DNA of 64,000 nucleotides from assembly GCA_945865565.1 (NCBI GenBank), contig CAMBEK010000002.1, positions 239,644 to 303,643 of the forward strand, in the 5' to 3' direction. This document shows, piece after piece, positions 1 through 64,000 of the stretch (positions are counted from its first letter, which is position 1; every line of letters begins with the position of its first letter). The position numbers and the translations under genes were made by a program. Origin of the DNA: Pseudobacteriovorax antillogorgiicola. GTDB lineage: Bacteria > Bdellovibrionota_B > Oligoflexia > Oligoflexales > RGVZ01. The notes below the pieces were generated by a model. The model saw only the letters and a list, made by a program, of their open reading frames with translations, searched no databases and was not told the DNA's origin.

Positions 1-285
1 GGTCAGGAAATTGATGCCATAGATTTGCCAGAGGCGATGGTGAGGCATGTGGAGTCTGAATCGCCAGCGGCGCGAGTGGTGTTGGCGTCAGGGGTTGTGG
101 GATCGATCCCCAGCCTGCGGCAGGCAAAGTCAGATTTTGAGCGATCCTTTGTGATGGATCGTCTTAATGAAAATCAATGGAACATCAGCAAAACGGCCGA
201 AGTTATCGGCATTGAACGCAGCCATTTGCACAAGAAACTCAAGATTTGGGGGGTTGATATGAAGAAGGTAAAGCTGGAATCATGA
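1..285 (+). CDS. NtrX-like sigma-54 response regulator, C-terminal end (5' partial)
   Basis: The reading frame is open from the first base of the window, so the gene starts upstream and only about 94 residues are visible. The last 50 residues form a Fis-type helix-turn-helix (NWNISKTAEVIGIERSHLHK is close to the end of NtrX/NtrC family activators). Such proteins bind enhancer sites and activate sigma-54 promoters through an upstream AAA+ domain, which would lie outside this window. The stop codon overlaps the next start in an ATGA arrangement, so the two genes are probably translationally coupled. The family call is good, but which member it is (NtrX or another) cannot be decided from the tail alone. 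Confidence 0.75.
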   Translation, partial: GQEIDAIDLPEAMVRHVESESPAARVVLASGVVGSIPSLRQAKSDFERSFVMDRLNENQWNISKTAEVIGIERSHLHKKLKIWGVDMKKVKLES

Positions 286-1034
286 AAGCACGCAGCTCTG
301 GTTCAAGCGATGTTTTTCGCGTCGATGGTCTTGCCTCTGTTCTTGAATACTTGCGGCACAAGCCAACGATCGTTAAGGCCGTATATTGCACGGATGCGGC
401 GGTGCGGGAGGCGGCTCCGCTCTTGCAGGAATTTGGCGTGGTTCCAAAGCGTTTTGTGCCGCCCAAGGACGAAGTTCCGTCGGCGGGCCGCAATTCTCCA
501 GTTTGGGCAGAGATAGCACTTGAATCTCTGGATCAAGGCGATTTTTTTGCGAGGGTCCGGCAGCGTGAGGGCCAAAAGGAGGACTTGATTTTGGCTTTGG
601 ATCACGTGGTGGACCCGCGAAATGTCGGGGCAATGGTCCGGACCGCAGCCTTTTTTGGAATCAGGGAGGTTTTGGTTCCTGAACGCCGCCAGGCTCTGCT
701 GGCAAATGCGTCAGTCAACACAGCCCAGGGGGGATTCGCCCTTTGCGATCTGGTTGTCGTGGTAAATCTTGGGCGCACTCTCGAGGAGTTAAAGGAGCTT
801 GGCTACTGGATCATCGGGGCGGACATGGGCGGTGAAACGATCGATGCCATTCGTAGTTCAAACTACGGGAAAATCATACTGGTCATGGGTTCTGAGGAGT
901 CTGGCCTGGCGCCCGGCATTCGCTCAAAGTGCGACCGGATGGTGAGTATTTTTGGAAAGGCGGGCGGCCTGGAGTCGCTAAACGTTTCCGTGGCGGCTGG
1001 AATCCTCATGCAACAGCTGGGTACAAGTCGTTGA
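282..1034 (+). CDS. rlmB: TrmH/SpoU family rRNA 2'-O-methyltransferase, RlmB-like
   Basis: A 250-residue SpoU-type SAM methyltransferase, expected to 2'-O-methylate a guanosine of 23S rRNA (G2251 in the E. coli enzyme). The three family motifs are visible: NVGAMVRTA (114-122), VMGSEESGL (201-209) and LESLNVSVA (230-238), which together build the trefoil-knot cofactor site. The N-terminal part (VDGLASVLEYL) resembles the L30e-like RNA-binding domain of RlmB. The start overlaps the preceding regulator by four bases. Substrate assignment to RlmB rather than a sister SpoU enzyme is an inference; a second SpoU protein lies at 57213-58043. Confidence 0.8.
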   Translation: MKARSSGSSDVFRVDGLASVLEYLRHKPTIVKAVYCTDAAVREAAPLLQEFGVVPKRFVPPKDEVPSAGRNSPVWAEIALESLDQGDFFARVRQREGQKEDLILALDHVVDPRNVGAMVRTAAFFGIREVLVPERRQALLANASVNTAQGGFALCDLVVVVNLGRTLEELKELGYWIIGADMGGETIDAIRSSNYGKIILVMGSEESGLAPGIRSKCDRMVSIFGKAGGLESLNVSVAAGILMQQLGTSR

Positions 1035-1059
1035 CTGATCTCCGTAGTTCTAGTATCAC
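1031..1059 (+). promoter_or_regulatory. candidate sigma-70 promoter for the tRNA-tuf block
   Basis: TTGACT (1031-1036) and TATCAC (1054-1059) are separated by 17 bases, and the -35 overlaps the stop codon of the methyltransferase gene. It lies about 75 bases upstream of the first tRNA. The -10 is only a partial match, so this is a candidate only. Confidence 0.4.
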
Positions 1060-1134
1060 CCCACAGCATTCTTGGGGAAATTCTGTGTGCCGTCTTCAAA
1101 AACTGCACCAGTAGGACCGAAGAATGGAGCCTAC

Positions 1135-1210
1135 GCTGGCGTAGCTCAATTGGTAGAGCAGCTGATTTGTAATCAGCAGGTTGCGGGTTCAAGTCCCATC
1201 GCCAGCTCCA
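1135..1210 (+). tRNA. tRNA-Thr (anticodon TGT)
   Basis: A full cloverleaf can be folded. The acceptor GCTGGCG (1135-1141) pairs with CGCCAGC (1200-1206), the anticodon loop reads TTTGTAA with TGT, and the CCA end is encoded (1208-1210). First of four tRNAs upstream of tuf. Confidence 0.95.
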
Positions 1211-1244
1211 AAAAAGCTGGCTCCATGACCGCGTGGAAGATTGA

Positions 1245-1330
1245 GGAGGGGTGCCCGAGTGGCCAATGGGGACGGGCTGTAAACCCGTTGACGCAAGTCT
1301 TCGAAGGTTCGACTCCTTCTCCCTCCACCA
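1245..1330 (+). tRNA. tRNA-Tyr (anticodon GTA)
   Basis: An 86-base class II tRNA with a long variable arm. The acceptor GGAGGGG pairs with the 3' strand ending CCCTCC, the anticodon GTA sits in the loop between ACGGG and CCCGT, and CCA is encoded. Confidence 0.95.
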
Positions 1331-1390
1331 CTTCCTTCGGGAGGAAGTCTTTTAGTCGGTTGTGGCGTGAGTGTAGGTTCTGGTTGTTGG

Positions 1391-1466
1391 GCGGGAGTAG
1401 CTCAGTTGGTAGAGCATTAGCCTTCCAAGCTAAGGGTCGCGGGTTCGAATCCCGTTTCCCGCTCCA
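1391..1466 (+). tRNA. tRNA-Gly (anticodon TCC)
   Basis: Cloverleaf with acceptor GCGGGAG pairing with TTCCCGC (one G-T wobble), anticodon TCC, T-arm GGGTTCGAATCCC and encoded CCA. Only four bases separate it from the following tRNA-Thr. Confidence 0.95.
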
Positions 1467-1470
1467 GAAT

Positions 1471-1546
1471 GCCCAGGTAGCTCAGTCGGTAGAGCACGTC
1501 CTTGGTAAGGACGAGGTCACGGGTTCGAATCCCGTCCTGGGCTCCA
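1471..1546 (+). tRNA. tRNA-Thr (anticodon GGT)
   Basis: Acceptor GCCCAGG pairs with CCTGGGC, the anticodon loop TTGGTAA gives GGT, and CCA is encoded. Together with the upstream TGT isoacceptor it completes a Thr-Tyr-Gly-Thr cluster before tuf, an order found in many bacteria. Confidence 0.95.
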
Positions 1547-1661
1547 GTAAACTTGCTTGCAGAACGAATTTGTACATTGTGTTTAAATTGTGATTGCGCC
1601 TTAATAAAGAACCTTTGCTTGAATCGTATTTGCGAGCAGAGCGCCATAGCCGGAGGAAGAA

Positions 1662-2855
1662 ATGGCAAAAGAAAAGTTCCAGCGGAAGAAACCCCACGTC
1701 AACATCGGTACCATCGGTCACGTTGACCACGGTAAAACCACATTGACCGCTGCAATCACCAGGGTGATGGCAGCTGCTCACGGTGGGACAGCCATGGCGT
1801 TTGACCAGATCGACAAGTCGCCGGAAGAAAAAGCGCGCGGCATCACCATTTCGACCTCGCACGTCGAATACGAGTCCAAAGAGCGTCACTACGCTCACGT
1901 CGACTGCCCAGGCCATGCTGACTATGTGAAAAACATGATCACAGGCGCTGCTCAGATGGACGGAGCAATTCTCGTCGTTAGCGCTGCTGACGGCCCGATG
2001 CCCCAGACCCGCGAGCATATCCTTCTGGCTCGCCAGGTTGGCGTGCCTCGGATTGTTGTGTTCATGAACAAGTGTGACATGGTTGACGACTCTGAACTCC
2101 TCGATCTCGTTGAGATGGAAGTTCGCGAGCTGCTGACCACCTACAAGTTCCCTGGCGACGAGACCCCGATCATCCGTGGTTCCGCTTTGAAGGCCCTTGA
2201 ATCCGGTGACCCGGCCAGCGAATGGGGTTCGAAAATTGTTGAGCTGATCGCGGCTTGCGATTCCTACGTTCCGCTGCCAGAGCGTCCAATTGACCGTCCG
2301 TTCCTCATGCCAATCGAAGACGTGTTCTCGATCTCTGGTCGTGGAACGGTTGTTACTGGTCGTATCGAGCGCGGTATTGTCAAGGCTGGCGACGAAATTG
2401 AGATCGTCGGCGTGAAGGCGACCACCAAGACGGTTTGTACCGGCGTAGAAATGTTCCGCAAGCTGCTGGACGACGGTCGCGCTGGTGACAACTGCGGTAT
2501 TCTCTTGCGCGGCACCAAGCGTGAAGAAGTTGTTCGCGGTCAGGTTCTTGCAAAGCCGGGTTCCATTACCCCGCACAAAAAGTTCAAGGCACAGGTTTAC
2601 GTTCTAACCAAGGAAGAAGGTGGTCGTCATACCCCATTCTTCAAAGGTTACCGTCCGCAGTTCTATTTCCGTACCACTGACGTAACTGGCTCGATCAAGT
2701 TGCCGGACAATGTGGAGATGGTTATGCCGGGCGACAACATCGCCGTGGAAGTTGAGCTTCTCACGCCGATCGCAATGGATACGGAACTTCGCTTCGCAAT
2801 CCGCGAAGGCGGCCGTACTGTTGGCGCCGGTGTTGTTGCTGAGATCATCGAGTAA
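1662..2855 (+). CDS. tuf: translation elongation factor Tu
   Basis: A 397-residue GTPase that delivers aminoacyl-tRNA to the ribosome. GTP-binding motifs are all present: GHVDHGKT near residue 19, RGIT, DCPGH and NKCD. Length and sequence are typical. A GGAGG ribosome binding site lies 8 bases before the ATG. The gene sits between the four-tRNA cluster and tRNA-Trp/secE, which differs from the E. coli str operon, where tufA follows fusA. The region from 1547 to 1661 before it contains no gene and no convincing promoter; co-transcription with the tRNAs is likely. Confidence 0.97.
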
Positions 2856-2883
2856 CAACAGTATTTAATGTTTTTGTTTTAAG

Positions 2884-2924
2884 GACCCCGCATCTGACCT
2901 GGTTATATAGGTTAGGGCGGGGTC
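2884..2924 (+). other. strong stem-loop between tuf and tRNA-Trp
   Basis: GACCCCGC (2884-2891) pairs perfectly with GCGGGGTC (2917-2924), and inside it ACCT (2897-2900) pairs with AGGT (2909-2912). There is no U-tract after the stem, so it is not a standard intrinsic terminator. It may be a processing site releasing tRNA-Trp and secE mRNA, or a partial terminator. Confidence 0.55.
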
Positions 2925-2939
2925 TCAGTCACAAAGGGA

Positions 2940-3015
2940 AGGCGAGTAGCTCTAACGGTAGAGCGGCGGATTCCAAATCCGTAGGTTGTGGGTTCGAATC
3001 CCACCTCGCCTGCCA
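2940..3015 (+). tRNA. tRNA-Trp (anticodon CCA)
   Basis: Acceptor AGGCGAG (2940-2946) pairs with CTCGCCT (3005-3011), the anticodon loop TTCCAAA gives CCA, and a 3' CCA is encoded. The position between tuf and secE is common in bacteria. Confidence 0.95.
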
Positions 3016-3041
3016 GTTTTCCTCAAGTTAAAGGTGCCGAC

Positions 3042-3422
3042 GTGCAAAAAGACGACTCAACCTGGCTGAATATTGCTCTTACTGGATTTGCACTTTGTGT
3101 TGCGCTTGTTGTTTGGAAGGGTTTTACCGCTCTTTCTCTGAGCTACGGTTGGACGGAGCGGTTTGAGGCCTGGTTGCCAGCGGCGCTCGTGATTGGGAGT
3201 CTGCTCGTTGGTGGGGTCGCTGCCTGGTGGCTCCGGTCCGATTCTGGGCGGAACGAATACTTCCTGAGTTGCATTGGGGAGTTGCGTAAGGTGTCGTGGC
3301 CGAGTATGGATGACACGCGCAAGATGACGATGATCGTCTGTGTTGTTGTGGTGATTTTTTCGATCATCCTGACTGTTTTTGATGTGGTGTGGGCAAGATT
3401 GCTCAAGCTGCTGATCGTATAG
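3042..3422 (+). CDS. secE: preprotein translocase subunit SecE
   Basis: A 126-residue inner-membrane subunit of the SecYEG channel. Three hydrophobic segments can be seen (about residues 9-30, 42-60 and 92-118), the three-helix form known from E. coli. The conserved amphipathic element ELRKVSWPS precedes the last helix. The GTG at 3042 is chosen because AAGG lies 7 bases upstream; the open frame extends further back, but only through the tRNA-Trp gene. It is followed by nusG, as in almost all bacteria. Confidence 0.9.
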   Translation: MQKDDSTWLNIALTGFALCVALVVWKGFTALSLSYGWTERFEAWLPAALVIGSLLVGGVAAWWLRSDSGRNEYFLSCIGELRKVSWPSMDDTRKMTMIVCVVVVIFSIILTVFDVVWARLLKLLIV

Positions 3423-3453
3423 ATTAAGTCGAATAGAAGAAGAGGCGTTTAAG

Positions 3454-4014
3454 GTGAATGTCATGACCGCTACCAAAAAATGGTACGTCGTCCATACTTA
3501 CTCGGGGTTTGAGGAGAAGGCTCGTCAGGGCCTGCTCGAGCGAATCAAACTGCTTAAGATGGAAGAAAAATTTGGCCAGATATTCGTTCCGCGTACAGCC
3601 ACCGAACAGGTGCTGAAGAGCGGAAAGAAAAAGCGCGTCGAAAAAACGTCCTTTCCAGGTTACATCCTGGTTGAGATGACTTTTGGCGACGACACTAGCC
3701 TGTTGGTTCGAGAAACCCCTAAAATTACTGGCTTTGTTGGTAATGTTAGGACGCCGCGGCCGATTTCTGACCAGGAAGTTCTGCGTCTGACTTCGCCTGA
3801 GGCCATGGCAGAAGCTGCTCGCAAGGTTGTCTCTCAGATTGAATTTGAGAAGGGTGAGACGGTCAAAGTCAAGGATGGACCGTTTACAAACTTTGATGGT
3901 GTGGTGGATGAGGTTCGTCCTGACAAGATGAAACTCCGGATTCTGGTTAGCATTTTCGGCAGGGAGACCCCAGTCGAGCTTGACTACATCCAGGTTGAAA
4001 AAAGCGTTAAGTAG
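3454..4014 (+). CDS. nusG: transcription termination/antitermination factor NusG
   Basis: NusG binds the RNA polymerase clamp helices and links transcription to Rho or to ribosomal protein S10. The N-terminal NGN domain begins with [15 protein letters not shown], and the C-terminal KOW domain is seen at [15 protein letters not shown]. Two starts are possible: GTG at 3454 (AGAGG 8 bases upstream) or ATG at 3463. The second would give 183 residues and fits the E. coli protein slightly better. Co-transcribed with secE. Confidence 0.93.
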
Positions 4015-4042
4015 AAATTTAAAAATTAGCCCTTCAAAATCG

Positions 4043-4071
4043 TTGACACGCGAAAGCGTTTCCCGTACACG
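4043..4071 (+). promoter_or_regulatory. candidate sigma-70 promoter upstream of rplK
   Basis: A consensus TTGACA (4043-4048) is followed after 17 bases by TACACG (4066-4071). The -35 is perfect and the -10 weak. A 54-base leader with an AGGAGG site (4115-4120) leads to the rplK start. Position and spacing fit the start of the L11 operon. Confidence 0.55.
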
Positions 4072-4125
4072 ATGGGGCTCTTCATATAAAGACTAGAGAC
4101 GGGAAGCCGTTTTTAGGAGGCATCT

Positions 4126-4551
4126 GTGGCAAAGAAAGTAGTTGGACTAATCAAGCTTCAAATCCCTGCAGGCAAGGCGAACCCGTCGCCTCCAGTTGGC
4201 CCGGCTCTTGGCCAGCGTGGTGTCAACATCATGGCATTCTGCAAGGAATTCAACGCGCGGACTCAGAAGCAGGTTGGCGACAATCTGCCGACGATCATCA
4301 CTGTCTATGCGGATAAATCATTTTCGTTTATGACGAAAAGTCCACCCGCTTCGGACATGTTGAAGAAGGCCGCCAAAATCGAGAAGGGTTCCTCGACGCC
4401 CAGCAAGGCGACTTGTGGAACGGTCACGATGGCCAATGTGAAAGAAGTTGCGAAGGCGAAGATGGCTGACCTCAACGCATTCACGGAGAAGTCGGCTATT
4501 AACACGATCCTTGGCTCAGCTCGCAGTATGGGCCTTCAGGTTATCGACTAA
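4126..4551 (+). CDS. rplK: 50S ribosomal protein L11
   Basis: A 141-residue protein of the GTPase-associated centre of the large subunit. The N-terminal proline-rich stretch ([20 protein letters not shown]) and the C-terminal rRNA-binding domain are intact, and the length is the usual one. The start is GTG, supported by AGGAGG five bases upstream and by alignment with the family N-terminus. First gene of the rplKAJL-rpoBC series. Confidence 0.96.
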
Positions 4552-4612
4552 CGTTTATACATAGTAGGAGAGCGGACGTCGGTGTCTGCTCGGTCGAACT
4601 ACGGAGAATGAT

Positions 4613-5308
4613 ATGACAACCAGAGGCAAGAAATATCGCCTTGTCGCCGAGAAAGTGGATCGCAACAAGCAGTATCCACTTGATGAAGCGGTGGCACTCC
4701 TCAAAGAAGTTTCCTATTCAAAGTTCGATGGCACAGTAGATCTTGCCATCAACTTGGGTGTGGATCCCCGCCACGCAGACCAAAACGTCCGCGGCACAAC
4801 GCCGCTGCCGCACGGTCTCGGTAAAACCGTACGGATCGTTGTGTTCGCAAAAGGTGACGCTGCCATTCAGGCATCGGCAGCTGGAATCGAGCATGTTGGA
4901 GGTGATGACCTCGCTTCTAAGATCTCTGGCGGTTGGCTTGAGTTTGATCAAGTGATCGCAACCCCGGACATGATGGGCGTTGTCGGGAAGCTTGGTCGGG
5001 TCCTGGGGCCGCGCGGTCTGATGCCTAACCCAAAGCTGGGTACGGTTACTTTCGAAGTGACGAAAGCCATTAACGAGTTGAAGGCTGGTCGGACCGAGTT
5101 CAGGGTCGACAAGGCGGGCATTGCGCACTGTCCAGTGGGTAAAGCAGCGTTTCCAGTCGACAAGTTGGCGGCCAACATCCGCGCTGTACTTGAGGCGGTT
5201 TTGAGGGCCAAGCCATCAACGGCTAAAGGCATGTACCTGAAAAAAATCAGTGTTTCCTCGACCATGAGCCCGGGTATCAAGATTGATCCGGCGCCATTCC
5301 GTGGTTGA
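4613..5308 (+). CDS. rplA: 50S ribosomal protein L1
   Basis: A 231-residue protein of the L1 stalk, involved in release of deacylated tRNA; in many bacteria it also represses its own operon by binding the leader mRNA. The family signature [20 protein letters not shown] is present near residue 125. Length is standard. A GGAG site lies close upstream of the ATG. It follows rplK after 61 bases. Confidence 0.96.
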
Positions 5309-5344
5309 TTGATCGGTCTATAGGAAGAGGAAGGGAATCGAACC

Positions 5345-5878
5345 ATGGCTATGGATCGTGCACAAAAAGCGGCGCTAAGAGACAGTCTCGCAGAGCGCTT
5401 TGAGAAGGCTAGCGGAGCAGTAATTGCTGAGTACCGCGGTCTGACGGTGGCTGACCTGACTGAATTGCGCGTGAAGCTTCGTGCTGCTGGCGCGGAATTC
5501 AGGGTTCTCAAGAACCGGGTCGCCAAAAAAGCAATTGAAGCCAAGTCGCCGAAGACAGCGGCCATCCTTAAGGACATCAAGGGTCCGATAGGGTTGGTCC
5601 TGATCAGCGGAGATTTTGCAGCAGCGACGAAGTCGTTGCTGGAATTCGGCAAGGATCGTGGTGAGAAGTTTAAAGTCACTGCCGGCGTCATGGATGCTGT
5701 GCGGGTGACGGCAGACGATCTCAAAGCGATTTCAGAGTTGCCAAGCAAAGGGGTGCTTCTCGGGCGGATCGTTGGAACATTGGTATCGCCACATCGTGGC
5801 CTGCTGACTGTTTTGAACGGCGTACCACGGAGCTTGGTGCAAGTGATCAATGCAATTAAAGAGACAAAGAACGCATAA
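5345..5878 (+). CDS. rplJ: 50S ribosomal protein L10
   Basis: A 177-residue stalk base protein that anchors L7/L12 dimers to 23S rRNA. The N-terminal RNA-binding part ([20 protein letters not shown]) is typical, and the C-terminal helix that binds L7/L12 is present. The first ATG is used; a second one two codons later is equally possible. The 36-base gap to rplA has no room for the long leader seen in E. coli rplJ, so autoregulation by an extended rplJ leader is unlikely here. Confidence 0.95.
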
Positions 5879-5926
5879 TTAATCTTCTGGTCTTAAAAGG
5901 ACGGAAGTGCTCTAGGAGGAAGACCC

Positions 5927-6301
5927 ATGTCAGCCGTAACAAAAGAACAAGTAATCCAGTTCCTGGAAAATCTCACGCTGCTCCAAGCTGCTGAGCTCGT
6001 AAAAGAACTCGAGACCAAGTTTGGCGTTAGTGCTTCTGCCCCCATGGCAGCTGCCGCGATGCCGGCTGCTGCTGCTGCAGCTGAAGAACAGACCGAGTTC
6101 ACGGTCATTCTTAAGGATTGCGGCGCTAACAAGATCAACGTGATCAAGGAAGTTCGCACGATCACTGGTCTTGGCTTGAAAGAAGCCAAGGATCTCGTTG
6201 AAGGCGCGCCGAAGACTGTTAAGGAAGGCGTTAGCAAAGAAGAATCGGCTAAAATCAAGGACGTCCTTGAAAAAGCCGGTGCGAAAGTCGAAGTTAAGTA
6301 A
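5927..6301 (+). CDS. rplL: 50S ribosomal protein L7/L12
   Basis: A 124-residue acidic stalk protein that recruits translation factors. The order is canonical: N-terminal dimerisation domain, an alanine-rich hinge (about residues 40-53), then the factor-binding C-terminal domain with [26 protein letters not shown] lies upstream of the ATG. It is the last ribosomal gene before a 189-base leader and rpoB. Confidence 0.96.
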
Positions 6302-6490
6302 CTTTCGCCCAGCGGCATGGCCGCTGGTGCTGAGTGGTTGTAAGGGCTGCCCGAGCACGATCAACCAGTTTTGCACCAGCGGCTTGCTCGCATGATGGCT
6401 TAGGTTGCTTAACAGCATACCCCACGAGCTGGTGCTTGTTGGGGTCTCGTCGCTTGATGTTTTTTTGATCCCTGTTCTAAGGAGTGCCTG
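6302..6490 (+). promoter_or_regulatory. rplL-rpoB intergenic leader with competing RNA stems
   Basis: Three pairings use the same bases. CCAGCGGC (6309-6316) pairs with GCCGCTGG (6320-6327) around a 3-base loop. The longer GCCGCTGGTGC (6320-6330) can instead pair over 11 bp with GCACCAGCGGC (6373-6383). Part of that segment (6373-6380) also matches GCTGGTGC (6428-6435), which lies in the loop of a stem ACCCCA/TGGGGT (6419-6424 with 6440-6445). A T7 run follows at 6460-6466. In E. coli this interval contains an attenuator and an RNase III site; a similar role here is inferred. Confidence 0.6.
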
Positions 6491-9400
6491 ATGACCTCCC
6501 TGGCTGCGAGTTTCACCCGGCCTAGAAAAAGTTTTGCGAAGATCCCGTCTTCGGTCGATCTTCCATATTTAATTGAAATTCAAAAGACGAGTTACAACCA
6601 GTTCCTGCAAGCTGAGATCGAACCGGGTAAGCGCAAAAACGTTGGCCTTGAGTCAGTGTTTCGCTCTGTATTCCCGATTCAAGACTTTGCGGGCACGGCG
6701 TCGGTTGAATTCGTCAGTTACTCCTTTGAGGAGCCTAAATACACAGTCGACGAATGTCGCCAGCGTGGGATGAGCTTTGCCGCTCCTCTCAAGGTGATCA
6801 TTCGTCTCGTTGTTTGGGATGTTGATAAAGACAGCGCCGTTAAGAGCATTCGCGATGTCAAAGAGCAGGAGGTTTACTTCGGCGAACTTCCGCTGATGAC
6901 CGGTGATGGCACGTTCATTATCAACGGCACCGAGCGTGTTGTTGTGTCCCAGCTTCACCGTTCCTCCGGTGTTTTCTTTGACCATGACAAGGGGCGCAAC
7001 AGCGCATCTGGCAAATTACTTTACACGGCCAGGGTCATTCCCTATCGCGGTAGTTGGCTCGATCTAGAATTCGATGCCAAGGACATGCTTTATGTCCGCA
7101 TCGACCGTCGTCGTAAGTTGCATGCAACGATTCTCCTTCGCGCCCTCGGTTTCACCGAGGAGCAGATGCTTGACTACTTCTACAGCAAGGAAACAGTCCG
7201 CATCCGCGAGGGTCAATTTGAAAAGAAACTCAATTTCGACCTTCTCCGTGGTCAGCGGGCATCTTCTGACATCGTTGACCCTGGGTCGGGTAAAGTATTC
7301 GTAAAACGCAACCGCCGTATTTCGGTCGGTGCTATCCGGCAAATGCAACAAGCGGGCCTTGAGTATCAGACGCTTGCAGCGGAAGACCTTATCGGCAAGA
7401 TTGCTGCCCAGAACATCACGGCCAAGGATGAAACGGTTTTGGTTCAGCTCAATGCTGAGTTGACTGAAGAAAACCTCTTGGAAATCGTCAAAGCCGGGAT
7501 CAAGTCTTTCGAAATTCTTTTTATTGATAATCTCAACGTTGATTCTTCATTCCGCAACACTCTTGTGGCTGACAAGATTCCAAACGGTGAAAAGGGGCGT
7601 CAGGAAGCGATCCTCGAGATCTATAAACGCCTGCGTCCTGGTGATCCTCCATCGATCGAACCTGCACAGACTCTTTTCGACAATCTCTTTTTTAACGCAG
7701 ACCGCTACGATCTTAGTGCTGTTGGTCGTCTGAAGTTGAACGAGCGTCTTGGTTTAGATCTTCCTTTGGAGCAGCGTACGCTTACCAAGGAAGATATTCT
7801 CAGGACGATTGAGTATCTGCTTAAGTTGAAGAACGGCGATGGGGACATCGACGACATCGACCACTTGGGTAACCGCCGCGTGCGTGCCGTGGGCGAACTG
7901 CTTGAGAACCAGTACCGCATTGGCTTGCTCCGTATCGAGCGTGCAATCCGGGAACGCCTCCAATTGCAGGACGTAGATACCCTCCTTCCTCATGACTTCA
8001 TCAACAACAAGCCGGCATCGGCAGTTGTGAAGGAGTTTTTCGGAAGTTCCCAGCTGAGCCAGTTTATGGACCAAACCAACCCGCTGTCTGAAGTGACGCA
8101 CAAGCGTCGCCTTTCGGCTCTTGGGCCCGGTGGTTTGAGTCGCGAACGGGCGGGATTTGAAGTCCGCGACGTTCACCCGACACACTACGGTCGTATTTGC
8201 CCGGTCGAGACCCCTGAAGGTCCGAACATCGGACTGATTGCATCGTTGGCTTCCTATGCCCGCGTCAATGAGTACGGTTTTATTGAGACGCCCTATCGCG
8301 ATCTCAAGGAAAAAGATTCGAAGAAGGCTGTCCGTTACTACACGGCATCGGAAGAGCATCGCGATCATGTGATCGCGCAGGCGGCTCCGGCCGGAACCCA
8401 CAAGCCGGATGATTTCATGGCGGCCCGTCGCCGCGGCGAAAGTGAAATCGTGCGCGCCGAAGAAGCGGACTTGATGGACGTTGCAACAAACCAGTTGGTT
8501 TCGATTGCAGCCTCTCTGGTTCCGTTCCTTCAGAATGACGATGCCAACCGTGCCCTCATGGGTGCGAACATGCAGCGTCAGGCTGTGCCTTTGATGAAGA
8601 CCCGTGCTCCTCTTGTGGGCACTGGGTTGGAGCGTATCGTTGCCCGCGACTCGGGAGCTACCGTAGTGGCGCGTCGTGAAGGTGTGGTTGTTGCGGTGGA
8701 TGCTGAGCGGATTGTCGTCAAGACAACAGAGGCAGAATCTGCAAGCGACGTAACAGAAGTCGGCGCCGACGTGGATATATACAACCTTCAGAAGTACAAG
8801 CGCTCCAATTTGGATACTTGTATCAATCAGCGCCCGATCGTCGTTAAGGGCGAGTCCGTTCAAAAAGGCGATATCATCGCTGACGGCTTTGCGACGGAGA
8901 TGGGTGAGCTTGCTCTCGGGCAGAACGTGACCGTGGCATTCATGCCTTGGAGTGGGTATAACTTCGAGGACTCCATCCTGATTAGTGAGCGGGTGGTTAA
9001 AGAAGATCTTTTCACTAGTGTTCACATCCAGGAATTTGAATGTATTTCCCGCGACACCAAGCTTGGTGCCGAGGAAATTACGGGTGACATTCCAAACGTC
9101 GGCGAAGAAGCGCTGGCGGATTTGGATACCTCCGGCATCATCCGCATCGGTGCAGAAGTTAAGCCCGGCGACTTGATGGTCGGCAAGATCACGCCAAAAG
9201 GCGAGACTCAGTTGACTCCGGAAGAGAAGCTCCTGCGCGCTATTTTCGGTGAAAAGGCTGGCGACGTTCGCGATACGTCACTGCGGGTTCCCCCTGGAGT
9301 TGTTGGTACTGTTATTGGTGCCAAGGTCTTCGCACGAGCAGGAGCAGAGAAGGATGACCGTAGCCTTCAGATCGAAGAGCAGGAAATTGCGAAACTTCGC

Positions 9401-10657
9401 AAGGACGAGGCGGACAGGATTGCAATCATCAAGGATTCTGCTGCAGGTAAGATCGTCAAGATCTCTTCCGGCGAGTCTCTTGTTGCGGACATTAAGGACA
9501 AGTCGGGTGAAGTCGTCGCCAAAAAGGGTGCGACTCTTGACGAATCTCTTTTCGCGACGCTGGATTACATCCACTGGGATCATCTTGCCGTCAAGAACGC
9601 GGAGAAAAACGGCATCCTTCGCAAAGCACTCGAAAACCTTCGCGAGAAGGTGAATCTGATCAAGTACATGACCGAAGAGCAGATCAAAAAAGTCCGCAAG
9701 GGCGATGAGTTGCCCCCGGGCGTGATCAAGATGGTCAAGGTCTATGTTGCCATTAAGCGGAAGCTTGCTGTTGGTGACAAGATGGCCGGTCGTCACGGTA
9801 ACAAGGGTGTTGTTTCCCGGATTCTTCCGGAAGAGGACATGCCTTTCCAGGAAGACGGTCGTCCAGTTGACGTGGTTCTGAACCCGTTGGGTGTTCCGTC
9901 CCGTATGAACGTCGGCCAGATTCTGGAGGTTCATTTGGGTGCTGCGGCGAAGGCTATCGGCGAGAAGCTTAATCGCATCGTTGACGAAGTGAATAGCCGT
10001 GAAAACCTTGAAAAATTGATTCTTGGCATTTGGGATGACGCGGAAGTTCGCTCTTTCCTGAAGTCGAGCTCGGACGATGACCTGCGTAGGTTTGTTCGCA
10101 AGTACCGTGAAGGCGTGCACTTTGCCAACCCGGTGTTCGATGGTGCGAACGAAGCTGAAATTCGCGGACTCCTTGAGTTGGGTGATGTCTCGGCCAAAGG
10201 CCAGGTGGACCTGTATGACGGCCGGACCGGCAACAAGTTCGACAACAAGGTGACGGTTGGCGTTATGTACGTTCTGAAGCTCCACCATTTGGTTGACGAG
10301 AAGATTCACGCCCGCTCGATTGGTCCATACTCGCTCGTGACTCAGCAGCCGCTGGGTGGCAAGGCGCAGTTTGGTGGCCAGCGTCTCGGGGAGATGGAAG
10401 TTTGGGCCATGGAAGCTTACGGTGCGGCATATACGCTCCAGGAGTTTCTCACAGTGAAATCCGATGACGTTCTTGGTCGTACACGCATGTACGAGTCGAT
10501 CGTCAAGGGCCAGAACATGATGACCCCGGGCTTGCCCGAGAGCTTCAACGTTCTGGTGAAGGAACTGCAAAGTTTGGGCCTCGATGTCAACCTGCTGAAA
10601 AAAGATGGTCAGGAAATGACGCTCGATGGTCTCCTTCAACAACAGCCAGTGCAGTAA
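6491..10657 (+). CDS. rpoB: DNA-directed RNA polymerase subunit beta
   Basis: A 1388-residue catalytic core subunit. The rifampicin-pocket region is typical and of the susceptible form ([20 protein letters not shown] followed by [10 protein letters not shown], with the usual Asp, His and Ser). The C-terminal switch and clamp region ([18 protein letters not shown]) is intact. ATG at 6491 has AAGGAG 7 bases upstream. The gene lies downstream of the possible attenuator at 6302-6490 and is followed by rpoC after 18 bases. Confidence 0.98.
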
Positions 10658-10675
10658 GAAAGCGGGGCGATTACC

Positions 10676-13600
10676 TTGAGAGACTTACTGAATTTTTTTG
10701 ATAAGCCTACGGATCCGTTGAATTTCACGGCCATCAAGATTTCTTTGGCATCGCCAGAGAAAATCCGCAGCTGGTCGTACGGCGAAGTTAAAAAGCCAGA
10801 AACCATCAACTACCGGACGTTCAAGCCGGAACGCGATGGTCTGTTTTGCGCCAAGATCTTCGGGCCAGTGCGTGATTTTGAGTGTATCTGCGGCAAGTAC
10901 AAGCGCATGAAGCACCGTGGAATCGTCTGCGACAAGTGTGGCGTCGAAGTCATTCATTCCAAAGTTCGGCGTGAGCGGCTGGGTCACATCAACCTTGCAA
11001 CTCCTGTTGCTCATATCTGGTTCCTGAAGTCGCTGCCATCCCGCATCGGCGCCATCTTGGATATGGCTCTAAAAGATGTAGAACGCGTGCTTTACAGCGA
11101 ATCTTACGTGGTTCTGGATCCCGGCAACGTGGATCAGACCGCGCTGAAGGTTGGCCAGATCTTGAGTGATGACGAGTACGAGCGTCTGCTCAGTGAATTG
11201 GGCAACGGCGCGTTCCGCGTTAGCGTCGGGGCGGAAGCCATCCAGGAACTTCTTGCGGGCCTTCGCATCGAAGATCTCGCAGGGGAACTGCGTGAAGATC
11301 TAGCCGTCAGCACATCAGAAGCCGGACGCAAGAAATTGCAAAAACGCCTGAAAGTGATCGACGCTTTTAACCAGAAGGACGAGAGCGGCGAGTTTCACGC
11401 CAAACCGCAGTGGATGATGCTGAGCGTCATTCCGGTCCTTCCTCCGGACCTGAGGCCTCTTGTACCTCTCGATGGTGGTCGCTTTGCGACGTCTGATCTT
11501 AACGATCTTTACCGTCGCGTGATCAACCGGAACAATCGCTTGATTCGCCTGATGGAACTGAACGCTCCAGACATAATCATCCGCAACGAAAAGCGTATGC
11601 TTCAGGAATCCGTGGACGCCCTGTTTGACAACGGTCGTCGGGGTAAGGTCTTCACAGGTCCGAACAAGCGCCCATTGCGTTCCCTGTCGGATATGCTGAA
11701 AGGTAAGCAAGGACGTTTCCGTCAGAATCTCCTCGGCAAGCGGGTCGACTACTCCGGTCGTTCTGTGATTGTTGTGGGTCCTGATTTGCGTCTACACCAG
11801 TGCGGTTTGCCGAAAAAGATGGCGATCGAGCTGTTCAAACCATTCCTTTACAACAAGCTCGAAGAGCATGGCATCGTATCGACGATCAAGAGCGCCAAGA
11901 AGCTGGTTGAAAAAGAGCGTCCAGAAGTTTGGGACTGCTTGGAAGAAGTGACGAAGGAGCATCCAGTACTCCTCAACCGCGCTCCGACCCTGCACCGTCT
12001 CGGTATTCAGGCGTTTGAGCCGGTATTGATCGAAGGCAAGGCCATTCAGCTGCACCCTCTCGTCTGTTTCGCGTTCAACGCGGACTTTGACGGTGACCAG
12101 ATGGCCGTCCACGTTCCACTTTCAGTGGAAGCGCAAATGGAAGCCCGCGTTTTGATGATGTCGACGAACAACGTCCTTAGCCCGGCATCCGGTACTCCGG
12201 TTATTGTGCCAACGCAGGATATTGTTTTGGGCATCTACTACCTGACGAGGGAAGACATCGGTGCCAAAGGTGCCGGGAAAACTTTCTCCTCGATCGAGGA
12301 AGTTCGTGCGGCATACGATCACAACGAAGTGGACCTTCAGGCTCCAATTATGGTTCGATTGCGCAATCAACGCATGGAAACCACGGTGGGTCGTGGCCTT
12401 CTTTCGGAGATTCTGCCGGACGAAGTTCCGTTTGAAATGATCAACAAGACACTTGGCAAGAAGCAGTTGGCGCACCTGGTCAACATCACGTTTCGGATTT
12501 GCGGTCCGAAGCGCACCGTCTTGTTGGCGGATGCCCTTCGGTCGATGGGGTACCGTTATTCCACGAAGGCTGGTCTTTCGATCGCCATCAACGACATGGT
12601 TATTCCGGATGGAAAGCAGAAGCTGCTTGCTGAAGCCTACGAAGAAGTTAAGAAAATCAAAGAACAGTACTCCGAAGGCCTCTTGACTGAGGGTGAACGC
12701 TACAACAAGGTCATCGACATCTGGGCAAAGGTGACTGAAAATATCGCTGAAGACATGTTCAGTAATATTTCCCACATGGACCGCAAGGACCACAAGGGCG
12801 TCACGAAGCGTGTCGCTAGCGTAAACTCCATCTTCATGATGGCGGATTCAGGCGCCCGGGGGTCTGCTCAGCAGATTCGTCAGTTGGCTGGTATGCGTGG
12901 TTTGATGGCGAAGCCGTCTGGTGAAATCATTGAGACTCCAATTACTTCCAACTTCCGTGAGGGGTTGTCGGTTCTTGAGTATTTCACATCGACCCACGGT
13001 GCCCGGAAGGGTCTCGCTGATACGGCTCTAAAGACTGCAAGTTCAGGTTACCTCACGCGTCGTCTCGTGGATGTGGCGCAGGATGCCATCATCAGTGAGC
13101 CGGATTGCGGTGCTACCGACGGTATCAGCCTCACCCCGCTCCGTGAAGGTGCGGATGTCCGTGAATCCCTCGGTGAACGTGTTCTTGGTCGCGTGATTTT
13201 GGAAGATATCATCAATCCGCAAAGCCAAACGGTCATCGCTCAGATGGGGACTTTGCTCGACGAAGACCTGTGCAAGGCGATTGACGAAGCTGGCGTTGAG
13301 ACGGTGAAAATCCGCTCCGTTCTGACCTGTCAGGCAGCCCGCGGAACCTGCGGTGCTTGCTATGGGCGTGACCTGGCTTCGGGACGCTTGGTTAATGCTG
13401 GTGAGGCTGTCGGCGTTATTGCTGCCCAGTCCATCGGTGAACCGGGCACCCAGCTGACCATGCGTACGTTCCACTTCGGCGGAACCATCACGCACAAGGT
13501 CGAGAAAAGCACAATTGACAGTCGATTCTCTGGTCGCGTCAAGTTCAATAACATTCGCCATGTCACGAGCCGCGAAGGCCAATTGGTTGTTTTGACTCGT

Positions 13601-14809
13601 AACGGTGACATTCAGGTTCTGGACGAGACAGGAAAAGTTAAAGAGACATACCCAATCGTTTACGGTTCGGTCCTTCTCGTGAAGGAATCCCAATCAGTGG
13701 CAGCAGGGGCTCGTCTGGCTGAATGGGACCCGTTCGCTGTGCCGATCGTTTCCGAGTTTGCTGGCCGCATCCGATACTCTGATCTTAAGGAAGGTCAGTC
13801 TCTCGATGAGCGCACGGATGATGTGACGTTTATGACTCGTAAGGTTGTAACCGATGCAAAGGGTACCAATCTGAAGCCCGCCATTGAAATCATTGGCGAA
13901 GGCGATAAACGCGCCATCCGCTACGGTTTGCCCGTTGGTGCCATGTTAGCGATGGAAGATAATTCGGTTGTGGCTCCTGGCGATATCATTGCCAAGATCC
14001 CGCGCGAGACGACCAAAACCAAGGACATTACCGGTGGTTTGCCGAGGGTTGCGGAGCTTTTTGAAGCCCGCAAGCCAAAAGATATGGCCATCATGGCTGA
14101 CCGGGATGGGACGATTGAGTTCGGAGCCGACACCAAGGGCAAGCGGAAGCTGATCATCAAGGGTCTCGACGGAACGGACAAGGATTACGCCATCCAAAAG
14201 GGTCGCCACGTGATCGTGACCGAAGGTGACTACGTCCGTAAGGGCGAGTTCTTGGTCGATGGATCAGCGAATCCTCATGAAATCCTTGAGGTTTTGGGTC
14301 GAGTTGCTTTGGCCCGTTACCTGGTGGACGAGATCCAGGAGGTTTACCGCCTTCAGGGTGTGAAGATCAACGACAAGCACATTGAAGTTATCGTACGTCA
14401 GATGCTTCGTCGGGTCAGGGTTGTAGATCCTGGTGATAGCCAGTTCCTGCCCAATGAGCAGGTCGAGCGCATCGAAGTTGATGAGGTAAATAAAAATTTG
14501 CTGCTGGAGACTAAGAAGCCGGCAACGTGGGAACCAGTGCTGCTGGGTATCACCAAAGCTTCTCTGTCGACCGAGAGTTTCATTTCGGCTGCCTCCTTCC
14601 AGGAGACGACGAAGGTTCTCACGGAGGCCAGTATCAATAGTAAAGTCGATCACTTGCGCGGCTTGAAAGAGAACGTAATCATGGGTCGACTGATTCCTGC
14701 CGGTACGGGTGCGTCGTACTACCGGAATTTGAAGGCTGTTGTTAACGGTCAGGAAAATGCGCGCACAGGCCATGCTGCAAATGAAGCGTTGGAGGTTGCC
14801 CACCAGTAA
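10676..14809 (+). CDS. rpoC: DNA-directed RNA polymerase subunit beta'
   Basis: A 1377-residue core subunit that carries the catalytic magnesium at [12 protein letters not shown] and an N-terminal zinc site ([20 protein letters not shown]). The N-terminus MRDLLNFF aligns with E. coli MKDLLKFL, which fixes the start at a TTG codon; no ATG or GTG fits as well. A GGGG at 10664-10667 serves as ribosome binding site. The gap to rpoB is only 18 bases, so both are co-translated from one mRNA. The 118 bases after it (14810-14927) hold no gene or clear terminator. Confidence 0.97.
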
Positions 14810-14927
14810 TTGCTGGAGGGTAACCAAGGGTCTTGATTCACTGTTGCAATCAGGGCGGCGCTTTGGTAGGAAACGGAACCCGCGTACGGTCATGACGCCG
14901 GTCCAGAAGTTTAAGGAATAGGGTTAC

Positions 14928-15308
14928 ATGCCAACGATTAACCAGTTGATTGCAAACGGACGTAAAGTTCAGAAGTCGAAGACGAAATCGCCAGCTTTAA
15001 AGAGCTCGCCGATGCGTCGCGGAGTCTGCGTTCGTGTCTACACGACCACCCCAAAGAAGCCCAACTCGGCTCTCCGTAAGGTTGCCCGTGTTCGTTTGAC
15101 CAATGGTGTGGAAGTCACGTCGTACATCGGCGGTGAAGGCCACAACCTCCAGGAACACTCCGTGGTGATGGTTCGCGGCGGTAAAGTCAAAGACTTGCCG
15201 GGTGTACGTTATCACTGCGTCCGTGGCGGACTTGACTGTGCTGGCGTAAATGCCCGCCGTCAGGGTCGCAGCAAGTACGGCGCTAAGAAACCAAAAGCAG
15301 CTAACTGA
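14928..15308 (+). CDS. rpsL: 30S ribosomal protein S12
   Basis: A 126-residue protein of the decoding centre. [16 protein letters not shown] and [14 protein letters not shown] contain the lysines that correspond to the streptomycin-sensitive form. AAGGAA lies about 10 bases before the ATG. It opens the rpsL-rpsG(-fusA) group; no separate promoter can be recognised in the 118 bases upstream. Confidence 0.96.
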
Positions 15309-15326
15309 GATTAGTGGGAGACTCGC

Positions 15327-15815
15327 ATGGCTCGCCGCCGGCAAATTGAAAAACGTGTGATCCTTCCGGATCCGAAGTACAAAGATATCCTCGTCACCAA
15401 GTTCATCAACGGCATGATGTACGATGGCAAGAAAACCGCTGCTGAAAGTGCGTTTTATGGCGCACTCGATCTTATTGAAGGTCGTGGCCCACAGGGTCTG
15501 GGTACCTACAAAAGCACGCTGGAACTTTTCCGCGCAGCTGTGGACAATGTTCGTCCACTGCTCGAAGTAAAGTCCCGCCGCGTCGGTGGTTCCAACTACC
15601 AGGTTCCAGTCGAAGTTCGTCCTGAGCGCCGTCAGGCCTTGGCGATCCGCTGGCTGGTTGAGTTCTCCCGCAGCCGTGCCGGAAAAAGCATGGGTGAGCG
15701 TCTTGCAAACGAGCTGATTGATGCCGCAAACAAGCGCGGCGGAGCAATCAAGCGTCGTGAAGACGTTCACAAGATGGCAGAAGCTAACAAGGCTTTCGCT
15801 CACTTCCGCTGGTAA
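15327..15815 (+). CDS. rpsG: 30S ribosomal protein S7
   Basis: A primary assembly protein of the 30S head. The length of 162 residues is slightly longer than the common 156, with a small insertion near residue 80-90 not excluded. Family motifs [28 protein letters not shown] and the C-terminal [15 protein letters not shown] are present. A GGGAG site lies before the ATG. A clear intrinsic terminator follows at 15864-15904, which separates it from fusA. Confidence 0.95.
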
Positions 15816-15863
15816 AATCGAGACGGGTTGGGTTCAGGGTTCGCTCTGGCGCAGCCTCAATAC

Positions 15864-15904
15864 AGACCCAGATGTTAGCCTTTTCGGCGCGTCTGGGTTT
15901 TTTA
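15864..15904 (+). terminator. Rho-independent terminator after rpsG
   Basis: ACCCAGA (15866-15872) pairs with TCTGGGT (15892-15898), extended inward by wobble pairs, and is directly followed by a T-run (15898-15903). It would end the rpsL-rpsG transcript, or attenuate read-through into fusA, whose ATG is only 26 bases downstream. Confidence 0.85.
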
Positions 15905-15929
15905 TCATCTTCTGGTAGGTGCAACGTCG

Positions 15930-18014
15930 ATGGCACTCGATCAATCATCCCTGCGCAATATCGGTATCATGGCCCACATCGATGCGGGCAAGACGACGAC
16001 CACAGAGCGAATTCTTTATTATACCGGCAAGATTCACAAGATCGGTGAAGTCCACGAAGGAACAGCGACGACGGACTGGATGGTCCAAGAGCAAGAGCGC
16101 GGCATTACCATCACGGCCGCCGCTATTTCTTGCCGGTGGCGCAACCATCAGATCAATCTTATCGATACTCCAGGGCACGTTGATTTCACGATTGAGGTGG
16201 AACGATCCCTCCGGGTCTTGGATGGAGCCGTCGCAGTTTTTGACGGAGTCTCCGGGGTCGAGCCACAGTCTGAGACCGTTTGGCGTCAGGCAGATAAATA
16301 TAAAGTTTCCCGAATAGCCTTCATCAATAAGCTGGATCGCGTCGGGGCTGATTTTCCGGCATCGGTAGATTCAATCCGGACGCGTTTGGCCTCTAACCCG
16401 GTTCCCTTTCAAATTCCCATTGGTGCTGAGGAAAATTTTCGGGGCGTGATTGATCTGGTCCGCATGAAGGCACTCCTTTGGCCGGATGCCGGCAAGGATC
16501 GTGGTGAGAATTTTGAATCGGGTGATATTCCTGAAGAATTGAAGGAAGAAGCGCTTCTGGCGCGCGAAACCCTTATCTCCTCCCTCGCCGACGTTGACGA
16601 CTCGATTGCGGAAAAATACCTCGAGGGTATTGAACCCGAGGTGGCTGACGTCATTGCAGCAGCCCGGCGGGCAACGATTTCGTTCAAAATTGTTCCGGTT
16701 TTTTGTGGAAGCGCATTCAAGAACAAAGGCATCCAGCCCCTTTTGGATGCGATCATAGATTATTTGCCGTCGCCTTTGGATGTCGCAGCAGTCACTGGGT
16801 TTAGTGCTGACGACAAAGAGACAGCCATCGTCCGGAAGCGGGACGTGTCAGAGCCGTTTTCTGGTATCGCCTTTAAAATAATGAACGATACTTTTGTCGG
16901 ACAGGTTGTGTTTGCTCGTGTCTATTCCGGTAAGTTGTCTGTTGGTGAGGTCGTCCTGAATAGCCGCACGGGCAAGCGCGAGAGGATTACCAAGATAGTG
17001 AGCATGCAGGCGAATCAACGGGAAGAACTACAAACAGTCGAGGCTGGGGATATTTGTGCTTTGGCTGGTCTGAAACAGATTGCCACAGGCGACACAATCT
17101 GTGACCAGAAACATCCAATTCGTTTTGAGTCCGTGGTTTTCCCTGAACCCGTAATCTCGATTGCGATCGAGCCCAAGACAACAGCGGACATGGATAAGTT
17201 GATGAAGTCGCTGGAACGACTCGAAAACGAAGACCCCTCCTTCCGCGTGAACTACAATGCTGAAACTGGCCAGACATTGATCAACGGCATGGGCGAGCTC
17301 CATTTAGAGATTATCGTCGATCGCTTGAAGCGCGAATTTAAAGTTGATGCCAACGTTGGCGCGCCTCAGGTCTCCTACCGCGAGACCATCACAGGTGGGG
17401 CAGAGGTGGAAGAAACCTTCTCGCGCGAAGGGGGGGGGATCGCTCAGTTCGCCAAAGTTAGAATTGCGATCAAGCATTCATCAGGATCTGAGGGTCAAGG
17501 GGGGTTGATCTTTATCAACAAGGCATCCCCTCTCGAGGTTCCTACCCAGTTTGTCGAAGGCGTGCGCAAGGGGCTGGTGGAATCAATGCAGGCTGGCGCG
17601 TTGGCTGGTTTTCCCGTGATTGGTGTCACAGCAGAGCTCCTGGGCGGCGGTTTTGATCAACAAATATCGACCGAGAATTCATTTAAAGTGGCAGCATCTC
17701 TGGCCTTGCGCCAGGCGTTGCGTCAGGCCTCACCGCAGCTACTGGAACCGGTAATGTGGATCGAGGTTCTCGTACCTGAAGATTATCTGAGCAACATAAT
17801 AACGGATTTAAACAGCCGCCGTGCTCAGATCAACAGCGTGTCCCTCCGGGGGCACTTGCAGGTGGTGGAAGCCTCGGCGCCCCTTGAACTTATGTTCGGA
17901 TATTCGACCCAACTGCGGTCAATATCTCAGGGCAGGGCGACCTATACGATGCGCTTTGATAGTTATCAGCCGGTCGCTCCAGCGACGCTGATGAGGATTA
18001 CCGGGCGCGCTTAA
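15930..18014 (+). CDS. fusA: translation elongation factor G
   Basis: A 694-residue GTPase that drives ribosomal translocation. GTP-binding motifs are seen at [22 protein letters not shown] and NKLDR, and domains II to V follow in full length. The start ATG is close to the terminator of rpsG, so it may need its own promoter or depend on read-through. EF-Tu does not follow; it is encoded at 1662 instead. Confidence 0.97.
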
Positions 18015-18085
18015 GGCCTTTTCTTCGACCAAGCTGCAATCCATGGTAAAATCCCAAATGTTATCGGCCATATGGGGGACGCCAG

Positions 18086-19414
18086 TTGCATCTGAGACGG
18101 ATCAATTTTTGCACTTTTTTTCTGGTTTTCATCGCCTTTTCTCCGTTCAGAGAATTGGTGGCACAGGCCGAATCCCACCAAATATTTATTCCGAATGTAT
18201 GGATGGAGCTCTTGGCGTCTGGGCGTTCTTTGGAAGTTTCGGGCGATCCGACATTCACAAAAATATTTTTTGCCATTGAGTCCGATTTGAATCGGGAGAT
18301 ATCCGATTTCAATTCCTTTCCATCGCTGACGCTTCCATTGATAGATGACAAAGAGGTTTTGTTCTGGCGGATGCGCGATCGCAAACATCAAGTGAGGTTG
18401 CATCCTGGCCTTTTTGTCATCGTTCCAGCAGGATCCGAGGCAATTTGGATTGATTTTGGGGTCGATGCGACGCCCAGTTCCCGTTGGGAGATTCGCGCAA
18501 GCGAGATCCCCGCTAAAAAGCCCGCGCATGGAACCGTAGAGAAAACATTTTTCTTCTCTGGCAGTTCAGTCCTGTTAACGGGGCAAGGCAAACCGTGGGT
18601 ATACAGGATCCTGCCGGCAGCTGGGAATCCCCTCATCAAGAAAATTGACGGCCAGTTTATTGGGATGCGCATTGCCCGGGCCAGTTCAGGAGGCGGAAAG
18701 GCTTGGCAGGCAACGTCAAGTCTCTACCCAAAGGGTGTAGAGGAGGTCCCTGAATTTGTGGGGCCGTTCGGTGCCATCATTGATTCCCGCGAACCAACCC
18801 GCGAAACAGTTAGTTCGGTGCGGTTTCTGGGTAAGTATTTATCGGAAGATTTATCCATCAAGCGTGAGCTGGAATTTAATGTCTCCGGTGCAAGGTCGAT
18901 CGGTGGAGCCATCAGAATCGAGGACGTGTCGTTTTATCCCGCCAGTATTTTTGCCGATTTTGAATGGCATGGAGTCCAGGCAAATTATGAAGGCTCGCCG
19001 AGCGGGGAGCCGCCTGGGATAATCAAACACGTTTTTGGTGGCGTTGGCATTGGTTATGATTTTGCGAAGTTTTTGCCGAATGTCGAGCAGAAGGACATTG
19101 CCGTTCATATCGGCCCGCAGCTTTCGATTGTTTCTGTCCCGGTGACAACGGACTTTGAACCCAAGGGATTTGTCGGGCTGCGCATACAACCTCAGCTGAT
19201 TCGCCTTGGATCGGTCTGGTACGGTAATTTCCAGGTGGCCAGCCGGGCTGACGGGAATATGTCTCAATTTGCGATGGGATATATGAATTGCCGGTTTCAG
19301 GAGATTTGTCTGTCGGCTGAAACCTACCGGCGCAATCTGAATACAAAATCGGGAACGAATGAAACTAGTTTGAAGGAAACAGGTGTCGCTCTTGGCGTTG
19401 GGGCCAACTTGTAG
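18086..19414 (+). CDS. secreted protein of unknown function, possibly with a beta-barrel end
   Basis: A 442-residue protein, not recognised. It begins with a signal peptide (hydrophobic CTFFLVFIAF, likely cut after AQA near residue 27). The last 120 residues have alternating polar and hydrophobic strands with many glycines and end in a hydrophobic residue (GVALGVGANL), which resembles an outer-membrane beta-barrel. The TTG at 18086 is chosen because a GGGGGA site lies 7 bases before it. It lies alone between fusA and tRNA-Val. Function is unknown; barrel topology is an inference. Confidence 0.65.
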   Translation: MHLRRINFCTFFLVFIAFSPFRELVAQAESHQIFIPNVWMELLASGRSLEVSGDPTFTKIFFAIESDLNREISDFNSFPSLTLPLIDDKEVLFWRMRDRKHQVRLHPGLFVIVPAGSEAIWIDFGVDATPSSRWEIRASEIPAKKPAHGTVEKTFFFSGSSVLLTGQGKPWVYRILPAAGNPLIKKIDGQFIGMRIARASSGGGKAWQATSSLYPKGVEEVPEFVGPFGAIIDSREPTRETVSSVRFLGKYLSEDLSIKRELEFNVSGARSIGGAIRIEDVSFYPASIFADFEWHGVQANYEGSPSGEPPGIIKHVFGGVGIGYDFAKFLPNVEQKDIAVHIGPQLSIVSVPVTTDFEPKGFVGLRIQPQLIRLGSVWYGNFQVASRADGNMSQFAMGYMNCRFQEICLSAETYRRNLNTKSGTNETSLKETGVALGVGANL

Positions 19415-19438
19415 GGGCATTGACAGGTGGTGAGATGA

Positions 19439-19515
19439 TGGTGCGGACGCCCTGACTCGAACAGGGGACCTCTACGATGTCAACGTAGCGCTCTAACCAA
19501 CTGAGCTACGCCCGC
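19439..19515 (-). tRNA. tRNA-Val (anticodon GAC)
   Basis: Read on the minus strand, the acceptor GCGGGCG pairs with CGTCCGC, the anticodon loop TTGACAT gives GAC, and CCA is encoded. It is the only RNA gene in the window on this strand. Confidence 0.95.
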
Positions 19516-19614
19516 ACAAGCGAACCGTGGTCATAGCCCTCTGGAAATCTGTAGTCAACGGCAAAGCTTGGGTACCCCTTAAGTCATCAGAATATTTCAC
19601 AAAAAGGGATTGGT

Positions 19615-21054
19615 ATGCCACCGGCAGGAAGCGATAAAACCTACGATCTGATCGTGATCGGAAGTGGCCCAGCCGGGGAAAAGGCGGCGGTCAAGGCGGC
19701 TTATTTCGGTAAAAAGGTCGCTGTCATCGAATGCCAGGCGGTTGTCGGTGGAGCCGGCGTCAACACTGGGACCTTGCCATCGAAGACCCTCAAGGAATCA
19801 GCCCTCTTTTTTTCTGGAAAATACGAGCGCGGCCTTTACGGAATCGAAAAAAAACTGGAAGAGAAAACCACGATTGACGACTTTTTTTTTCGTGAACGTG
19901 TTGTTCAGACAGCAGTTGAACATGAAGTCCGGAAGAACCTTGAAATTCACAAAGTTGATTTGATTCACGGCGAGGCATCGTTCGTTGATTCGCATCATGT
20001 TGCAATCAAACGTGATGGATTTTCAGAAATGAAGATTCGCGGCGAATTTATTTTAATCGCAACTGGAAGTTACCCGTTTCATCCGTCCAACATTCCATTT
20101 GATACAGATTCTGTTCACGATTCCGACACAATCCTTCGATTGAAGCGGATTCCTGAAAGTCTTGTGGTGGTTGGAGCTGGAGTGATCGGATGCGAATACG
20201 CGACGATCTTCGCGACGATGGGGACGAAGGTTCATCTGGTCAATGACCGTGACAAGATCATGCCATTTCTTGATCACGAGATTTCCAATTCCCTGGTCGA
20301 CCATATGCGTAAAAGCGGTATCGATATCGTGTTCAATGCTGGGATCAAAAGTGTCACAAAGGGATCAAATGCCAAGGACGGAGCCGGCGGTGTGACCACC
20401 ATTCTCGACGACGGCCGCGAACTCATTGCCGATATGTTTCTCTTTGCAGCAGGGCGCAGCGGCTCTACGGCTACTTTAAATTGTGACACCGCAGGAGTGA
20501 GGCTTGGCAAACGCGAGATCGTTGAGGTCGATGGAGACTTCAGGACATCGGTTCCAAACATTTTTGCGGCCGGTGACGTGATTGGATTTCCTGCTTTGGC
20601 AGCAACAAGTATGGACCAAGGGCGTGTTGCGGTATCGCACATGTTCGGTCTTACCGACTTGGATAGCGTGACGCGTACCTTTCCGTACGGGATTTATACT
20701 ATTCCTGAAGCCTCTATGGTTGGAATGACAGAACACGAGGCAAGAGAAAAAGGTGTCGATATTTGTACTGGGATATCACGTTACGCCGACATGCATCGCG
20801 GACGCATCATGGGAATCACAGACGGATTTTTGAAGCTTGTCTTTGACCGACAGACCTTGCAAGTCCTGGGAGTCCACATTATCGGCCCATTGGCCACTGA
20901 GATCATCCATTACGGCTTGCTGCTCGTGCAGGACAACCGCAGCCTGAATGACTTGCTCGCGACCGTCTTTAATTATCCAACCCTTCATGATCTATACAAG
21001 TATGCTGCTTATGACGGGCTGGGAAACCGGGCTGGTCATAAAATCAAAAAGTGA
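19615..21054 (+). CDS. sthA: soluble (Si-specific) NAD(P)+ transhydrogenase-like flavoprotein
   Basis: A 479-residue FAD enzyme of the pyridine nucleotide-disulfide family. FAD-binding GSGPAGEKAA lies at the N-terminus and the NAD-binding GAGVIGCEYA near residue 190. The site that carries two cysteines in lipoamide dehydrogenase reads GAGVNTGTLPSKTLKE, so the redox disulfide is absent, which is the mark of soluble transhydrogenases. It would exchange reducing equivalents between NADH and NADPH in the cytoplasm. AGGGAT lies before the ATG. Monocistronic; it converges with the hydrolase gene downstream. Confidence 0.85.
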   Translation: MPPAGSDKTYDLIVIGSGPAGEKAAVKAAYFGKKVAVIECQAVVGGAGVNTGTLPSKTLKESALFFSGKYERGLYGIEKKLEEKTTIDDFFFRERVVQTAVEHEVRKNLEIHKVDLIHGEASFVDSHHVAIKRDGFSEMKIRGEFILIATGSYPFHPSNIPFDTDSVHDSDTILRLKRIPESLVVVGAGVIGCEYATIFATMGTKVHLVNDRDKIMPFLDHEISNSLVDHMRKSGIDIVFNAGIKSVTKGSNAKDGAGGVTTILDDGRELIADMFLFAAGRSGSTATLNCDTAGVRLGKREIVEVDGDFRTSVPNIFAAGDVIGFPALAATSMDQGRVAVSHMFGLTDLDSVTRTFPYGIYTIPEASMVGMTEHEAREKGVDICTGISRYADMHRGRIMGITDGFLKLVFDRQTLQVLGVHIIGPLATEIIHYGLLLVQDNRSLNDLLATVFNYPTLHDLYKYAAYDGLGNRAGHKIKK

Positions 21055-21080
21055 CCCGCTAAGGGCGACCCTGTGGACTT

Positions 21081-21758
21081 TCAGGTCAGTTGATCCTTGA
21101 AAAAGATGACGGTGCGCCCCCAGGCTTGCGCCGCCGCCTCCGCGCTGTAAACCTCCGGGCGACGATCATTGCAAAAGGCATGATCGGCTTCATAGAACCA
21201 ACTCTGAGCATTCGTGTTGAAAGACTTTAACGCCTTGGTGAAGGCTTTTGCATTTTCTGGCGTGCACCATTCATCCCGATTTGCGAAATGGGCCAAAAAC
21301 GGGATGGTTATTTTGCGACTGTCATAGGATTTTGGGTCGGGAAGTCCATAAAACGCAACGGCTGCATCGACGCCTTCAACCCACGCGGCTGAGAGTACGG
21401 TTACGACGCCGCCCATACAGTATCCGGTGACGCCAACTCGCCTTGATCCTTCTTTTAGCCAGCGGACTGCACCGCCGACAATGTTGATTGCCGCGCCTTT
21501 GAAGTCCAGGCTTCCCATCAGTTCGCCAGCCCGTTCTGCGTTTTTGGCAACCTCTCCGCCGTATAGATCAACCCCGAGGGCGCGGAACCCTGCTTCGGCA
21601 TACCTGTCACAGATGTGTTTGATCTGGTCTTGCAGCCCCCACCATTCGTGGATCACCACGATTGCCTGCCCATGCGAACCTGAATCTGGTTCCGCAAGGT
21701 AGCCCTGGGCCATGTGTCCGTCCGAGGTAGCGAATTCGATCATTGATTTCTTGGGCAT
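21081..21758 (-). CDS. dienelactone hydrolase family protein
   Basis: A 225-residue alpha/beta hydrolase. The nucleophile elbow GYCMGG (Cys113), Asp162 in ANRDEWC and His193 in ADHAFC form a plausible Cys-Asp-His triad, and Glu38 in IHEWWG corresponds to the glutamate of dienelactone hydrolases. The substrate is unknown; most relatives are general carboxylester hydrolases rather than chloroaromatic enzymes. GGAG lies before the ATG, inside a small inverted repeat TGACT/AGTCA (21758-21773). No obvious partner genes. Confidence 0.85.
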   Translation of the reverse strand: MPKKSMIEFATSDGHMAQGYLAEPDSGSHGQAIVVIHEWWGLQDQIKHICDRYAEAGFRALGVDLYGGEVAKNAERAGELMGSLDFKGAAINIVGGAVRWLKEGSRRVGVTGYCMGGVVTVLSAAWVEGVDAAVAFYGLPDPKSYDSRKITIPFLAHFANRDEWCTPENAKAFTKALKSFNTNAQSWFYEADHAFCNDRRPEVYSAEAAAQAWGRTVIFFKDQLT

Positions 21759-21843
21759 GACTGACTCCAGTCACAGGATTACAGAAAGAACTTCAAGTAC
21801 CATAGAATGCAAATGCAAGAAGCGCCCAGAATGACTTTTGGAT

Positions 21844-21857
21844 CGTCATCCTGAGCG
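21844..21857. repeat. partial copy of the dispersed CGTCATCCTGAGC repeat
   Basis: CGTCATCCTGAGC (21844-21856) is identical to the left arm of the hairpin at 29719-29768. It lies in the 119-base gap between two minus-strand genes. The complementary arm is missing here. Confidence 0.7.
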
Positions 21858-21877
21858 CCGCGAATGAGTTCGTTTTT

Positions 21878-22402
21878 TTAAAGGGTGCAGGTCGTTTGCA
21901 GTGCCTTATTGATGGCGCGTTCGATCTGAGCTTTTTCAGCGGATTCCCAGTATCCGACCACGACATCTTCGCGCTCGCCACGGCAGTTCACGATGAAAAC
22001 CTGCGGAATGCCATTTTCAACCTGCAGGGCGTTGTAAACCTTGCGGCCAACGTCTTTCACCACCGGGTGGTTCGGGTTGTGGGTCTGGATCCAACGGGTG
22101 AAATTGCTGTCGGAACTGTCAATACCAAGGTCGATGACCTGCACCCGGTCGTTGCCTTTGAATTTGGTTGCCAGTGCATCGACGTTAGTTGCGTTCTTCG
22201 CGCACCAACTGCAGCTCAAACTGAATGCTTCGAAAACAAAGACCCCATTCGGGTGATCTGCCATGCTGTAGGTAGTGTTAGCCTGTTTGGCATTCATCCA
22301 CGGAAACGAAGTGGGTGCAATTTTTGCCGCGAATGCATTCGAAGTAAAAAGTCCGGCAGCAATGATGATGGAGGAAAAAGAAAAGGAAATAATGGCTCGC
22401 AT
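21878..22402 (-). CDS. periplasmic thioredoxin-like protein
   Basis: A 174-residue protein with a signal peptide (cut likely after AFA, near residue 25) and a thioredoxin fold. The redox site is CSWC (64-67), and the cis-proline is seen in GIPQVFIV. It probably acts in periplasmic thiol redox, like TlpA or peroxiredoxin-type proteins; the partner is not visible. The ATG at 22402 has GGGAG 8 bases upstream; an earlier in-frame start at 22423 would only add residues before the signal peptide. Confidence 0.8.
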   Translation of the reverse strand: MRAIISFSFSSIIIAAGLFTSNAFAAKIAPTSFPWMNAKQANTTYSMADHPNGVFVFEAFSLSCSWCAKNATNVDALATKFKGNDRVQVIDLGIDSSDSNFTRWIQTHNPNHPVVKDVGRKVYNALQVENGIPQVFIVNCRGEREDVVVGYWESAEKAQIERAINKALQTTCTL

Positions 22403-22450
22403 GTTCGACTCCCTGTCGTGCAATTAATTACAACGCCACTTCATGATTCA

Positions 22451-22987
22451 TTATCCCATTTTCAGCATCAAGAAGACAATCAGTGTGATCGGAACGAACC
22501 ATCGTAAAAATTGATGGCCGGAATGAGGAAAATGCAATTTTTTCTTGCGGCTCAGGATTGCCAGGATTTGTTCCCGCACAAACGAGGCGAGGCTGGTGGC
22601 GTCTGGCAGATAGGTGATGTTTTGGTGCAGGGCTGATGCAGAAGTGGCTTGGGTAAGGCGCCAAATTTGAAAGTAAAAAATCATGACGAGAAGGGCGCCA
22701 GTCGCGAATCCTGGACGTCCACACGCGATTAAAGATCCGGTGGAGAAGGCGAATGCGATGGCTGCATTGGGGTGCTGGCAACGCATGGCTTTGCCCAGTG
22801 CTGACTCAGTTTCCGTGCAGTCAGTCAGCACACGGAACAAAACTACAGTAACCATAACCATTAACCCAGCCCAAGCCTGTGGGCCAGGCCGGCTGACAGC
22901 AACGGACAGCAGGGCGATCGAAATGGCTAAAACTTCAGGGCTGAGCCTGGGTCCGAAACGCTCTAAAATTTGCCGGGGAATATGCAT
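22451..22987 (-). CDS. small integral membrane protein of unknown function
   Basis: A protein of about 178 residues, not recognised. Four hydrophobic stretches are visible (two near the N-terminus, a long one in the middle, and FVPITLIVFLML at the end), with a basic loop before the last helix. It follows the acyltransferase gene after about 48 bases (30 if the GTG at 23005 is used), so it is probably the third gene of the lipA operon. The start is uncertain because neither candidate has a strong ribosome binding site. Confidence 0.5.
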   Translation of the reverse strand: MHIPRQILERFGPRLSPEVLAISIALLSVAVSRPGPQAWAGLMVMVTVVLFRVLTDCTETESALGKAMRCQHPNAAIAFAFSTGSLIACGRPGFATGALLVMIFYFQIWRLTQATSASALHQNITYLPDATSLASFVREQILAILSRKKKLHFPHSGHQFLRWFVPITLIVFLMLKMG

Positions 22988-23035
22988 TGTGGATGATCGT
23001 ACCACGTCCGCTGTTTCGTTTGTTTTCGCAGGACT

Positions 23036-23905
23036 TCAGGGGGCAAAAACCCAACGCTTATATTCCCATGTCCACTGCTCTGGGTACAAGCGGATCCAAC
23101 GCTCGATTTCTGCGGCGCACATCTGCGACACCTGAGCCTCTGAAATGGACCCGGCTGAGTGGGCAGGATCAAAAACAAGCCCACCGATGACTCTGAATCG
23201 CCTTGGTCCAGTTCGGACGGTTGCGACCGAAACAATTGGAGCGTTGCATCGGAGGCTCATGGCCGCAGGTCCTCCGACGAAGGCGACGGGCTGGCCCATG
23301 AATTGAACGGTGTCACCTGCCCGGCCTTCTGGCTTTTGATCGATCACCATTGCCAAATGCTCACCGTTTCGCAAGGAAGACATCATATCGCGTACGAGCG
23401 ACTTTTTATGGCTCCACAAGACAGATAAACCGAGTCGTCCGCGCAGCCATTCAAGGGCAGCGTCCCCGCCTCGGACCTTTGGTAGTTTCGCCAAGGCGAA
23501 GACTTGTTTGGTGCAAGTGCGAGCGATTAAAGCCCCTGTAATTTCCCAAGATCCGATATGCGCAGCGGCAAAGATGACCGGACGCCCATTTTCTTCGATG
23601 CCTTGAACCAAACGACGCCACTCTTGTTCGTCTTCAAGAACTATCGATCCAGAGGCAACAACCTCCCTGCAGGTTTCAACCAGGCAACGTACCTGAGAGC
23701 CAAAAACCTGGCGGTAGAAAGTCTTTGCAAAGGAAGTGTGTGGTGGCAGTCCAAGGATTTTGTCGACATTCATTCGAATCAGGCGCAGGCGCCGCGAGGG
23801 AAAATTTCCTGATAGCCAAGCAACCGCTGTTGCGAGGTTCTCAACAATGGGATCGGGAAGGATCGCCAGAAAATGCACTAAAATTCGGAACAGCGCTGCG
23901 ATCAT
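23036..23905 (-). CDS. LpxL/HtrB-type lysophospholipid acyltransferase
   Basis: A 289-residue membrane-associated acyltransferase of the lipid A biosynthesis type. The HX4E catalytic motif is HIGSWE (116-121). An N-terminal hydrophobic helix (ALFRILVHFLAIL) anchors it to the inner membrane. Expected to add a secondary acyl chain to lipid A or a related lipid, which indicates a Gram-negative cell. The start at 23905 leaves 10 bases after lipA; a longer frame runs back into lipA but has no sequence support. Confidence 0.8.
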   Translation of the reverse strand: MIAALFRILVHFLAILPDPIVENLATAVAWLSGNFPSRRLRLIRMNVDKILGLPPHTSFAKTFYRQVFGSQVRCLVETCREVVASGSIVLEDEQEWRRLVQGIEENGRPVIFAAAHIGSWEITGALIARTCTKQVFALAKLPKVRGGDAALEWLRGRLGLSVLWSHKKSLVRDMMSSLRNGEHLAMVIDQKPEGRAGDTVQFMGQPVAFVGGPAAMSLRCNAPIVSVATVRTGPRRFRVIGGLVFDPAHSAGSISEAQVSQMCAAEIERWIRLYPEQWTWEYKRWVFAP

Positions 23906-23915
23906 GCCGGCCTCA

Positions 23916-24830
23916 TCAAACCCTGTCTTTGCCAACGATGTGCGATCCGGTGGCTTCCTCGTAAAATTCACGAGCACGGAATGAACTACGGACGAGGGGA
24001 CCGGATACGGCAGCCTTGAAGCCAATCGATTTCGCGTACTGCCCCAAGTGTTCAAATTCCTCGGGGGTAACCCAGCGTTTGATCGATAGGTGCTTTTTTG
24101 TCGGGCGCATGTATTGGCCGATGGTGACCAGGTCGACATCGTGTTCGCGCAAATCCCTCAGGGCGGCTTCTACTTCCGGGATTTCTTCACCTAAGCCCAA
24201 CATCAAAGCGCTTTTGGTCAGGATATTATAGGTGGCGAGTTCCTTGGTGCGCTTCAGGACGGAAAGTGATTGCCGGTATCCTGCGCGGGCATCGCGCACA
24301 CGGGGTGTGAGGCGTTCTATGGTTTCGATGTTGTGCGCATAGACTTCAGGAGTGGCACTGAGGATTTTCATCAAAGCTTCGTCGCTGCCCCTGAAGTCGC
24401 CGGCAAGAAGTTCGATTTTGATGCCTGGATTGGTTTCGTGGACGGTTTGTACAACTTGTTTGACATGCGCGGCCCCACCATCGGCAAGGTCGTCGCGATC
24501 CACCATCGTTATGACGACATACTTGAGTTTCATCAGGCGGGCACTCTCCGCCACTTGAGCTGGTTCTTTCGGGTCAAGCCAGCCATTTGGGTTGCCGGTC
24601 TTCACATTGCAGAACCGGCATCCACGGGTGCAGGTATCACCGAGAACCATGAAGGTCGCTGTGTTGGTGTTCCAGCATTGCGCGATATTAGGACACTTCG
24701 CTTCTTCGCAAACGGTGTACAGTTTACGGTCGCGCAGGTCGCGTTTGATATTGAAGTAGGTTTCCCCAGATGGAATTGGGGTTTTCAGCCAAGCTGGCTT
24801 GGCAATATGAAGGGGTTCCTGGTCAGACAC
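23916..24830 (-). CDS. lipA: lipoyl synthase
   Basis: A 304-residue radical SAM enzyme that inserts two sulfurs into octanoyl groups on lipoyl-dependent enzymes. Both iron-sulfur sites are present: C41, C46, C52 for the auxiliary cluster and C67, C71, C74 (CTRGCRFC) for the SAM cluster; the C-terminal RSSFRA serine is also there. The GTG at 24830 gives the normal length and has GAGG upstream; the longer frame would overlap the divergent rsm22-like promoter region. No lipB neighbour. Confidence 0.93.
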   Translation of the reverse strand: MSDQEPLHIAKPAWLKTPIPSGETYFNIKRDLRDRKLYTVCEEAKCPNIAQCWNTNTATFMVLGDTCTRGCRFCNVKTGNPNGWLDPKEPAQVAESARLMKLKYVVITMVDRDDLADGGAAHVKQVVQTVHETNPGIKIELLAGDFRGSDEALMKILSATPEVYAHNIETIERLTPRVRDARAGYRQSLSVLKRTKELATYNILTKSALMLGLGEEIPEVEAALRDLREHDVDLVTIGQYMRPTKKHLSIKRWVTPEEFEHLGQYAKSIGFKAAVSGPLVRSSFRAREFYEEATGSHIVGKDRV

Positions 24831-24905
24831 GGCGAACCTCTCAAGAACTTGGTAAACTAATAGTCGACTAAACGTGTTAGCACTAACGCCGGGGCAGGTC
24901 CAGTT

Positions 24906-26198
24906 ATGACGAAAATCAAAAAACATTTTAAAAAACAGCCGGTTAAGCCGGATAAACGCACCGGAAAAGTCACCCGGCGCACCGTTGGCGGGGGTAGTGT
25001 CGATGTTCCAGCCCCCGTTTTGCGGGCTTGGCAGGAACTTTCCGGGATCAAAGACCCCGCCAAGGCAACAGTCAATGCGGCCAAATTTCGCCAACTTTGG
25101 CGCATCTTCACCAGTGGGCGTGAACGGATATCACCAGAACTTCTGCAGGATCCAGGTGCTGCGGAAGCGTATATCACGGGATTTCATCTTCCCAATGCAG
25201 CCCGGGCTGCGTTGCTGTGCCGGCGCATTGCGCAGCGCGTTGGTATCGCCCCAGGTGCAAAGCCAGGGGTCGGTTCTGGTGTGCGTCTAGGCGACTGGCT
25301 GGGTAAGTATTTCAATCATCAACGCATTTTCGATCTTGGGTGCGGTTCTGGTGCCTGGTCCCAAGTCTGGTTGTCTGAAGTACGTCTGAAGCGCAACGCC
25401 GTGCATTTGATCGATGTGAGTCCGGCATTGCTGGAAATGGCAGCGAAGGGAATCGCTTATGTTCGCGCCAGCATGGGACAGAATGCTTCGCTCTATGTCG
25501 AGACAGTGGCCAAAGAAATCGGTCAGATTGATTTTGCCCAGTTCGATGCTCAAAAAAATGCTCAGCAGTCAGGAAGCGATGCGCCAGACAAGAGTCTCGA
25601 TGTTTATATCCTCGGTTATGTGTGGAACGAATTGATTGATGATCGGACTGGAAGAGACCGTATTTTAACGCGGCTTGATTCTTGTCGCACTGCGAAACGC
25701 AATGCTCTTTTACTTCTGGCGGAACCGGCAACTGATGAATTTGCGTGGGATGCAATGGCACTACGCGATCAGTTGTGTGCGGCTGGTTGGGTTGCAATCT
25801 ATCCGTGTCCGACAGGGGCCCGGGCTTGTCCGATGCTCAATGCAGAAGGTGGAGTTCGCGACTGGTGCTTCAGCGAAGGCGGATGGCGTAAACCCGAAGA
25901 ATACATGAAGCTTGAAGAAGACACCGGTATTGCACACAACAAAATAAATTCAGCGATATTTGCCCTGGCGTCTCCTGAGTTGGCGCGCCAGCTGCCAAAA
26001 ATGTCTCCGTCTTTGATTGAACAGTCACAAGTTGTGGTTGGCAAGCCATCGGTTCCCGGTGGGCGTCCCGGCCGTGAAAAGGGATTCAGTTACCTCCTTT
26101 GCACGCCCGACGGATTGGTGAAGACAGCCCCAAAACGCATTGAGATCAAATTTGCAAAGCCAAGAGGCTCCACTGTGTCTTCGGTTGCGAAGCCATGA
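24906..26198 (+). CDS. Rsm22-like SAM methyltransferase of ribosome biogenesis
   Basis: A 430-residue protein resembling the mitochondrial/bacterial Rsm22 family. The SAM site is DLGCGSGA (143-150). C-terminal cysteines CPTGARACPM and DWCF, with a later Cys in SYLLC, match the iron-sulfur cluster ligands described for Rsm22. The N-terminus is basic. It probably acts in 30S assembly as methyltransferase or as a remodelling factor. Its stop overlaps the next start (ATGA), so it leads a four-gene operon with genes of unrelated type, which is unusual. Confidence 0.75.
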   Translation: MTKIKKHFKKQPVKPDKRTGKVTRRTVGGGSVDVPAPVLRAWQELSGIKDPAKATVNAAKFRQLWRIFTSGRERISPELLQDPGAAEAYITGFHLPNAARAALLCRRIAQRVGIAPGAKPGVGSGVRLGDWLGKYFNHQRIFDLGCGSGAWSQVWLSEVRLKRNAVHLIDVSPALLEMAAKGIAYVRASMGQNASLYVETVAKEIGQIDFAQFDAQKNAQQSGSDAPDKSLDVYILGYVWNELIDDRTGRDRILTRLDSCRTAKRNALLLLAEPATDEFAWDAMALRDQLCAAGWVAIYPCPTGARACPMLNAEGGVRDWCFSEGGWRKPEEYMKLEEDTGIAHNKINSAIFALASPELARQLPKMSPSLIEQSQVVVGKPSVPGGRPGREKGFSYLLCTPDGLVKTAPKRIEIKFAKPRGSTVSSVAKP

Positions 26199-27910
26199 TC
26201 GCCTTGATCAGGGCGTTGCCTCTCTTGGCGATGCCCTTTTCATTTTTCATTGCTTCATGCAGCGGCGGCGGTGAAGCGCCCGTGGCTCCCGCTGCTCCTG
26301 AGAATCCACAGCTACAACCTGCGATCCTCCCTGCCTATGCGACCCTTGATGTCATGGAAAGCAAAAAGCTCGCACGCCGCCTTGCCATTGAGCTCAATAA
26401 TTCTTTGAGTTTTGCCAGCATTGAATCAGCGATCGCTTCAGAAGGAATCAGTGCGGGAGTTGACGCTGCTGTTGCTTCAACAAGATTTCATGGTGCTGCA
26501 TCGGCATTTGTTGGGCGGGCATTTGGGGTCGATGCCGCCGCTTTGTATGATCTCGATGTGATGGCTGGGTCGGATCCCGGGCTGGCTGCCTCGTTAAACA
26601 ATCAAATGCGATTTGCAATTGCTGCCGAAACGGCCTTGGCGGTAGAGAGACTGATCGGTAGGCCGGCGTCAACATTTAGCGATCTTTTCACAGGAAACAC
26701 AACTGTGATGGATCCTGCCGTGGCCACACTATGGGGGTTGACGGGCTCTCCGGCTTGGCCGGGACGGTTAGAACTTTACACGTCGTATCTTGATGGTCGT
26801 CCTGGCCTCGGGATTTTGTCGTCTCAGTCTTTTCTTGCATCGTCCGCACTTCTCGGTGGTTCTTTGGATCATCCTGATTCCCGCCCTGGAACTAATATTA
26901 TCGAACGACTCCGATGCATTTCATGGGGTAATTCTGAAATTCATGACTTTAGTCTCGTTGACGGAGGTTCCGTCTCTGCTAGTGGTTTGGCTGAATTACA
27001 AGACAGCTCATCGAGCTGTGCCGCATGCCATTCCGGAATAAAATCCGCAGGAAATTCTTTGCTTGGACTTGGAAACCGCGGCGGAATCAATCCATACAAA
27101 ACCTATGATGGAACGGCTGGTGCATCTTGGCCATCAACTTGGTTTGGTCGAAGCGTATCATCATGGAGCACGCTATCGTCGGCAATTTCTGGTGATCAGG
27201 CGGTTCAAAGTTGCGTCACGCAACGAGTTTTTGAGGCGATTGCACAGCGCCCCGCAAACTACGGGCGCGATATTCCGCGAATGTCCATGATTGCGTCGAC
27301 GCTTGCCTCGACGGGATTCAAAGTTGCGGATTGGTTGGTGGCAATCTTTCAATCTCCTGCGACCACGTCTGGGCCGACTCTGAAAACCAGTAAGGTCTCA
27401 CAGCTTGAGGGACTCGTGGCAAAAGCCCGCTGGATGGAGCCGCGAAAAATGCTTGAAGCCTTGGCGGAGGCTGCACCATTGGCAGCAGCAGATATGAACA
27501 CGATTGCCTCAAACCTTGAACCAGAGGAATCTCCTGGCGCAGGAGCCACAGGTCGATCTGTTCTACCCCTTGGTTACGCGGCTCAGATAACGGAAATTGT
27601 TGAATCGGCGGTGGTTGCCATCGTGACACGTGAGCTTGCCGCAGGTGTCGGGCAAAGCCAAAGATCTGTGTTGAGCGGCGTAGCAGATCCCGCGTTTTTT
27701 TCACCGGATGAAGCAGAAGCCGAGGCGGCACGCATCTGGGAAAGTTGGATCGGAGAAGCGCCATCTGAAGCCCGAAAATCATCGCTCGGGGATATTTATG
27801 ACCTTGCAATCGGGGCGTCGGTTTCCGGGAGCGCGGCCGGTCGAACAAGGGATGGGCTCGCGGCAGTTCTTGCATCGATTCTGATCAGTCCTTATTTTTT
27901 GTCTTACTGA
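26195..27910 (+). CDS. lipoprotein with DUF1592/DUF1588-like regions and a CxxCH haem site
   Basis: A 571-residue lipoprotein (Cys22 after IAS). The segment FSDLFTGNTTVMDPAVATLWGL followed by GLGILSSQSFLAS resembles DUF1592, then RLRCISW and the haem motif CAACH (275-279) resemble DUF1588. The C-terminus (ILISPYFLSY) resembles the usual end of DUF1592/DUF1595-type proteins. These domains come from secreted proteins of Planctomycetes and Deltaproteobacteria, with unknown function. Only one haem site is seen. Domain assignment is by eye and rather remote. Four-base overlap with the upstream gene. Confidence 0.6.
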   Translation: MIALIRALPLLAMPFSFFIASCSGGGEAPVAPAAPENPQLQPAILPAYATLDVMESKKLARRLAIELNNSLSFASIESAIASEGISAGVDAAVASTRFHGAASAFVGRAFGVDAAALYDLDVMAGSDPGLAASLNNQMRFAIAAETALAVERLIGRPASTFSDLFTGNTTVMDPAVATLWGLTGSPAWPGRLELYTSYLDGRPGLGILSSQSFLASSALLGGSLDHPDSRPGTNIIERLRCISWGNSEIHDFSLVDGGSVSASGLAELQDSSSSCAACHSGIKSAGNSLLGLGNRGGINPYKTYDGTAGASWPSTWFGRSVSSWSTLSSAISGDQAVQSCVTQRVFEAIAQRPANYGRDIPRMSMIASTLASTGFKVADWLVAIFQSPATTSGPTLKTSKVSQLEGLVAKARWMEPRKMLEALAEAAPLAAADMNTIASNLEPEESPGAGATGRSVLPLGYAAQITEIVESAVVAIVTRELAAGVGQSQRSVLSGVADPAFFSPDEAEAEAARIWESWIGEAPSEARKSSLGDIYDLAIGASVSGSAAGRTRDGLAAVLASILISPYFLSY

Positions 27911-27927
27911 AGGGAAGGAAACTCGTG

Positions 27928-29196
27928 ATGGGACTAAAAAACTTCATGAGCCACCTGAAGGTGATTCCCAGTTTGGCGGTTATGACCGCATTCGTGATCG
28001 CTTTTATGGTAGGCCCCATTTTCTGTGCTGAGATTGCGTCTGGCAATTCTGGGCCTAAGGTTTTTTTGCATCTGATTTGCGATGGGGGAATCGACCCTGC
28101 AATGGTTTTTCAATGGAAGGGCGGAGGCGGCAATTCATTTGCAATTGAGCCGGGCGCGGTCCAGAGAACTTCCGTCTCTGGCCTTGTTCATGTTTCACAT
28201 CCGGCCAGGCCATCGGTCGACAGTTTTTTTGATCAATGGGGTAGTAAGTCAGCCGTATTGAACGGAGTCGGTGCTTCAGACCTTAGTGCGCGTGCCATCC
28301 ATGGGTCTGCACTCGAGGTGGAAGTGTCGGCGAAAAGAAAAATATGGCTTTCATCTTATGCCGAAGATTTTGGAAAAGGACGGCCTGCGCCAGTCGTTGC
28401 ATTTCCTGGAGTCAGATTCGACGGATCACCGGACGAAATGTCCCTGATTGGACGGATTCCCGCGAACCTTTTGACGACGACTCCGCCGGCATCCAGTTTT
28501 CCAGGATCTGTGCGCGACCGCTTATTTCGTGACCTGAGGGTTGATTACACATCCTACGAATCAATGATTCGATCTGGCAGTGGGGATGCAATTAAAATCA
28601 AAGGTTACGACAAACAATTTCGGATGCAGCAGGTTTTTGAGGCTAGCATTCCGACCGCTTTCGCCTCGGTTTACAATCCGGCACAGCCTGACTTCGTCAA
28701 CCAGGCGAAACTTGCGCTGGAAATGTTTTCGTCCGGAAAGAGTCTTGCTGCAATGGTGCGGGTTGGAGACAGGGCTACTTGGGCCGCCGCCTCCTCACAT
28801 TTTGCGATTCAGTCGGCCGCGGTCGAGACTTTGTTCGATGGTCTCGATGAGATTCTGAATCATGCCTACAATATCGGGTTGCAGACGAAACTGGTTCTAG
28901 TTGTCTCGGGGGCTTATGGCAGGACTCCTTGGTTGAACGCTGCTGGCGGCAAGGATCCGTGGCCGGTATCCAGTATGATGTTCTGGGGCAACGGGATTCG
29001 CAGCGGTGTGACCGGCGCCACCGATGATCTCGGGCGGGGCGTCAAGATTGATCCCCGCTTTGGAACCACGACCGGTGATACGATTTCACTGAGTTTTCAG
29101 AATGCGTATGCATCGATGCTGTTTCATGCCGGTGGAAACTATAAAAAGTGGACTTCGGCGTTGCCTGTCTCGGGTCTACTTCGGGGGAATCAATGA
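27928..29196 (+). CDS. DUF1501-like secreted protein
   Basis: A 422-residue exported protein with an N-terminal hydrophobic signal segment. The C-terminal third (SGAYGRTPWLNAAGGKDPW, then GATDDLGRGVKID) is typical of DUF1501, a family distantly related to sulfatases and alkaline phosphatases. The usual metal-binding residues are not obvious, so activity is uncertain. In many bacteria DUF1501 genes sit next to DUF1800 or DUF1592-type genes; the same pairing is seen here. ATG at 27928 (AAGGAA upstream) and GTG at 27925 are both possible. Confidence 0.7.
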   Translation: MGLKNFMSHLKVIPSLAVMTAFVIAFMVGPIFCAEIASGNSGPKVFLHLICDGGIDPAMVFQWKGGGGNSFAIEPGAVQRTSVSGLVHVSHPARPSVDSFFDQWGSKSAVLNGVGASDLSARAIHGSALEVEVSAKRKIWLSSYAEDFGKGRPAPVVAFPGVRFDGSPDEMSLIGRIPANLLTTTPPASSFPGSVRDRLFRDLRVDYTSYESMIRSGSGDAIKIKGYDKQFRMQQVFEASIPTAFASVYNPAQPDFVNQAKLALEMFSSGKSLAAMVRVGDRATWAAASSHFAIQSAAVETLFDGLDEILNHAYNIGLQTKLVLVVSGAYGRTPWLNAAGGKDPWPVSSMMFWGNGIRSGVTGATDDLGRGVKIDPRFGTTTGDTISLSFQNAYASMLFHAGGNYKKWTSALPVSGLLRGNQ

Positions 29197-29639
29197 TTCC
29201 GAGGAAAAAAAATCCACTCAGACTACTTGCAGGGTTTATGACAGCAGGATTAGCCGCCGGCTGCTTTAATTTTATTGCATCTTGTGGGGGTGCAAGCGCA
29301 TCAGATCCCGACGAACCAAGCGCATTGAACCCGAATACACCACTGCCTGTGCCGACGTCGTTGAATTGTCCTGCAGGAACGAATCTTTCGTACGAAAACT
29401 TCGGTGTCCAGTTCCTGCGTCGTTATTGCAGTGGGTGTCATTCACTAAATCTTACTGGGGTGGATCGTCATGGAGCGCCGGAATCAGTTAACTTTGATTC
29501 AGCAGCCGATGCCATTACCCTGCGTATCGAAATGCTACGGTATGCGGGATCAGATGATGCGAGCATGCCTCCTGGAGTCAGCATTCTGAAAGACGAACGG
29601 GCACTTTTCCGTGAGTGGCTCAACTGCGGCGCGCCGTGA
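29193..29639 (+). CDS. small cytochrome c-type lipoprotein
   Basis: A 148-residue exported protein with one haem motif CSGCH (79-83) and a later methionine (ASMPPGV, near residue 121) that could be the sixth ligand. A lipobox LAAGC (Cys24) or IASC (Cys31) follows a basic N-terminus. It is the last gene of the operon, overlapping the DUF1501-like gene by four bases (ATGA). The three secreted products, two of them with haem sites, are likely to work together at the cell envelope; their substrate is unknown. Confidence 0.75.
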   Translation: MIPRKKNPLRLLAGFMTAGLAAGCFNFIASCGGASASDPDEPSALNPNTPLPVPTSLNCPAGTNLSYENFGVQFLRRYCSGCHSLNLTGVDRHGAPESVNFDSAADAITLRIEMLRYAGSDDASMPPGVSILKDERALFREWLNCGAP

Positions 29640-29661
29640 ATCCGTTTGAGATTGCTGAGAA

Positions 29662-29679
29662 GATCCTTCGCTGGCGCTC
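29662..29679. repeat. partial copy of the dispersed repeat
   Basis: GATCCTTCGCTGGCGCTC differs by one inserted G from GATCCTTCGCTGCGCTC in the hairpin 64 bases downstream (29743-29759). It lies directly after the cytochrome gene. Confidence 0.55.
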
Positions 29680-29718
29680 CTGCCTGTCGGCGAATAGACC
29701 CATTGTTCTGACGAAATT

Positions 29719-29768
29719 CGTCATCCTGAGCCGCAGGCGAAGGATCCTTCGCTGCGCTCAGGATGACG
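29719..29768. repeat. long inverted repeat (dispersed repeat family)
   Basis: A nearly perfect 50-base hairpin. The arms CGTCATCCTGAGC (29719-29731) and GCTCAGGATGACG (29756-29768) flank a 16-base palindrome GCGAAGGATCCTTCGC (29737-29752), with only two unpaired bases. It lies between two converging genes and could terminate transcription from either side. Similar sequences are known as scattered intergenic repeats in many bacteria. Confidence 0.8.
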
Positions 29769-29777
29769 GAGAATGGC

Positions 29778-30734
29778 TCAGGATCTTGAAGAAAAATTCG
29801 CAGCCTTCAGGAATTCCAGAAAGTTGATCGGCAGGGGAGCCTCTAGCGTCACCGGCTTTTCGTTGTCGGCCGGGATAAATGTGAGGTGGAAGGCGTGCAG
29901 AAAATGGTGCACAGCTGCAAGTGATTCCAAGGCCGGCGTCATGGGCATTTTACCAGGCTGATACTTTTTGTCCCCAATGATTGGGAATCCCTTGCTTGCC
30001 AGGTGGACTCGTATCTGGTGACTGCGTCCAGTCTCTGGACGGCAGCGGATCAAGGACATGCCCAGTGCCTTGTTGGATTCGATGACTTCAAAGAAAGTTT
30101 TTGAGGGCTTGCCCCCCGAACGTACCACGGTGACGTTGCCAGTTCTTTTGTCGATGGGGGAAAGAAAGCATTCTACCGTGAATTTTTTCTCGTGCGGTAT
30201 TCCGGAACACAAGGCCAGATACTCTTTGCCCACCGTGCGGCAGCGGAATTGGTCCGTCAGAAATGTGACGGACTCCGCGGTTGTGGCGAGCAGCACAACG
30301 CCGCTGGTTTCCTTGTCCAGTCTGTGAACCAAAAACACCTTTGCATTTGGGTGGCCCTTGCTTGCCAAATATTTTTTAACCGCGGCTTCGAGGTGCACGA
30401 CAGACTGGTCACGCGTGGCTTGAGTTGGCAGGCCTGGTGGCTTGTTAATTGCGATGACGTGATGATGATCAAACAGGAGGTCTGATGGTTGGATTTCGTA
30501 TTCTCGTTGTTTGATTCGCTTCAAATTTTCCAGGCTGTATTGCATCTCGATGGTGTCGCCAGGGTTTACCGGTCGGGATGCAATCCTGGCCCGTTTTCGA
30601 TTGATGTAAACGCCACCGGCATCAATCACTTCCCTGATTTTGCGCTTGGATAATTCAACGCCCTGAAGGGCAATGAACTGGTCAAGACGCATACCTGCGA
30701 AATCAGCTTTTACCTTAAAATTATGGATCTTCAT
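29778..30734 (-). CDS. RluA family pseudouridine synthase
   Basis: A 318-residue RNA-modifying enzyme. An N-terminal S4 domain (LDQFIALQGVELSKRKIREV) is followed by the catalytic domain with HRLDKETSG, in which Asp140 is the nucleophile. It probably modifies 23S rRNA like RluC or RluD; the exact position cannot be told. ATG 30734 is chosen; an upstream TTG at 30755 would overlap the asparaginase gene. The two genes are probably co-transcribed. Confidence 0.85.
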   Translation of the reverse strand: MKIHNFKVKADFAGMRLDQFIALQGVELSKRKIREVIDAGGVYINRKRARIASRPVNPGDTIEMQYSLENLKRIKQREYEIQPSDLLFDHHHVIAINKPPGLPTQATRDQSVVHLEAAVKKYLASKGHPNAKVFLVHRLDKETSGVVLLATTAESVTFLTDQFRCRTVGKEYLALCSGIPHEKKFTVECFLSPIDKRTGNVTVVRSGGKPSKTFFEVIESNKALGMSLIRCRPETGRSHQIRVHLASKGFPIIGDKKYQPGKMPMTPALESLAAVHHFLHAFHLTFIPADNEKPVTLEAPLPINFLEFLKAANFSSRS

Positions 30735-30747
30735 GGTTATCGGGCTC

Positions 30748-31728
30748 TCATGCAAAAGGTGGAAGCATGAGAGACTGATCGCGAGGCACCCACTCTTCCT
30801 GGCATGATTTCAAATAATCACAGAGGTCTTGCAGGGTCTTGGTCAAGGAACCACTGCGGGCTTTTTGCTGTAGCAGACTCAATAAAGCCAAACCAAGATG
30901 AGCGGGGTTGTATCCAGCTGAAACCTTTACGAAGCAGGTGGCAGAAACCTCGCCGGATGATCCATCCGGGATCGTGTGAATTGCCAAAAGGCCATCGGCA
31001 CCCTCTTTTGCCAAGATGCGCCCCGGGAGCGCCTCCATCAGGTCCGAATCGAGGCGCTTGATTCCACCAATCAGGCGGGGATTTGCCAACCAAAGGGATT
31101 TGAGGTCCGCAACGCGGGGATCATTGGATCGTGCCAGTTTTTCCCAAAGGCCAAGATAACCGTCCACCGACATTGCTGCGACAGGCAGGCCACAGCTGTC
31201 GGTAAACCATTCCAGTCTCTCTCCGGCCTCGCGGCCGACAAGATTATAGACCTTCTTCTGTAATGGATGGTCAGGACTGAAGTATGTTTTGAGAGGAAAA
31301 TCGTGGTGCCGACATGCGGCGAGCATCATAAGATGTTTACCCGAACAAGGATGCAGCAACCGGGTCTGGGATTCTCCGCGCATTCTCATTGCAACGGAAG
31401 CCATTGGATCCAAGGGCCAAGACCTTGGACAAATTAGATCGGCCTCTCCGGCGCCTGATCTTTCAGACAGGATCTTGAGCGCATCGATATGCGCCGGTTC
31501 AGCAGAATGGCTGGCAAACCCCATCGCCCAGTAGGCATCCCGTGATCCAACATCAGCGGCGAGAAATTGCCAGGGCTTGAGGAGTGACCTGGTAACAAAT
31601 GGCATGCTCGTTGCCGCATTGGAGAATGTAGCGCCGCCCGATTCGCGCAAGGCGACCATGCCTTGCACGGAGACTTCCGGGACGCCGCTGCGAGCGAACA
31701 TGAACAATGTTGGAAGTCGGTGCAGCAT
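30748..31728 (-). CDS. asparaginase, thermolabile (Rhizobium type II) family
   Basis: A 326-residue protein of the family named after the Rhizobium asparaginase II. Characteristic pieces are SLLKPWQFL, GFASHSAEPAHI, HPCSGKHLMML, DHPLQKKV and DSCGLPVAAM. It hydrolyses L-asparagine to aspartate and ammonia in relatives. The conserved serine, lysine and cysteine positions of this family appear to be retained. No signal peptide is obvious. Adjacent minus-strand genes are close (13-27 bases), so a small operon with the flavin monooxygenase is likely. Confidence 0.75.
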   Translation of the reverse strand: MLHRLPTLFMFARSGVPEVSVQGMVALRESGGATFSNAATSMPFVTRSLLKPWQFLAADVGSRDAYWAMGFASHSAEPAHIDALKILSERSGAGEADLICPRSWPLDPMASVAMRMRGESQTRLLHPCSGKHLMMLAACRHHDFPLKTYFSPDHPLQKKVYNLVGREAGERLEWFTDSCGLPVAAMSVDGYLGLWEKLARSNDPRVADLKSLWLANPRLIGGIKRLDSDLMEALPGRILAKEGADGLLAIHTIPDGSSGEVSATCFVKVSAGYNPAHLGLALLSLLQQKARSGSLTKTLQDLCDYLKSCQEEWVPRDQSLMLPPFA

Positions 31729-31755
31729 GGATTATGCGTTCCCCTTTTGGGCGGG

Positions 31756-32913
31756 TTACTGGTTGTTGCCGGAAAAATGAGGAGCGACTTTTTCGCCGAA
31801 AATTCGCATTTGCTGACAAACCGCATCGGAGTCCGATTGATTGAATTCAAACCACAGCATGAGCCGGTCATCCTGATGGAGGCGACGCGGATTTTCTGGA
31901 GAAAGCTGTTCTCTGATTTCTTGCGGGTCACCAATGAGCGCACGTGACATAAGGATAGCTTTGTCAGGAACGGCAGCGGTTCCGCGCATGGCCTCGATGT
32001 AGATATCAAAACATTTTTCTGCGCGTTCATGGGCACGCTGACTGGATTCGTCAATAAAAGTGAGCACCGTTCGTGGCATGCGGCTGCGGTGCCAGCTTCG
32101 GTTTGTGTTTTCATAGCGGCGGCGCATAGCTTCATGCACTGCATCGATCTGGTCCGGTGCCGTGAAACTCAAATTGAAAATATCGCAATCCGCCCATTGA
32201 AGGGCTGCGTCTTGAGCCAGGGGATCGTGGGAGCCAAGGACAAAGGTTGTTCGAAGCAAGTCTTCGTCAGATAGTTTTGGGACCAGCATCATTTCGTCAA
32301 ACTGCCATCTTGGTTCATAAGGTGTGCCGGCTTCATCTACCGTGCGTCTGGTGACATCCATCGAACTGATGGCTTGTCCCTGGAAGAGGCGTAAGAATAT
32401 CTCAGATGCCTCACACAGGATCAGCCGGGAATATGTTTGCCAGTTCTTCGCCTCAAAATCGTTGCGAGGAGCAATTCCAAAAGGTCTGTTGATGAATGGG
32501 AAACGACCCGACGCAATGCCTATGTTTAGGTTGCGTGGCTGGTCGGCGAATTGGTTTAGAAATGCCAGCGACCGGATCCGGTCCGCAGCGGCAATGGGCC
32601 CGCCATTTCCGCCAACAATGTTGTAGATGGCAGTTCCGAAGCCGATGCGTTTGGTTTTCGATATGATGACCTGGGCAAGTTGAGCCGAGTCACAGTTAAG
32701 CCCAACTTCGCCCTGATAATTGGGGATCACCGGCTGCTTGTGGCGTTTTTGGACTTCACATGAGAAGTGGGATTCGGCGGCCCAGATGGTTCCATAGCCC
32801 AGGGCATCGGCCAAACTCAGCTGTTCAAAAAAGCCTTCAAAGACCTCGCGGTCTGACAGCTGTTTGGGGAGCGTGTCGATGCGCCCGATGGAATGAAAAA
32901 TATCAAATTTCAT
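31756..32913 (-). CDS. LLM class flavin-dependent oxidoreductase (luciferase-like)
   Basis: A 385-residue luciferase-like monooxygenase. The N-terminal part LADALGYGTIWAAESHF and the inner NIGIASGRFPF segment fit the family, which uses FMNH2 supplied by a separate reductase. The substrate is unknown. It is the first gene of the minus-strand group 32913-29778, diverging from the response regulator at 33005. A flavin reductase is not adjacent. Confidence 0.8.
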   Translation of the reverse strand: MKFDIFHSIGRIDTLPKQLSDREVFEGFFEQLSLADALGYGTIWAAESHFSCEVQKRHKQPVIPNYQGEVGLNCDSAQLAQVIISKTKRIGFGTAIYNIVGGNGGPIAAADRIRSLAFLNQFADQPRNLNIGIASGRFPFINRPFGIAPRNDFEAKNWQTYSRLILCEASEIFLRLFQGQAISSMDVTRRTVDEAGTPYEPRWQFDEMMLVPKLSDEDLLRTTFVLGSHDPLAQDAALQWADCDIFNLSFTAPDQIDAVHEAMRRRYENTNRSWHRSRMPRTVLTFIDESSQRAHERAEKCFDIYIEAMRGTAAVPDKAILMSRALIGDPQEIREQLSPENPRRLHQDDRLMLWFEFNQSDSDAVCQQMRIFGEKVAPHFSGNNQ

Positions 32914-33004
32914 GCTGCGTTCCTATCCCTGCTGGTCTGCCCTGTCAAGAATACTGCCTTGGCAGGAAAACTGCAGCGGGAGCTTGTCTATTGTGGAGGT
33001 CCCC

Positions 33005-33400
33005 GTGGCAAAGGCGGAGCCAGGTAAAATGCTGGTGATCGATGATGATCCTGCCTTTGGCCAGATCATGAAGGCCCTTGCTTCGGCTCGTGGCATTCAA
33101 TGTGACTGGGTACCATCCCTTGAATCATTAGGTCGAGTCGGCAGGGTTGGCGATTACGATTTAGCTATCCTGGACTACTTTCTTGAAAAATTTACTGGCG
33201 GTGAGATTGCCGAGTATGTCGATGTCTTTTTTTCCGACATCCCAGTGGTCATCGTAAGTAGCCGCCCGGACATTCATGCCCAGCAGCGAAAGTGGCCAAA
33301 ATGTGTCCGGCTTTTTGTTGATAAAGCCACTGGAGCCAGATCGATCATGGATCTGGCTATGGGATTGTTCAGTGGATCCCGTGCCGGGCGTAGCTCTTGA
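33005..33400 (+). CDS. single-domain response regulator (receiver only)
   Basis: A 131-residue CheY-like receiver. Acidic pocket residues D13-D15, phospho-acceptor D57 (AILDYF), S85 and K107 are in place, so it can probably be phosphorylated. There is no output domain and no adjacent histidine kinase. GTG at 33005 is chosen because GGAGG lies five bases upstream. Its 3' end overlaps the end of nuoI on the opposite strand by 32 bases. Confidence 0.75.
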   Translation: MAKAEPGKMLVIDDDPAFGQIMKALASARGIQCDWVPSLESLGRVGRVGDYDLAILDYFLEKFTGGEIAEYVDVFFSDIPVVIVSSRPDIHAQQRKWPKCVRLFVDKATGARSIMDLAMGLFSGSRAGRSS

Positions 33401-33977
33401 TCTGCTTAGCGTTACGACTTCCTTTTGGGGCTTCAACGATCGGATGCTTTTCGTTTTCATCCTTCACGCTGATCACTCCACCTGAAAGCTGTTTACGCTC
33501 TGCAAGGTATTCCTTGGTGTAGACCCATTTTCCGCCATTGGTCCCGACCATGGCATATTCTGGTCCGAGCCGGATGGCATCGACGGGACAAGCCTCTTCG
33601 CAATAGCCGCAAAAAACACAGCGCAGGATGTCGATCTCAAAGCGAACTGGAAATTTTTCCAATTCATTGTCTGGGTGATTGCCGGCCTCAATGTGGATGC
33701 AGTCTGCGGGGCAATTGGTTGCACAGAGGAAGCACGCCGTGCACCGTACTTCACCGTCATCGCGCAAGGTCAGAAAGTGTTTGCCTTTGAACCGGTCGCT
33801 GTAAGTGGCCGCTTGTTCCGGCCATTCAAGCGTGTTGGTTTTTTCAATTTTGAGCAGCTGTACGGTAAAGATAGCCAGAGTCTTCCACATTCCCGCTGCG
33901 ATGGTGGTGATATATCCCCAACCTGCAGAAAATACATTTGAGTCAATGGGTGGTAGTGGAACTTTAACGACTGCCAT
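33369..33977 (-). CDS. nuoI: NADH-quinone oxidoreductase subunit I
   Basis: A 202-residue complex I subunit carrying clusters N6a and N6b. Two CxxCxxCxxxCP motifs are seen at C79/82/85/89 and C120/123/126/130. The peripheral arm passes electrons through it toward NuoB. ATG at 33977 has GGAGG 7 bases upstream and overlaps the end of nuoG by 14 bases. It is the last gene of the nuo cluster here; nuoA, B, H and J-N are missing nearby. Confidence 0.92.
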   Translation of the reverse strand: MAVVKVPLPPIDSNVFSAGWGYITTIAAGMWKTLAIFTVQLLKIEKTNTLEWPEQAATYSDRFKGKHFLTLRDDGEVRCTACFLCATNCPADCIHIEAGNHPDNELEKFPVRFEIDILRCVFCGYCEEACPVDAIRLGPEYAMVGTNGGKWVYTKEYLAERKQLSGGVISVKDENEKHPIVEAPKGSRNAKQIKSYARHGIH

Positions 33978-35466
33978 GCGAGTGCCTCCATTGCTTGAGG
34001 GCGGCAATAATTTCGGTCAGGTCCCTGCCGTCGGCAACTGGGCATGGGAACGGACTGTCCAACTTTCCTGCCTTGCCTTCGTGATTGATGAAGGTGCCTT
34101 TCTTTTCGGGAAAGCCCTTCATTGGAATCGCGTGTTTTGTTTTTTTATTGTCGGCGACAGAGCCGGCGAGAGTCCAGAAGGACACAAAATCCAGTTCCGT
34201 GAGGCGGTTTAGTTGCTGTTCAAAACTCGGGAATGTCGACGGTACTTCCGGAGTTACGGCGATGACGATTTTTGCGCCGGAACTGGCAACGGCATCAAAC
34301 TCATTTTTCAATCCAGCGGCGAGGCCGGCTTCCTTGAGGGCGCTCAGAAGACCGCTTGTGTTGGCGTTGTGGTCTCCGCGATAGAGCAGACCATCAAAGG
34401 CATCGATCTTCTCAGTAGGCTCGCGCCACTGGAAAACCTTTTTTATGCCGAGCTCACCCACGAAAAAGTCAAAGAGCGACTTGTACTCTTCACTGGTGTG
34501 TTGCGCGGAAACAAGCAAGGCAACATCAGTGGCTGGATTCACCGCCGCAATGCGCTTGCCCAGATCTTCGATCGCTCCTGCAAAATTGGTGTCTTTGCGC
34601 CGTCCTTGAGCATCGGTCGTCAATGCTGTGCGGAGTCGAACGTCCTGATTCAGGTGGCTGTACATATGACGGCCCTTGTCGCACATCCAATGCCCGTTGG
34701 CTTCGCCCTTGCGAGGTTTCAGCCGAAAGTAGCTGCGAGTTTCTGGCTTGCCGTAGACATCAACACTGCAACCGGTCGAGCAGCCTGGACAGACGGCAGG
34801 TTTGTCTTTTAAAAACCATACTCGTTGTTTGAACCGGAAATCCCGTGAAGTAAAGGCTCCAACCGGACATATGTCCACGAGGTTGGTCTGATAGTTGTGG
34901 TCAATTTTTTCGCCTGGATAGGTCCCAATGATGGCCCTGTCTCCGCGGTCGAAAATACCGAGGGCGCCTGTCTTTGTGACTTCCTCTTCAAAGCGCACGC
35001 AGCGCGAGCAAAGAATGCAGCGCTCGGTATCGAGAACGAGGTCGCGCCCAACATCAAGCATCTTTGGCTTCAAAACTTTTGGGCGCGTCATCTGACTTTG
35101 GTATTTGCCCACCGACATATAATAATCTTGCAGACCGCATTCGCCGGCCTGATCGCAGATAGGGCAATCCAGAGGGTGGTTTATCAGATGAAATTCAAGC
35201 GCCCATTTATGCGCTGATTTTGCTTCTTCCGTATCTGTTTTAACGTCCATGCCGTTGGTTGCTTGCAAATTGCAGGCGATTTCCAACTTAGGACGACCCT
35301 CGACTTTTACCATGCAAAAACGACACACGCCTGCCACAGATAGTCCTGGGTGCCAGCAGAAGTGAGGAATCTCGACATTCTCTCGGCGCGCAGCCTCCAT
35401 CACGGTGGTTCCCTTGGGAACCGTGACGTCTTTGCCGTTCAGCTTGAAAGTTACCGTCTCGCTCAC
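33964..35466 (-). CDS. nuoG: NADH-quinone oxidoreductase subunit G
   Basis: A complex I subunit with the [2Fe-2S] site C37/C48/C51/C65, the His-Cys site H97/C101/C104/C110 and the [4Fe-4S] site C150/C153/C156/C200, followed by an additional CPGCSTGC motif near residue 225. The length of 500 residues is clearly less than the 900 of E. coli NuoG; most of the molybdopterin-like domain is shortened. GTG start, overlapping the nuoF stop in a GTGA arrangement, so the two are translationally coupled. Confidence 0.92.
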   Translation of the reverse strand: MSETVTFKLNGKDVTVPKGTTVMEAARRENVEIPHFCWHPGLSVAGVCRFCMVKVEGRPKLEIACNLQATNGMDVKTDTEEAKSAHKWALEFHLINHPLDCPICDQAGECGLQDYYMSVGKYQSQMTRPKVLKPKMLDVGRDLVLDTERCILCSRCVRFEEEVTKTGALGIFDRGDRAIIGTYPGEKIDHNYQTNLVDICPVGAFTSRDFRFKQRVWFLKDKPAVCPGCSTGCSVDVYGKPETRSYFRLKPRKGEANGHWMCDKGRHMYSHLNQDVRLRTALTTDAQGRRKDTNFAGAIEDLGKRIAAVNPATDVALLVSAQHTSEEYKSLFDFFVGELGIKKVFQWREPTEKIDAFDGLLYRGDHNANTSGLLSALKEAGLAAGLKNEFDAVASSGAKIVIAVTPEVPSTFPSFEQQLNRLTELDFVSFWTLAGSVADNKKTKHAIPMKGFPEKKGTFINHEGKAGKLDSPFPCPVADGRDLTEIIAALKQWRHSHGSR

Positions 35467-36737
35467 GCCCTTTTTCCTCTCTCGATGAAATCGGCGATCT
35501 CAGCGCCGAACTTGGTCACAATCGATTTGGTTGGCATTGCGGCCGCGTCGCTGAGGGCGCAAATGGTTTTGCCTTCCATGTTGCGCGAAATCTCAAACAT
35601 CCGCTGCAAGTCATCCTTTTTGCCTTGACCCGCCATGATGCCAGTCATGATGTTGGCGAGCCAGCCGGTGCCTTCACGGCACGGAGTGCACTGCCCGCAG
35701 CTCTCGTGATGGTAGAAATCCACCGTCACCTTGAGCAACTCCACCATGCTCATCGAATCATCAATGATCATAATCGCACCGGAGCCAAGCATGGATCCTT
35801 TTGCGGCTATGGCTTCGTAATCCAAGGTAAGCCCCTTGAGTTCTTCTGCCGTCAGAATTGGAGCCGAAGAGCCTCCGGGAATGCAGGCCTTGATATTGTA
35901 TCCAGGCAGCATTCCACCAGCATCTTCGTTGATCAGTTTTTCAATCGGGTAACCGAGTGGAAGTTCGTAAACACCCGGCCTCTTGACACGCCCCGACAGG
36001 CAAAAGAGTTTTGTTCCCGGTGATTTTTCGGTGCCCATGGTTTTGTGGGCCGCGGCGCCGTGGTTGATGATCCAAGGGACTGCTGCCAGCGTCTCGGTAT
36101 TGTTGACGATGGTCGGGCGGTGTAGGTAGCCAGAAATCGCCGGAAATGGCGGTTTCAGTTTTGGTTGGCCTTTTTTACCTTCGAGAGAGGACAATAGCCC
36201 CGTTTCTTCCCCGCAGATGTAAGCCCCGGCCCCGGCATAGTGGTCAATATGGAATTTGAAGCCGGTGCCCAGGATGTTATCCCCAAGAAACCCGCCGTCA
36301 TAGGCTTCGCGGATAGCAGTTTCAAGCCATTTGATCTCTTCAAAGAAATCATAGCGGGTATAAATGTAGCCCTTGTTCGCGCCGATCGCGAAACCAGCAA
36401 TGATCATACCCTCGAGGATCATGTGCGGATTGCACTCAGTTATGTAACGATCCTTGAAAGTTCCTGGCTCGCTCTCGTCATTGTTGCAAATGATATATTT
36501 CGGCCCCTTGTCATCCTTGGGGACAAAGCTCCATTTCATTCCTGTTGGAAAGCCTGCGCCACCGCGACCACGCAGGCCAGCGGCCTTTACTTCGTCGATG
36601 ACTTGCCCGGGTTGCATCGTGAATGCTTTTTTGAGCCCGGCATATCCGCCGTTATCGACGTACGTTTTGAGCGCACGGGCATTTGGTTTGCCTTCGAACG
36701 CCGTCGTGATTTTTACCTTGGTGAGTGTGTCGCCCAT
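35463..36737 (-). CDS. nuoF: NADH-quinone oxidoreductase subunit F
   Basis: A 424-residue subunit that oxidises NADH. The glycine-rich GRGGAGFPTGMKW binds FMN and NADH, the loop GAGAYICGEETGLLSSLEG is typical, and CGQCTPCREG plus a later Cys bind cluster N3. Standard length. It sits in the order nuoCD-E-F-G-I, 20 bases after nuoE, within one operon. Confidence 0.95.
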   Translation of the reverse strand: MGDTLTKVKITTAFEGKPNARALKTYVDNGGYAGLKKAFTMQPGQVIDEVKAAGLRGRGGAGFPTGMKWSFVPKDDKGPKYIICNNDESEPGTFKDRYITECNPHMILEGMIIAGFAIGANKGYIYTRYDFFEEIKWLETAIREAYDGGFLGDNILGTGFKFHIDHYAGAGAYICGEETGLLSSLEGKKGQPKLKPPFPAISGYLHRPTIVNNTETLAAVPWIINHGAAAHKTMGTEKSPGTKLFCLSGRVKRPGVYELPLGYPIEKLINEDAGGMLPGYNIKACIPGGSSAPILTAEELKGLTLDYEAIAAKGSMLGSGAIMIIDDSMSMVELLKVTVDFYHHESCGQCTPCREGTGWLANIMTGIMAGQGKKDDLQRMFEISRNMEGKTICALSDAAAMPTKSIVTKFGAEIADFIERGKRA

Positions 36738-36757
36738 AAAGACGCCCTCTCTTTTTT

Positions 36758-37282
36758 TTAAACGCCAGATTTCAGCGAGGCGTATTTTTCCAGGATCGAA
36801 TCGATGTTTTCTTTGGTTACTTTTAGGTGTCGGTCTTTATTCACCAGCATTGCCGGCGCGCCGTCACAAACACACATGCAGGGGACGCCTTCTACGCCGA
36901 AGGGGGATTCTTTTCCCTTCTCTTCAAATTTCTTGATGTGCCCCTTGATTTTGTCAATGACCTCGTTGGCTCCCAGCATGCAGCAGACAATGTTGTTGCA
37001 GAACTGGATGTGGTACTGGCGCGGTTTTTTCTGGCGGTATGCCGAGTAGAAAGTGAGAGCCTCACGAACTTGAACGCGGTGCAGTCCAAATTCCTTGTCG
37101 AGTATCTCGACATGTTCGTCCGCAATCCACCCAAGCTCGTCCTGGATCGCATGCAGGGCCGGTAGAATCGCCGACCGCTTGGTTTCATAGCGCGTCAGAA
37201 AACTTTCGATTTGTTTACGCAGGCCCGGCGTAAAAGCCGGCGCTGGTTCACTTGAATTCAATCTGTTGTTGTGCTCGCTCAT
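36758..37282 (-). CDS. nuoE: NADH-quinone oxidoreductase subunit E
   Basis: A 174-residue subunit with the thioredoxin-like fold that carries cluster N1a. Ligands are C95 and C100 (CNNIVC) and C135 and C139 (CMCVC). Start ATG at 37282 is chosen since GGAGC precedes it; a longer frame runs back into nuoCD. The gap to nuoCD is 43 bases. Confidence 0.92.
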   Translation of the reverse strand: MSEHNNRLNSSEPAPAFTPGLRKQIESFLTRYETKRSAILPALHAIQDELGWIADEHVEILDKEFGLHRVQVREALTFYSAYRQKKPRQYHIQFCNNIVCCMLGANEVIDKIKGHIKKFEEKGKESPFGVEGVPCMCVCDGAPAMLVNKDRHLKVTKENIDSILEKYASLKSGV

Positions 37283-37325
37283 TGCGTCCTGCTCCAAAAA
37301 AACTTGATCCGGCTCGCGTTTGGAC

Positions 37326-39047
37326 TCAGCGGTCCAATTCGCCTGCGATGACGTTGATGCTTCCAAGTGCGGCAATTGCGTCTGACAGCATTTGCCCTTC
37401 CATCATTTCAGAGAACGCCTGAAAGATGGCAAAGCATGGCGGGCGACACTTTACCCGGTAGGGCTTGCCACTGCCATCGCTGATCACATAAAAACCAAGC
37501 TCTCCGTTGGCCGCTTCGTAACCGCTGTAGATCTCGCCCGCAGGTGGCTGAACCCCGTTGATTACCAGCATGAACTGGTTCATCAATCCTTCGATGTTGC
37601 CATAAACGTTTTGCTTTGACGGCAAAGTGATCCTTGGATCGTCCACATCAATTGGACCGGATGGAACGTTGTTCAAACACTGTTTCAGGATGCGGACGGA
37701 CTGGCGGATTTCTTCCATCCTGACCATATAACGATCGTATGAATCGCCGCGCTCACCAATCGGAATATCAAACTCGAGCTGGTCATAACCGTAGTACGGA
37801 TTGTACTGCCGCATATCTAGTGGGACGCCAGTGGCCCGCAAGCACGGTCCGGTGAAGCCCCAGTCGATTGCGTTTTCCTTGCCGATGGCTCCCGCGCCAA
37901 CCATACGCTTCACAAAAATTCTGTTCTTCGTCAGCAGTGTGTCCACTTCCGAGTGGGCTTGTTCGATAACCTTGAGGGTTTCTTTTGCCTGTGCGATCCA
38001 GCCATCGGGAAAGTCAAAACCCATTCCGCCCACGCGGGCCAGAGATACCGTCAGGCGCGCTCCGCAGAGCTTTTCAAAGAGGTCGTAAACTTTTTCGCGG
38101 GCCTGAAATCCCAGCCAAAAGTTTGTCAGTGCGCCAAGGTCAACGGCATTGGTGCAGATGCAAACGAAGTGATCGATGATTCGCGAAAACTCGTCCAAAA
38201 TGACCCGCATGGTTTGTGCTTTTGCGGGAACCTGAATCCCCAACATTTTTTCGACCGTGCGACACCAGGCATGATTGTTCATCGGAGCCGAACAGTAGTT
38301 CAGGCGATCCGTGTAGGGAATGATCTGGTTGTAGTTGTGCGTTTCGCACATTTTTTCAAAGCAGCGGTGAAGGTAGCCGATCTCGATGTCCATTTTTTCA
38401 ATGGTTTCGCCAGAGAGAACTGCCATCAAACGCAGGGTGCCGTGGGTGGCCGGGTGCGCTGGTCCGATGTTGATCCAGACACGGTCAGAGAGGTGGTCTT
38501 CTTCCTCGGCCATCATTCGCGCACGGTCTTTTTCAAAAGAATGCGCCAGTGGCGTTCGAAGTTCTTGATTGCCGTCCGCAGGATAATCCTTGCGCATGGG
38601 GCTACCCACGAAATCTTCGTGGCAGAGGATCCGGCGCAAATTCGGGTGGTCTGTGAATTTGATGCCAAAGAGGTCAAATGCCTCGCGTTCAAACCAATTT
38701 GCAGACCGGTAAATGTTGGTCACGGAGGCGACAGATTCACCTTCGGCAACCGGAGCCTTGACCCGCAGGCGACGCTTCGTGTCCGGGTTCATATAATGAT
38801 AGACAACGTCAAACCGTCGGTCGCGCTCCGGATAATCAACTCCGGCAACGTCCATCAGGTAAGGGAAGTGCTTTTTAATCTCGCGAGTGACTTCCGAAAC
38901 GCTTTTCGCGTCGACCACAAAGACGTCTTCGTCATCGTGGGCTGGATTGACGGTGTGCGTGATTTTGGATTCGGGAATTCTCGAGCCAATATCGCGCGCG
39001 AGGGTTTCAAAGAAACTGCGATTGTTTGCGTCGTGCGTAGCCGGCAT
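37326..39047 (-). CDS. nuoC: NADH-quinone oxidoreductase subunit C/D fusion
   Basis: A 573-residue fusion of NuoC (about residues 1-185, with YRSANWFEREAFDLFGI) and NuoD (about 190-573, with INIGPAHPATHGTLR and the quinone-site region NYNQIIPYTDRLNY). Fused nuoCD is known from E. coli and several other groups. First gene of the local nuo cluster; no nuoA or nuoB is present upstream, where a DUF2723 gene lies instead on the same strand. Confidence 0.93.
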   Translation of the reverse strand: MPATHDANNRSFFETLARDIGSRIPESKITHTVNPAHDDEDVFVVDAKSVSEVTREIKKHFPYLMDVAGVDYPERDRRFDVVYHYMNPDTKRRLRVKAPVAEGESVASVTNIYRSANWFEREAFDLFGIKFTDHPNLRRILCHEDFVGSPMRKDYPADGNQELRTPLAHSFEKDRARMMAEEEDHLSDRVWINIGPAHPATHGTLRLMAVLSGETIEKMDIEIGYLHRCFEKMCETHNYNQIIPYTDRLNYCSAPMNNHAWCRTVEKMLGIQVPAKAQTMRVILDEFSRIIDHFVCICTNAVDLGALTNFWLGFQAREKVYDLFEKLCGARLTVSLARVGGMGFDFPDGWIAQAKETLKVIEQAHSEVDTLLTKNRIFVKRMVGAGAIGKENAIDWGFTGPCLRATGVPLDMRQYNPYYGYDQLEFDIPIGERGDSYDRYMVRMEEIRQSVRILKQCLNNVPSGPIDVDDPRITLPSKQNVYGNIEGLMNQFMLVINGVQPPAGEIYSGYEAANGELGFYVISDGSGKPYRVKCRPPCFAIFQAFSEMMEGQMLSDAIAALGSINVIAGELDR

Positions 39048-39117
39048 GGATTCCGTTCTCCCCGGTGGCAGCTTGGCCTGTTAGGGTCAAAACGTTATCA
39101 CGGCAAGTGCCTGTTAT

Positions 39118-41007
39118 CTAGGGAATTTGCCTCGGGCCTCCGGAGATGGACGGGCCTAATTTTGCCAAGACATCTGTGCAAATATTAAGCGACGGCAAGT
39201 CTCCCGTTGCCTGAGAAGTTGATGCGAGGGCCGCCCAAGTCCGGCGCCACCCGTCCAGAGAGAACGATTCCCATGCTGTACGGCAGCATCCGGTGCCGGC
39301 AAGGGCGTTGAGTATTGGTTGGACTAATATTTCGTTTTGTTTGACCAATTCCCTGTGTGGGGGAAAGTCGGTGGCCCCTTTGGTGGTGAGGCGGATGAAG
39401 CTTCCGGTTGGGTAGCTGTCAGCGGCGAGGCGATCGAGGCCTGGAAAGGATCCGGTGCTAAGGAAGATTGCATCCTTGGCTTTTGCCTGATTGATGATCT
39501 CGGACAATCCAACGAAAGATTCCTCGACCGTCACCGCTTCGGCCAAAGTTTCCATGGTTGCCTTTGGTATTTCGACTCCCGATTTAACCAGGTCCAAGAG
39601 AGTTTGACGCCGGTACCAGAGGCTCGGCCAGAGCCCAGACTGGATAATCACCGGGCGAGGGGTCATTCCCGCCGTTTTATAAGCAAACCCGAAGAAGTCT
39701 AGATCCGAATTGGTCACGATCCATGGCGCCCGGCCTGTCGGGCCATCCGCTATTGCGTTTGTTGCGGCAATGGAAGCCTCAAGATGGGTATTCGAAATGG
39801 TTTCAAGCCCGCGATTGCTCGACGGCAGTTGTATCGTTGCATGGAGGCCAAGGATGGCAATCAGCGCCGCGCCTGCCCCTTTGCGCCAGCGAGGATGAAT
39901 CTGATTTTGAAGTGCGACCAGGCCACTGCCAATGAGTGGAGCCAGCAAGAGCAGTGGCAGGGCGCCGAACCTGGCCATGATTTCAGGGCCATCTCCGGTG
40001 GGTTCCATGCGAAACAGGATCGGCATGGCAATTCCCGTGGTGGCGAATCCTGTAAGGCAGAGGCCGTCGAACCGGTGCTTTTTTGTTGCAGCAACGAAGG
40101 TGCCGAACGCAGCAGACAACAGCCAAAACCATGACAGGCCTTTGGTATAAACCTGAGCCATGAATGCAGGCCCGTCGAACCAGGTGCCCAGTGAATTTGT
40201 CTTGAGGCTTAACGTGCCGTAACTGCGGCGTAAAACGTGATTCTCAAGGGCCGGCATGAAGTCGCTCCAGTCGCCCCAGATAAATCCCGGACTGGCCTGC
40301 CGTTCGACGGCAAACCAAAGCATCGGAAGTAGCCCTGCGATAAATCCGCCCGCCGCACCCCGGAGCATTGGTCGCATTTGCCCGCGTGTGAAAAGAGGCA
40401 GGGCCAAAGGTGCAGCGAACGCCAAAGAATGGTGATTGCAGAAGGCGAGTCCGAAGATCAGCCCGGTCAAGGTGGCATGAATTTCCCTTGGTGGAGCTGG
40501 CGAGGACAACACCCTGGCCGCGAGGAAGATCAGGCCAGCAGCCATCAGATCATTCAGGGCAAATGGTTCCAGGCCAGTGCTGGCGCGCCAGACGGGTGCC
40601 GCCACCATGACCGCCATGGTTGCGGCGGCGGCCAGCCAAGGGGATGCCACGGTGGGGTGTTCTGGTGCCCACGGGCGATTCTGCCAGGTCGAGATCCCCG
40701 ACCAGATCAGCCAGGCCGTTGCCATGGAAAGGGTCACAGAAAGGATCGCCAGAACCTCTGGTGAAGTGACCTCGTTCCCTGATGCAAACCGCCCTGCAAA
40801 TAACTCATGCCAACCGCGCAGCATGGCGCTGTAAAGCGGGTAACCCGGTGGATGGGCGATTCCACCCCGGGCTGCAATCAGGGCAAATTCGGCGCCGTCC
40901 ATATCGGTGACGGTACGCGGCAGGACCAAAAGGCCGGCCAGTCCCGTTGCGACAACAACGGCCAGTCCGGCCAGATGTTTTTCATGTGAAAGGGTGTTCG
41001 ACTTCAT
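39118..41007 (-). CDS. DUF2723 family multispanning membrane protein
   Basis: A 629-residue inner-membrane protein with roughly ten hydrophobic segments. The N-terminal DMDGAEFALIAARGGIAHPPGYPLY is characteristic of DUF2723, a family related to GT-C glycosyltransferases; the acidic pair after the first helix would be the catalytic residue region. The substrate is unknown. ATG at 41007 is favoured; a longer open frame would cross the start of aspS and is rejected. It lies 70 bases before nuoCD on the same strand, so co-transcription with complex I genes is possible. Confidence 0.7.
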   Translation of the reverse strand: MKSNTLSHEKHLAGLAVVVATGLAGLLVLPRTVTDMDGAEFALIAARGGIAHPPGYPLYSAMLRGWHELFAGRFASGNEVTSPEVLAILSVTLSMATAWLIWSGISTWQNRPWAPEHPTVASPWLAAAATMAVMVAAPVWRASTGLEPFALNDLMAAGLIFLAARVLSSPAPPREIHATLTGLIFGLAFCNHHSLAFAAPLALPLFTRGQMRPMLRGAAGGFIAGLLPMLWFAVERQASPGFIWGDWSDFMPALENHVLRRSYGTLSLKTNSLGTWFDGPAFMAQVYTKGLSWFWLLSAAFGTFVAATKKHRFDGLCLTGFATTGIAMPILFRMEPTGDGPEIMARFGALPLLLLAPLIGSGLVALQNQIHPRWRKGAGAALIAILGLHATIQLPSSNRGLETISNTHLEASIAATNAIADGPTGRAPWIVTNSDLDFFGFAYKTAGMTPRPVIIQSGLWPSLWYRRQTLLDLVKSGVEIPKATMETLAEAVTVEESFVGLSEIINQAKAKDAIFLSTGSFPGLDRLAADSYPTGSFIRLTTKGATDFPPHRELVKQNEILVQPILNALAGTGCCRTAWESFSLDGWRRTWAALASTSQATGDLPSLNICTDVLAKLGPSISGGPRQIP

Positions 41008-41155
41008 GTCGGTATTTTGTTTTAATCCCCACCGGTTCTTGGAGGCACTTTGTCTCGATGATCCTATTGATCGCTGAGATATCCAAGATCTTACCAAAAA
41101 AACCGCCGCCCATGACATGGAAGCGGTGTATACCCGATTGGCCCCGGAGGCTGAC

Positions 41156-43027
41156 ATGAACTCAACACCCTCAACACCCTCAACGACTTCAACGACTTCA
41201 ACCGGCGCGTCAGCGGGCATCCGAGGGCTCGGTACCGGCGCATTTCGCTGGCAGAGGACTCATAACCTCGGTGAACTGAATGCCAACCACGCTGGCAAAG
41301 AAGTCATCCTCATGGGGTGGGTTCATCGGCGCCGCGATCATGGCCAGCTGATTTTTATCGACCTCCGTGACCGGTTTGGCCTGACCCAGGTTGTCATGGA
41401 TCCCGCGGTTGCGCCTCAGTTGTTGGAGCCGGCCTCGGCGATTCGCAATGAATTTGTGATTGCCGTAAAGGGTCTCGTTCAGAAACGGCCCGACGGCATG
41501 ATCAACAAGGCTCTACCGACAGGTGCGATTGAAATTGCGGTCAATGAACTGCGCATCCTGAATGCGTGCGATGTTCTGCCGTTTCCTGTCAGCGATGATG
41601 GTGAAACCAGTGAAACTCTGCGATTGAAATACCGCTACCTTGATTTGCGCCGCCCGCGCCTCAGGGACAATATTCTCAAGCGTGTTAAGTTTGTGAAGGC
41701 AATGCGCAAGGCACTCGAAAGTCATGCCTTTCTCGACATCGAAACTCCGTTTCTTTACAAGTCAACTCCGGAGGGTGCGCGGGAATTTCTAGTTCCGTCG
41801 CGCGTTCATCCTGCTCATTTTTATGCTTTGCCGCAAAGCCCACAGCTTTTTAAACAGGTGCTGATGGTTTCTGGTTTTGACCGCTACTATCAGGTGGTCA
41901 AGTGTTTCCGTGATGAAGACTTGCGCGCGGACCGTCAGCCGGAGTTCACGCAGGTCGACTGCGAGATGTCGTTCGTTGATGAGGAAGCCATCCTCTCGAC
42001 TTTCGAATCCATCATCCGGCAGGCAGTGACTGAATTTTTTGACGGTCGCGAAATTCCTGCCTTTCCGCGCATGTCTTACGATCACGCGATGGAGCATTAC
42101 GGCGTCGACAAGCCGGACACGCGTTTTGAGTTGAAACTTCACGATGTCTCGCAGCTGGTGGCCTCCTGTGGGTTCAAGGTTTTCGCAGAGGCGATCAGCA
42201 CTGGCGGCATCGTCAATGCGCTGGTGGTCAAGGGTCAGGCCGAGGCCTTCAGTCGCAAAGATATTGACGAAGTGACTGAATTCGTTCGGCAATATGGCGC
42301 CAAAGGCCTGGCATGGGCAAAGAAAGGTGCGGGTACGGGTCTGGCCGGATGGCAGTCTCCGATCGCAAAGTTTCTTTCTGACGAGACGGTGGATGCCATC
42401 GATCGCAAGCTGGGTTTGAACGCAGGCGATCTGATCCTGTTTGGTGCTGGTGGATACGATTTGACCAAGGCTTCCTTGGGGGCGCTGCGTAATCATCTGG
42501 GCGCGCGGCTGAAACTCTACGATCCTGCGCAGCTTAACTTTCTTTGGGTTCAAGAATTTCCACTGCTTGAGAAAGACGCCGGCACCGGTCGTTGGATCGC
42601 CAAGCATCATCCATTCACTTCGCCAAAGCCGGAAGACATCGCAAAGCTTGAGACAGATCCTGGAGCCGTCAAGGCTTCGGCTTACGATCTTGTCCTTAAT
42701 GGCAACGAAGTCGCTGGCGGATCGATTCGCATCCATGACCCTGAGGTCCAGAAAAAGCTGTTCGCAACCATTGGTCTTTCCGACGAAGAGGCGCAGGCCA
42801 AGTTTGGTTTTCTCCTTGAAGCACTGAAGTTCGGGGCTCCGCCTCATGGGGGTATAGCCTTTGGTCTTGACCGGTTGACGATGATCTTGACCGGGTGCGA
42901 TGCGATTCGTGACGTCATTGTATTTCCTAAAACTCAGAAGGGAACCTGTCTGATGACAGGTGCGCCAGGCGAAGTTTCCCTGGATCAGCTTCGTGATTTG
43001 CACATAAGGGTCAACCGTCTTGAATAA
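41156..43027 (+). CDS. aspS: aspartyl-tRNA synthetase
   Basis: A 623-residue class II synthetase of the bacterial type. An OB-fold anticodon domain (EVILMGWVHRRRDHG), class II motif 2 (FRDEDLRADRQPEFTQVD), a GAD insert and motif 3 (GGIAFGLDRLTMIL) are present. It has about 30 extra N-terminal residues, mostly Ser, Thr and Pro, encoded by a tandem repeat at 41162-41203. ATG at 41156 has GGAGG five bases upstream. The next gene starts inside its last codons. Confidence 0.95.
   Translation: MNSTPSTPSTTSTTSTGASAGIRGLGTGAFRWQRTHNLGELNANHAGKEVILMGWVHRRRDHGQLIFIDLRDRFGLTQVVMDPAVAPQLLEPASAIRNEFVIAVKGLVQKRPDGMINKALPTGAIEIAVNELRILNACDVLPFPVSDDGETSETLRLKYRYLDLRRPRLRDNILKRVKFVKAMRKALESHAFLDIETPFLYKSTPEGAREFLVPSRVHPAHFYALPQSPQLFKQVLMVSGFDRYYQVVKCFRDEDLRADRQPEFTQVDCEMSFVDEEAILSTFESIIRQAVTEFFDGREIPAFPRMSYDHAMEHYGVDKPDTRFELKLHDVSQLVASCGFKVFAEAISTGGIVNALVVKGQAEAFSRKDIDEVTEFVRQYGAKGLAWAKKGAGTGLAGWQSPIAKFLSDETVDAIDRKLGLNAGDLILFGAGGYDLTKASLGALRNHLGARLKLYDPAQLNFLWVQEFPLLEKDAGTGRWIAKHHPFTSPKPEDIAKLETDPGAVKASAYDLVLNGNEVAGGSIRIHDPEVQKKLFATIGLSDEEAQAKFGFLLEALKFGAPPHGGIAFGLDRLTMILTGCDAIRDVIVFPKTQKGTCLMTGAPGEVSLDQLRDLHIRVNRLE
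41162..41203 (+). repeat. in-frame 9-base tandem repeat in the aspS leader codons
   Basis: TCAACACCC occurs twice (41162-41179), then TCAACGACT twice (41180-41197), then a partial TCAACC. Units are multiples of three, so slippage would change only the length of a Ser-Thr-Pro N-terminal tail and not the frame. Confidence 0.8.
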
Positions 43028-44078
43028 CCACTCAGATGTAGATGTTCGTTCCTCTGGTATTGAATCCCCTGACTTCAGATCCTTTGACTTCAGATCGTTT
43101 CCGATGGGTCCGTCCCTGCGCGAGTATCTAGGGATTAAGTCTGAATACCGTGGTGACCTGGTCGCCAAGGTTAATGAGGAATCGGCTGTTCGTTTTGGTC
43201 AGGCTTTAATTGGACATGCTGCGGATCATCCGGTCAGGGACGCTGCCACACTTGTAAACCTTCTCGAGGAACTGGTGACGATGGACATGCCTGGCGCTGC
43301 CTTGGCCATGCACGAGGCCCATCCAGATATTTTTCCGACCAGCGATTTTCGGGCGCAATTTCATCTTGGAAATGCGGCAATGCTGGCGGGGAGCCTGGTC
43401 ATTGCGGAGCATGCTTTCACTGAAGCCCAAAAGTTGGTTCCCGCAGAAACAGCCCCTTATGTAAATATGGCCCAGATTTTGATTCACGACCGGCGCTTTG
43501 ATGAGGCGCTGCACTGGATCGATGCTGGTTTGGCGGTTGATGCCAATCATTGCGGCTTGTGGGAAATACTGGCTTGGGTACTGCAACAGCAAGAAATTCC
43601 GGATCACGCCAAGTCTCTTGAGAAAATGGCGCGCGAACGAAATTCATGGGCTGGACTCTCGCTGGCTGCTGATCTTGTCGCTCCGGAAGAGCCGGAACGG
43701 AAGCTGACGTTCTTGGAGGACATATACAACGAGGGTAATCCCTCGGAGGAATTTCTTGTCGAGTACACCGCGGTTCTCGGCCAGTGCGGTCTTTACGACC
43801 GGATCGCGCCGGTGATTTGGCGCGCGAAGGCAGCCATTGCCGGTAAGCCTTTCTCGTGGAAATTGCAGCTTCATCTCGTGCAATCTCAGATCGCCACCGA
43901 ACAGTTGGGCGAAGCCCGGGAGAGCTTGAATGCCCTCCTCAAAATCGAAGGTGTTCCAGCCAGCGTCATCGATACGGTGGTGCCGGCACTGCTGGCGGAA
44001 ATCGAAGAATCCACTTCTTTATCAGCGAACCAATCAAAACCAGTCACAATGGTGGGAGCAAAGAATGAACTCAACTAA
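43020..44078 (+). CDS. TPR-like repeat protein of unknown function
   Basis: A 352-residue protein, mostly helical. A likely TPR stretch is found around residues 120-190 (EHAFTEAQKLVPAETAPYVN, then DEALHWIDAGLAVDANHCGL). No signal peptide, so it is cytoplasmic. The TTG at 43020 overlaps the end of aspS by eight bases and has AAGGG upstream; ATG at 43104 is an alternative. Near the N-terminus a 15-base duplication encodes DFRSF twice. No function can be given. Confidence 0.6.
   Translation: MNNHSDVDVRSSGIESPDFRSFDFRSFPMGPSLREYLGIKSEYRGDLVAKVNEESAVRFGQALIGHAADHPVRDAATLVNLLEELVTMDMPGAALAMHEAHPDIFPTSDFRAQFHLGNAAMLAGSLVIAEHAFTEAQKLVPAETAPYVNMAQILIHDRRFDEALHWIDAGLAVDANHCGLWEILAWVLQQQEIPDHAKSLEKMARERNSWAGLSLAADLVAPEEPERKLTFLEDIYNEGNPSEEFLVEYTAVLGQCGLYDRIAPVIWRAKAAIAGKPFSWKLQLHLVQSQIATEQLGEARESLNALLKIEGVPASVIDTVVPALLAEIEESTSLSANQSKPVTMVGAKNELN
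43070..43099 (+). repeat. 15-base tandem duplication
   Basis: TGACTTCAGATCCTT (43070-43084) is followed directly by TGACTTCAGATCGTT (43085-43099), one base different. It lies in frame within the first 30 codons of the TPR-like gene. Confidence 0.85.
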
Positions 44079-44460
44079 GAAAGCCATCCAAACGAACGCA
44101 GCCCCTGCTGCGATTGGTCCATACTCACAGGCCGTACAGGCTGGTGGATTGCTGTTTGTTTCGGGGCAAATCCCCCTCGACCCTGCCAGCGGCCAGCTGG
44201 TTGGGCAGAATGTTGAGGAGCAAACGGTTCAGGTTCTCAAAAATTTGAGGGCCATTGTAGAAGCGGCTGGTGCCAGCCTTTCTGAAGTTGTGAAAACGAC
44301 TATTTTCCTGAAAAGCATGGATGATTTTGCCAAGGTCAACGAAATCTATGGGACCTTTTTTGAGGCTCCATTTCCAGCTCGTGCAACGGTAGAGGTCAGC
44401 CGTCTGCCCAGAGACGTCAAGGTTGAGATCGAAGCGATTGTAAACCTTGGGGCTCAATGA
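44065..44460 (+). CDS. ridA: RidA family enamine/imine deaminase
   Basis: A 131-residue protein of the YjgF/RidA family, which hydrolyses reactive enamines produced by PLP enzymes. The pieces AAIGPYSQAVQAGGLLFVSG, VVKTTIFLKSMDDF and the end FPARATVEVSRLPRDVKVEI, including the conserved arginine and glutamate, are present. ATG at 44065 overlaps the preceding gene by 14 bases, with GGGAG upstream. Likely trimeric and cytoplasmic. Confidence 0.93.
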   Translation: MNSTKKAIQTNAAPAAIGPYSQAVQAGGLLFVSGQIPLDPASGQLVGQNVEEQTVQVLKNLRAIVEAAGASLSEVVKTTIFLKSMDDFAKVNEIYGTFFEAPFPARATVEVSRLPRDVKVEIEAIVNLGAQ

Positions 44461-44487
44461 TCCGAATTCATAATTGGGGGTTGGCGT

Positions 44488-44535
44488 GGTCATCTTGACC
44501 ATGGTAACCTCAGGGAAAGTCAATAGGTTTATATT
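44488..44535 (+). promoter_or_regulatory. operator-like inverted repeat with a possible -10 box
   Basis: GGTCA (44488-44492) and TGACC (44496-44500) form an inverted repeat with a 3-base spacer, followed by GGTAACC. A TATATT at 44530-44535 lies shortly before the gp19-like gene, but no good -35 is at 17 bases. This is a weak candidate for a regulated promoter. Confidence 0.25.
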
Positions 44536-44553
44536 GCGATCAGGGACCTGAAT

Positions 44554-45042
44554 ATGGGTTTCACTGCAAAAATCCTGGCCAGCTCACTGGCAACCAAGGC
44601 CCGCGCTGCAGCCATGTTCGCAGTTCCGGCTTTATTGGTCTATTTGGCGGCGTCACCAGAACTGCCCGCCGGATTTTCTCGTCAAATTACACGGACCCAT
44701 GTTGAAATCGATGGCACTGACTTTGGCGCCTTTGACGGCGTGGTTGGGGTTGATGAGGAATCGGGCACTTCCCTTAATTCCGGGCAGGTTCGTCGAGTGG
44801 TTCTTCAGAGGGATTTCGTGACGGATCCTTCCCTTTACCTCTGGGCAAAGAACACCATGAAGGAACGCTCTGGACTCAAAGACATCCATCTCGTGATGGA
44901 AAATCGGGACGGCGACGAGGTTTCTCGCTTTGTACTCAGGTCCTGTCAGCCGGTTTCTTGGTCGGTTGAAGCCGCAGCCCTTTCCTCTGGAGGGTTTCAC
45001 GAGCGCATCGAACTTGCCGTCCAGGGAGTTCAGGTTGACTAG
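44554..45042 (+). CDS. phage-tail-tube (T4 gp19-like) domain protein with an N-terminal membrane segment
   Basis: A 162-residue protein. Residues from about 48 onward match the gp19/tail-tube fold seen in phages and contractile injection systems: HVEIDGTDFGAFDGVVGV, VVLQRDFVTDPSLYLWAK, DGDEVSRFVLRSCQPVSWSV and the closing ERIELAVQGV. Unusually, a hydrophobic stretch (AMFAVPALLVYLAAS, 20-34) precedes it. No sheath, baseplate or ATPase gene is nearby. The next gene, a lipoprotein, overlaps by eight bases, so the pair is translated together. AGGGA lies before the ATG. Confidence 0.7.
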   Translation: MGFTAKILASSLATKARAAAMFAVPALLVYLAASPELPAGFSRQITRTHVEIDGTDFGAFDGVVGVDEESGTSLNSGQVRRVVLQRDFVTDPSLYLWAKNTMKERSGLKDIHLVMENRDGDEVSRFVLRSCQPVSWSVEAAALSSGGFHERIELAVQGVQVD

Positions 45043-46612
45043 GCCGCAGGTTCTCCTGTGTGTGACTTTTTTTGTGACGTCCCTGATGGCTGGGGGATGT
45101 CGCAGCACTGCAAAAAAAACATCTGAATTGACCTCTGGTCCGGCTGGAATTGCTGGGCTGGATTCGTCATCCCTGCGCGATTCCGCAGCCCAGTGGTTCA
45201 AGCCCGAACCAACCGTTGATGTTGTGGGCGAAGCCACTGGCAAGCAAGAAGTTACCCGGTTGATGGTCTCCAGTTGCCGCAACCCGGCCGGTGGATCGGC
45301 TTTGTTTCTTTCGCGCTGGGAACTCGATTTGGACACGCCATTTGGAATGCGTCCGGTTCGTTTCATGGTAAGCCGTCTGGGGGTCAAGGTTCTTGTTCGC
45401 GGTTACATTGGCGAAGAATCAACCGAGTTTATCTCCCCGGTCGCGATTCCAGATGAATGGATGTTGGCTGCATGCGCCAAGGCACTAGCCCCGTCCGATG
45501 CCCCAATTGTGGCTTCAAAAGAAGTCGTTGAGGTGATTGGAAAATGGCTGGCCGGATTTGCGCCAGATTGCAACGCGACCTTGCAGCCGGAGTCAGCAGA
45601 AATTTCCGGTTGGCGGTGTCAACCGACGACACCTGATATTTCCAGCACCCTTTTCGGACTCGACAGAACCCGGCAGACCATGATTTCCGGTTGGACCCGT
45701 CAGCCCTACCTTTTGGCCCGTCGTCTTGCGATTGGCATCAACCTTGCCGAGGCCGTTCGTGATTCATTGGCTCAAGATGATCCAAGACCGGCGCTCAAGA
45801 ATGCCTGCTCCGTGATTCGCCGTTCCCTGCGTCCGGAGTTACCGCTTGTTTTGGACGATCCCCGGATCGTGGACACCTTTTGCGGTGGGATGGCCAAGCC
45901 CGAGGCTGCCAGGGCGATGGCGACTGCAGTCGCCTCAAAGATCGCCGCAGAGGTGGAGTCCTTGCGATACATATTCGAAAATACAAGTAAAACGGGTTCG
46001 CTGACCGTAAAAATTCCAACTTCTGATTCTTCGGTTTCCACCTTTCTGGTGACTTTAAAACCCGAGGAAGACGTGGTCATTGGCCTGGCAAAATTCACCC
46101 AAGCCATGCTGATCCAGCGGCAGAACGCCCAATTCGGAGGGCTTCGCCTGAGGGCGTCTGCCGAGGTGGAAGCCCGGCCAGGCTTTGCGTCCGATGTTGC
46201 ACAGGATCCAGGTTCGGTCCTTGGTTATGCGTGCTGGCAGCCCTTTTTCGATTCCAGCCACCAACGCCTCCTGATCGCCCAGGAGCTCGGCCTTGTCGGG
46301 AACCCAAACCAGCCCGCCTGCGTGGGGCGTGAAGGCCCAGGCAGCGGTGGCATTGAGGATGTGACCTGGACGCCCCAGCGGTATGTTGCCGAGAGCATCA
46401 CCAGCGACACCGAGTTTTTGGTAATCAACGGCGAAACTAAAACCCTGCGCCTTCCCGCAGGGACCTACTCTTATACGGTCCAAGTTCTGCAGCAGGTTCC
46501 TTCCTCGATCGAAGATTCCGCGATGCCGGCGGCCCCCATCGCCTCCGGTAAGATAGAATGGCTCTCCGCGAAGCCGCGGCCGGTGATCAAGGAAACGGCG
46601 ACAGCCGGCTGA
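45035..46612 (+). CDS. lipoprotein of unknown function paired with the gp19-like gene
   Basis: A 525-residue lipoprotein, not recognised. Signal peptide with lipobox MAGGC (Cys22), then a Ser/Thr-rich linker and a long globular part with helices around residues 220-330. The C-terminal fragment FLVINGETKTLRLPAGTYSYTV could be a small beta-sandwich. TTG at 45035 is chosen because AGGGAG lies 6 bases before it, and it overlaps the upstream stop. The tight overlap suggests a shared task at the envelope. Confidence 0.6.
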   Translation: MTRPQVLLCVTFFVTSLMAGGCRSTAKKTSELTSGPAGIAGLDSSSLRDSAAQWFKPEPTVDVVGEATGKQEVTRLMVSSCRNPAGGSALFLSRWELDLDTPFGMRPVRFMVSRLGVKVLVRGYIGEESTEFISPVAIPDEWMLAACAKALAPSDAPIVASKEVVEVIGKWLAGFAPDCNATLQPESAEISGWRCQPTTPDISSTLFGLDRTRQTMISGWTRQPYLLARRLAIGINLAEAVRDSLAQDDPRPALKNACSVIRRSLRPELPLVLDDPRIVDTFCGGMAKPEAARAMATAVASKIAAEVESLRYIFENTSKTGSLTVKIPTSDSSVSTFLVTLKPEEDVVIGLAKFTQAMLIQRQNAQFGGLRLRASAEVEARPGFASDVAQDPGSVLGYACWQPFFDSSHQRLLIAQELGLVGNPNQPACVGREGPGSGGIEDVTWTPQRYVAESITSDTEFLVINGETKTLRLPAGTYSYTVQVLQQVPSSIEDSAMPAAPIASGKIEWLSAKPRPVIKETATAG

Positions 46613-46627
46613 TTTTGATCTATAGAT

Positions 46628-46644
46628 CCCGTTATCAGAACGGG
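46628..46644 (+). other. small hairpin over the likely ffh ribosome binding site
   Basis: CCCGTT (46628-46633) pairs with AACGGG (46639-46644) around ATCAG. The GGGG at 46642-46645 lies in and next to the stem and is the best ribosome binding site candidate for ffh, so the stem might limit translation. Confidence 0.4.
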
Positions 46645-46655
46645 GTGTATGAACA

Positions 46656-48221
46656 ATGCTCGATATCCTATCGAATGGTTTCAAGCAGGCGCGGGACACG
46701 CTCAAGGGCGTCTCGACGCTGACGGAAGACAATCTCAACGGTGCCCTCAACGCGGTCCGGCAAAGTTTGCTTGATGCCGACGTTGAATACGGTGTCGCCA
46801 AGTCATTTTTGAAGCGTGTGCAAGATGGGGCCCTTGGGCGCTCCGTTCAAGTCCGCGCCGGCAGCGGCGATTCGCGGATGAAGGTCCGTCCTGGCGACCA
46901 CTTTGTCGACATTTGCCGTCAGGAACTTGAAAGCCTGATGGGCCCAGTCGACATCAGCCTCAATCTGCCTTCCAACCGCCCGGCGACCGTGATGATGATC
47001 GGTCTGCAAGGTAGCGGCAAAACCACGACCACAGGCAAAATTGCGCGGTACCTGCAGAAGGCCGGACGTAAACCGATGCTGGTTGCGGCCGACATTTACC
47101 GTCCTGCTGCCATCGAACAATTGAAAGTCCTGGGCCAGCGCCTTGGCGCTCCTGTTTTTTCACTGCCGGGCGCCGAGCCCGTTGAAATTTGTCGCCAGGC
47201 TTTGGCTGCCGCCACTGACCTTGGAGCTGACGTCGTTATTTTCGACACCGCTGGTCGTTTAACGATCGACGATGGCCTCATGACTGAGTTGGAAAACATC
47301 AAGCGCATGGCGCATCCCGATAACATCTTGCTCGTTTGCGATGCGATGATGGGTCAGGACGCGGTTACCACGGCAAAGGCTTTCGACAGCCGCATTGGCA
47401 TCGACGGTGTGGTCATCACCAAACTGGACGGCGATGCCCGCGGTGGTGCAGCGCTAAGCATCAAAGAAGTTACAGGCAAGCCAATCAAATTCCTCGGTAT
47501 GGGCGAAGACCTCGATCGTCTCGAGGAATTTCGTCCAGAGGGTCTGGCCAGCCGGATCCTTGGCATGGGCGATATTGTCGGTTTGATGAAGGATTTCGAT
47601 CGTGTGTCGGATGGCGACCGCGAAGCCGAAGCCATGAAGATGCTCAAAGGGCAATTCAACTTCCGGGATTTCTACGAGCAGCTTTCCAGCATTCAGAAAA
47701 TGGGATCGTTGAAAGAGGTCATGGCCAAACTGCCGATGCAAGGCATGATCCCGAAGGACGTCAATCTTGATGATCGTGAACTGACCAAGGTCAAAGCGAT
47801 GATCGACTCCATGACGGAAAAAGAGCGAATCGATCCAAATTGTTTTAACGACAGTCGGATCAAGCGTGTCGCCCGTGGTTCTGGGCGTCAGGCGAAAGAG
47901 GTTTCCGACCTGTTAAAGCGTTTTAAGCAGATGCGCCAGATGATGGGCATGTTTGGGCAAGGGATGGGTCTTCTTGGGAAAATCCCAGGTGGCAAGGCCT
48001 TGGGGCAGCTCAACCAATTGCGCAACATGGCCAAACAGGCCGGAATGGGCGGCGGCATTCCAGGTTTTGGTGGCGGCATGCCAGATTTCGGTGCTATGGG
48101 CGGGCTCTTTGGTGGGGGGGGCGCTGAGGCCGAAGCCAAGGTAGCCCGACCGGTTGACCGGGACAAGCTCCGCAAGATGCGCAAGGCTGCAAAAACTGCG
48201 AGAAAGAAAAACCGCAAATGA
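46656..48221 (+). CDS. ffh: signal recognition particle protein Ffh
   Basis: A 521-residue SRP GTPase that targets nascent membrane proteins to FtsY and SecYEG. N domain, G domain with GLQGSGKTTT (116-125), DTAGR and TKLDGDARGG, then the methionine-rich M domain. The C-terminus is longer than usual (E. coli 453), with a Gly/Met-rich linker and a basic tail. 43 bases separate it from the lipoprotein gene; its stop overlaps the miaB start (ATGA). Confidence 0.95.
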   Translation: MLDILSNGFKQARDTLKGVSTLTEDNLNGALNAVRQSLLDADVEYGVAKSFLKRVQDGALGRSVQVRAGSGDSRMKVRPGDHFVDICRQELESLMGPVDISLNLPSNRPATVMMIGLQGSGKTTTTGKIARYLQKAGRKPMLVAADIYRPAAIEQLKVLGQRLGAPVFSLPGAEPVEICRQALAAATDLGADVVIFDTAGRLTIDDGLMTELENIKRMAHPDNILLVCDAMMGQDAVTTAKAFDSRIGIDGVVITKLDGDARGGAALSIKEVTGKPIKFLGMGEDLDRLEEFRPEGLASRILGMGDIVGLMKDFDRVSDGDREAEAMKMLKGQFNFRDFYEQLSSIQKMGSLKEVMAKLPMQGMIPKDVNLDDRELTKVKAMIDSMTEKERIDPNCFNDSRIKRVARGSGRQAKEVSDLLKRFKQMRQMMGMFGQGMGLLGKIPGGKALGQLNQLRNMAKQAGMGGGIPGFGGGMPDFGAMGGLFGGGGAEAEAKVARPVDRDKLRKMRKAAKTARKKNRK

Positions 48222-49639
48222 AAAAGGTTCACGTCGAGACTTGGGGATGCCAAATGAATGTGGCGGACAGCGAAAAAATGCTGAGTCTGCTTCATGGCAT
48301 GGACTACGCCTTGACGGAGAATGAATCAGAAGCCGACCTGTTTTTGCTCAACACCTGTCACATTCGGGAAAAAGCGAAACACAAAGTGTTGAGCCGTCTT
48401 GGGGTCCTTCGTGACCTCAAGGAAAAGCGCCCGGGTGTCCAGATTGCGGTCGCAGGCTGCGTGGCTCAAGCCGAAGGCGCAAAGCTTCTGAAGGCCGCAC
48501 CGCAGATCGATATTCTTCTGGGGCCAGGCAAAATAGAGGAACTTCCAGATCTACTTTCGCGGTCGACTGGCAACGGTAGTGCCGTGATGGCGCTTGGTTT
48601 CAATAAACCTGGCGAGGAAAAAAAGCGTGCCCATGGCCAAGATGTTGTTCCGCCGACTTTAACTGGCAAGAACGAAGTCACCCGATTTGTGAACATCACC
48701 CAAGGGTGCAACAACTTCTGCACATTTTGCATTGTTCCTTTCACCCGTGGCCGCGAGATTTCCCGCAAGCCGGATGAGATTCTTGATGAATGCCGTTTAT
48801 TGCTCGCAAACGGCGCCAGTGAAATCATGCTCCTCGGGCAAAACGTTAACTCTTATGGTTTGGACCTTCTTGATTCCAGGAAACTTTCTGCTGGTGAAGA
48901 CGGCCCATTCGTAGAACTTTTGCGTCAGGTGGTTACCTTGCCCGGACTGAAGCGCTTGCGCTTCACGACCAGCAACCCGCATGATTTCACCCAGCCCCTG
49001 GCCCAGTTGTTTGCTGACGATTCCCGTATGGGCAAATACATGCATCTGCCTGTCCAGAGCGGCAATGATCATGTTCTGGAAGTCATGCGTCGCAAAGTTA
49101 CCGTTGCGGAATACCGTGAACGGATCCGCTGGTTGCGCGATGCTGTTCCCGACATGGCAATCTCGACCGACTTGATTGTGGGATTTCCAGGTGAAACGGA
49201 GGCAGAGTTTGAAGACACGCTGAAGCTCGTGGAAGAGGTTCAGTATAGCTTCATCTTTGCCTTTAAATATTCTCCGCGAAAAGGCACGGCGGCTGCCAGG
49301 ATGCCGGGCCAGATTTCAGAAGCCGTCATGGACGAAAGGCTTGCGCGCCTCAATGCGTTGCAGGATTCAATCACCATGCGCCAGGCCGAGGCCGATTGCG
49401 GGACCATTCAGAACGTGCTGTTTCTTTATCGTAGCAAAAAAAATCCGGGCGTATTTTACGGCCGGACGGAGCACTTCAGGTTGGTTAAAGTTGAGTCATC
49501 CGGGCAGTTGGTCGGGGATTGTCTTCCCGTCCTCATTACCGGAGGCAATAAAACTGCCCTCATTGGAATCGTTGTTGGTGATCCAGAACATCAGGGATCC
49601 AACCACGAACATGAGACCGGCGATTCCGTACAGCATTAA
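48218..49639 (+). CDS. miaB: tRNA-2-methylthio-N6-dimethylallyladenosine synthase
   Basis: A 473-residue radical SAM methylthiotransferase acting on i6A37 of tRNAs. The N-terminal cluster cysteines are C11, C47 and C81, the radical SAM motif CNNFCTFC is at C164/C168/C171, and the TRAM domain ends the protein. Start overlaps ffh by four bases, so translation is coupled to it. It converges with the DUF1573 gene 32 bases downstream; no terminator was seen in this short gap. Confidence 0.93.
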   Translation: MKKVHVETWGCQMNVADSEKMLSLLHGMDYALTENESEADLFLLNTCHIREKAKHKVLSRLGVLRDLKEKRPGVQIAVAGCVAQAEGAKLLKAAPQIDILLGPGKIEELPDLLSRSTGNGSAVMALGFNKPGEEKKRAHGQDVVPPTLTGKNEVTRFVNITQGCNNFCTFCIVPFTRGREISRKPDEILDECRLLLANGASEIMLLGQNVNSYGLDLLDSRKLSAGEDGPFVELLRQVVTLPGLKRLRFTTSNPHDFTQPLAQLFADDSRMGKYMHLPVQSGNDHVLEVMRRKVTVAEYRERIRWLRDAVPDMAISTDLIVGFPGETEAEFEDTLKLVEEVQYSFIFAFKYSPRKGTAAARMPGQISEAVMDERLARLNALQDSITMRQAEADCGTIQNVLFLYRSKKNPGVFYGRTEHFRLVKVESSGQLVGDCLPVLITGGNKTALIGIVVGDPEHQGSNHEHETGDSVQH

Positions 49640-49671
49640 CATGAGCACCATCTGTTTATCGTTAAAGTTGA

Positions 49672-50826
49672 TCACCTGAAAAAGGCGTAGAAATCGACCG
49701 GGATTTCCTTTTGCTGGGGATCCGTGGTCTCGATGAATAGTCTGCCGTGAACGCTGCCTGCCTTTTCCGTCTTGTTCATCAGGTCGATCGCGATCAACTT
49801 TTTCAATTTGTCCGTGCTGACAGGGTTTACCTTCAATAGTGTCGACGTGTCTTTGATCTTGGTTCCATTCAGGTTCAGGTCCATCCTGACGTTCTTGACT
49901 TCAAAGTCCTGCAGTCCCGTTACTGTAACCGAACGGCTGCTCTTGTCGGTCGGGGAAATCGCACCGAACTCTAGGTAGCGGGGTTCGATCTCGATGTTGC
50001 CACGAATCGTTGCCCGGACTGGTATGCGTAATTCTGGTAACGATTTGGAATTATTTTTTACGTAGATGGTTTCCTTCATGAAGCCCGGTGCAATATTTTT
50101 TTTGAGTTCAATATTCAGGACATAATTGCCGTCTTTGGTGCTCGACGAAACCTGCAAGACTTCAGCGTTGAATCTGATTTTTTCAATATTAACTTTGTAA
50201 CCCGGTTGCGGCTTGATCACGACATGCTGGGCGCCACCATTTTGCGTCAAGATCTGACCAAAGTCTGCCAGTGGCGGGTTGACCTCAAATTCACTGACGA
50301 CCGTTGCGCGAATGGACAAGGTCCTGTCGGGCACATGGCGTTCGTTGGTCATCACGGTCACCGTTTTGACAACGCTCCCAGTGAAATCCGTCGTATCAAA
50401 GGTGATGTCAATCGCACCGGCTTCCTGAGGCGAATACTCCTTGTCTGTTTTGACTTCGGCCGCCGTACAACCGCATGAAGCGTGAACGCCGTGAACCTTC
50501 AGAGGGCCTTTGCCAACGTTCTTGAAGGTAAACCGGTGGCCGAGCTTTTCGCCACGTTTGACGCGTCCAAAATCAAAGGAATTTTCGTCAAAACGAATTT
50601 GACCAAGGTGCACCTGCCGGGCAGCCCGCAGGACTGAGTCCTTTTCACTTTCGGCGCGCTCTTCTTCAGTGGTTTCGGTAACAGCGTCCTCTTCGTCCAT
50701 TTCTGTTGCCTTGTCGGCCGGTTGGGCCGGCATGGCATGGGCGGTCTGCGTATGGCCAGTCAGGACATGGAGGGGCAGGATGGCCGAGAAAAACGCCAGG
50801 GCTGCGAACAAGGTCTGGTTGCGCAT
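49672..50826 (-). CDS. secreted DUF1573 domain protein
   Basis: A 384-residue exported protein. Signal peptide, cut near AHA-MPA at residue 31, an acidic linker (TEMDEEDAVTETTEEERAES), then repeated beta-sandwich domains starting at FDFGRVKRGEKLGHRFTFKN. The family signature with SCGCTAAE follows. DUF1573 domains resemble ASH/MSP-like Ig folds; the role is unknown. ATG at 50826 has AGGAAG just upstream. Confidence 0.8.
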   Translation of the reverse strand: MRNQTLFAALAFFSAILPLHVLTGHTQTAHAMPAQPADKATEMDEEDAVTETTEEERAESEKDSVLRAARQVHLGQIRFDENSFDFGRVKRGEKLGHRFTFKNVGKGPLKVHGVHASCGCTAAEVKTDKEYSPQEAGAIDITFDTTDFTGSVVKTVTVMTNERHVPDRTLSIRATVVSEFEVNPPLADFGQILTQNGGAQHVVIKPQPGYKVNIEKIRFNAEVLQVSSSTKDGNYVLNIELKKNIAPGFMKETIYVKNNSKSLPELRIPVRATIRGNIEIEPRYLEFGAISPTDKSSRSVTVTGLQDFEVKNVRMDLNLNGTKIKDTSTLLKVNPVSTDKLKKLIAIDLMNKTEKAGSVHGRLFIETTDPQQKEIPVDFYAFFR

Positions 50827-50961
50827 GGTCTTCCTCACCGGTGCATTTCTAATTTCCAAGAATTCCGTCATCTTATACCGGCCCGTGCCGACGCCGGAAG
50901 GGAAATTTCGCGGGAAGTTCCGGGGCCTGTCTGGCTGTCTAGTGGAACCTGCTGATATGCC

Positions 50962-50974
50962 GGCAAAATTTGCC
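50962..50974. promoter_or_regulatory. palindrome GGCAAAATTTGCC, possible operator
   Basis: A perfect 13-base inverted repeat (GGCAAA, one central A, TTTGCC) in the 199-base gap between divergent genes (50827-51025). It lies 51 bases before the ATG at 51026. No further gene or clear promoter was found in this gap. Confidence 0.35.
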
Positions 50975-51025
50975 CACTTCAGTGCGGAATGGATTTGCCG
51001 ATTCCCTAATCAAGGGAGGGTTGAG

Positions 51026-51406
51026 ATGCCAACAATTCTCAATTCAGCGATGGATTTCGTGATGGCCTTTGACCTTGGTCTGGCCCTTTCTGTTGGATTT
51101 GGCTTTTTGGGGCTGTTGATTGCCCTGTGGATGCCAATGACGGGCAGCGATCAAAGCGACTCCTACGGCGGATGGAATTACGCCCTGGCAATGATCATGA
51201 TTGGCGTGATTGGCGTGATCGCTGTGCCGATGATCTGGGCGGATCAACAGGGATTATTTTATTCATTTTGGTTTTGCGGGCTTACCGCTGCCATGGCGAC
51301 GTTTCGCTGGCACATGAAGGGCCAACTTCAGCAGGTTCTTGTCCTTTCCAAATCTGACTCAGGTTCCAAAAAGGAGGTATCGTCCGATGGCCGCAAAAAA
51401 TCCTGA
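51026..51406 (+). CDS. small membrane protein of unknown function
   Basis: A 126-residue protein with three hydrophobic segments (about 14-36, 50-68 and 74-92) and a lysine-rich end. GGGAGGG lies five bases before the ATG. Not recognised. It overlaps the next small membrane gene by 20 bases, so both are probably made together. Confidence 0.6.
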   Translation: MPTILNSAMDFVMAFDLGLALSVGFGFLGLLIALWMPMTGSDQSDSYGGWNYALAMIMIGVIGVIAVPMIWADQQGLFYSFWFCGLTAAMATFRWHMKGQLQQVLVLSKSDSGSKKEVSSDGRKKS

Positions 51407-51686
51407 AGGCAGTAAAAAAGAGATCGATCCGAAGCTGCGTTACGCCCATATGATTGTTTACCTGGCCAGAAGGGCATCATTGATGAGTTGGTGCATTGGA
51501 GCCGGCGTGTTGCTTGCCTTGGTTCTATTTCCCCTGACGGCTGGCTTGATCAAGAGCTGGCTCACCATACTTCCTGTGGTTGCCGTTGTTGCGCTTGCAA
51601 CGTTAATGATTCCCCCGACCGAGGAGTGGGAGTACAGTCCTTGGCAAGCGGAGCCAGAACGTTATGAGCACTACACGCGCGACTGA
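51387..51686 (+). CDS. small membrane protein of unknown function
   Basis: A 99-residue protein with two hydrophobic helices (about 29-50 and 53-72), a basic N-terminus and an acidic, aromatic-rich tail (EEWEYSPWQAEPERYEHY). AAGGAGG lies nine bases before the ATG at 51387, inside the end of the previous gene. Not recognised. Overlaps the following DUF5522 gene by 23 bases. Confidence 0.6.
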   Translation: MAAKNPEGSKKEIDPKLRYAHMIVYLARRASLMSWCIGAGVLLALVLFPLTAGLIKSWLTILPVVAVVALATLMIPPTEEWEYSPWQAEPERYEHYTRD

Positions 51687-51834
51687 AATTCCCGTGCGAT
51701 CCAAACCGGATCCCGAGCGGGACTATTACACGGATCCCGAAACGGGATTCCTGGTTTTTACAGCACATTATCTTGCTGCCCGCGGCTTTTGCTGTGACAG
51801 TGGTTGCCGTCATTGTCCGTACGAGCGATCATAG
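51664..51834 (+). CDS. DUF5522 small cysteine-rich protein
   Basis: A 56-residue protein. The second half (FLVFTAHYLAARGFCCDSGC, then RHCPY) is the core of DUF5522: a Tyr-rich lead-in, RGxCC, xSGC and RHCPY, with four cysteines and one histidine that could bind a metal. The family is spread across bacteria and eukaryotes with no known function. Its start lies within the previous gene, with GGAG ten bases upstream. Downstream, the AarF-like kinase starts after 49 bases. Confidence 0.8.
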   Translation: MSTTRATEIPVRSKPDPERDYYTDPETGFLVFTAHYLAARGFCCDSGCRHCPYERS

Positions 51835-51883
51835 CCAGCAAGTTAAACCCAGATGTCAAAATCTCTTTTATATTTGCAGTAAA

Positions 51884-53203
51884 ATGGCCATTAAAAGCAA
51901 GAAAACCATCCAACGGATTCCAGGGTCGGCGATAGAACGATCGCTCCGTGTTTTTGGCTTTGGAATCAAAAGCGGTCTTTCAGCCATCGCAAAAACACGC
52001 ACTGCCATTCAGCAGGCAGAGGCCCTTGCGAAGATGATGGGCGAGATGAAGGGCAGCATGATGAAGGCCGGGCAATTGCTCGGTCTCGTGGGCGAGCATT
52101 TTTTCCCGAAGGAAGTTAACGCAATCCTGCGGACACTCAATGCCCAGTCGGACCCCGTCGCATGGCCGGTGATTGAAAAGGCCTTGGTTCGTCGCCTTGG
52201 CCGTGAACGCATGGCAAAACTTGTCATTGATGAAGATCCCTGGGCTGCCGCAAGTCTGGGCCAGGTGCATCGTGCAAATGTCTTGGCCACCGACCAGAAA
52301 ATTTGCCTCAAAATTCAGTATCCTGGCGTGGCCAAAGCCATCGAAGGCGACCTTCGCAACCTGCGGGTGATTTTAAAATTCATGGGTGCATTGCCCATCA
52401 AGATTGATGACGGCCCGATCTTCGCCGAAGTCCGGACAATGCTCCGGCGCGAGGTTGATTATGTTCAGGAAAAAGAATCCACTCGCGAATATTCCGCCCT
52501 CGTCGCCGGCGATCCACGGTTTCTTGTCCCGGAAGTGATCGACGAATATTCCGGCCCTCGCATTTTGGCAACGACTTGGATTGACAGCGTTGAGATCGAA
52601 GACGTTGCCGTGAAATCCATGACGGAATCCCGACGCAAGGCTCTGGCGCAAAGCTTTCTTGAATTATTTCTCGCCGAGTTTTTTTCCTGGAATCTGGTCC
52701 AGACCGATCCTCATTTTGGGAATTACCGGGTTCGCCTTGGGTCAGGCGACGAGCCCGATCGCCTTGTCTTGCTTGATTTCGGGGCAATGCGAAGGTTTCC
52801 CCCTTCCTTTGTCCGTTGTTACGCCCAATTGGTGCGCGCGGCTTTAGATGGTGATGAATCCGGGATGGTAGCAGCCGGAAAAGACGTCGGCATTCTTCCC
52901 AGGAATGCGTCGGCTTCGATGACCAGGATTTTTGTTGACCTGTGCAACCTGGTGATTGAACCGTTCAATCATGGAGTTTACGACTGGGGTAAAAGTGATT
53001 TGCCGCAGCGCGCAACCCGAATGGGTGTGAAACTTGTAGTCGATGAACGGTTGCCATCGCCGCCTCGTGAACTGCTTTTTCTCGACCGGAAGCTTGGTGG
53101 TGTTTTTATTTTCTTGTCCCACCTCGGCGCGCGCATTGACGGCAGGCCATTACTCGAAAAGGCGATTTCGGCCTGCCTTCAGGCAGAAGAAGTCTCACCT
53201 TGA
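51884..53203 (+). CDS. AarF/UbiB/ABC1-type atypical kinase
   Basis: A 439-residue protein of the ABC1 family, some members of which support ubiquinone synthesis. Signature pieces are KAGQ (61-64), AAASLGQVHRA, KIQYPG, QTDPHFGNY and the metal-binding LLDFGAM. An Ala-rich loop replaces the usual P-loop. Likely ATP-binding. ATG at 51884 is used although its ribosome binding site is weak. The end overlaps the next gene by four bases (TTGA). Confidence 0.88.
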   Translation: MAIKSKKTIQRIPGSAIERSLRVFGFGIKSGLSAIAKTRTAIQQAEALAKMMGEMKGSMMKAGQLLGLVGEHFFPKEVNAILRTLNAQSDPVAWPVIEKALVRRLGRERMAKLVIDEDPWAAASLGQVHRANVLATDQKICLKIQYPGVAKAIEGDLRNLRVILKFMGALPIKIDDGPIFAEVRTMLRREVDYVQEKESTREYSALVAGDPRFLVPEVIDEYSGPRILATTWIDSVEIEDVAVKSMTESRRKALAQSFLELFLAEFFSWNLVQTDPHFGNYRVRLGSGDEPDRLVLLDFGAMRRFPPSFVRCYAQLVRAALDGDESGMVAAGKDVGILPRNASASMTRIFVDLCNLVIEPFNHGVYDWGKSDLPQRATRMGVKLVVDERLPSPPRELLFLDRKLGGVFIFLSHLGARIDGRPLLEKAISACLQAEEVSP

Positions 53204-54135
53204 GCCACAAGCCAACAATCCTAGTCATCGGTGCTGGCTACCTCGGCAAAGTCGTTTGCCGGATCGCGTCGGATGCCGGCCATCAGGTTTTTGCGGCCCG
53301 CCGCTCGCAACCTTCGTCCGATGAGTCTTCCGCCTTGCCTCTGGTTCATTGGCACGCAATGGACGTCTTGGATCCCGTGCAGGTTCGTGACGTGATCGGG
53401 ATTATTGCGGGAGTGGCGCGGATCGATTCCGTGATCTATTGCGTTTCTGCTGGCGCGGGTTCCGTCGAGGCCTATCACGATGCTTATCGCCATGGCGTTT
53501 CCAACGTTTTGGCTGCCTTTGATTCAGTTTTCGGAACCACCGTTCAAAAATCTGACGTGGCTTTACCCCGATTTATCTTCGTTTCGAGCACCGGGGTTTA
53601 TCCAGAAGACGAGGGGCAATGGCTTGACGAATTCCACCAGATCGACCCAGACCTTCTTCCGGCTGCGCAGCGGGCCATTTTAGAAGGCGAGGCTCTGGTC
53701 ACTGCCCGCGATGGTGCGGTCGTGGCTCGCCTTTCTGGAATTTATGGGCCTGGGCGCACGCGCCTGCTGACCATGGCGCGCGCCCTGCCAGATCCTCTTA
53801 TAGTTGAAGAGATTGCGTGGACCAATCGCATCCATGTTGTCGATGGAGCCCGCGCATTGATTCATCTGGCAAGTATCGAGTGCCCTGGGCACCTGTATTG
53901 CGTGACGGATCATGATCCTGCAGCCCAGATTGAAGTTTTATTTTGGCTGAGGCACCAACTGGGCTTGCCCAACCCTTCGATCCACTTTCACCGGGACGGC
54001 GTTCCTGTTGCGTCCGCCAATGGTTTGCCAGAATCCAACAAGCGAATTGCCAACAATTTTTTGGTCTCGACTGGGTTTGAATTCAACTATCCGACCTATC
54101 GCGAAGGTTACGCGGCACTATGTCAGAATCAATGA
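53200..54135 (+). CDS. NAD(P)-dependent epimerase/dehydratase-like SDR protein
   Basis: A 311-residue extended/atypical SDR. A Rossmann motif GAGYLG is at the N-terminus, and FVSSTGVYPEDEG and GRTRLL follow; a YxxxK site is not obvious, as in YeeZ-like proteins. Start TTG, overlapping the kinase stop (TTGA), so the two genes are coupled. Substrate unknown. Confidence 0.75.
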   Translation: MSHKPTILVIGAGYLGKVVCRIASDAGHQVFAARRSQPSSDESSALPLVHWHAMDVLDPVQVRDVIGIIAGVARIDSVIYCVSAGAGSVEAYHDAYRHGVSNVLAAFDSVFGTTVQKSDVALPRFIFVSSTGVYPEDEGQWLDEFHQIDPDLLPAAQRAILEGEALVTARDGAVVARLSGIYGPGRTRLLTMARALPDPLIVEEIAWTNRIHVVDGARALIHLASIECPGHLYCVTDHDPAAQIEVLFWLRHQLGLPNPSIHFHRDGVPVASANGLPESNKRIANNFLVSTGFEFNYPTYREGYAALCQNQ

Positions 54136-54611
54136 TCCAAATGTTTGCCACGCCCCAGTGGATTTGCATCAGCCTTTTGGGAAATTTTGCCGCCACCTGG
54201 TTCATGGCTGGTGTCATTGTCTTTGTTCAAATCGTCCACTACCCTCTGTTCTCAAACATTGGGCGCGACGGTTTTTCTCACTATGCAAACCGGCATCAGA
54301 TTCTGACAACTTGGGTCGTCGGGATTCCAATGATTGCGGAAGCCCTGCTCGCAACAGTTTTTATGATTTGGCTGTCAACGCCAGAGGGCTCTGCGCGCCT
54401 CGATGGATCTACCGTGTTTCTAAATGTTGGTATCGAACTGATGATTTTGGCGGTGACGGCAGTTTTTAGCATTCCATGCCATGCAGCCCTTGCGCAGGGC
54501 TTCGATCAAGCCATCATCAAGCGTCTCGTTTGGACCAACTGGCTGCGTACTTTTGCCTGGTTGTACAAAGGCTGGATTGCCGCAGCAATGTTGGCGAAGA
54601 ATCTCATCTGA
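54120..54611 (+). CDS. small integral membrane protein of unknown function
   Basis: A 163-residue protein with four hydrophobic segments. The first contains VHYPLFSNIG, with a Trp-Phe-His-rich pattern found in several unstudied membrane families. ATG at 54120 is used; ATG at 54132 also fits and would overlap the upstream stop by four bases. Its end overlaps the SDR gene on the other strand by 8 bases. Confidence 0.6.
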   Translation: MSESMIQMFATPQWICISLLGNFAATWFMAGVIVFVQIVHYPLFSNIGRDGFSHYANRHQILTTWVVGIPMIAEALLATVFMIWLSTPEGSARLDGSTVFLNVGIELMILAVTAVFSIPCHAALAQGFDQAIIKRLVWTNWLRTFAWLYKGWIAAAMLAKNLI

Positions 54612-55434
54612 ACCGAGTCAATATTTTTTCGCTGACCTGCCAAAGCCTGACGGCTGCATCATCATTCATGGCAGCCAGCGACGGTTTGCGCACCCTGCAC
54701 TTGTCGAAATATTCCCCGTTGACGTTGGCCACCGACGTATCGTCTGCCAAAAATATTGACGTTTTCGCCCCACGATCCTCATTGATGGCAAACAGAATTT
54801 GGCTGAGCCTTACGGCTGGTCCCCACAGGCCAGCGTTGTTGTGGCCAAATTTGCTGGCGACAAATCCGGGGTGCAGCGTGTTGGCTGTGACCTTAGTGCC
54901 TTTCAGCTTTTTCGCGAGCTCTCGCGTGAACAAAATGTTCGCCAGTTTTGACCTTTGGTAAGCGCGCCAACCACTGTATTTATTTTCGCCGTTGAGGTTG
55001 TCGAAATCCAGTTCGCACCCGCGGTGGGCCTCGCTCGCCACGTTGACGATTCGCCCTCCGTGGGACGCGGCAAGAAGCGGCAATAAAAGGTCGGTCAAAA
55101 AGAAATAATTCAAATGATTTAGCGCGAAAGTTTGCTCGATGCCGTCGGGAGTGATTCCAAATTTTGAAAAGAAAGCTCCCGCATTATTTACGAGGACATC
55201 GAGGCATTCAAACCGGCTTTGATAATCGTGGGCCAGTTTCTTCACTTGTGCCGGCCGCGACAGGTCGGCGATCATCCAATCGACTTTGCCCGTGATTTCT
55301 GCGGCGACACGCTTGGTTTTCGCCTCGTCACGCCCCACGATAATCACGTGATGTCCACGCGCCGCCAGTTCTCTGGCAGTCACCCTGCCAATTCCATCCG
55401 ATGCGCCGGTGATTAATATTTTTTTCGTTTTCAT
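54604..55434 (-). CDS. SDR family oxidoreductase, retinol dehydrogenase-like
   Basis: A 276-residue classical-type SDR. TGASDGIG binds the cofactor, NNAG is conserved, and the catalytic Ser and YQRSK are present (VASEAHRGCELDF, then RAYQRSKLA). The arrangement resembles retinol dehydrogenases and related short-chain enzymes; the substrate is unknown. ATG at 55434 overlaps the stop of the upstream SDR gene, so the two are coupled. Confidence 0.82.
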   Translation of the reverse strand: MKTKKILITGASDGIGRVTARELAARGHHVIIVGRDEAKTKRVAAEITGKVDWMIADLSRPAQVKKLAHDYQSRFECLDVLVNNAGAFFSKFGITPDGIEQTFALNHLNYFFLTDLLLPLLAASHGGRIVNVASEAHRGCELDFDNLNGENKYSGWRAYQRSKLANILFTRELAKKLKGTKVTANTLHPGFVASKFGHNNAGLWGPAVRLSQILFAINEDRGAKTSIFLADDTSVANVNGEYFDKCRVRKPSLAAMNDDAAVRLWQVSEKILTRFR

Positions 55435-56183
55435 CACCGAGCCCTCATGGTGGCAAGGCCACCGTCGATGCTCAGGGTATTTCCCGACATCCATGAACTG
55501 TCGTCCGACAACAGCCACGCTGCGGCGGCCGCAACATCTTCAGGCTGACCAATACGCCCCATGGCATGCATGGCAACGGATGCCTTGAGGGACGCCTCAT
55601 TGCCAGTGATTCGCGCTGTCAGGGGCGTCTCGACCAGTCCCGGGGCAATGCAGTTGACGCGAATTTTATAGCGGGCATAAGTTGCTGCCGCCGATCCTGC
55701 CAGTCCCATCACGGCACCTTTGCCTGCGGCAATGGCTTCATGGTTTGCCAGTCCCGTGACCGAGGCCGCCGATGCAAAAAGAACAATCGATCCGCCGTTT
55801 TCCATCATCGGCTTGGCGACGGCCCGGACCAGCCCAAAAGCCGCGCTCGCATTGGCTGCGATCGTGTCTTCAAATTCCTTTTGTGTGGTCAGATGTGCGG
55901 GTTTCAAAATCACGGATCCTGAACAACACACAGCGCCGTCGATTCTTCCAAAATGCTCGATTGCCGCTGCGGCCAGACGTTCCGCAGAGGCAAAATCGGA
56001 GCCTTCAAAAGGCAGGGCAATTCCCCCGGTTTTTTCAGCGATGCGGTGCAACTTTTCTTGATCGCGTCCGCCCAGGACGAGCTTCGCCCCGCAGTGGTGT
56101 AAATGCTCTGCCAGTACCGAACCAATTCCGCCGCCTGCTCCGGTGATGATGTAGACGCGACTCGACAGATCGTAAACTTGCAT
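55434..56183 (-). CDS. SDR family protein without the catalytic tyrosine
   Basis: A 249-residue SDR with TGAGGGIG and a normal C-terminal end (SGNTLSIDGG). At the active site NHEAIAAGKGAV, the position of the usual Tyr four residues before Lys is Ile. The Ser in FASAASV is present. It may therefore be inactive as a dehydrogenase, or use other residues. It lies upstream of another SDR gene, with one base overlap. Confidence 0.75.
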   Translation of the reverse strand: MQVYDLSSRVYIITGAGGGIGSVLAEHLHHCGAKLVLGGRDQEKLHRIAEKTGGIALPFEGSDFASAERLAAAAIEHFGRIDGAVCCSGSVILKPAHLTTQKEFEDTIAANASAAFGLVRAVAKPMMENGGSIVLFASAASVTGLANHEAIAAGKGAVMGLAGSAAATYARYKIRVNCIAPGLVETPLTARITGNEASLKASVAMHAMGRIGQPEDVAAAAAWLLSDDSSWMSGNTLSIDGGLATMRAR

Positions 56184-56228
56184 GGAAGATGTTCCTGTTG
56201 GTTTTTAATGGAAGAAGGATCGTAACAA

Positions 56229-57224
56229 ATGCTTTTGGACCTTGCCATCATCGGCGCTGGAATCAGCGGGCTTGCCGCGGCTCAGGTGGTTCGGGCCTCG
56301 GGTAAGTCTGTCGCCGTGTTTGACAAAGGTCGTGCACCGGGCGGACGAATTGCCACGCGTCGGATCGGCGCAGCCGTGTTCGATCACGGCGCTCAATTCT
56401 TTACGGTGCGTGACGATGCCTTTGCAACGACGGTTCTCCAATGGCAAGCCTCCGGCGTCGTGGCTCCTTGGTGCCATGGATTTCCGTCGTCCGACGGTGA
56501 GGCCACTGGCGAGGACGGGCATGTTCGATATTTTTGCCCCAATGGGATGATAGGGATTGTGAAACATCTGTCGTCGGATCTGCCGCCGGACTCAATTCTT
56601 GTCGATCATAAAATCACAAAAATTTCCCACGAAGGCGATCACTGGTGCATCGACGTCGAGAATCGCCCCACTGTGCGTGCCAAAGCCGTCTTGGTCACGG
56701 CCCCGGCACCACAGGTACCAGCTTTTTTCAGTGACGATGCTTTGGCGGAATCATGCCGGATGATTGCCCATGATGTTCAATTCGATCCTTGCCTCGCCTT
56801 GATGATTTTAGCTGGGCCTTCAGAGGCGGCGGCTTCATTTCCTGCGCCAGGCGGCCGACGTTTTGATAGTCCTGTACTGTCTTGGGGGGCCGATAATCAC
56901 TGCAAGGGGATTTCTCCCGTGGCCGGCTCGGTGACCCTGCATGGTTGCACTGAATTTAGTCGCGTGAATTTCGCTGCCGATGACCTTTTGGTGGCCCGCG
57001 AGATGGTTGTTGCGGCTGGATTATCAACCGCTACCTTGGGTGATCCCACCCGTTGGCAACTTAAACGATGGCGTTATGCAATTCCCGCAAACCCACACCC
57101 GGACCGTTACCGCCAGATTTCTTCGTCGCCTCTGGCTGTTTTGGCAGGAGATGCTTTCGGCGGGCCGCGCATTGAGGGCGCCTGGCTTTCAGGAGTCGCT
57201 GCCGGGAAATTTCTAACGCGGTAA
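56229..57224 (+). CDS. renalase-like FAD-dependent oxidoreductase
   Basis: A 331-residue FAD enzyme. The N-terminal GAGISGLAAA binds FAD, followed by FDKGRAPGGRIATRR and FDHGAQFF, as in renalase and related amine oxidase-like proteins. The C-terminal GDAFGGPRIEGAWLSG closes the FAD site. Function in bacteria is usually NADH isomer oxidation or unknown. It diverges from the SDR genes, and its end overlaps the methyltransferase gene on the other strand by 12 bases. Confidence 0.8.
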   Translation: MLLDLAIIGAGISGLAAAQVVRASGKSVAVFDKGRAPGGRIATRRIGAAVFDHGAQFFTVRDDAFATTVLQWQASGVVAPWCHGFPSSDGEATGEDGHVRYFCPNGMIGIVKHLSSDLPPDSILVDHKITKISHEGDHWCIDVENRPTVRAKAVLVTAPAPQVPAFFSDDALAESCRMIAHDVQFDPCLALMILAGPSEAAASFPAPGGRRFDSPVLSWGADNHCKGISPVAGSVTLHGCTEFSRVNFAADDLLVAREMVVAAGLSTATLGDPTRWQLKRWRYAIPANPHPDRYRQISSSPLAVLAGDAFGGPRIEGAWLSGVAAGKFLTR

Positions 57225-58043
57225 TTGGCTTGCCCGCTGCCGCAGCGCTTCGAACATCAGAATTCCTGCCGCGACAGAAACATTCAGCGAATCGACTTTT
57301 CCGTGCATGGGAATCATGGCGGTGGCATCAGCGTGGTGCAGCCACCAATCGGTAAGTCCCCAGGCTTCGCCCCCCATGACAATGGCCGTGGGCCCGGTCA
57401 TGTCGACGGCATCGTGCGACTGGCTTTTTTCCGTCAAGGCCGCTGCGACGGTCCGGATTCCCCTGTTCCTGCATTCCGCCGCAAATTCTTCCGACGATTG
57501 ATTGATGACGGGAACGCGAAAGACGCAGCCTAAACTTGAGCGGATTGCGTTGGGATTCCACACGTCGACCTTGGCGTCCAAGGTGACCAGAGCTGTCGCT
57601 CCAGCGGCTTCTGCCGTGCGCAGCAAGCCGCCCAGGTTTCCTGGCTTTTCAACATTTTGCGCCGCCAGAATCAATGGCCTTGCAGAAGGCGTTATATCTT
57701 TCCAAGTCCACGTCCGCATTTTTACGGTCGCAATGAGCCCGTCGCGCCCTTCGCGAACGGCAGCCTTTTCAAAAGCCACGTCGCCCAGTTCAATCACTTG
57801 TTTGGCCGACTCGCTCAGGGACTTCATCTCCCTCATGGATTTTTCGCCATCGCCTGAAAATTCGCCCCGACAAAAATACAGGGTCTCGATGCCGTAACCA
57901 TTTGCCACGGCCATCTGAATTTCGCGCAAACCCTCAACCAGGCACAGGCCGGTCGCCTCGCGTTCCTTGCGGTCTCTCAGTGCGAGAAGGGCCTTCAATT
58001 TCGCATTTTGGGTGCTGGTGATTATTTCCGGACGGTCAGGCAC
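57213..58043 (-). CDS. TrmH/SpoU family RNA 2'-O-methyltransferase
   Basis: A 276-residue SpoU protein. Motifs: NVEKPGNLGGLLRTAEAAG, VMGGEAWGL and DSLNVSVAAGIL. The N-terminal L30e-like substrate domain is seen at LCLVEGLREI. The exact RNA target is unknown. GTG start, overlapping the preceding methyltransferase gene by 22 bases, so they form a two-gene operon. Confidence 0.82.
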   Translation of the reverse strand: MPDRPEIITSTQNAKLKALLALRDRKEREATGLCLVEGLREIQMAVANGYGIETLYFCRGEFSGDGEKSMREMKSLSESAKQVIELGDVAFEKAAVREGRDGLIATVKMRTWTWKDITPSARPLILAAQNVEKPGNLGGLLRTAEAAGATALVTLDAKVDVWNPNAIRSSLGCVFRVPVINQSSEEFAAECRNRGIRTVAAALTEKSQSHDAVDMTGPTAIVMGGEAWGLTDWWLHHADATAMIPMHGKVDSLNVSVAAGILMFEALRQRASQLPR

Positions 58044-58966
58044 ATGGCACCACTGGGCAACAGGCGATCGCCATTTGCGTTAATATTATTTCCTTCGCTA
58101 TTTTCGACAATGACCATTTCTTCGGCCAAGTGATCGCATTTGATTTTTGCCCTTGGGCGCAGCATGTCTTTAACAAGATTTTTCAGGGCCAGCGGCGTGT
58201 AGCCGTTTGAATGGGCGCACAGCATGATAAATGAAAAATCTTCGGCCAGAATTTTTTCAAGGTCATCCAAAAGCGGCGACAGGTGATCTTCAATTTGCCA
58301 GATCTCGCCCTTTACCCCGCGTCCATAAGTCGGCGGGTCTAAAATAATTCCGTGATACTTCGTTCCGCGTCTGACTTCGCGCTGCACAAATTTCCGGACG
58401 TCGTCGACGATCCAGCGGATTGGTTTGTCTGCCAGCTTTGAAACTTCGGCATTTTCCCGCGCCCAGGCCACGCTCGTCTTCGACGCATCGACGTGGACCA
58501 CGTGGGCCCCACCGCGGGCGCAAGCCAAAGTCGACCCGCCGGTGTAGGCAAACAGGTTTAGCACCTGAAATCCTTCAGAGCCTTGCCCCTCCCCGGATTT
58601 CCTGACGAGATCCTTGCCGCCTTCGACCAGTTCCACCAGGCGCGGCCAGTTGCGGTCTTGTTCAGCGAAAATCCCCAAATGTCCGAAGTCGGTCAACTTG
58701 ACGTTCAAAGTCACTGGCCCGCAGGGCAGTTCCCAACTCCCGGGCAACTTCCGGTTGTGGACGGTCCACTTGCCATCGCCGCCCTTGAACCGCTCAAAGC
58801 TCGCATCCACCCTTAGCCATTCAGTATCGGGCAGCCTCGGTCGCCAAACCGCCTGCGCCGCCGGTCTGGCAATCCGCCAGGGTCCGACCTGTTCAAGTTT
58901 CATGAAATTGCCGCAATCCAGCAATTTATAAGCATTTTCCGGTTTATGATGGATTTTGTGTTCCAA
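58022..58966 (-). CDS. class I SAM-dependent methyltransferase (RlmI/RlmK-like)
   Basis: A 314-residue methyltransferase. The SAM motif is VLNLFAYTGGSTLACA and the catalytic-site motif is LDPPTYGRG. The N-terminal YKLLDCGNFMKLEQVGPWRI matches the family, which supports the TTG start at 58966; ATG at 58903 would cut this part off. Probably an rRNA modification enzyme. Divergent to the nitronate monooxygenase-like gene, with 128 bases between the two starts. Confidence 0.8.
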   Translation of the reverse strand: MEHKIHHKPENAYKLLDCGNFMKLEQVGPWRIARPAAQAVWRPRLPDTEWLRVDASFERFKGGDGKWTVHNRKLPGSWELPCGPVTLNVKLTDFGHLGIFAEQDRNWPRLVELVEGGKDLVRKSGEGQGSEGFQVLNLFAYTGGSTLACARGGAHVVHVDASKTSVAWARENAEVSKLADKPIRWIVDDVRKFVQREVRRGTKYHGIILDPPTYGRGVKGEIWQIEDHLSPLLDDLEKILAEDFSFIMLCAHSNGYTPLALKNLVKDMLRPRAKIKCDHLAEEMVIVENSEGNNINANGDRLLPSGAMCLTVRK

Positions 58967-59094
58967 GATTTTCTCTGCCCTTTTTTGGCCTTTAATTGGC
59001 GCATCTAAAGCGGTTTGTTTATTATCGCATAGACCATCGGGCTGCGACCATTTTATGCCTATTTCATTGGTTTCTATTGCGAGGATTTCCGACG

Positions 59095-60057
59095 ATGACT
59101 GTTACCCCTTCGTCTCCGGGCGCGCTCACCAGACTTTTCGGCACACGCCTGCCCGTTGTCCAGGCTGGAATGGTCTGGGTTTCCGGGGGAAAACTCGCCG
59201 CCGCCGCCAGCAATGCTGGCGCTCTTGGCCTTGTCGGAGCCGGCTCCATGAAACCCGACCTCCTGAAACATCACCTTGAATTGGCGAAGTCCCTGACCTC
59301 AAAGCCCTTTGGAATTAACTTGCCGCTGCTCTATTCGGGCATCGACGAACAGGTCAAGGTCGCCCTCGATGCCGGAGTGCGTATCTTTTTCACGTCCGCC
59401 GGCAGCCCTAAAAAACTGACCGCCTTTCTGAAAAGCCACGGCTGCACAGTGGTCCACGTCACGTCTTCGCCGGACCTCGCCAAAAAATGCGAAGACGCCG
59501 GCTGCGACGCCGTGGTTGCCGAGGGATTCGAGGCCGGTGGTCACAATGGCCGCGATGAAATCACGACCCTCGTCTTGATCCCCCAAGTGGTCGACGCCGT
59601 AAAAATCCCAGTCATCGCCGCTGGTGGTATCGCCGACGGGCGCGCCATTGCCGCTGCTCTGGCCCTGGGTGCCTCTGGCGTCCAGATTGGGACGCGCTTT
59701 GCCGCCACCGTCGAATCCAGTGCCCACGACAACTTCAAAAACGCCATCATCAATTCCAAACCTGATTCCACTTTTTTAATGATGAAGCAGCTCGTCCCTG
59801 TTCGCCTTTTGAAGAATACTTTTTACGAAGAAATCAAAGCCCTCGAGGCCCGCTGCGCCCCGTCCGAGGAAATTGCGGCCCACCTGGGCAAAGGCCGCGC
59901 CAAATCCGGCATGCTGGATGGTGACTTGACCAACGGCGAACTTGAAATTGGCCAGGTTTGTGCCGCCGTCCGCGACATTCCAAGTTGCGCAGAGCTTGTC
60001 GCCCGCCTTGAAAAAGAATATTCAGCTGCTGTGGCTCATTTGCACCCGAAACTCTAG
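59095..60057 (+). CDS. nitronate monooxygenase / FabK-like enzyme
   Basis: A 320-residue TIM-barrel flavoprotein. GALGLVGAGSM, EGFEAGGHNGRDE and VIAAGGIADGRAIAAALALGA, then GVQIGTRF, are shared by nitronate monooxygenases and the enoyl-ACP reductase FabK. These cannot be separated reliably here. ATG at 59095 has GAGGA nine bases upstream. The next gene encodes a flavin/NAD reductase, which may supply electrons. Confidence 0.8.
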   Translation: MTVTPSSPGALTRLFGTRLPVVQAGMVWVSGGKLAAAASNAGALGLVGAGSMKPDLLKHHLELAKSLTSKPFGINLPLLYSGIDEQVKVALDAGVRIFFTSAGSPKKLTAFLKSHGCTVVHVTSSPDLAKKCEDAGCDAVVAEGFEAGGHNGRDEITTLVLIPQVVDAVKIPVIAAGGIADGRAIAAALALGASGVQIGTRFAATVESSAHDNFKNAIINSKPDSTFLMMKQLVPVRLLKNTFYEEIKALEARCAPSEEIAAHLGKGRAKSGMLDGDLTNGELEIGQVCAAVRDIPSCAELVARLEKEYSAAVAHLHPKL

Positions 60058-60070
60058 GTCAGGAATTGCC

Positions 60071-60865
60071 ATGACAACCGATGTGGTCAATATTTTCGCC
60101 CCAACACCCGACCGCCGCGTAAAGCGCGGGTGGATGAACCTTCGCGTGGCTCAAGTCATCCACGAGACTCCCGACACCGACACTTTTTTGATGGTGGATG
60201 CCGAAGAGAACAAGCGTGCCTTTGATTATATTGCAGGACAATATTTGACGTTCCGTTTCGACGAAGTGGCCGATAAGCCCGTCGTCCGCAGTTACACGAT
60301 GTCCTCATCGCCGTGCCAGCCCGATACGGTCGCCTTCACCGTCAAGCGAGTGGAAAAGGGCCTGATCAGCAACTGGCTTTGCGACAACGTCCGCGCCGGA
60401 TCCATCCTGCGCGCCCGCGGCCCCATCGGCCGCTTCTGTTACGATCCAGCCCACGACAAGAAACACTTGTTCATGATTGCCGCCGGCAGTGGCGTGACTC
60501 CCTTCGTCAGCATCATGCGCGAGCACGCAAACACGCTGGGCAAAAAAGGATCTCCCGAAAAGATGACCCTTCTTGTCTCTTACCGGTCCACAAAGGACTT
60601 GATCTGCTGGGAAGATTTGAATGCGCTGCGTTCTGTCCCAGGCTGCCGCGTCATCGTCAGCCTGTCTCGCGAACACGCCGAGAAGGAAGGTTTCCTTTAC
60701 GGCCGCATCAACGAGTCGATGCTGGCCGATACGATTGCCGGCGACTACGCCGACGTCACATTTATGTCCTGCGGCCCACAGGAAATGATGGACCTCGGCC
60801 GCAACCATGCCATCTCAAAAGGCGTCGCGCCCGAGCAATTCAAAACCGAGTCGTTCGAGTCGTGA
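60071..60865 (+). CDS. ferredoxin-NADP reductase-like oxidoreductase
   Basis: A 264-residue FNR-type flavoprotein. The FAD motif is RSYTMSSSP, and the NAD(P)-binding GSGVTPFVSI follows; the C-terminal CGPQEMMD is typical. The ferredoxin domain found in related Hcr or PaaE proteins is absent, so it needs an external partner. ATG at 60071 has AGGA upstream. 13 bases after the nitronate monooxygenase-like gene, so probably co-transcribed. Confidence 0.85.
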   Translation: MTTDVVNIFAPTPDRRVKRGWMNLRVAQVIHETPDTDTFLMVDAEENKRAFDYIAGQYLTFRFDEVADKPVVRSYTMSSSPCQPDTVAFTVKRVEKGLISNWLCDNVRAGSILRARGPIGRFCYDPAHDKKHLFMIAAGSGVTPFVSIMREHANTLGKKGSPEKMTLLVSYRSTKDLICWEDLNALRSVPGCRVIVSLSREHAEKEGFLYGRINESMLADTIAGDYADVTFMSCGPQEMMDLGRNHAISKGVAPEQFKTESFES

Positions 60866-60872
60866 GGGTAGC

Positions 60873-63356
60873 TTATGGCGGGGTAACTGCCATGAAGCCG
60901 AGTCCGTACGAAGTCTCGGACTTCTTGGTCCATACGATCGGGATTTTAACTTCCGGGGTCGTCAATACCTCGGGAAGTGTCGGGAACGTGTAGCTATCGG
61001 TCCCTGATGCCGTGGCTCCCGTGGTCGCGTTGCCCCAGGTCCAAGAAATTCCGCCGGTGGCATATGCTGCCGTCCTGAAAACAATTTCATTTGCACGCAG
61101 CCATGTGATCAGTAATTTATCGCCAGCTGTGGATGACGAAACAGAGATTTGAGAGGAACCGGTGTTGACGTTCGTATCTGATTCCAGCGCGAATGAAGTC
61201 ACCCAAGAGAGGTTACTCCTATAAAAATGATTCATTCGGGGGAGTCCGCCGTCGGTTGGAATATACGCCAGCCGGACGGCAATGTTATCGGACGCGACTG
61301 AAAAACTTGATACTGAGGTGTTTTCAGTAGCCGGAAAGGGCTTTTCTACCCAAGAGGGCTCCGCCCCTTGGGTGCTGGGTGTCACAAAAACATAACTTTT
61401 TAGCGTGCCGCCAATAGTGGCCAACGCCATCGCGGAACTTGCTTGTGAGACAAGTGCGAATTGGTCGACGGCGGAGCTTCCACTGTAAATACTCACGGGA
61501 TTATCGAATGCAATCGTGGAGCCGGTGAGGACTGAGGAAGTTGATTTTGTGGTTTTCAAAGTGGTCAAAGTGGTCCCCGATAAACTGACCTCCGCGCCAC
61601 CCACACAGAGATCGCCATTGTTCAGGATCGTCATGGCAACCCTCTTGAATTCGGAGCCTTGGCTTGCACTTATCGCAACGGCGGCAGCTGATGTAGAATC
61701 CCAGTTAATCGTTGGGCTGTTTTCGTTTGACGTGATCGTACCGCGCCGGACGCCGATTCCATTGTTGGTGTCGATGAACGCGATCAGGACGTAGTTGCCA
61801 CGGGAACTGACTGTGAATCGCGGCGAACTGACTGACGGAACTGTTCCCACAAGTGTGATTGTTGACGTCGTCTGGCCCGCGTTTGTTGTGGTGGAATAGT
61901 AGCCGTAATTGACCGAAGCGGCACCAGTTGAGAGTTCCTCGTACCAGAAGACCCAGTGCTTGGCGCTCGCTGCATCATAGAAAGATTTTCTTTCTGGTGA
62001 CTGCGAAGTCATATGCGGTGTGCCCGTGAGAGAACCATATGAGGGGGAGGACCCGTAAGTGTACGTTGCAGTGATGGGTGCTGACTTGTTGCCGGCATAA
62101 TCGCACGCGATGGCCGCGATTGTGGTCGTGATAGCGGTATTAATAGTGATGGTTCCACCGGAGTCGATGTCTGTGCCGGAAGAACAGTCCTCGGGTGACG
62201 AGGCAGTGGTCCCCTGCACCATATTGTAACGAATTTTGAAAAATGTCGGATCCGAGGTGTCGTTTTTGGTCGCTGTAATATCGAAGGGCGTCGCACTGAA
62301 CGAAGTGGCTGACGCTGACAAGGTCGGAACGCCCGGGGCTGTGTTGTCATAAGTAAATACCTGCGTCGCTATTGAGGAGGCGTTCCCGGCTAAGTCGCAC
62401 GCGATGACTTTGAGCGTCCTGTTGGCTCCGGTTTGAATCTCTGCGGTGCCCGTCTGCGAGGCAATCAAATCTGAACTCACGCAAGTGGGAGCCACGCCGT
62501 TCAGGGTATAACGCAGGTCCTTGAAGTTTGTGTCGAGAACTGTGTTGGGCTGGTTGATCGTCGCCGAAATCTGGGCGTTGAAATACCCTGAGTTCGCAGG
62601 GCTATTGATCGTGGGGACGTTCGGGACTGTCGTGTCAATGGTCCGCTCGGTCGTGATCGGTGTGAATGCTAATGCGAGGGTGTTGCCTGCCGCGTCACCC
62701 ATCGTAGCGTTGTTCACCAGCGCGAGTGTTGAACCCGCAGGAGTCGAAACAGGGCCGGTGTCGCCACTTACCGTCGTGTAACCGAAGACCAGCGACGCAG
62801 TTCCCGAACCCCGGCGATAGGTCGCGGTCCTTGAGGTGTCGCCGATCTTGATGCCCATTGTGGGAGTGCCGGTGACCGTGATCGGCTCGGATGTGGTTAC
62901 GGTGAACTCAAGAACGGTGTCTGCGCCGGCCGCGCCGGTTCCGGATGGCGCTGTCAGACTGACTCCCGTGATGTTCAGAGCCGTGGAGTCGATATCTTCC
63001 ACCACGAAGGGCCCTTTGGCCGTGATGAAGCAGTTTTGCTGGCCGGCGGCCTGACAGCTCGGGATCACTTCGGAAGTCAATTTTCCGACGCATCCACTGG
63101 TTGAGGTGCCCGTTCCACGCCGGACCTGTCCCGTCAGGGAATCGATGAATTCCACATCAGCGCAAACGAGGCTCGTGTTGGATCCATCCGCCACGACGAT
63201 CGTGGCATTCCGGTCCGGGACGTTGACAAAGAAATTCCCGCGGTTGCCACTTTGGGCGAGGGCAATGGTCGAGAATGCCCAACACGCGATCGCGGCCGCG
63301 GTGGTCGTGATGCCACGGAACTGGGTGATGGGATGATTTTGGAGTGTAGGTCCCAC
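60873..63356 (-). CDS. large secreted Ig-like repeat protein
   Basis: An 827-residue exported protein, rich in Ser and Thr. Signal peptide cut near LAQ-SGN. Then come beta-rich domains: around 125-235 (TVTTSEPITVTGTPTMGIKI, then GSGTASLVFGY) of a bacterial Ig-like type, followed by domains with DITATKNDTSD and CDYAGN patterns similar to chitobiase/sialidase-type Ig folds, and a larger beta domain at the end. It is likely a surface or extracellular protein for adhesion or binding. GTG at 63356 has GAGGT upstream. Confidence 0.7.
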   Translation of the reverse strand: MGPTLQNHPITQFRGITTTAAAIACWAFSTIALAQSGNRGNFFVNVPDRNATIVVADGSNTSLVCADVEFIDSLTGQVRRGTGTSTSGCVGKLTSEVIPSCQAAGQQNCFITAKGPFVVEDIDSTALNITGVSLTAPSGTGAAGADTVLEFTVTTSEPITVTGTPTMGIKIGDTSRTATYRRGSGTASLVFGYTTVSGDTGPVSTPAGSTLALVNNATMGDAAGNTLALAFTPITTERTIDTTVPNVPTINSPANSGYFNAQISATINQPNTVLDTNFKDLRYTLNGVAPTCVSSDLIASQTGTAEIQTGANRTLKVIACDLAGNASSIATQVFTYDNTAPGVPTLSASATSFSATPFDITATKNDTSDPTFFKIRYNMVQGTTASSPEDCSSGTDIDSGGTITINTAITTTIAAIACDYAGNKSAPITATYTYGSSPSYGSLTGTPHMTSQSPERKSFYDAASAKHWVFWYEELSTGAASVNYGYYSTTTNAGQTTSTITLVGTVPSVSSPRFTVSSRGNYVLIAFIDTNNGIGVRRGTITSNENSPTINWDSTSAAAVAISASQGSEFKRVAMTILNNGDLCVGGAEVSLSGTTLTTLKTTKSTSSVLTGSTIAFDNPVSIYSGSSAVDQFALVSQASSAMALATIGGTLKSYVFVTPSTQGAEPSWVEKPFPATENTSVSSFSVASDNIAVRLAYIPTDGGLPRMNHFYRSNLSWVTSFALESDTNVNTGSSQISVSSSTAGDKLLITWLRANEIVFRTAAYATGGISWTWGNATTGATASGTDSYTFPTLPEVLTTPEVKIPIVWTKKSETSYGLGFMAVTPP

Positions 63357-63359
63357 CGG

Positions 63360-64000
63360 TCACCTCGCTTTCGCGCGCTGGTTGGCGCCAAGGCGACAGT
63401 TTTCGACGGTCCCCGATGCGCATGTAGGTTCGGAGATTTTGGCCCCAACGCATGGAGGCATTCCCCCGCCGTTCGCGGGCCTTCCGTCCCAAACGACGAA
63501 GAAGGGCTGGCGCGCGCAGATATTTGCCGGGTTTCCTGAGACCACCAGCGCTCCGGTGACTGGTGACTGGGTCACGAAGATGTTGGTTTCCGTTCCGGGA
63601 GATCCATCCTGGCCAAGGCCGATGACGAACATGCCGCCTCCGCGGCCGGAAGTGGCGGCGGTTTTGGTGATGGCGATCAATTCTTCGGTGGTGGGCAGCT
63701 GAATTTCAACGGACTTGCCGTCGCTGGATTCTTTTAGGGCCAGTTTGCGGTCTTTGATAAAGGCTCTCATGCCAATCAGATTTTCGCCCGTGACAGTGAA
63801 TTTTCCGACAGGCATCACAACAAACGGACTGCGACCAGTGACCAACATTTTGGGCAGGTCCTTGACCTCGTTGTTGCGTCTGGGTGGCGCTTCGGCGGTG
63901 GGTTTGACCACGCGCTCGACGGGCTTCTCGACTTCTTCGCTGATTTGCACCAACCGGTAACTGCCCCAAGTCGACGTCTCGAACGTGGCATTGCCGTCCT
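63360..64000 (-). CDS. hypothetical protein, 5' partial at window edge
   Basis: The frame is open to the edge of the window, so the true start lies beyond position 64000. About 213 residues are visible, with a proline-rich and basic segment (VERVVKPTAEAPPRRNN) followed by beta-strand-like segments (VTGRSPFVVMPVGKFTVTG). The function is unknown. The stop lies three bases before the start of the Ig-like gene, so the two are probably one operon and may work together at the cell surface. Confidence 0.6.
   Translation of the reverse strand, partial: DGNATFETSTWGSYRLVQISEEVEKPVERVVKPTAEAPPRRNNEVKDLPKMLVTGRSPFVVMPVGKFTVTGENLIGMRAFIKDRKLALKESSDGKSVEIQLPTTEELIAITKTAATSGRGGGMFVIGLGQDGSPGTETNIFVTQSPVTGALVVSGNPANICARQPFFVVWDGRPANGGGMPPCVGAKISEPTCASGTVENCRLGANQRAKAR

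Follow-up and report, generated by a model that had tools for sequence, protein, structure and literature searches.

Three consecutive genes, here called A, B, and C, constitute one real conserved gene set within one bacterial order, that of Pseudobacteriovorax antillogorgiicola, whose DNA supplied the window (the whole analyzed stretch of 64,000 nucleotides). At about even odds (a probability of roughly 0.5), we read this trio as an envelope module of two cytochromes whose DUF1501 subunit has turned into a non-catalytic partner, a reading that draws on homology, gene order, co-occurrence, the match between haem domains, motif loss, and selection. The trio and its upstream neighbor are laid out as follows:

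24906–26198, + strand: Rsm22-like methyltransferase-fold gene, neighbor of the trio (PF09243, 26.9 bits, cut-off 23)
26195–27910, + strand: gene A, PSD/PSCyt-type mono-haem protein and probable lipoprotein (sub-cut-off PSD4, PSD2, and PSD5 matches; hhalign to two-haem relatives)
27928–29196, + strand: gene B, DUF1501-type protein without the twin-arginine motif (PF07394 and hhalign)
29193–29639, + strand: gene C, mono-haem cytochrome c-like lipoprotein (PF13442 in relatives and hhalign)

The products of 571 (A), 422 (B), and 148 amino acids (C) are all predicted to be secreted and are encoded in tandem by open frames. ATGA overlaps join the Rsm22-like gene to A (26195–26198) and B to C (29193–29196), A and B are spaced by 17 bases, and B starts with the ATG at 27928, just behind a GTG at 27925. 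These coordinates, overlaps, and gap confirm what an earlier note on this DNA had described, namely three secreted products, two of them with CxxCH motifs, in overlapping or tightly spaced order. The comparison of related neighborhoods that it had suggested recovers the constant order A-B-C in 12 genomes, all within the window's order, and an arrangement so repeated is beyond chance; in one of the 12 (G010), A is split in two pieces over two contigs. The description of the proteins as shorter than usual holds slightly, in that trio B measures 412–449 amino acids versus 439–475 in eight two-haem relatives, but the range of trio A (558–579, plus one of 728 with an unsure start) overlaps that of the same eight (558–656). 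A strong hairpin at 26210–26237 of the window (z −6.48) was considered as an attenuator and rejected, since the chosen stretches of three genus relatives have no similar hairpin (z −0.35 to −0.83).

Among 58 genomes of the phylum-level group, the 12 with trio-level matches to the A profile are precisely those with such matches to the C profile, and the B profile, run on the 43 genomes of the order, picks out these 12 as well (the single-protein search with B covered 56 genomes). The search for the trio went beyond these 58 genomes only in one scan of genome contigs with a single protein; this yielded three loci, all from the window's genus. In the other genus of the window's family, none of the six genomes gives a trio-level match to the B profile, and a six-frame search of the window genome (~90% complete) finds the trio's B as its sole DUF1501 match.

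Gene A carries the following features, conservation being judged in an alignment (A3) of 10 of the 12 A proteins, from which L037 (start unsure) and L041 (contig end) were omitted:

26258–26260, + strand: probable lipobox Cys22 (invariant in the 10 A proteins; lipobox read by eye)
27017–27031, + strand: CxxCH haem motif, residues 275–279 (its two Cys and its His unchanged across the 10)
27827–27901, + strand: PSD5-like C-terminal end (sub-threshold PF07637 in 6 of the 10)

The protein is thus a probable lipoprotein, as judged by the visually assigned lipobox. Scanning window A against Pfam with hmmscan gave sub-cut-off matches to PSD4 (residues 83–182, 15.0 bits), PSD2 (residues 318–389, 14.9 bits), and PSD5 (residues 545–569, 15.5 bits) and no match to PSCyt3; no cut-off is passed among the PSD/PSCyt profiles PF07631, PF07627, PF07624, and PF07637. 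Together with profile alignments, these matches make the earlier family label, DUF1592 and kin, right but weak. The profile checks proposed at that time came out unevenly: PF07394 scores at about its cut-off on B, but PF07631 stays below it on A (E 0.036), and PF07627 has no match in window A and reaches E ≤ 0.1 in two of 10 A proteins (best 0.011). Aligned by hhalign with the two-haem relatives L043–L050, A matches at E 6e-12 over 324 columns that span the haem and PSD2 region; three of these relatives were scanned for PSD domains, one passing a cut-off (L045, PSD2, 27.2 bits). For residues 400–571 of A, the two-haem relatives offer nothing closer than a poor match to their PSD2 region (1.1e-3), and neither circular permutation nor duplication is claimed on so weak an alignment of the C-terminal end. 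PSD5 matches occur in four of six singly scanned trio A proteins and are C-terminal in all four, which is not the customary place of this domain.

Gene C shows three invariant elements:

29283–29285, + strand: probable lipobox Cys31 (12 of 12; lipobox read by eye)
29427–29441, + strand: CxxCH haem motif, residues 79–83 (12 of 12)
29565–29573, + strand: MPP motif (12 of 12)

All 12 C proteins thereby show the mono-haem cytochrome c pattern of CxxCH plus a Met motif, in which Met125 of MPP is likely the distal haem ligand. Window C has no Pfam match up to E 10, and it is called cytochrome c-like because its relatives match: PF13442 is found in nine of 12 C proteins at E ≤ 0.1 (best 7.3e-05). A PDB profile search with C has cytochrome c-552 as its best match (0.0065). 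The earlier description of C as a cytochrome lipoprotein thus gains support from the PF13442 matches of its relatives and the invariant CxxCH and MPP motifs, and three Cytochrom_C_asm matches in a profile scan of the genome make haem attachment plausible. With segment borders set by hand and E-values that are single comparisons, hhalign gives each haem domain of the two-haem relatives a different partner: their first aligns with the haem region of A (9.9e-8) and their second, C-terminal one with C (E 2e-7), while the crossed pairings reach ~1e-3 at best. The single CxxCH each in A and C, as noted before, matches a split of the two-haem form, since the two-haem relatives bear the C-like domain at their C-terminus; the two-haem protein and the three-gene form are now matched domain by domain.

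As to gene B, its assignment to the widespread DUF1501 family proves right but weak, PF07394 scoring on either side of its cut-off of 27 on window B (25.7 bits by hmmscan, 27.3 bits in the six-frame search). Eleven of the 12 trio B proteins match this profile at E ≤ 0.1 (best 5.3e-14), and hhalign relates trio B to the DUF1501 proteins of the two-haem modules at 4e-22 (five of these eight entered the DUF1501 tree). The DUF1501 clan has, as we take it, an alkaline phosphatase/sulfatase-like fold. A DUF1501 profile matched sulfatase non-significantly (E 0.28), window B had no match in a PDB sequence search, PDB profile searches with other DUF1501 proteins, C, and A gave weak or generic matches, and an NCBIfam scan gave no match over cut-off. 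AlphaFold models built from four-sequence alignments were too poor for use (mean pLDDT 30.0 for B and 31.8 for A). Window B differs from its relatives at these sites:

28288–28290, + strand: site of the relatives' TSH His (H1), Ala121 in window B
28783–28791, + strand: site of the relatives' FDTH Asp and His (D2, H2), Ala286 and Ala288 in window B
28912–28914, + strand: site of the relatives' S(D/E)FGR Asp/Glu (D3), Ala329 in window B
28957–28959, + strand: site of the relatives' GRDHW His (H4), Pro344 in window B

At H1, D2, H2, D3, D4, and H4, window B thus reads Ala, Ala, Ala, Ala, Asp, and Pro and lacks the His/Asp set of its relatives (TSH, FDTH, S(D/E)FGR, GRDHW; a set that is not curated), and it still has GGxD, the GRTP residues Arg, Thr, and Pro, and the GKD Asp. 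The comparison sample, a subset of the group's DUF1501 proteins, comprises 35 others of at least 380 amino acids from fetched loci (48 hits, with one shorter dropped, the 12 trio proteins set apart, and duplicates removed by the last 100 amino acids), several of which score just 14–32 bits and are aligned with uncertainty. The last His is retained in three of 12 trio B proteins versus 34 of the 35, and the FDTH Asp in five of 12 versus all 35; single positions also vary among the others (H2 non-His in 4/35, H1 replaced by Asp in 4/35). All three His are present in L037–L039 and jointly lost in the remaining nine trio B proteins, so the loss does not characterize the trio in general. A twin arginine, likewise a feature of the relatives that is not curated, occurs in three of 12 versus 35 of 35 (3/12 versus 30/35 for a stricter motif), and within the window's genus, B has neither the three His nor the twin arginine in any of four genomes. 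Loss of Tat itself in this genus is ruled out, as TatC is present in all four genomes and in 42 of the 43 of the order. That B has lost the His/Asp residues and the twin arginine is a point that the first reading overlooked. The two losses are uncoupled within the trio, L038 and L039 keeping the site without the twin arginine and L036 and L040 the twin arginine without the three His, which counts against the module reading.

In the proposed module, the three products would form one envelope complex, in which A and C, each presumably lipid-anchored and bearing one c-type haem, would be the split form of the two-haem PSD protein known elsewhere in the group; electrons may pass between the two haems, and B, a secreted DUF1501 protein, would dock on A. 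In most DUF1501 proteins, conservation, the assumed clan, and the non-significant sulfatase match suggest that the His/Asp cluster probably forms a metal site within a sulfatase/phosphatase-like fold; export probably proceeds in the folded state through Tat. The loss of cluster and Tat motif in the window's lineage leads us to propose that its B probably takes the Sec route in an unfolded state and probably serves both cytochromes as a partner in binding or assembly, without catalytic function. Tentatively, at somewhat less than even odds, trio B could be called a "pseudo-DUF1501" that has lost its presumed metal site and Tat route and was retained as docking partner of two split cytochromes.

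It seems rather unlikely that B is still an enzyme, using other residues or having lost a His/Asp cluster that was structural or regulatory and not catalytic. Such a role would fit the persistence of GGxD, the GRTP residues, and the GKD Asp, as well as purifying selection on B, and a catalytic role is not established for the family, as a passage of PMC4452313 describes DUF1501 as lacking characterization; however, the joint loss of three His in nine of the trio B proteins, set against the near-complete retention of the last His elsewhere, is the pattern of a single site being lost. We regard it as improbable that the trio is in decay, a relic of the two-haem module that compact genomes have retained by chance. 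Its patchy spread (12 of 43 order genomes, none of six in the family's other genus) and the single DUF1501 match in the window genome would agree with decay, as would a rate of evolution above that of both neighbors (dN/dS between the window and L033 of 0.117 for A, 0.139 for B, and 0.238 for C versus 0.057 for Rsm22 and 0.052 for RluA), but the haem motifs are invariant, the frames of all three genes are intact in all four genomes of the genus, and dN/dS of A, B, and C spans 0.09–0.24 over the pairs where it is computable (in more distant pairs, dS is not computable or exceeds 1). The trio genes are under purifying selection in the window's genus.

Highly improbable is a third possibility, that the trio works with Rsm22 and couples ribosome assembly to the redox state of the envelope. 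The Rsm22-like identity of the upstream gene is borne out by its PF09243 score, the two frames overlap by ATGA in the window, and such a gene is next before A in nine of the 12 trio genomes (~970 bases off in two); yet it lies away from the trio in the other three, and 35 of the order's 43 genomes have Rsm22 matches at E ≤ 0.001 (a few of them weak), 23 of these genomes being trio-less. The earlier claim of a functional operon led by Rsm22 finds no support, given these 23 genomes. Sixteen Rsm22 loci were chosen (12 of the 23 trio-less genomes and four trio genomes), and adjacency of LipA and Rsm22 persists in all 12 trio-less loci, with one extra ORF between them in L129. Rsm22 probably merely adjoins the trio.

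If the two-cytochrome module with a non-catalytic B is real, a structural, cytochrome-binding role of DUF1501 would be separable from its presumed catalysis, which would account for DUF1501 proteins that adjoin haem-bearing PSD proteins. Genomes in which DUF1501 residues are lost and the module is kept form a natural set that separates binding from catalytic role and names the residues to test. Among known systems, DUF1501 and DUF1800 occur together, for example beside bacterial chitin synthases, as reported in PMC5122149; like the trio, that pair combines a DUF1501 protein with a partner of unknown function, but its DUF1501 has a twin-arginine motif, which window B lacks, and 10 scanned genes flanking the trio in the window gave no DUF1800 or chitin synthase match at E ≤ 1e-5. 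The Planctomycete PSCyt1-3/PSD1-5 pairs, whose PSCyt genes usually adjoin genes of unknown family according to a section of PMC5615132, share with A the PSD2-, PSD4-, and PSD5-like stretches and a haem motif; in contrast to them, A stays under every Pfam cut-off, its PSD5-like end is C-terminal, and the second haem domain has its own gene. The pair of two-haem PSD protein and Tat-type DUF1501 from the same class (L043–L050) is homologous to the trio in A, B, and both haem domains and has the same A-then-B order, but it is flanked by other genes, its DUF1501 bears the full His/Asp set and twin arginine that window B has lost, and both haems lie within one protein, whereas the trio places them in separate genes.

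The three genes, here termed A, B and C, form a compact block bordered upstream by an Rsm22-like gene and followed by a convergent RluA gene:

24906-26198, Rsm22-like gene, upstream border of the trio
between the Rsm22-like gene and RluA, + strand, gene A, 571 aa
ATG at 27928, + strand, gene B, 422 aa
ATG at 29193, + strand, gene C, 148 aa
29778-30755, convergent to the trio, RluA (pseudouridine synthase) gene, PF00849

The Rsm22 stop and the A start share an ATGA, as do the B stop and the C start, and A and B are spaced by 17 bases. A and C each carry a single CxxCH motif and a hydrophobic N-terminus with a cysteine in a lipobox-like setting (by eye), which is invariant across the aligned relatives. 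The N-terminus of B is likewise hydrophobic, and B lacks CxxCH. Compared with the fetched locus L033, dN/dS is 0.117 for A, 0.139 for B and 0.238 for C, and 0.057 and 0.052 for the neighbouring Rsm22 and RluA genes; the trio is thus constrained, yet faster-evolving than both. Within the start of A lies a strong terminator-like hairpin (26210-26237; 11 pairs, z -6.48) followed by a T-rich stretch, and no similar hairpin was found in the chosen stretches of three genus relatives. The 27-base sequence AAGGATCCTTCGCTGCGCTCAGGATGA at 29740-29766 is a dispersed repeat with 34 genome copies at ≤2 mismatches (reversed-pattern control 0), some of them in short tandem clusters.

In hmmscan searches, window A scored 14.9 bits for PSD2, 15.5 for PSD5 and 15.0 for PSD4/DUF1592, all under the cut-off, window B reached 25.7 bits for DUF1501 against a cut-off of 27, and window C had no Pfam match; the Rsm22-like gene exceeded its cut-off (26.9 bits versus 23). 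The family assignment of all three becomes firmer through matches among relatives: DUF1501 is matched by 11 of the 12 trio B proteins (best 5.3e-14) and, at E≤0.1, PSD2 and PSD5 each by 6/10 A proteins and PF13442 by 9/12 C proteins.

Eight modules from the same class (L043-L050) encode a PSD-like protein with two CxxCH motifs followed by a DUF1501 protein. Profile alignment (hhalign) relates A to the two-haem protein (6e-12) and B to the module DUF1501 protein (4e-22). By domain, the haem region of A pairs with the first haem domain of the two-haem relatives (9.9e-8) and C with their C-terminal haem domain (2e-7). Since the crossed pairs reach only ~1e-3, C looks like the second haem domain standing as a gene of its own, although the two share a broad cytochrome c type. 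The last 170 residues of A have no good counterpart in the two-haem relatives, and in the locus L070 the PF13442 domain lies instead toward the N-terminus. Besides the two-haem protein and its DUF1501 partner, which is of Tat type, most of the module loci encode a ~360-390 aa protein, a ~210-280 aa protein and a further protein of ~360-400 aa.

The three nearest named loci belong to two Oligoflexales MAGs and one named Pseudobacteriovorax antillogorgiicola. A B profile recovered full-length trio B in 12 of 43 order genomes (480-570 bits; next best ~80). The same 12 genomes were selected among 58 phylum-level genomes by the profiles of A (237-755 bits, with the minimum from a piece of the gene; next 82) and C (161-205 bits; next 40), and the order A-B-C is identical in all of them; in one (G010), A is split in two pieces over two contigs. 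Trio B is the sole DUF1501 match in the four genomes of the window's genus (89-90% complete), which also contain no PSCyt3 match at E≤0.001; elsewhere in the order, up to 18 PSCyt3 matches occur per genome.

The nearest gene of known kind upstream of A is Rsm22 in 9/12 trio genomes, including two loci (L034, L035) where ~970 bases with short ORFs separate the two genes and G010, where A starts behind Rsm22 at a contig end; in the remaining three, Rsm22 lies away from the trio. Of the 43 order genomes, 35 have Rsm22 matches, and 23 of these 35 lack the trio. LipA adjoins Rsm22 in all 12 trio-less loci fetched (of 23 possible), once with an extra ORF in between. The trio site is therefore an old, shared one, with Rsm22 probably no more than a neighbour. 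In five of these trio-less loci (L122, L123, L128, L129, L131) a convergent RluA-matching gene directly follows Rsm22, a junction that looks like the empty trio site. For the LipA, lipid A acyltransferase, asparaginase and luciferase-like genes, labels were verified only for the window's copies; genes at other loci received them through phmmer. A block of luciferase-like, asparaginase II and RluA genes is kept near the trio (window 29778-32913; L034, L035, L036), running opposite to it in the window's genus and co-directionally in L034 and L035. The Rsm22-like gene lies divergently beside the lipoyl synthase gene in many loci. Its product retains a cysteine-rich stretch, CPTGARACP...DWC, resembling the Fe-S motif of METTL17/Rsm22.

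Thirteen other DUF1501 proteins all share the GGxD Asp, the TSH His, both the Asp and the His of FDTH, and the GRDHW His; the GRDHW Asp is almost invariant among them. When the 12 trio B proteins were compared with 35 sampled non-trio DUF1501 proteins, the TSH His was kept in 3/12 versus 31/35 (the other four having Asp), the FDTH Asp in 5/12 versus 35/35 and its His in 3/12 versus 31/35, Asp or Glu of S(D/E)FGR in 7/12 versus 33/35, and the GRDHW Asp and His in 6/12 versus 29/35 and 3/12 versus 34/35, respectively. The three histidines occur together in L037, L038 and L039, and none of them in the other nine, among which are all four B proteins of the window's genus; this pattern needs at least three changes on a B tree whose backbone is weak. 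Twin arginines are present in 3/12 trio B proteins versus 35/35 others (stricter motif, 3/12 versus 30/35), although TatC is encoded in the window's genus. Loss of the site and loss of the twin arginines are not strictly paired: in L038 and L039 the site is retained but twin arginines are missing, and L036 and L040 have twin arginines but lack the three histidines. The open frame that holds TatC (G000:C13:40669-41307 and its genus relatives) measures 518-553 aa in the window's genus versus 247-291 aa in other order genomes, possibly a fusion or long extension.

The joint conservation and joint loss of these residues, together with the clan assignment of DUF1501 and a match between the SDFG segment and a sulfatase that falls short of significance (E 0.28), suggest that they form a metal site; if so, B in the window's genus would be a site-less partner. 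A and C would probably be anchored cytochromes exchanging electrons with each other, with B probably docking on A. Haem attachment is plausible given three Cytochrom_C_asm matches in the window's genome.

Judged by title, none of the papers listed in the literature searches deals with the A-B-C trio or with site-less DUF1501 proteins. DUF1501 is treated as uncharacterised in the relevant passage of one study (PMC4452313), and the corresponding passage of another names genes of two unknown families as the usual neighbours of PSCyt2 and PSCyt3 genes, with functions unknown (PMC5615132). DUF1501 proteins encoded beside chitin synthases are described, in the section concerned, as bearing a twin-arginine motif (PMC5122149).

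Follow-up and report, generated by a model that had tools for sequence, protein, structure and literature searches.

Proteins of the tail-tube fold are familiar from phage tails, tailocins, contractile injection systems (CIS) and T6SS, all of which are assembled in the cytoplasm. The stretch of DNA analyzed here (the window; 64,000 nucleotides of Pseudobacteriovorax antillogorgiicola) encodes a protein with this predicted fold behind a hydrophobic segment, and its gene overlaps that of a putative lipoprotein, which raises the question of what use a cell makes of a tube-fold protein in such company. The answer that we prefer, with a rough probability of 0.45, is that the two genes form a domesticated, vertically inherited envelope module, in which an exported tube-fold protein is held by the lipoprotein. 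The pair occurs in nearly every Oligoflexales genome, suggesting that a component of phage tails became permanently integrated into the envelope. If so, a part of a phage tail has turned into a core cell-envelope component; confirmation would mean that domesticated phage parts can end in a new kind of role, and the pair would give a little-studied group a clear candidate, open to testing, for an envelope structure of unknown kind. A few searches of open-licence papers found no description of such a tube-fold/lipoprotein pair. The initial annotation had suggested an exapted envelope structure with the tube domain anchored in a membrane; our analyses bear out the envelope use, given the export signals on both proteins, as well as the pairing, but not the membrane anchoring.

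Predicted tail-tube fold of the upstream gene product

The open reading frame at positions 44,554-45,042 on the forward strand was confirmed and encodes 162 residues. A Pfam search matched residues 80-158 to PF06841 with 28.9 bits (E=1.1e-6; cut-off 28.2 bits), and 28 of 30 orthologs also matched this family at E<=1. In NCBIfam, TIGR02241 (phage tail region protein) matched the window's protein with E=1.3e-4, under the model's cut-off, and matched 23 of 27 orthologs with a best E of 9.7e-8. The same 27 orthologs included 12 with weak matches to the CIS5 tube adaptor profile (best E=9.5e-5) and six with weak matches to the CIS1 profile. The AlphaFold2 model, built from a 27-sequence alignment (mean pLDDT 75.9, pTM 0.61), consists of strands around one helix, as in tube proteins, with low confidence at the N-terminus and in the beta2-beta3 loop; together with the fold search it places the tube-fold domain at residues 47-161 (44,692-45,036, forward strand). 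All 25 PDB matches to this model at E<=0.001 were CIS, phage-tail or Hcp chains.

Searches of the PDB by sequence were weak, with ortholog alignment A1 returning CIS tubes at E=0.046-0.8, and the assignment of the fold is therefore based on Pfam, NCBIfam and structure comparison. Alignment A3 returned Cys-loop channels, which we rejected as unrelated, and a PHROGs search gave nothing useful. Profile and model together place the 162-residue protein in the PF06841 fold family. A tail-tube fold had been proposed in the initial annotation, which had also named profile search and structure prediction beforehand as the check that could overturn it; both recovered the fold. The CIS tube and tube-adaptor proteins (Pvc1, Afp1/CIS1; CIS5; PF06841, TIGR02241) share sequence family and fold with the window's protein, and CIS tube proteins also have the helix motif RDFVTDPSLYLWAK in common with it. 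T4 gp19 gives PF06841 its name, and hhalign found no match between gp19 itself and alignment A3; the window's protein is nearer to the CIS branch of the family than to T4 gp19.

A putative lipoprotein encoded in an overlapping frame

The second open reading frame extends from a TTG at 45,035 to 46,612 on the forward strand, encodes 525 residues and overlaps the tube gene by eight bases, as initially annotated, although its start is uncertain (alternative TTG at 45,014). Its predicted lipoprotein signal sequence (45,035-45,100, forward strand) runs through lipobox Cys22, which aligns with the ortholog lipoboxes and is invariant in the 27 aligned orthologs. The lipoboxes of most of these are canonical (VASC and VGVSC among them), and the window's own, AGGC, is less typical. 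Seven further cysteines are invariant among the aligned orthologs, as expected for a disulfide-bonded protein outside the cytoplasm. Asp follows the lipobox Cys in only one of the 27, a rarity that would argue for the outer membrane under a rule that is E. coli's and may not hold in Oligoflexales. The lipoprotein had no sequence match in Pfam, PHROGs, NCBIfam or the PDB, and a fold search with its structure model (pLDDT 77.0, pTM 0.76) returned nothing better than E=0.44. As far as sequence and model comparisons reach, the lipoprotein from the downstream gene thus has no place among known families or folds.

The lipoprotein gene has an ATG in 31 of 41 relatives from which it would overlap the tube gene by 44 nt. 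This ATG falls among the codons of a GGFHE motif (residues 146-150; 44,989-45,003, forward strand), just downstream of a GGNGG stretch formed by the motif's two glycine codons. At 44,999-45,001 of the window this ancestral ATG is replaced by ACG, as it is at the same position in loci L043 and L059, so that the lipoprotein of the window and its nearest relative probably starts at a downstream TTG (45,014 or 45,035). The Gly-Gly codon stretch ahead of the ACG in the window, L043 and L059 could serve as a ribosome-binding site.

Distribution and conservation of the gene pair

A profile search for the tube gene was positive in 41 of the 43 Oligoflexales genomes and in none of 15 genomes of the same class outside the order. 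The lipoprotein was recognized in 37 of the 41; in all of these its gene comes immediately after the tube gene and has the same orientation. Among the other four, the contig of G022 ends just past the tube gene, and G015, G020 and G021 have an open reading frame at the lipoprotein position that the profile did not recognize. Outside the order, two genomes of the class gave weak lipoprotein matches with E 0.003-0.004; these were rejected as chance, since each spans 70 columns of a longer frame and neither genome has a tube gene. The window's tube gene is the only PF06841 match above cut-off in the whole genome (90% complete), and every PF06841 match in 56 sampled genomes of the phylum is the pair's own locus. 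By these searches, Oligoflexales carry the pair in single copy at a chromosomal locus.

The order AspS-TPR-RidA-pair-Ffh-MiaB recurs, with local changes, in Oligoflexales loci. Outside the module itself, the upstream neighbor in most loci is the RidA gene (44,065-44,460, forward strand; PF01042, E=1.6e-45), and homologs of the Ffh (SRP54) gene (46,656-48,221, forward strand) lie directly downstream in many; a search with the window's Ffh protein found it in all six further genomes covered. A TPR-repeat protein is encoded at 43,020-44,078 on the forward strand of the window, between AspS and RidA as in many loci of the order. Further upstream, on the opposite strand, are a NuoC-NuoD fusion (PF00329 and PF00346; 37,326-39,047) and a TMEM260-like O-mannosyltransferase-type membrane protein (PF11028; 39,118-41,220).

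Two genomes of the order are without the pair. G019 retains TPR, RidA, Ffh and MiaB, and exactly the two pair genes are absent between RidA and Ffh; because the rest of Oligoflexales carries the pair, its joint loss is the likeliest explanation. The small genome G040 also has neither gene. Co-conservation in related genomes, on which the initial annotation had staked the pairing, thus holds in 37 of 41 genomes and extends to joint absence in G019. Since RidA and Ffh are both retained where the pair is missing, we discarded the idea that the pair is functionally linked to either.

Between close relatives, the tube gene had a dN/dS of 0.04 and the lipoprotein gene one of 0.10, values that point to strong purifying selection on the pair and, together with the order-wide conservation, exclude chance open reading frames. 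The partial correlation between tube and lipoprotein distances was 0.29, 0.49, 0.58 and 0.72 when Ffh, AspS, MiaB and RidA, respectively, served as the single control gene; with Ffh and MiaB controlled together it was 0.38, and the pairings with RidA gave 0.22 and 0.11. These values lend modest support to co-evolution of the pair, and part of the correlation may stem from shared rate and locus.

A proposed envelope module

In the module that we propose, the tube-fold protein would be exported by Sec and its signal peptide removed after Ala39, which would release the bare tube-fold domain outside the inner membrane. The lipoprotein from the overlapping gene, rich in cysteines and carrying its lipid at Cys22, would probably bind the tube-fold domain and hold it at the outer membrane, where the complex could have a structural role. 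Assembled on the lipoprotein, the domain would more likely form one ring or a short collar than a long tube, a preference that we base on the stacking loop, which is about half the usual length. Whether the pair amounts to an undescribed envelope structure, with secreted rings or short tubes of the tail-tube fold docked on a dedicated lipoprotein and no contractile machinery, is a more tentative proposition, which we judge possible but short of an even chance.

Ring, tube or monomer

The rings of canonical tubes contact each other through a beta2-beta3 loop of 25-28 residues (PMC6088184). The corresponding loop of the window's tube-fold protein (residues 65-79; 44,746-44,790, forward strand) has 15 residues in the AlphaFold2 model. 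It has 8-19 residues in 38 orthologs, and the median across all 41 is 15; three relatives, L074 (G024), L081 (G015) and L082 (G021), have loops of 44-56 residues by insertion. When aligned with a Streptomyces CIS protein, the latter has a 14-residue insertion at this loop. T5 and SPP1 no longer form tubes once the loop is removed, and its deletion in phage YSD1 yields mostly hexameric rings (PMC8718954). By analogy with these systems, the shortness of the loop makes a stacked tube of the usual kind unlikely here, and a single ring or a non-tube use appears likelier than a tube.

The non-tube use could go as far as a lone beta-sandwich outside the inner membrane that binds the lipoprotein as partner, subunit or chaperone and builds neither ring nor tube. 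A short stacking loop of variable length among the orthologs would suit such a protein, as would the conservation of the lipoprotein together with it, and several tube proteins exist as monomers until they assemble (PMC8718954). Strong purifying selection has nevertheless maintained the core motifs of the tube fold, and the YSD1 deletion promoted hexameric rings (PMC8718954). We therefore regard a lone monomer as somewhat doubtful and retain the ring or short collar as the favored form of the module.

Signal peptide or membrane anchor

The initial annotation took the tube protein to be membrane-anchored by its hydrophobic stretch, which covers about residues 20-33. The N-terminal segment has a basic N-region, a hydrophobic core and small residues at positions -3 and -1, and this pattern is conserved among the orthologs. 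The -1 position is Ala in 39 of 41 orthologs, and the -3 position is L, S, I, V, A or T in 39 of 41. Otherwise the segment ahead of the tube fold varies, so that the -1 Ala, which directly precedes the fold, is its sole strongly conserved feature across the 41 orthologs. Because the conserved Ala and the -3 residue fit a signal peptidase I site, we read residues 1-39 (44,554-44,670, forward strand), with Ala39 the last, as a probable cleavable signal peptide. This pattern accordingly favors cleavage and release over retention of the hydrophobic segment as an anchor.

Were the segment to stay uncleaved, it would tether the tube-fold domain to the inner membrane on the periplasmic side, across from the lipoprotein. 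The hydrophobic helix is long enough for this (residues 7-33 are helical in the AlphaFold2 model), and many orthologs have charged residues near the proposed cleavage site. Retention of the -1 Ala in an otherwise variable segment, next to a -3 residue that suits signal peptidase I, speaks against an anchor, which we consider unlikely. The released domain held by the lipoprotein thus remains our preferred arrangement.

Relation to contractile systems and phages

Neither the sheath family PF04984 nor the gp25 family PF04965 was found in the whole genome (90% complete), which agrees with the absence of contractile partners noted in the initial annotation and extends it beyond the window. No spike, other baseplate or AAA+ genes were found among the conserved neighbors named at the locus. 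Sheath matches occurred in three of 41 members of the order and in two others among the 56 sampled genomes of the phylum. Searches of viral contigs and of phage records found nothing related to the tube protein, and plasmid records gave no relative of the lipoprotein. Because the partner genes are absent and the stacking loop is not of the usual length, the tube-fold protein is, by these sheath (PF04984), gp25 (PF04965) and loop comparisons, not the tube of a contractile system.

An origin of the gene as a remnant or stray component of a prophage, tailocin, contractile injection system or T6SS is highly improbable: the tube fold and the weak CIS5 and CIS1 profile matches would fit such an origin, but the genome has no sheath or gp25 by a search that covered PF04984 and PF04965 and no T6SS sheath family, sheath genes occur in just three of 41 order members, viral contigs and phage records hold no relatives, the gene sits at a fixed housekeeping locus with a dN/dS of 0.04, and its product carries an export signal.

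In contrast to CIS tubes, the window's protein has a probable signal peptide, a paired lipoprotein and a fixed chromosomal locus; its stacking loop is about half as long, and its genome is devoid of sheath and gp25 genes. T6SS Hcp proteins are among its PDB fold matches, with E down to 4.7e-6, but neither Pfam nor NCBIfam gave an Hcp-family sequence match, and the export signal sets it apart from Hcp as well.

One Oligoflexales genome, G014, contains four PF04984 matches (C1:148680-149141, C116:13533-13994, C152:3281-3742 and C114:24943-25383) and no PF06841 match at E<=0.001; these sheath matches probably belong to prophages or to another tail type.
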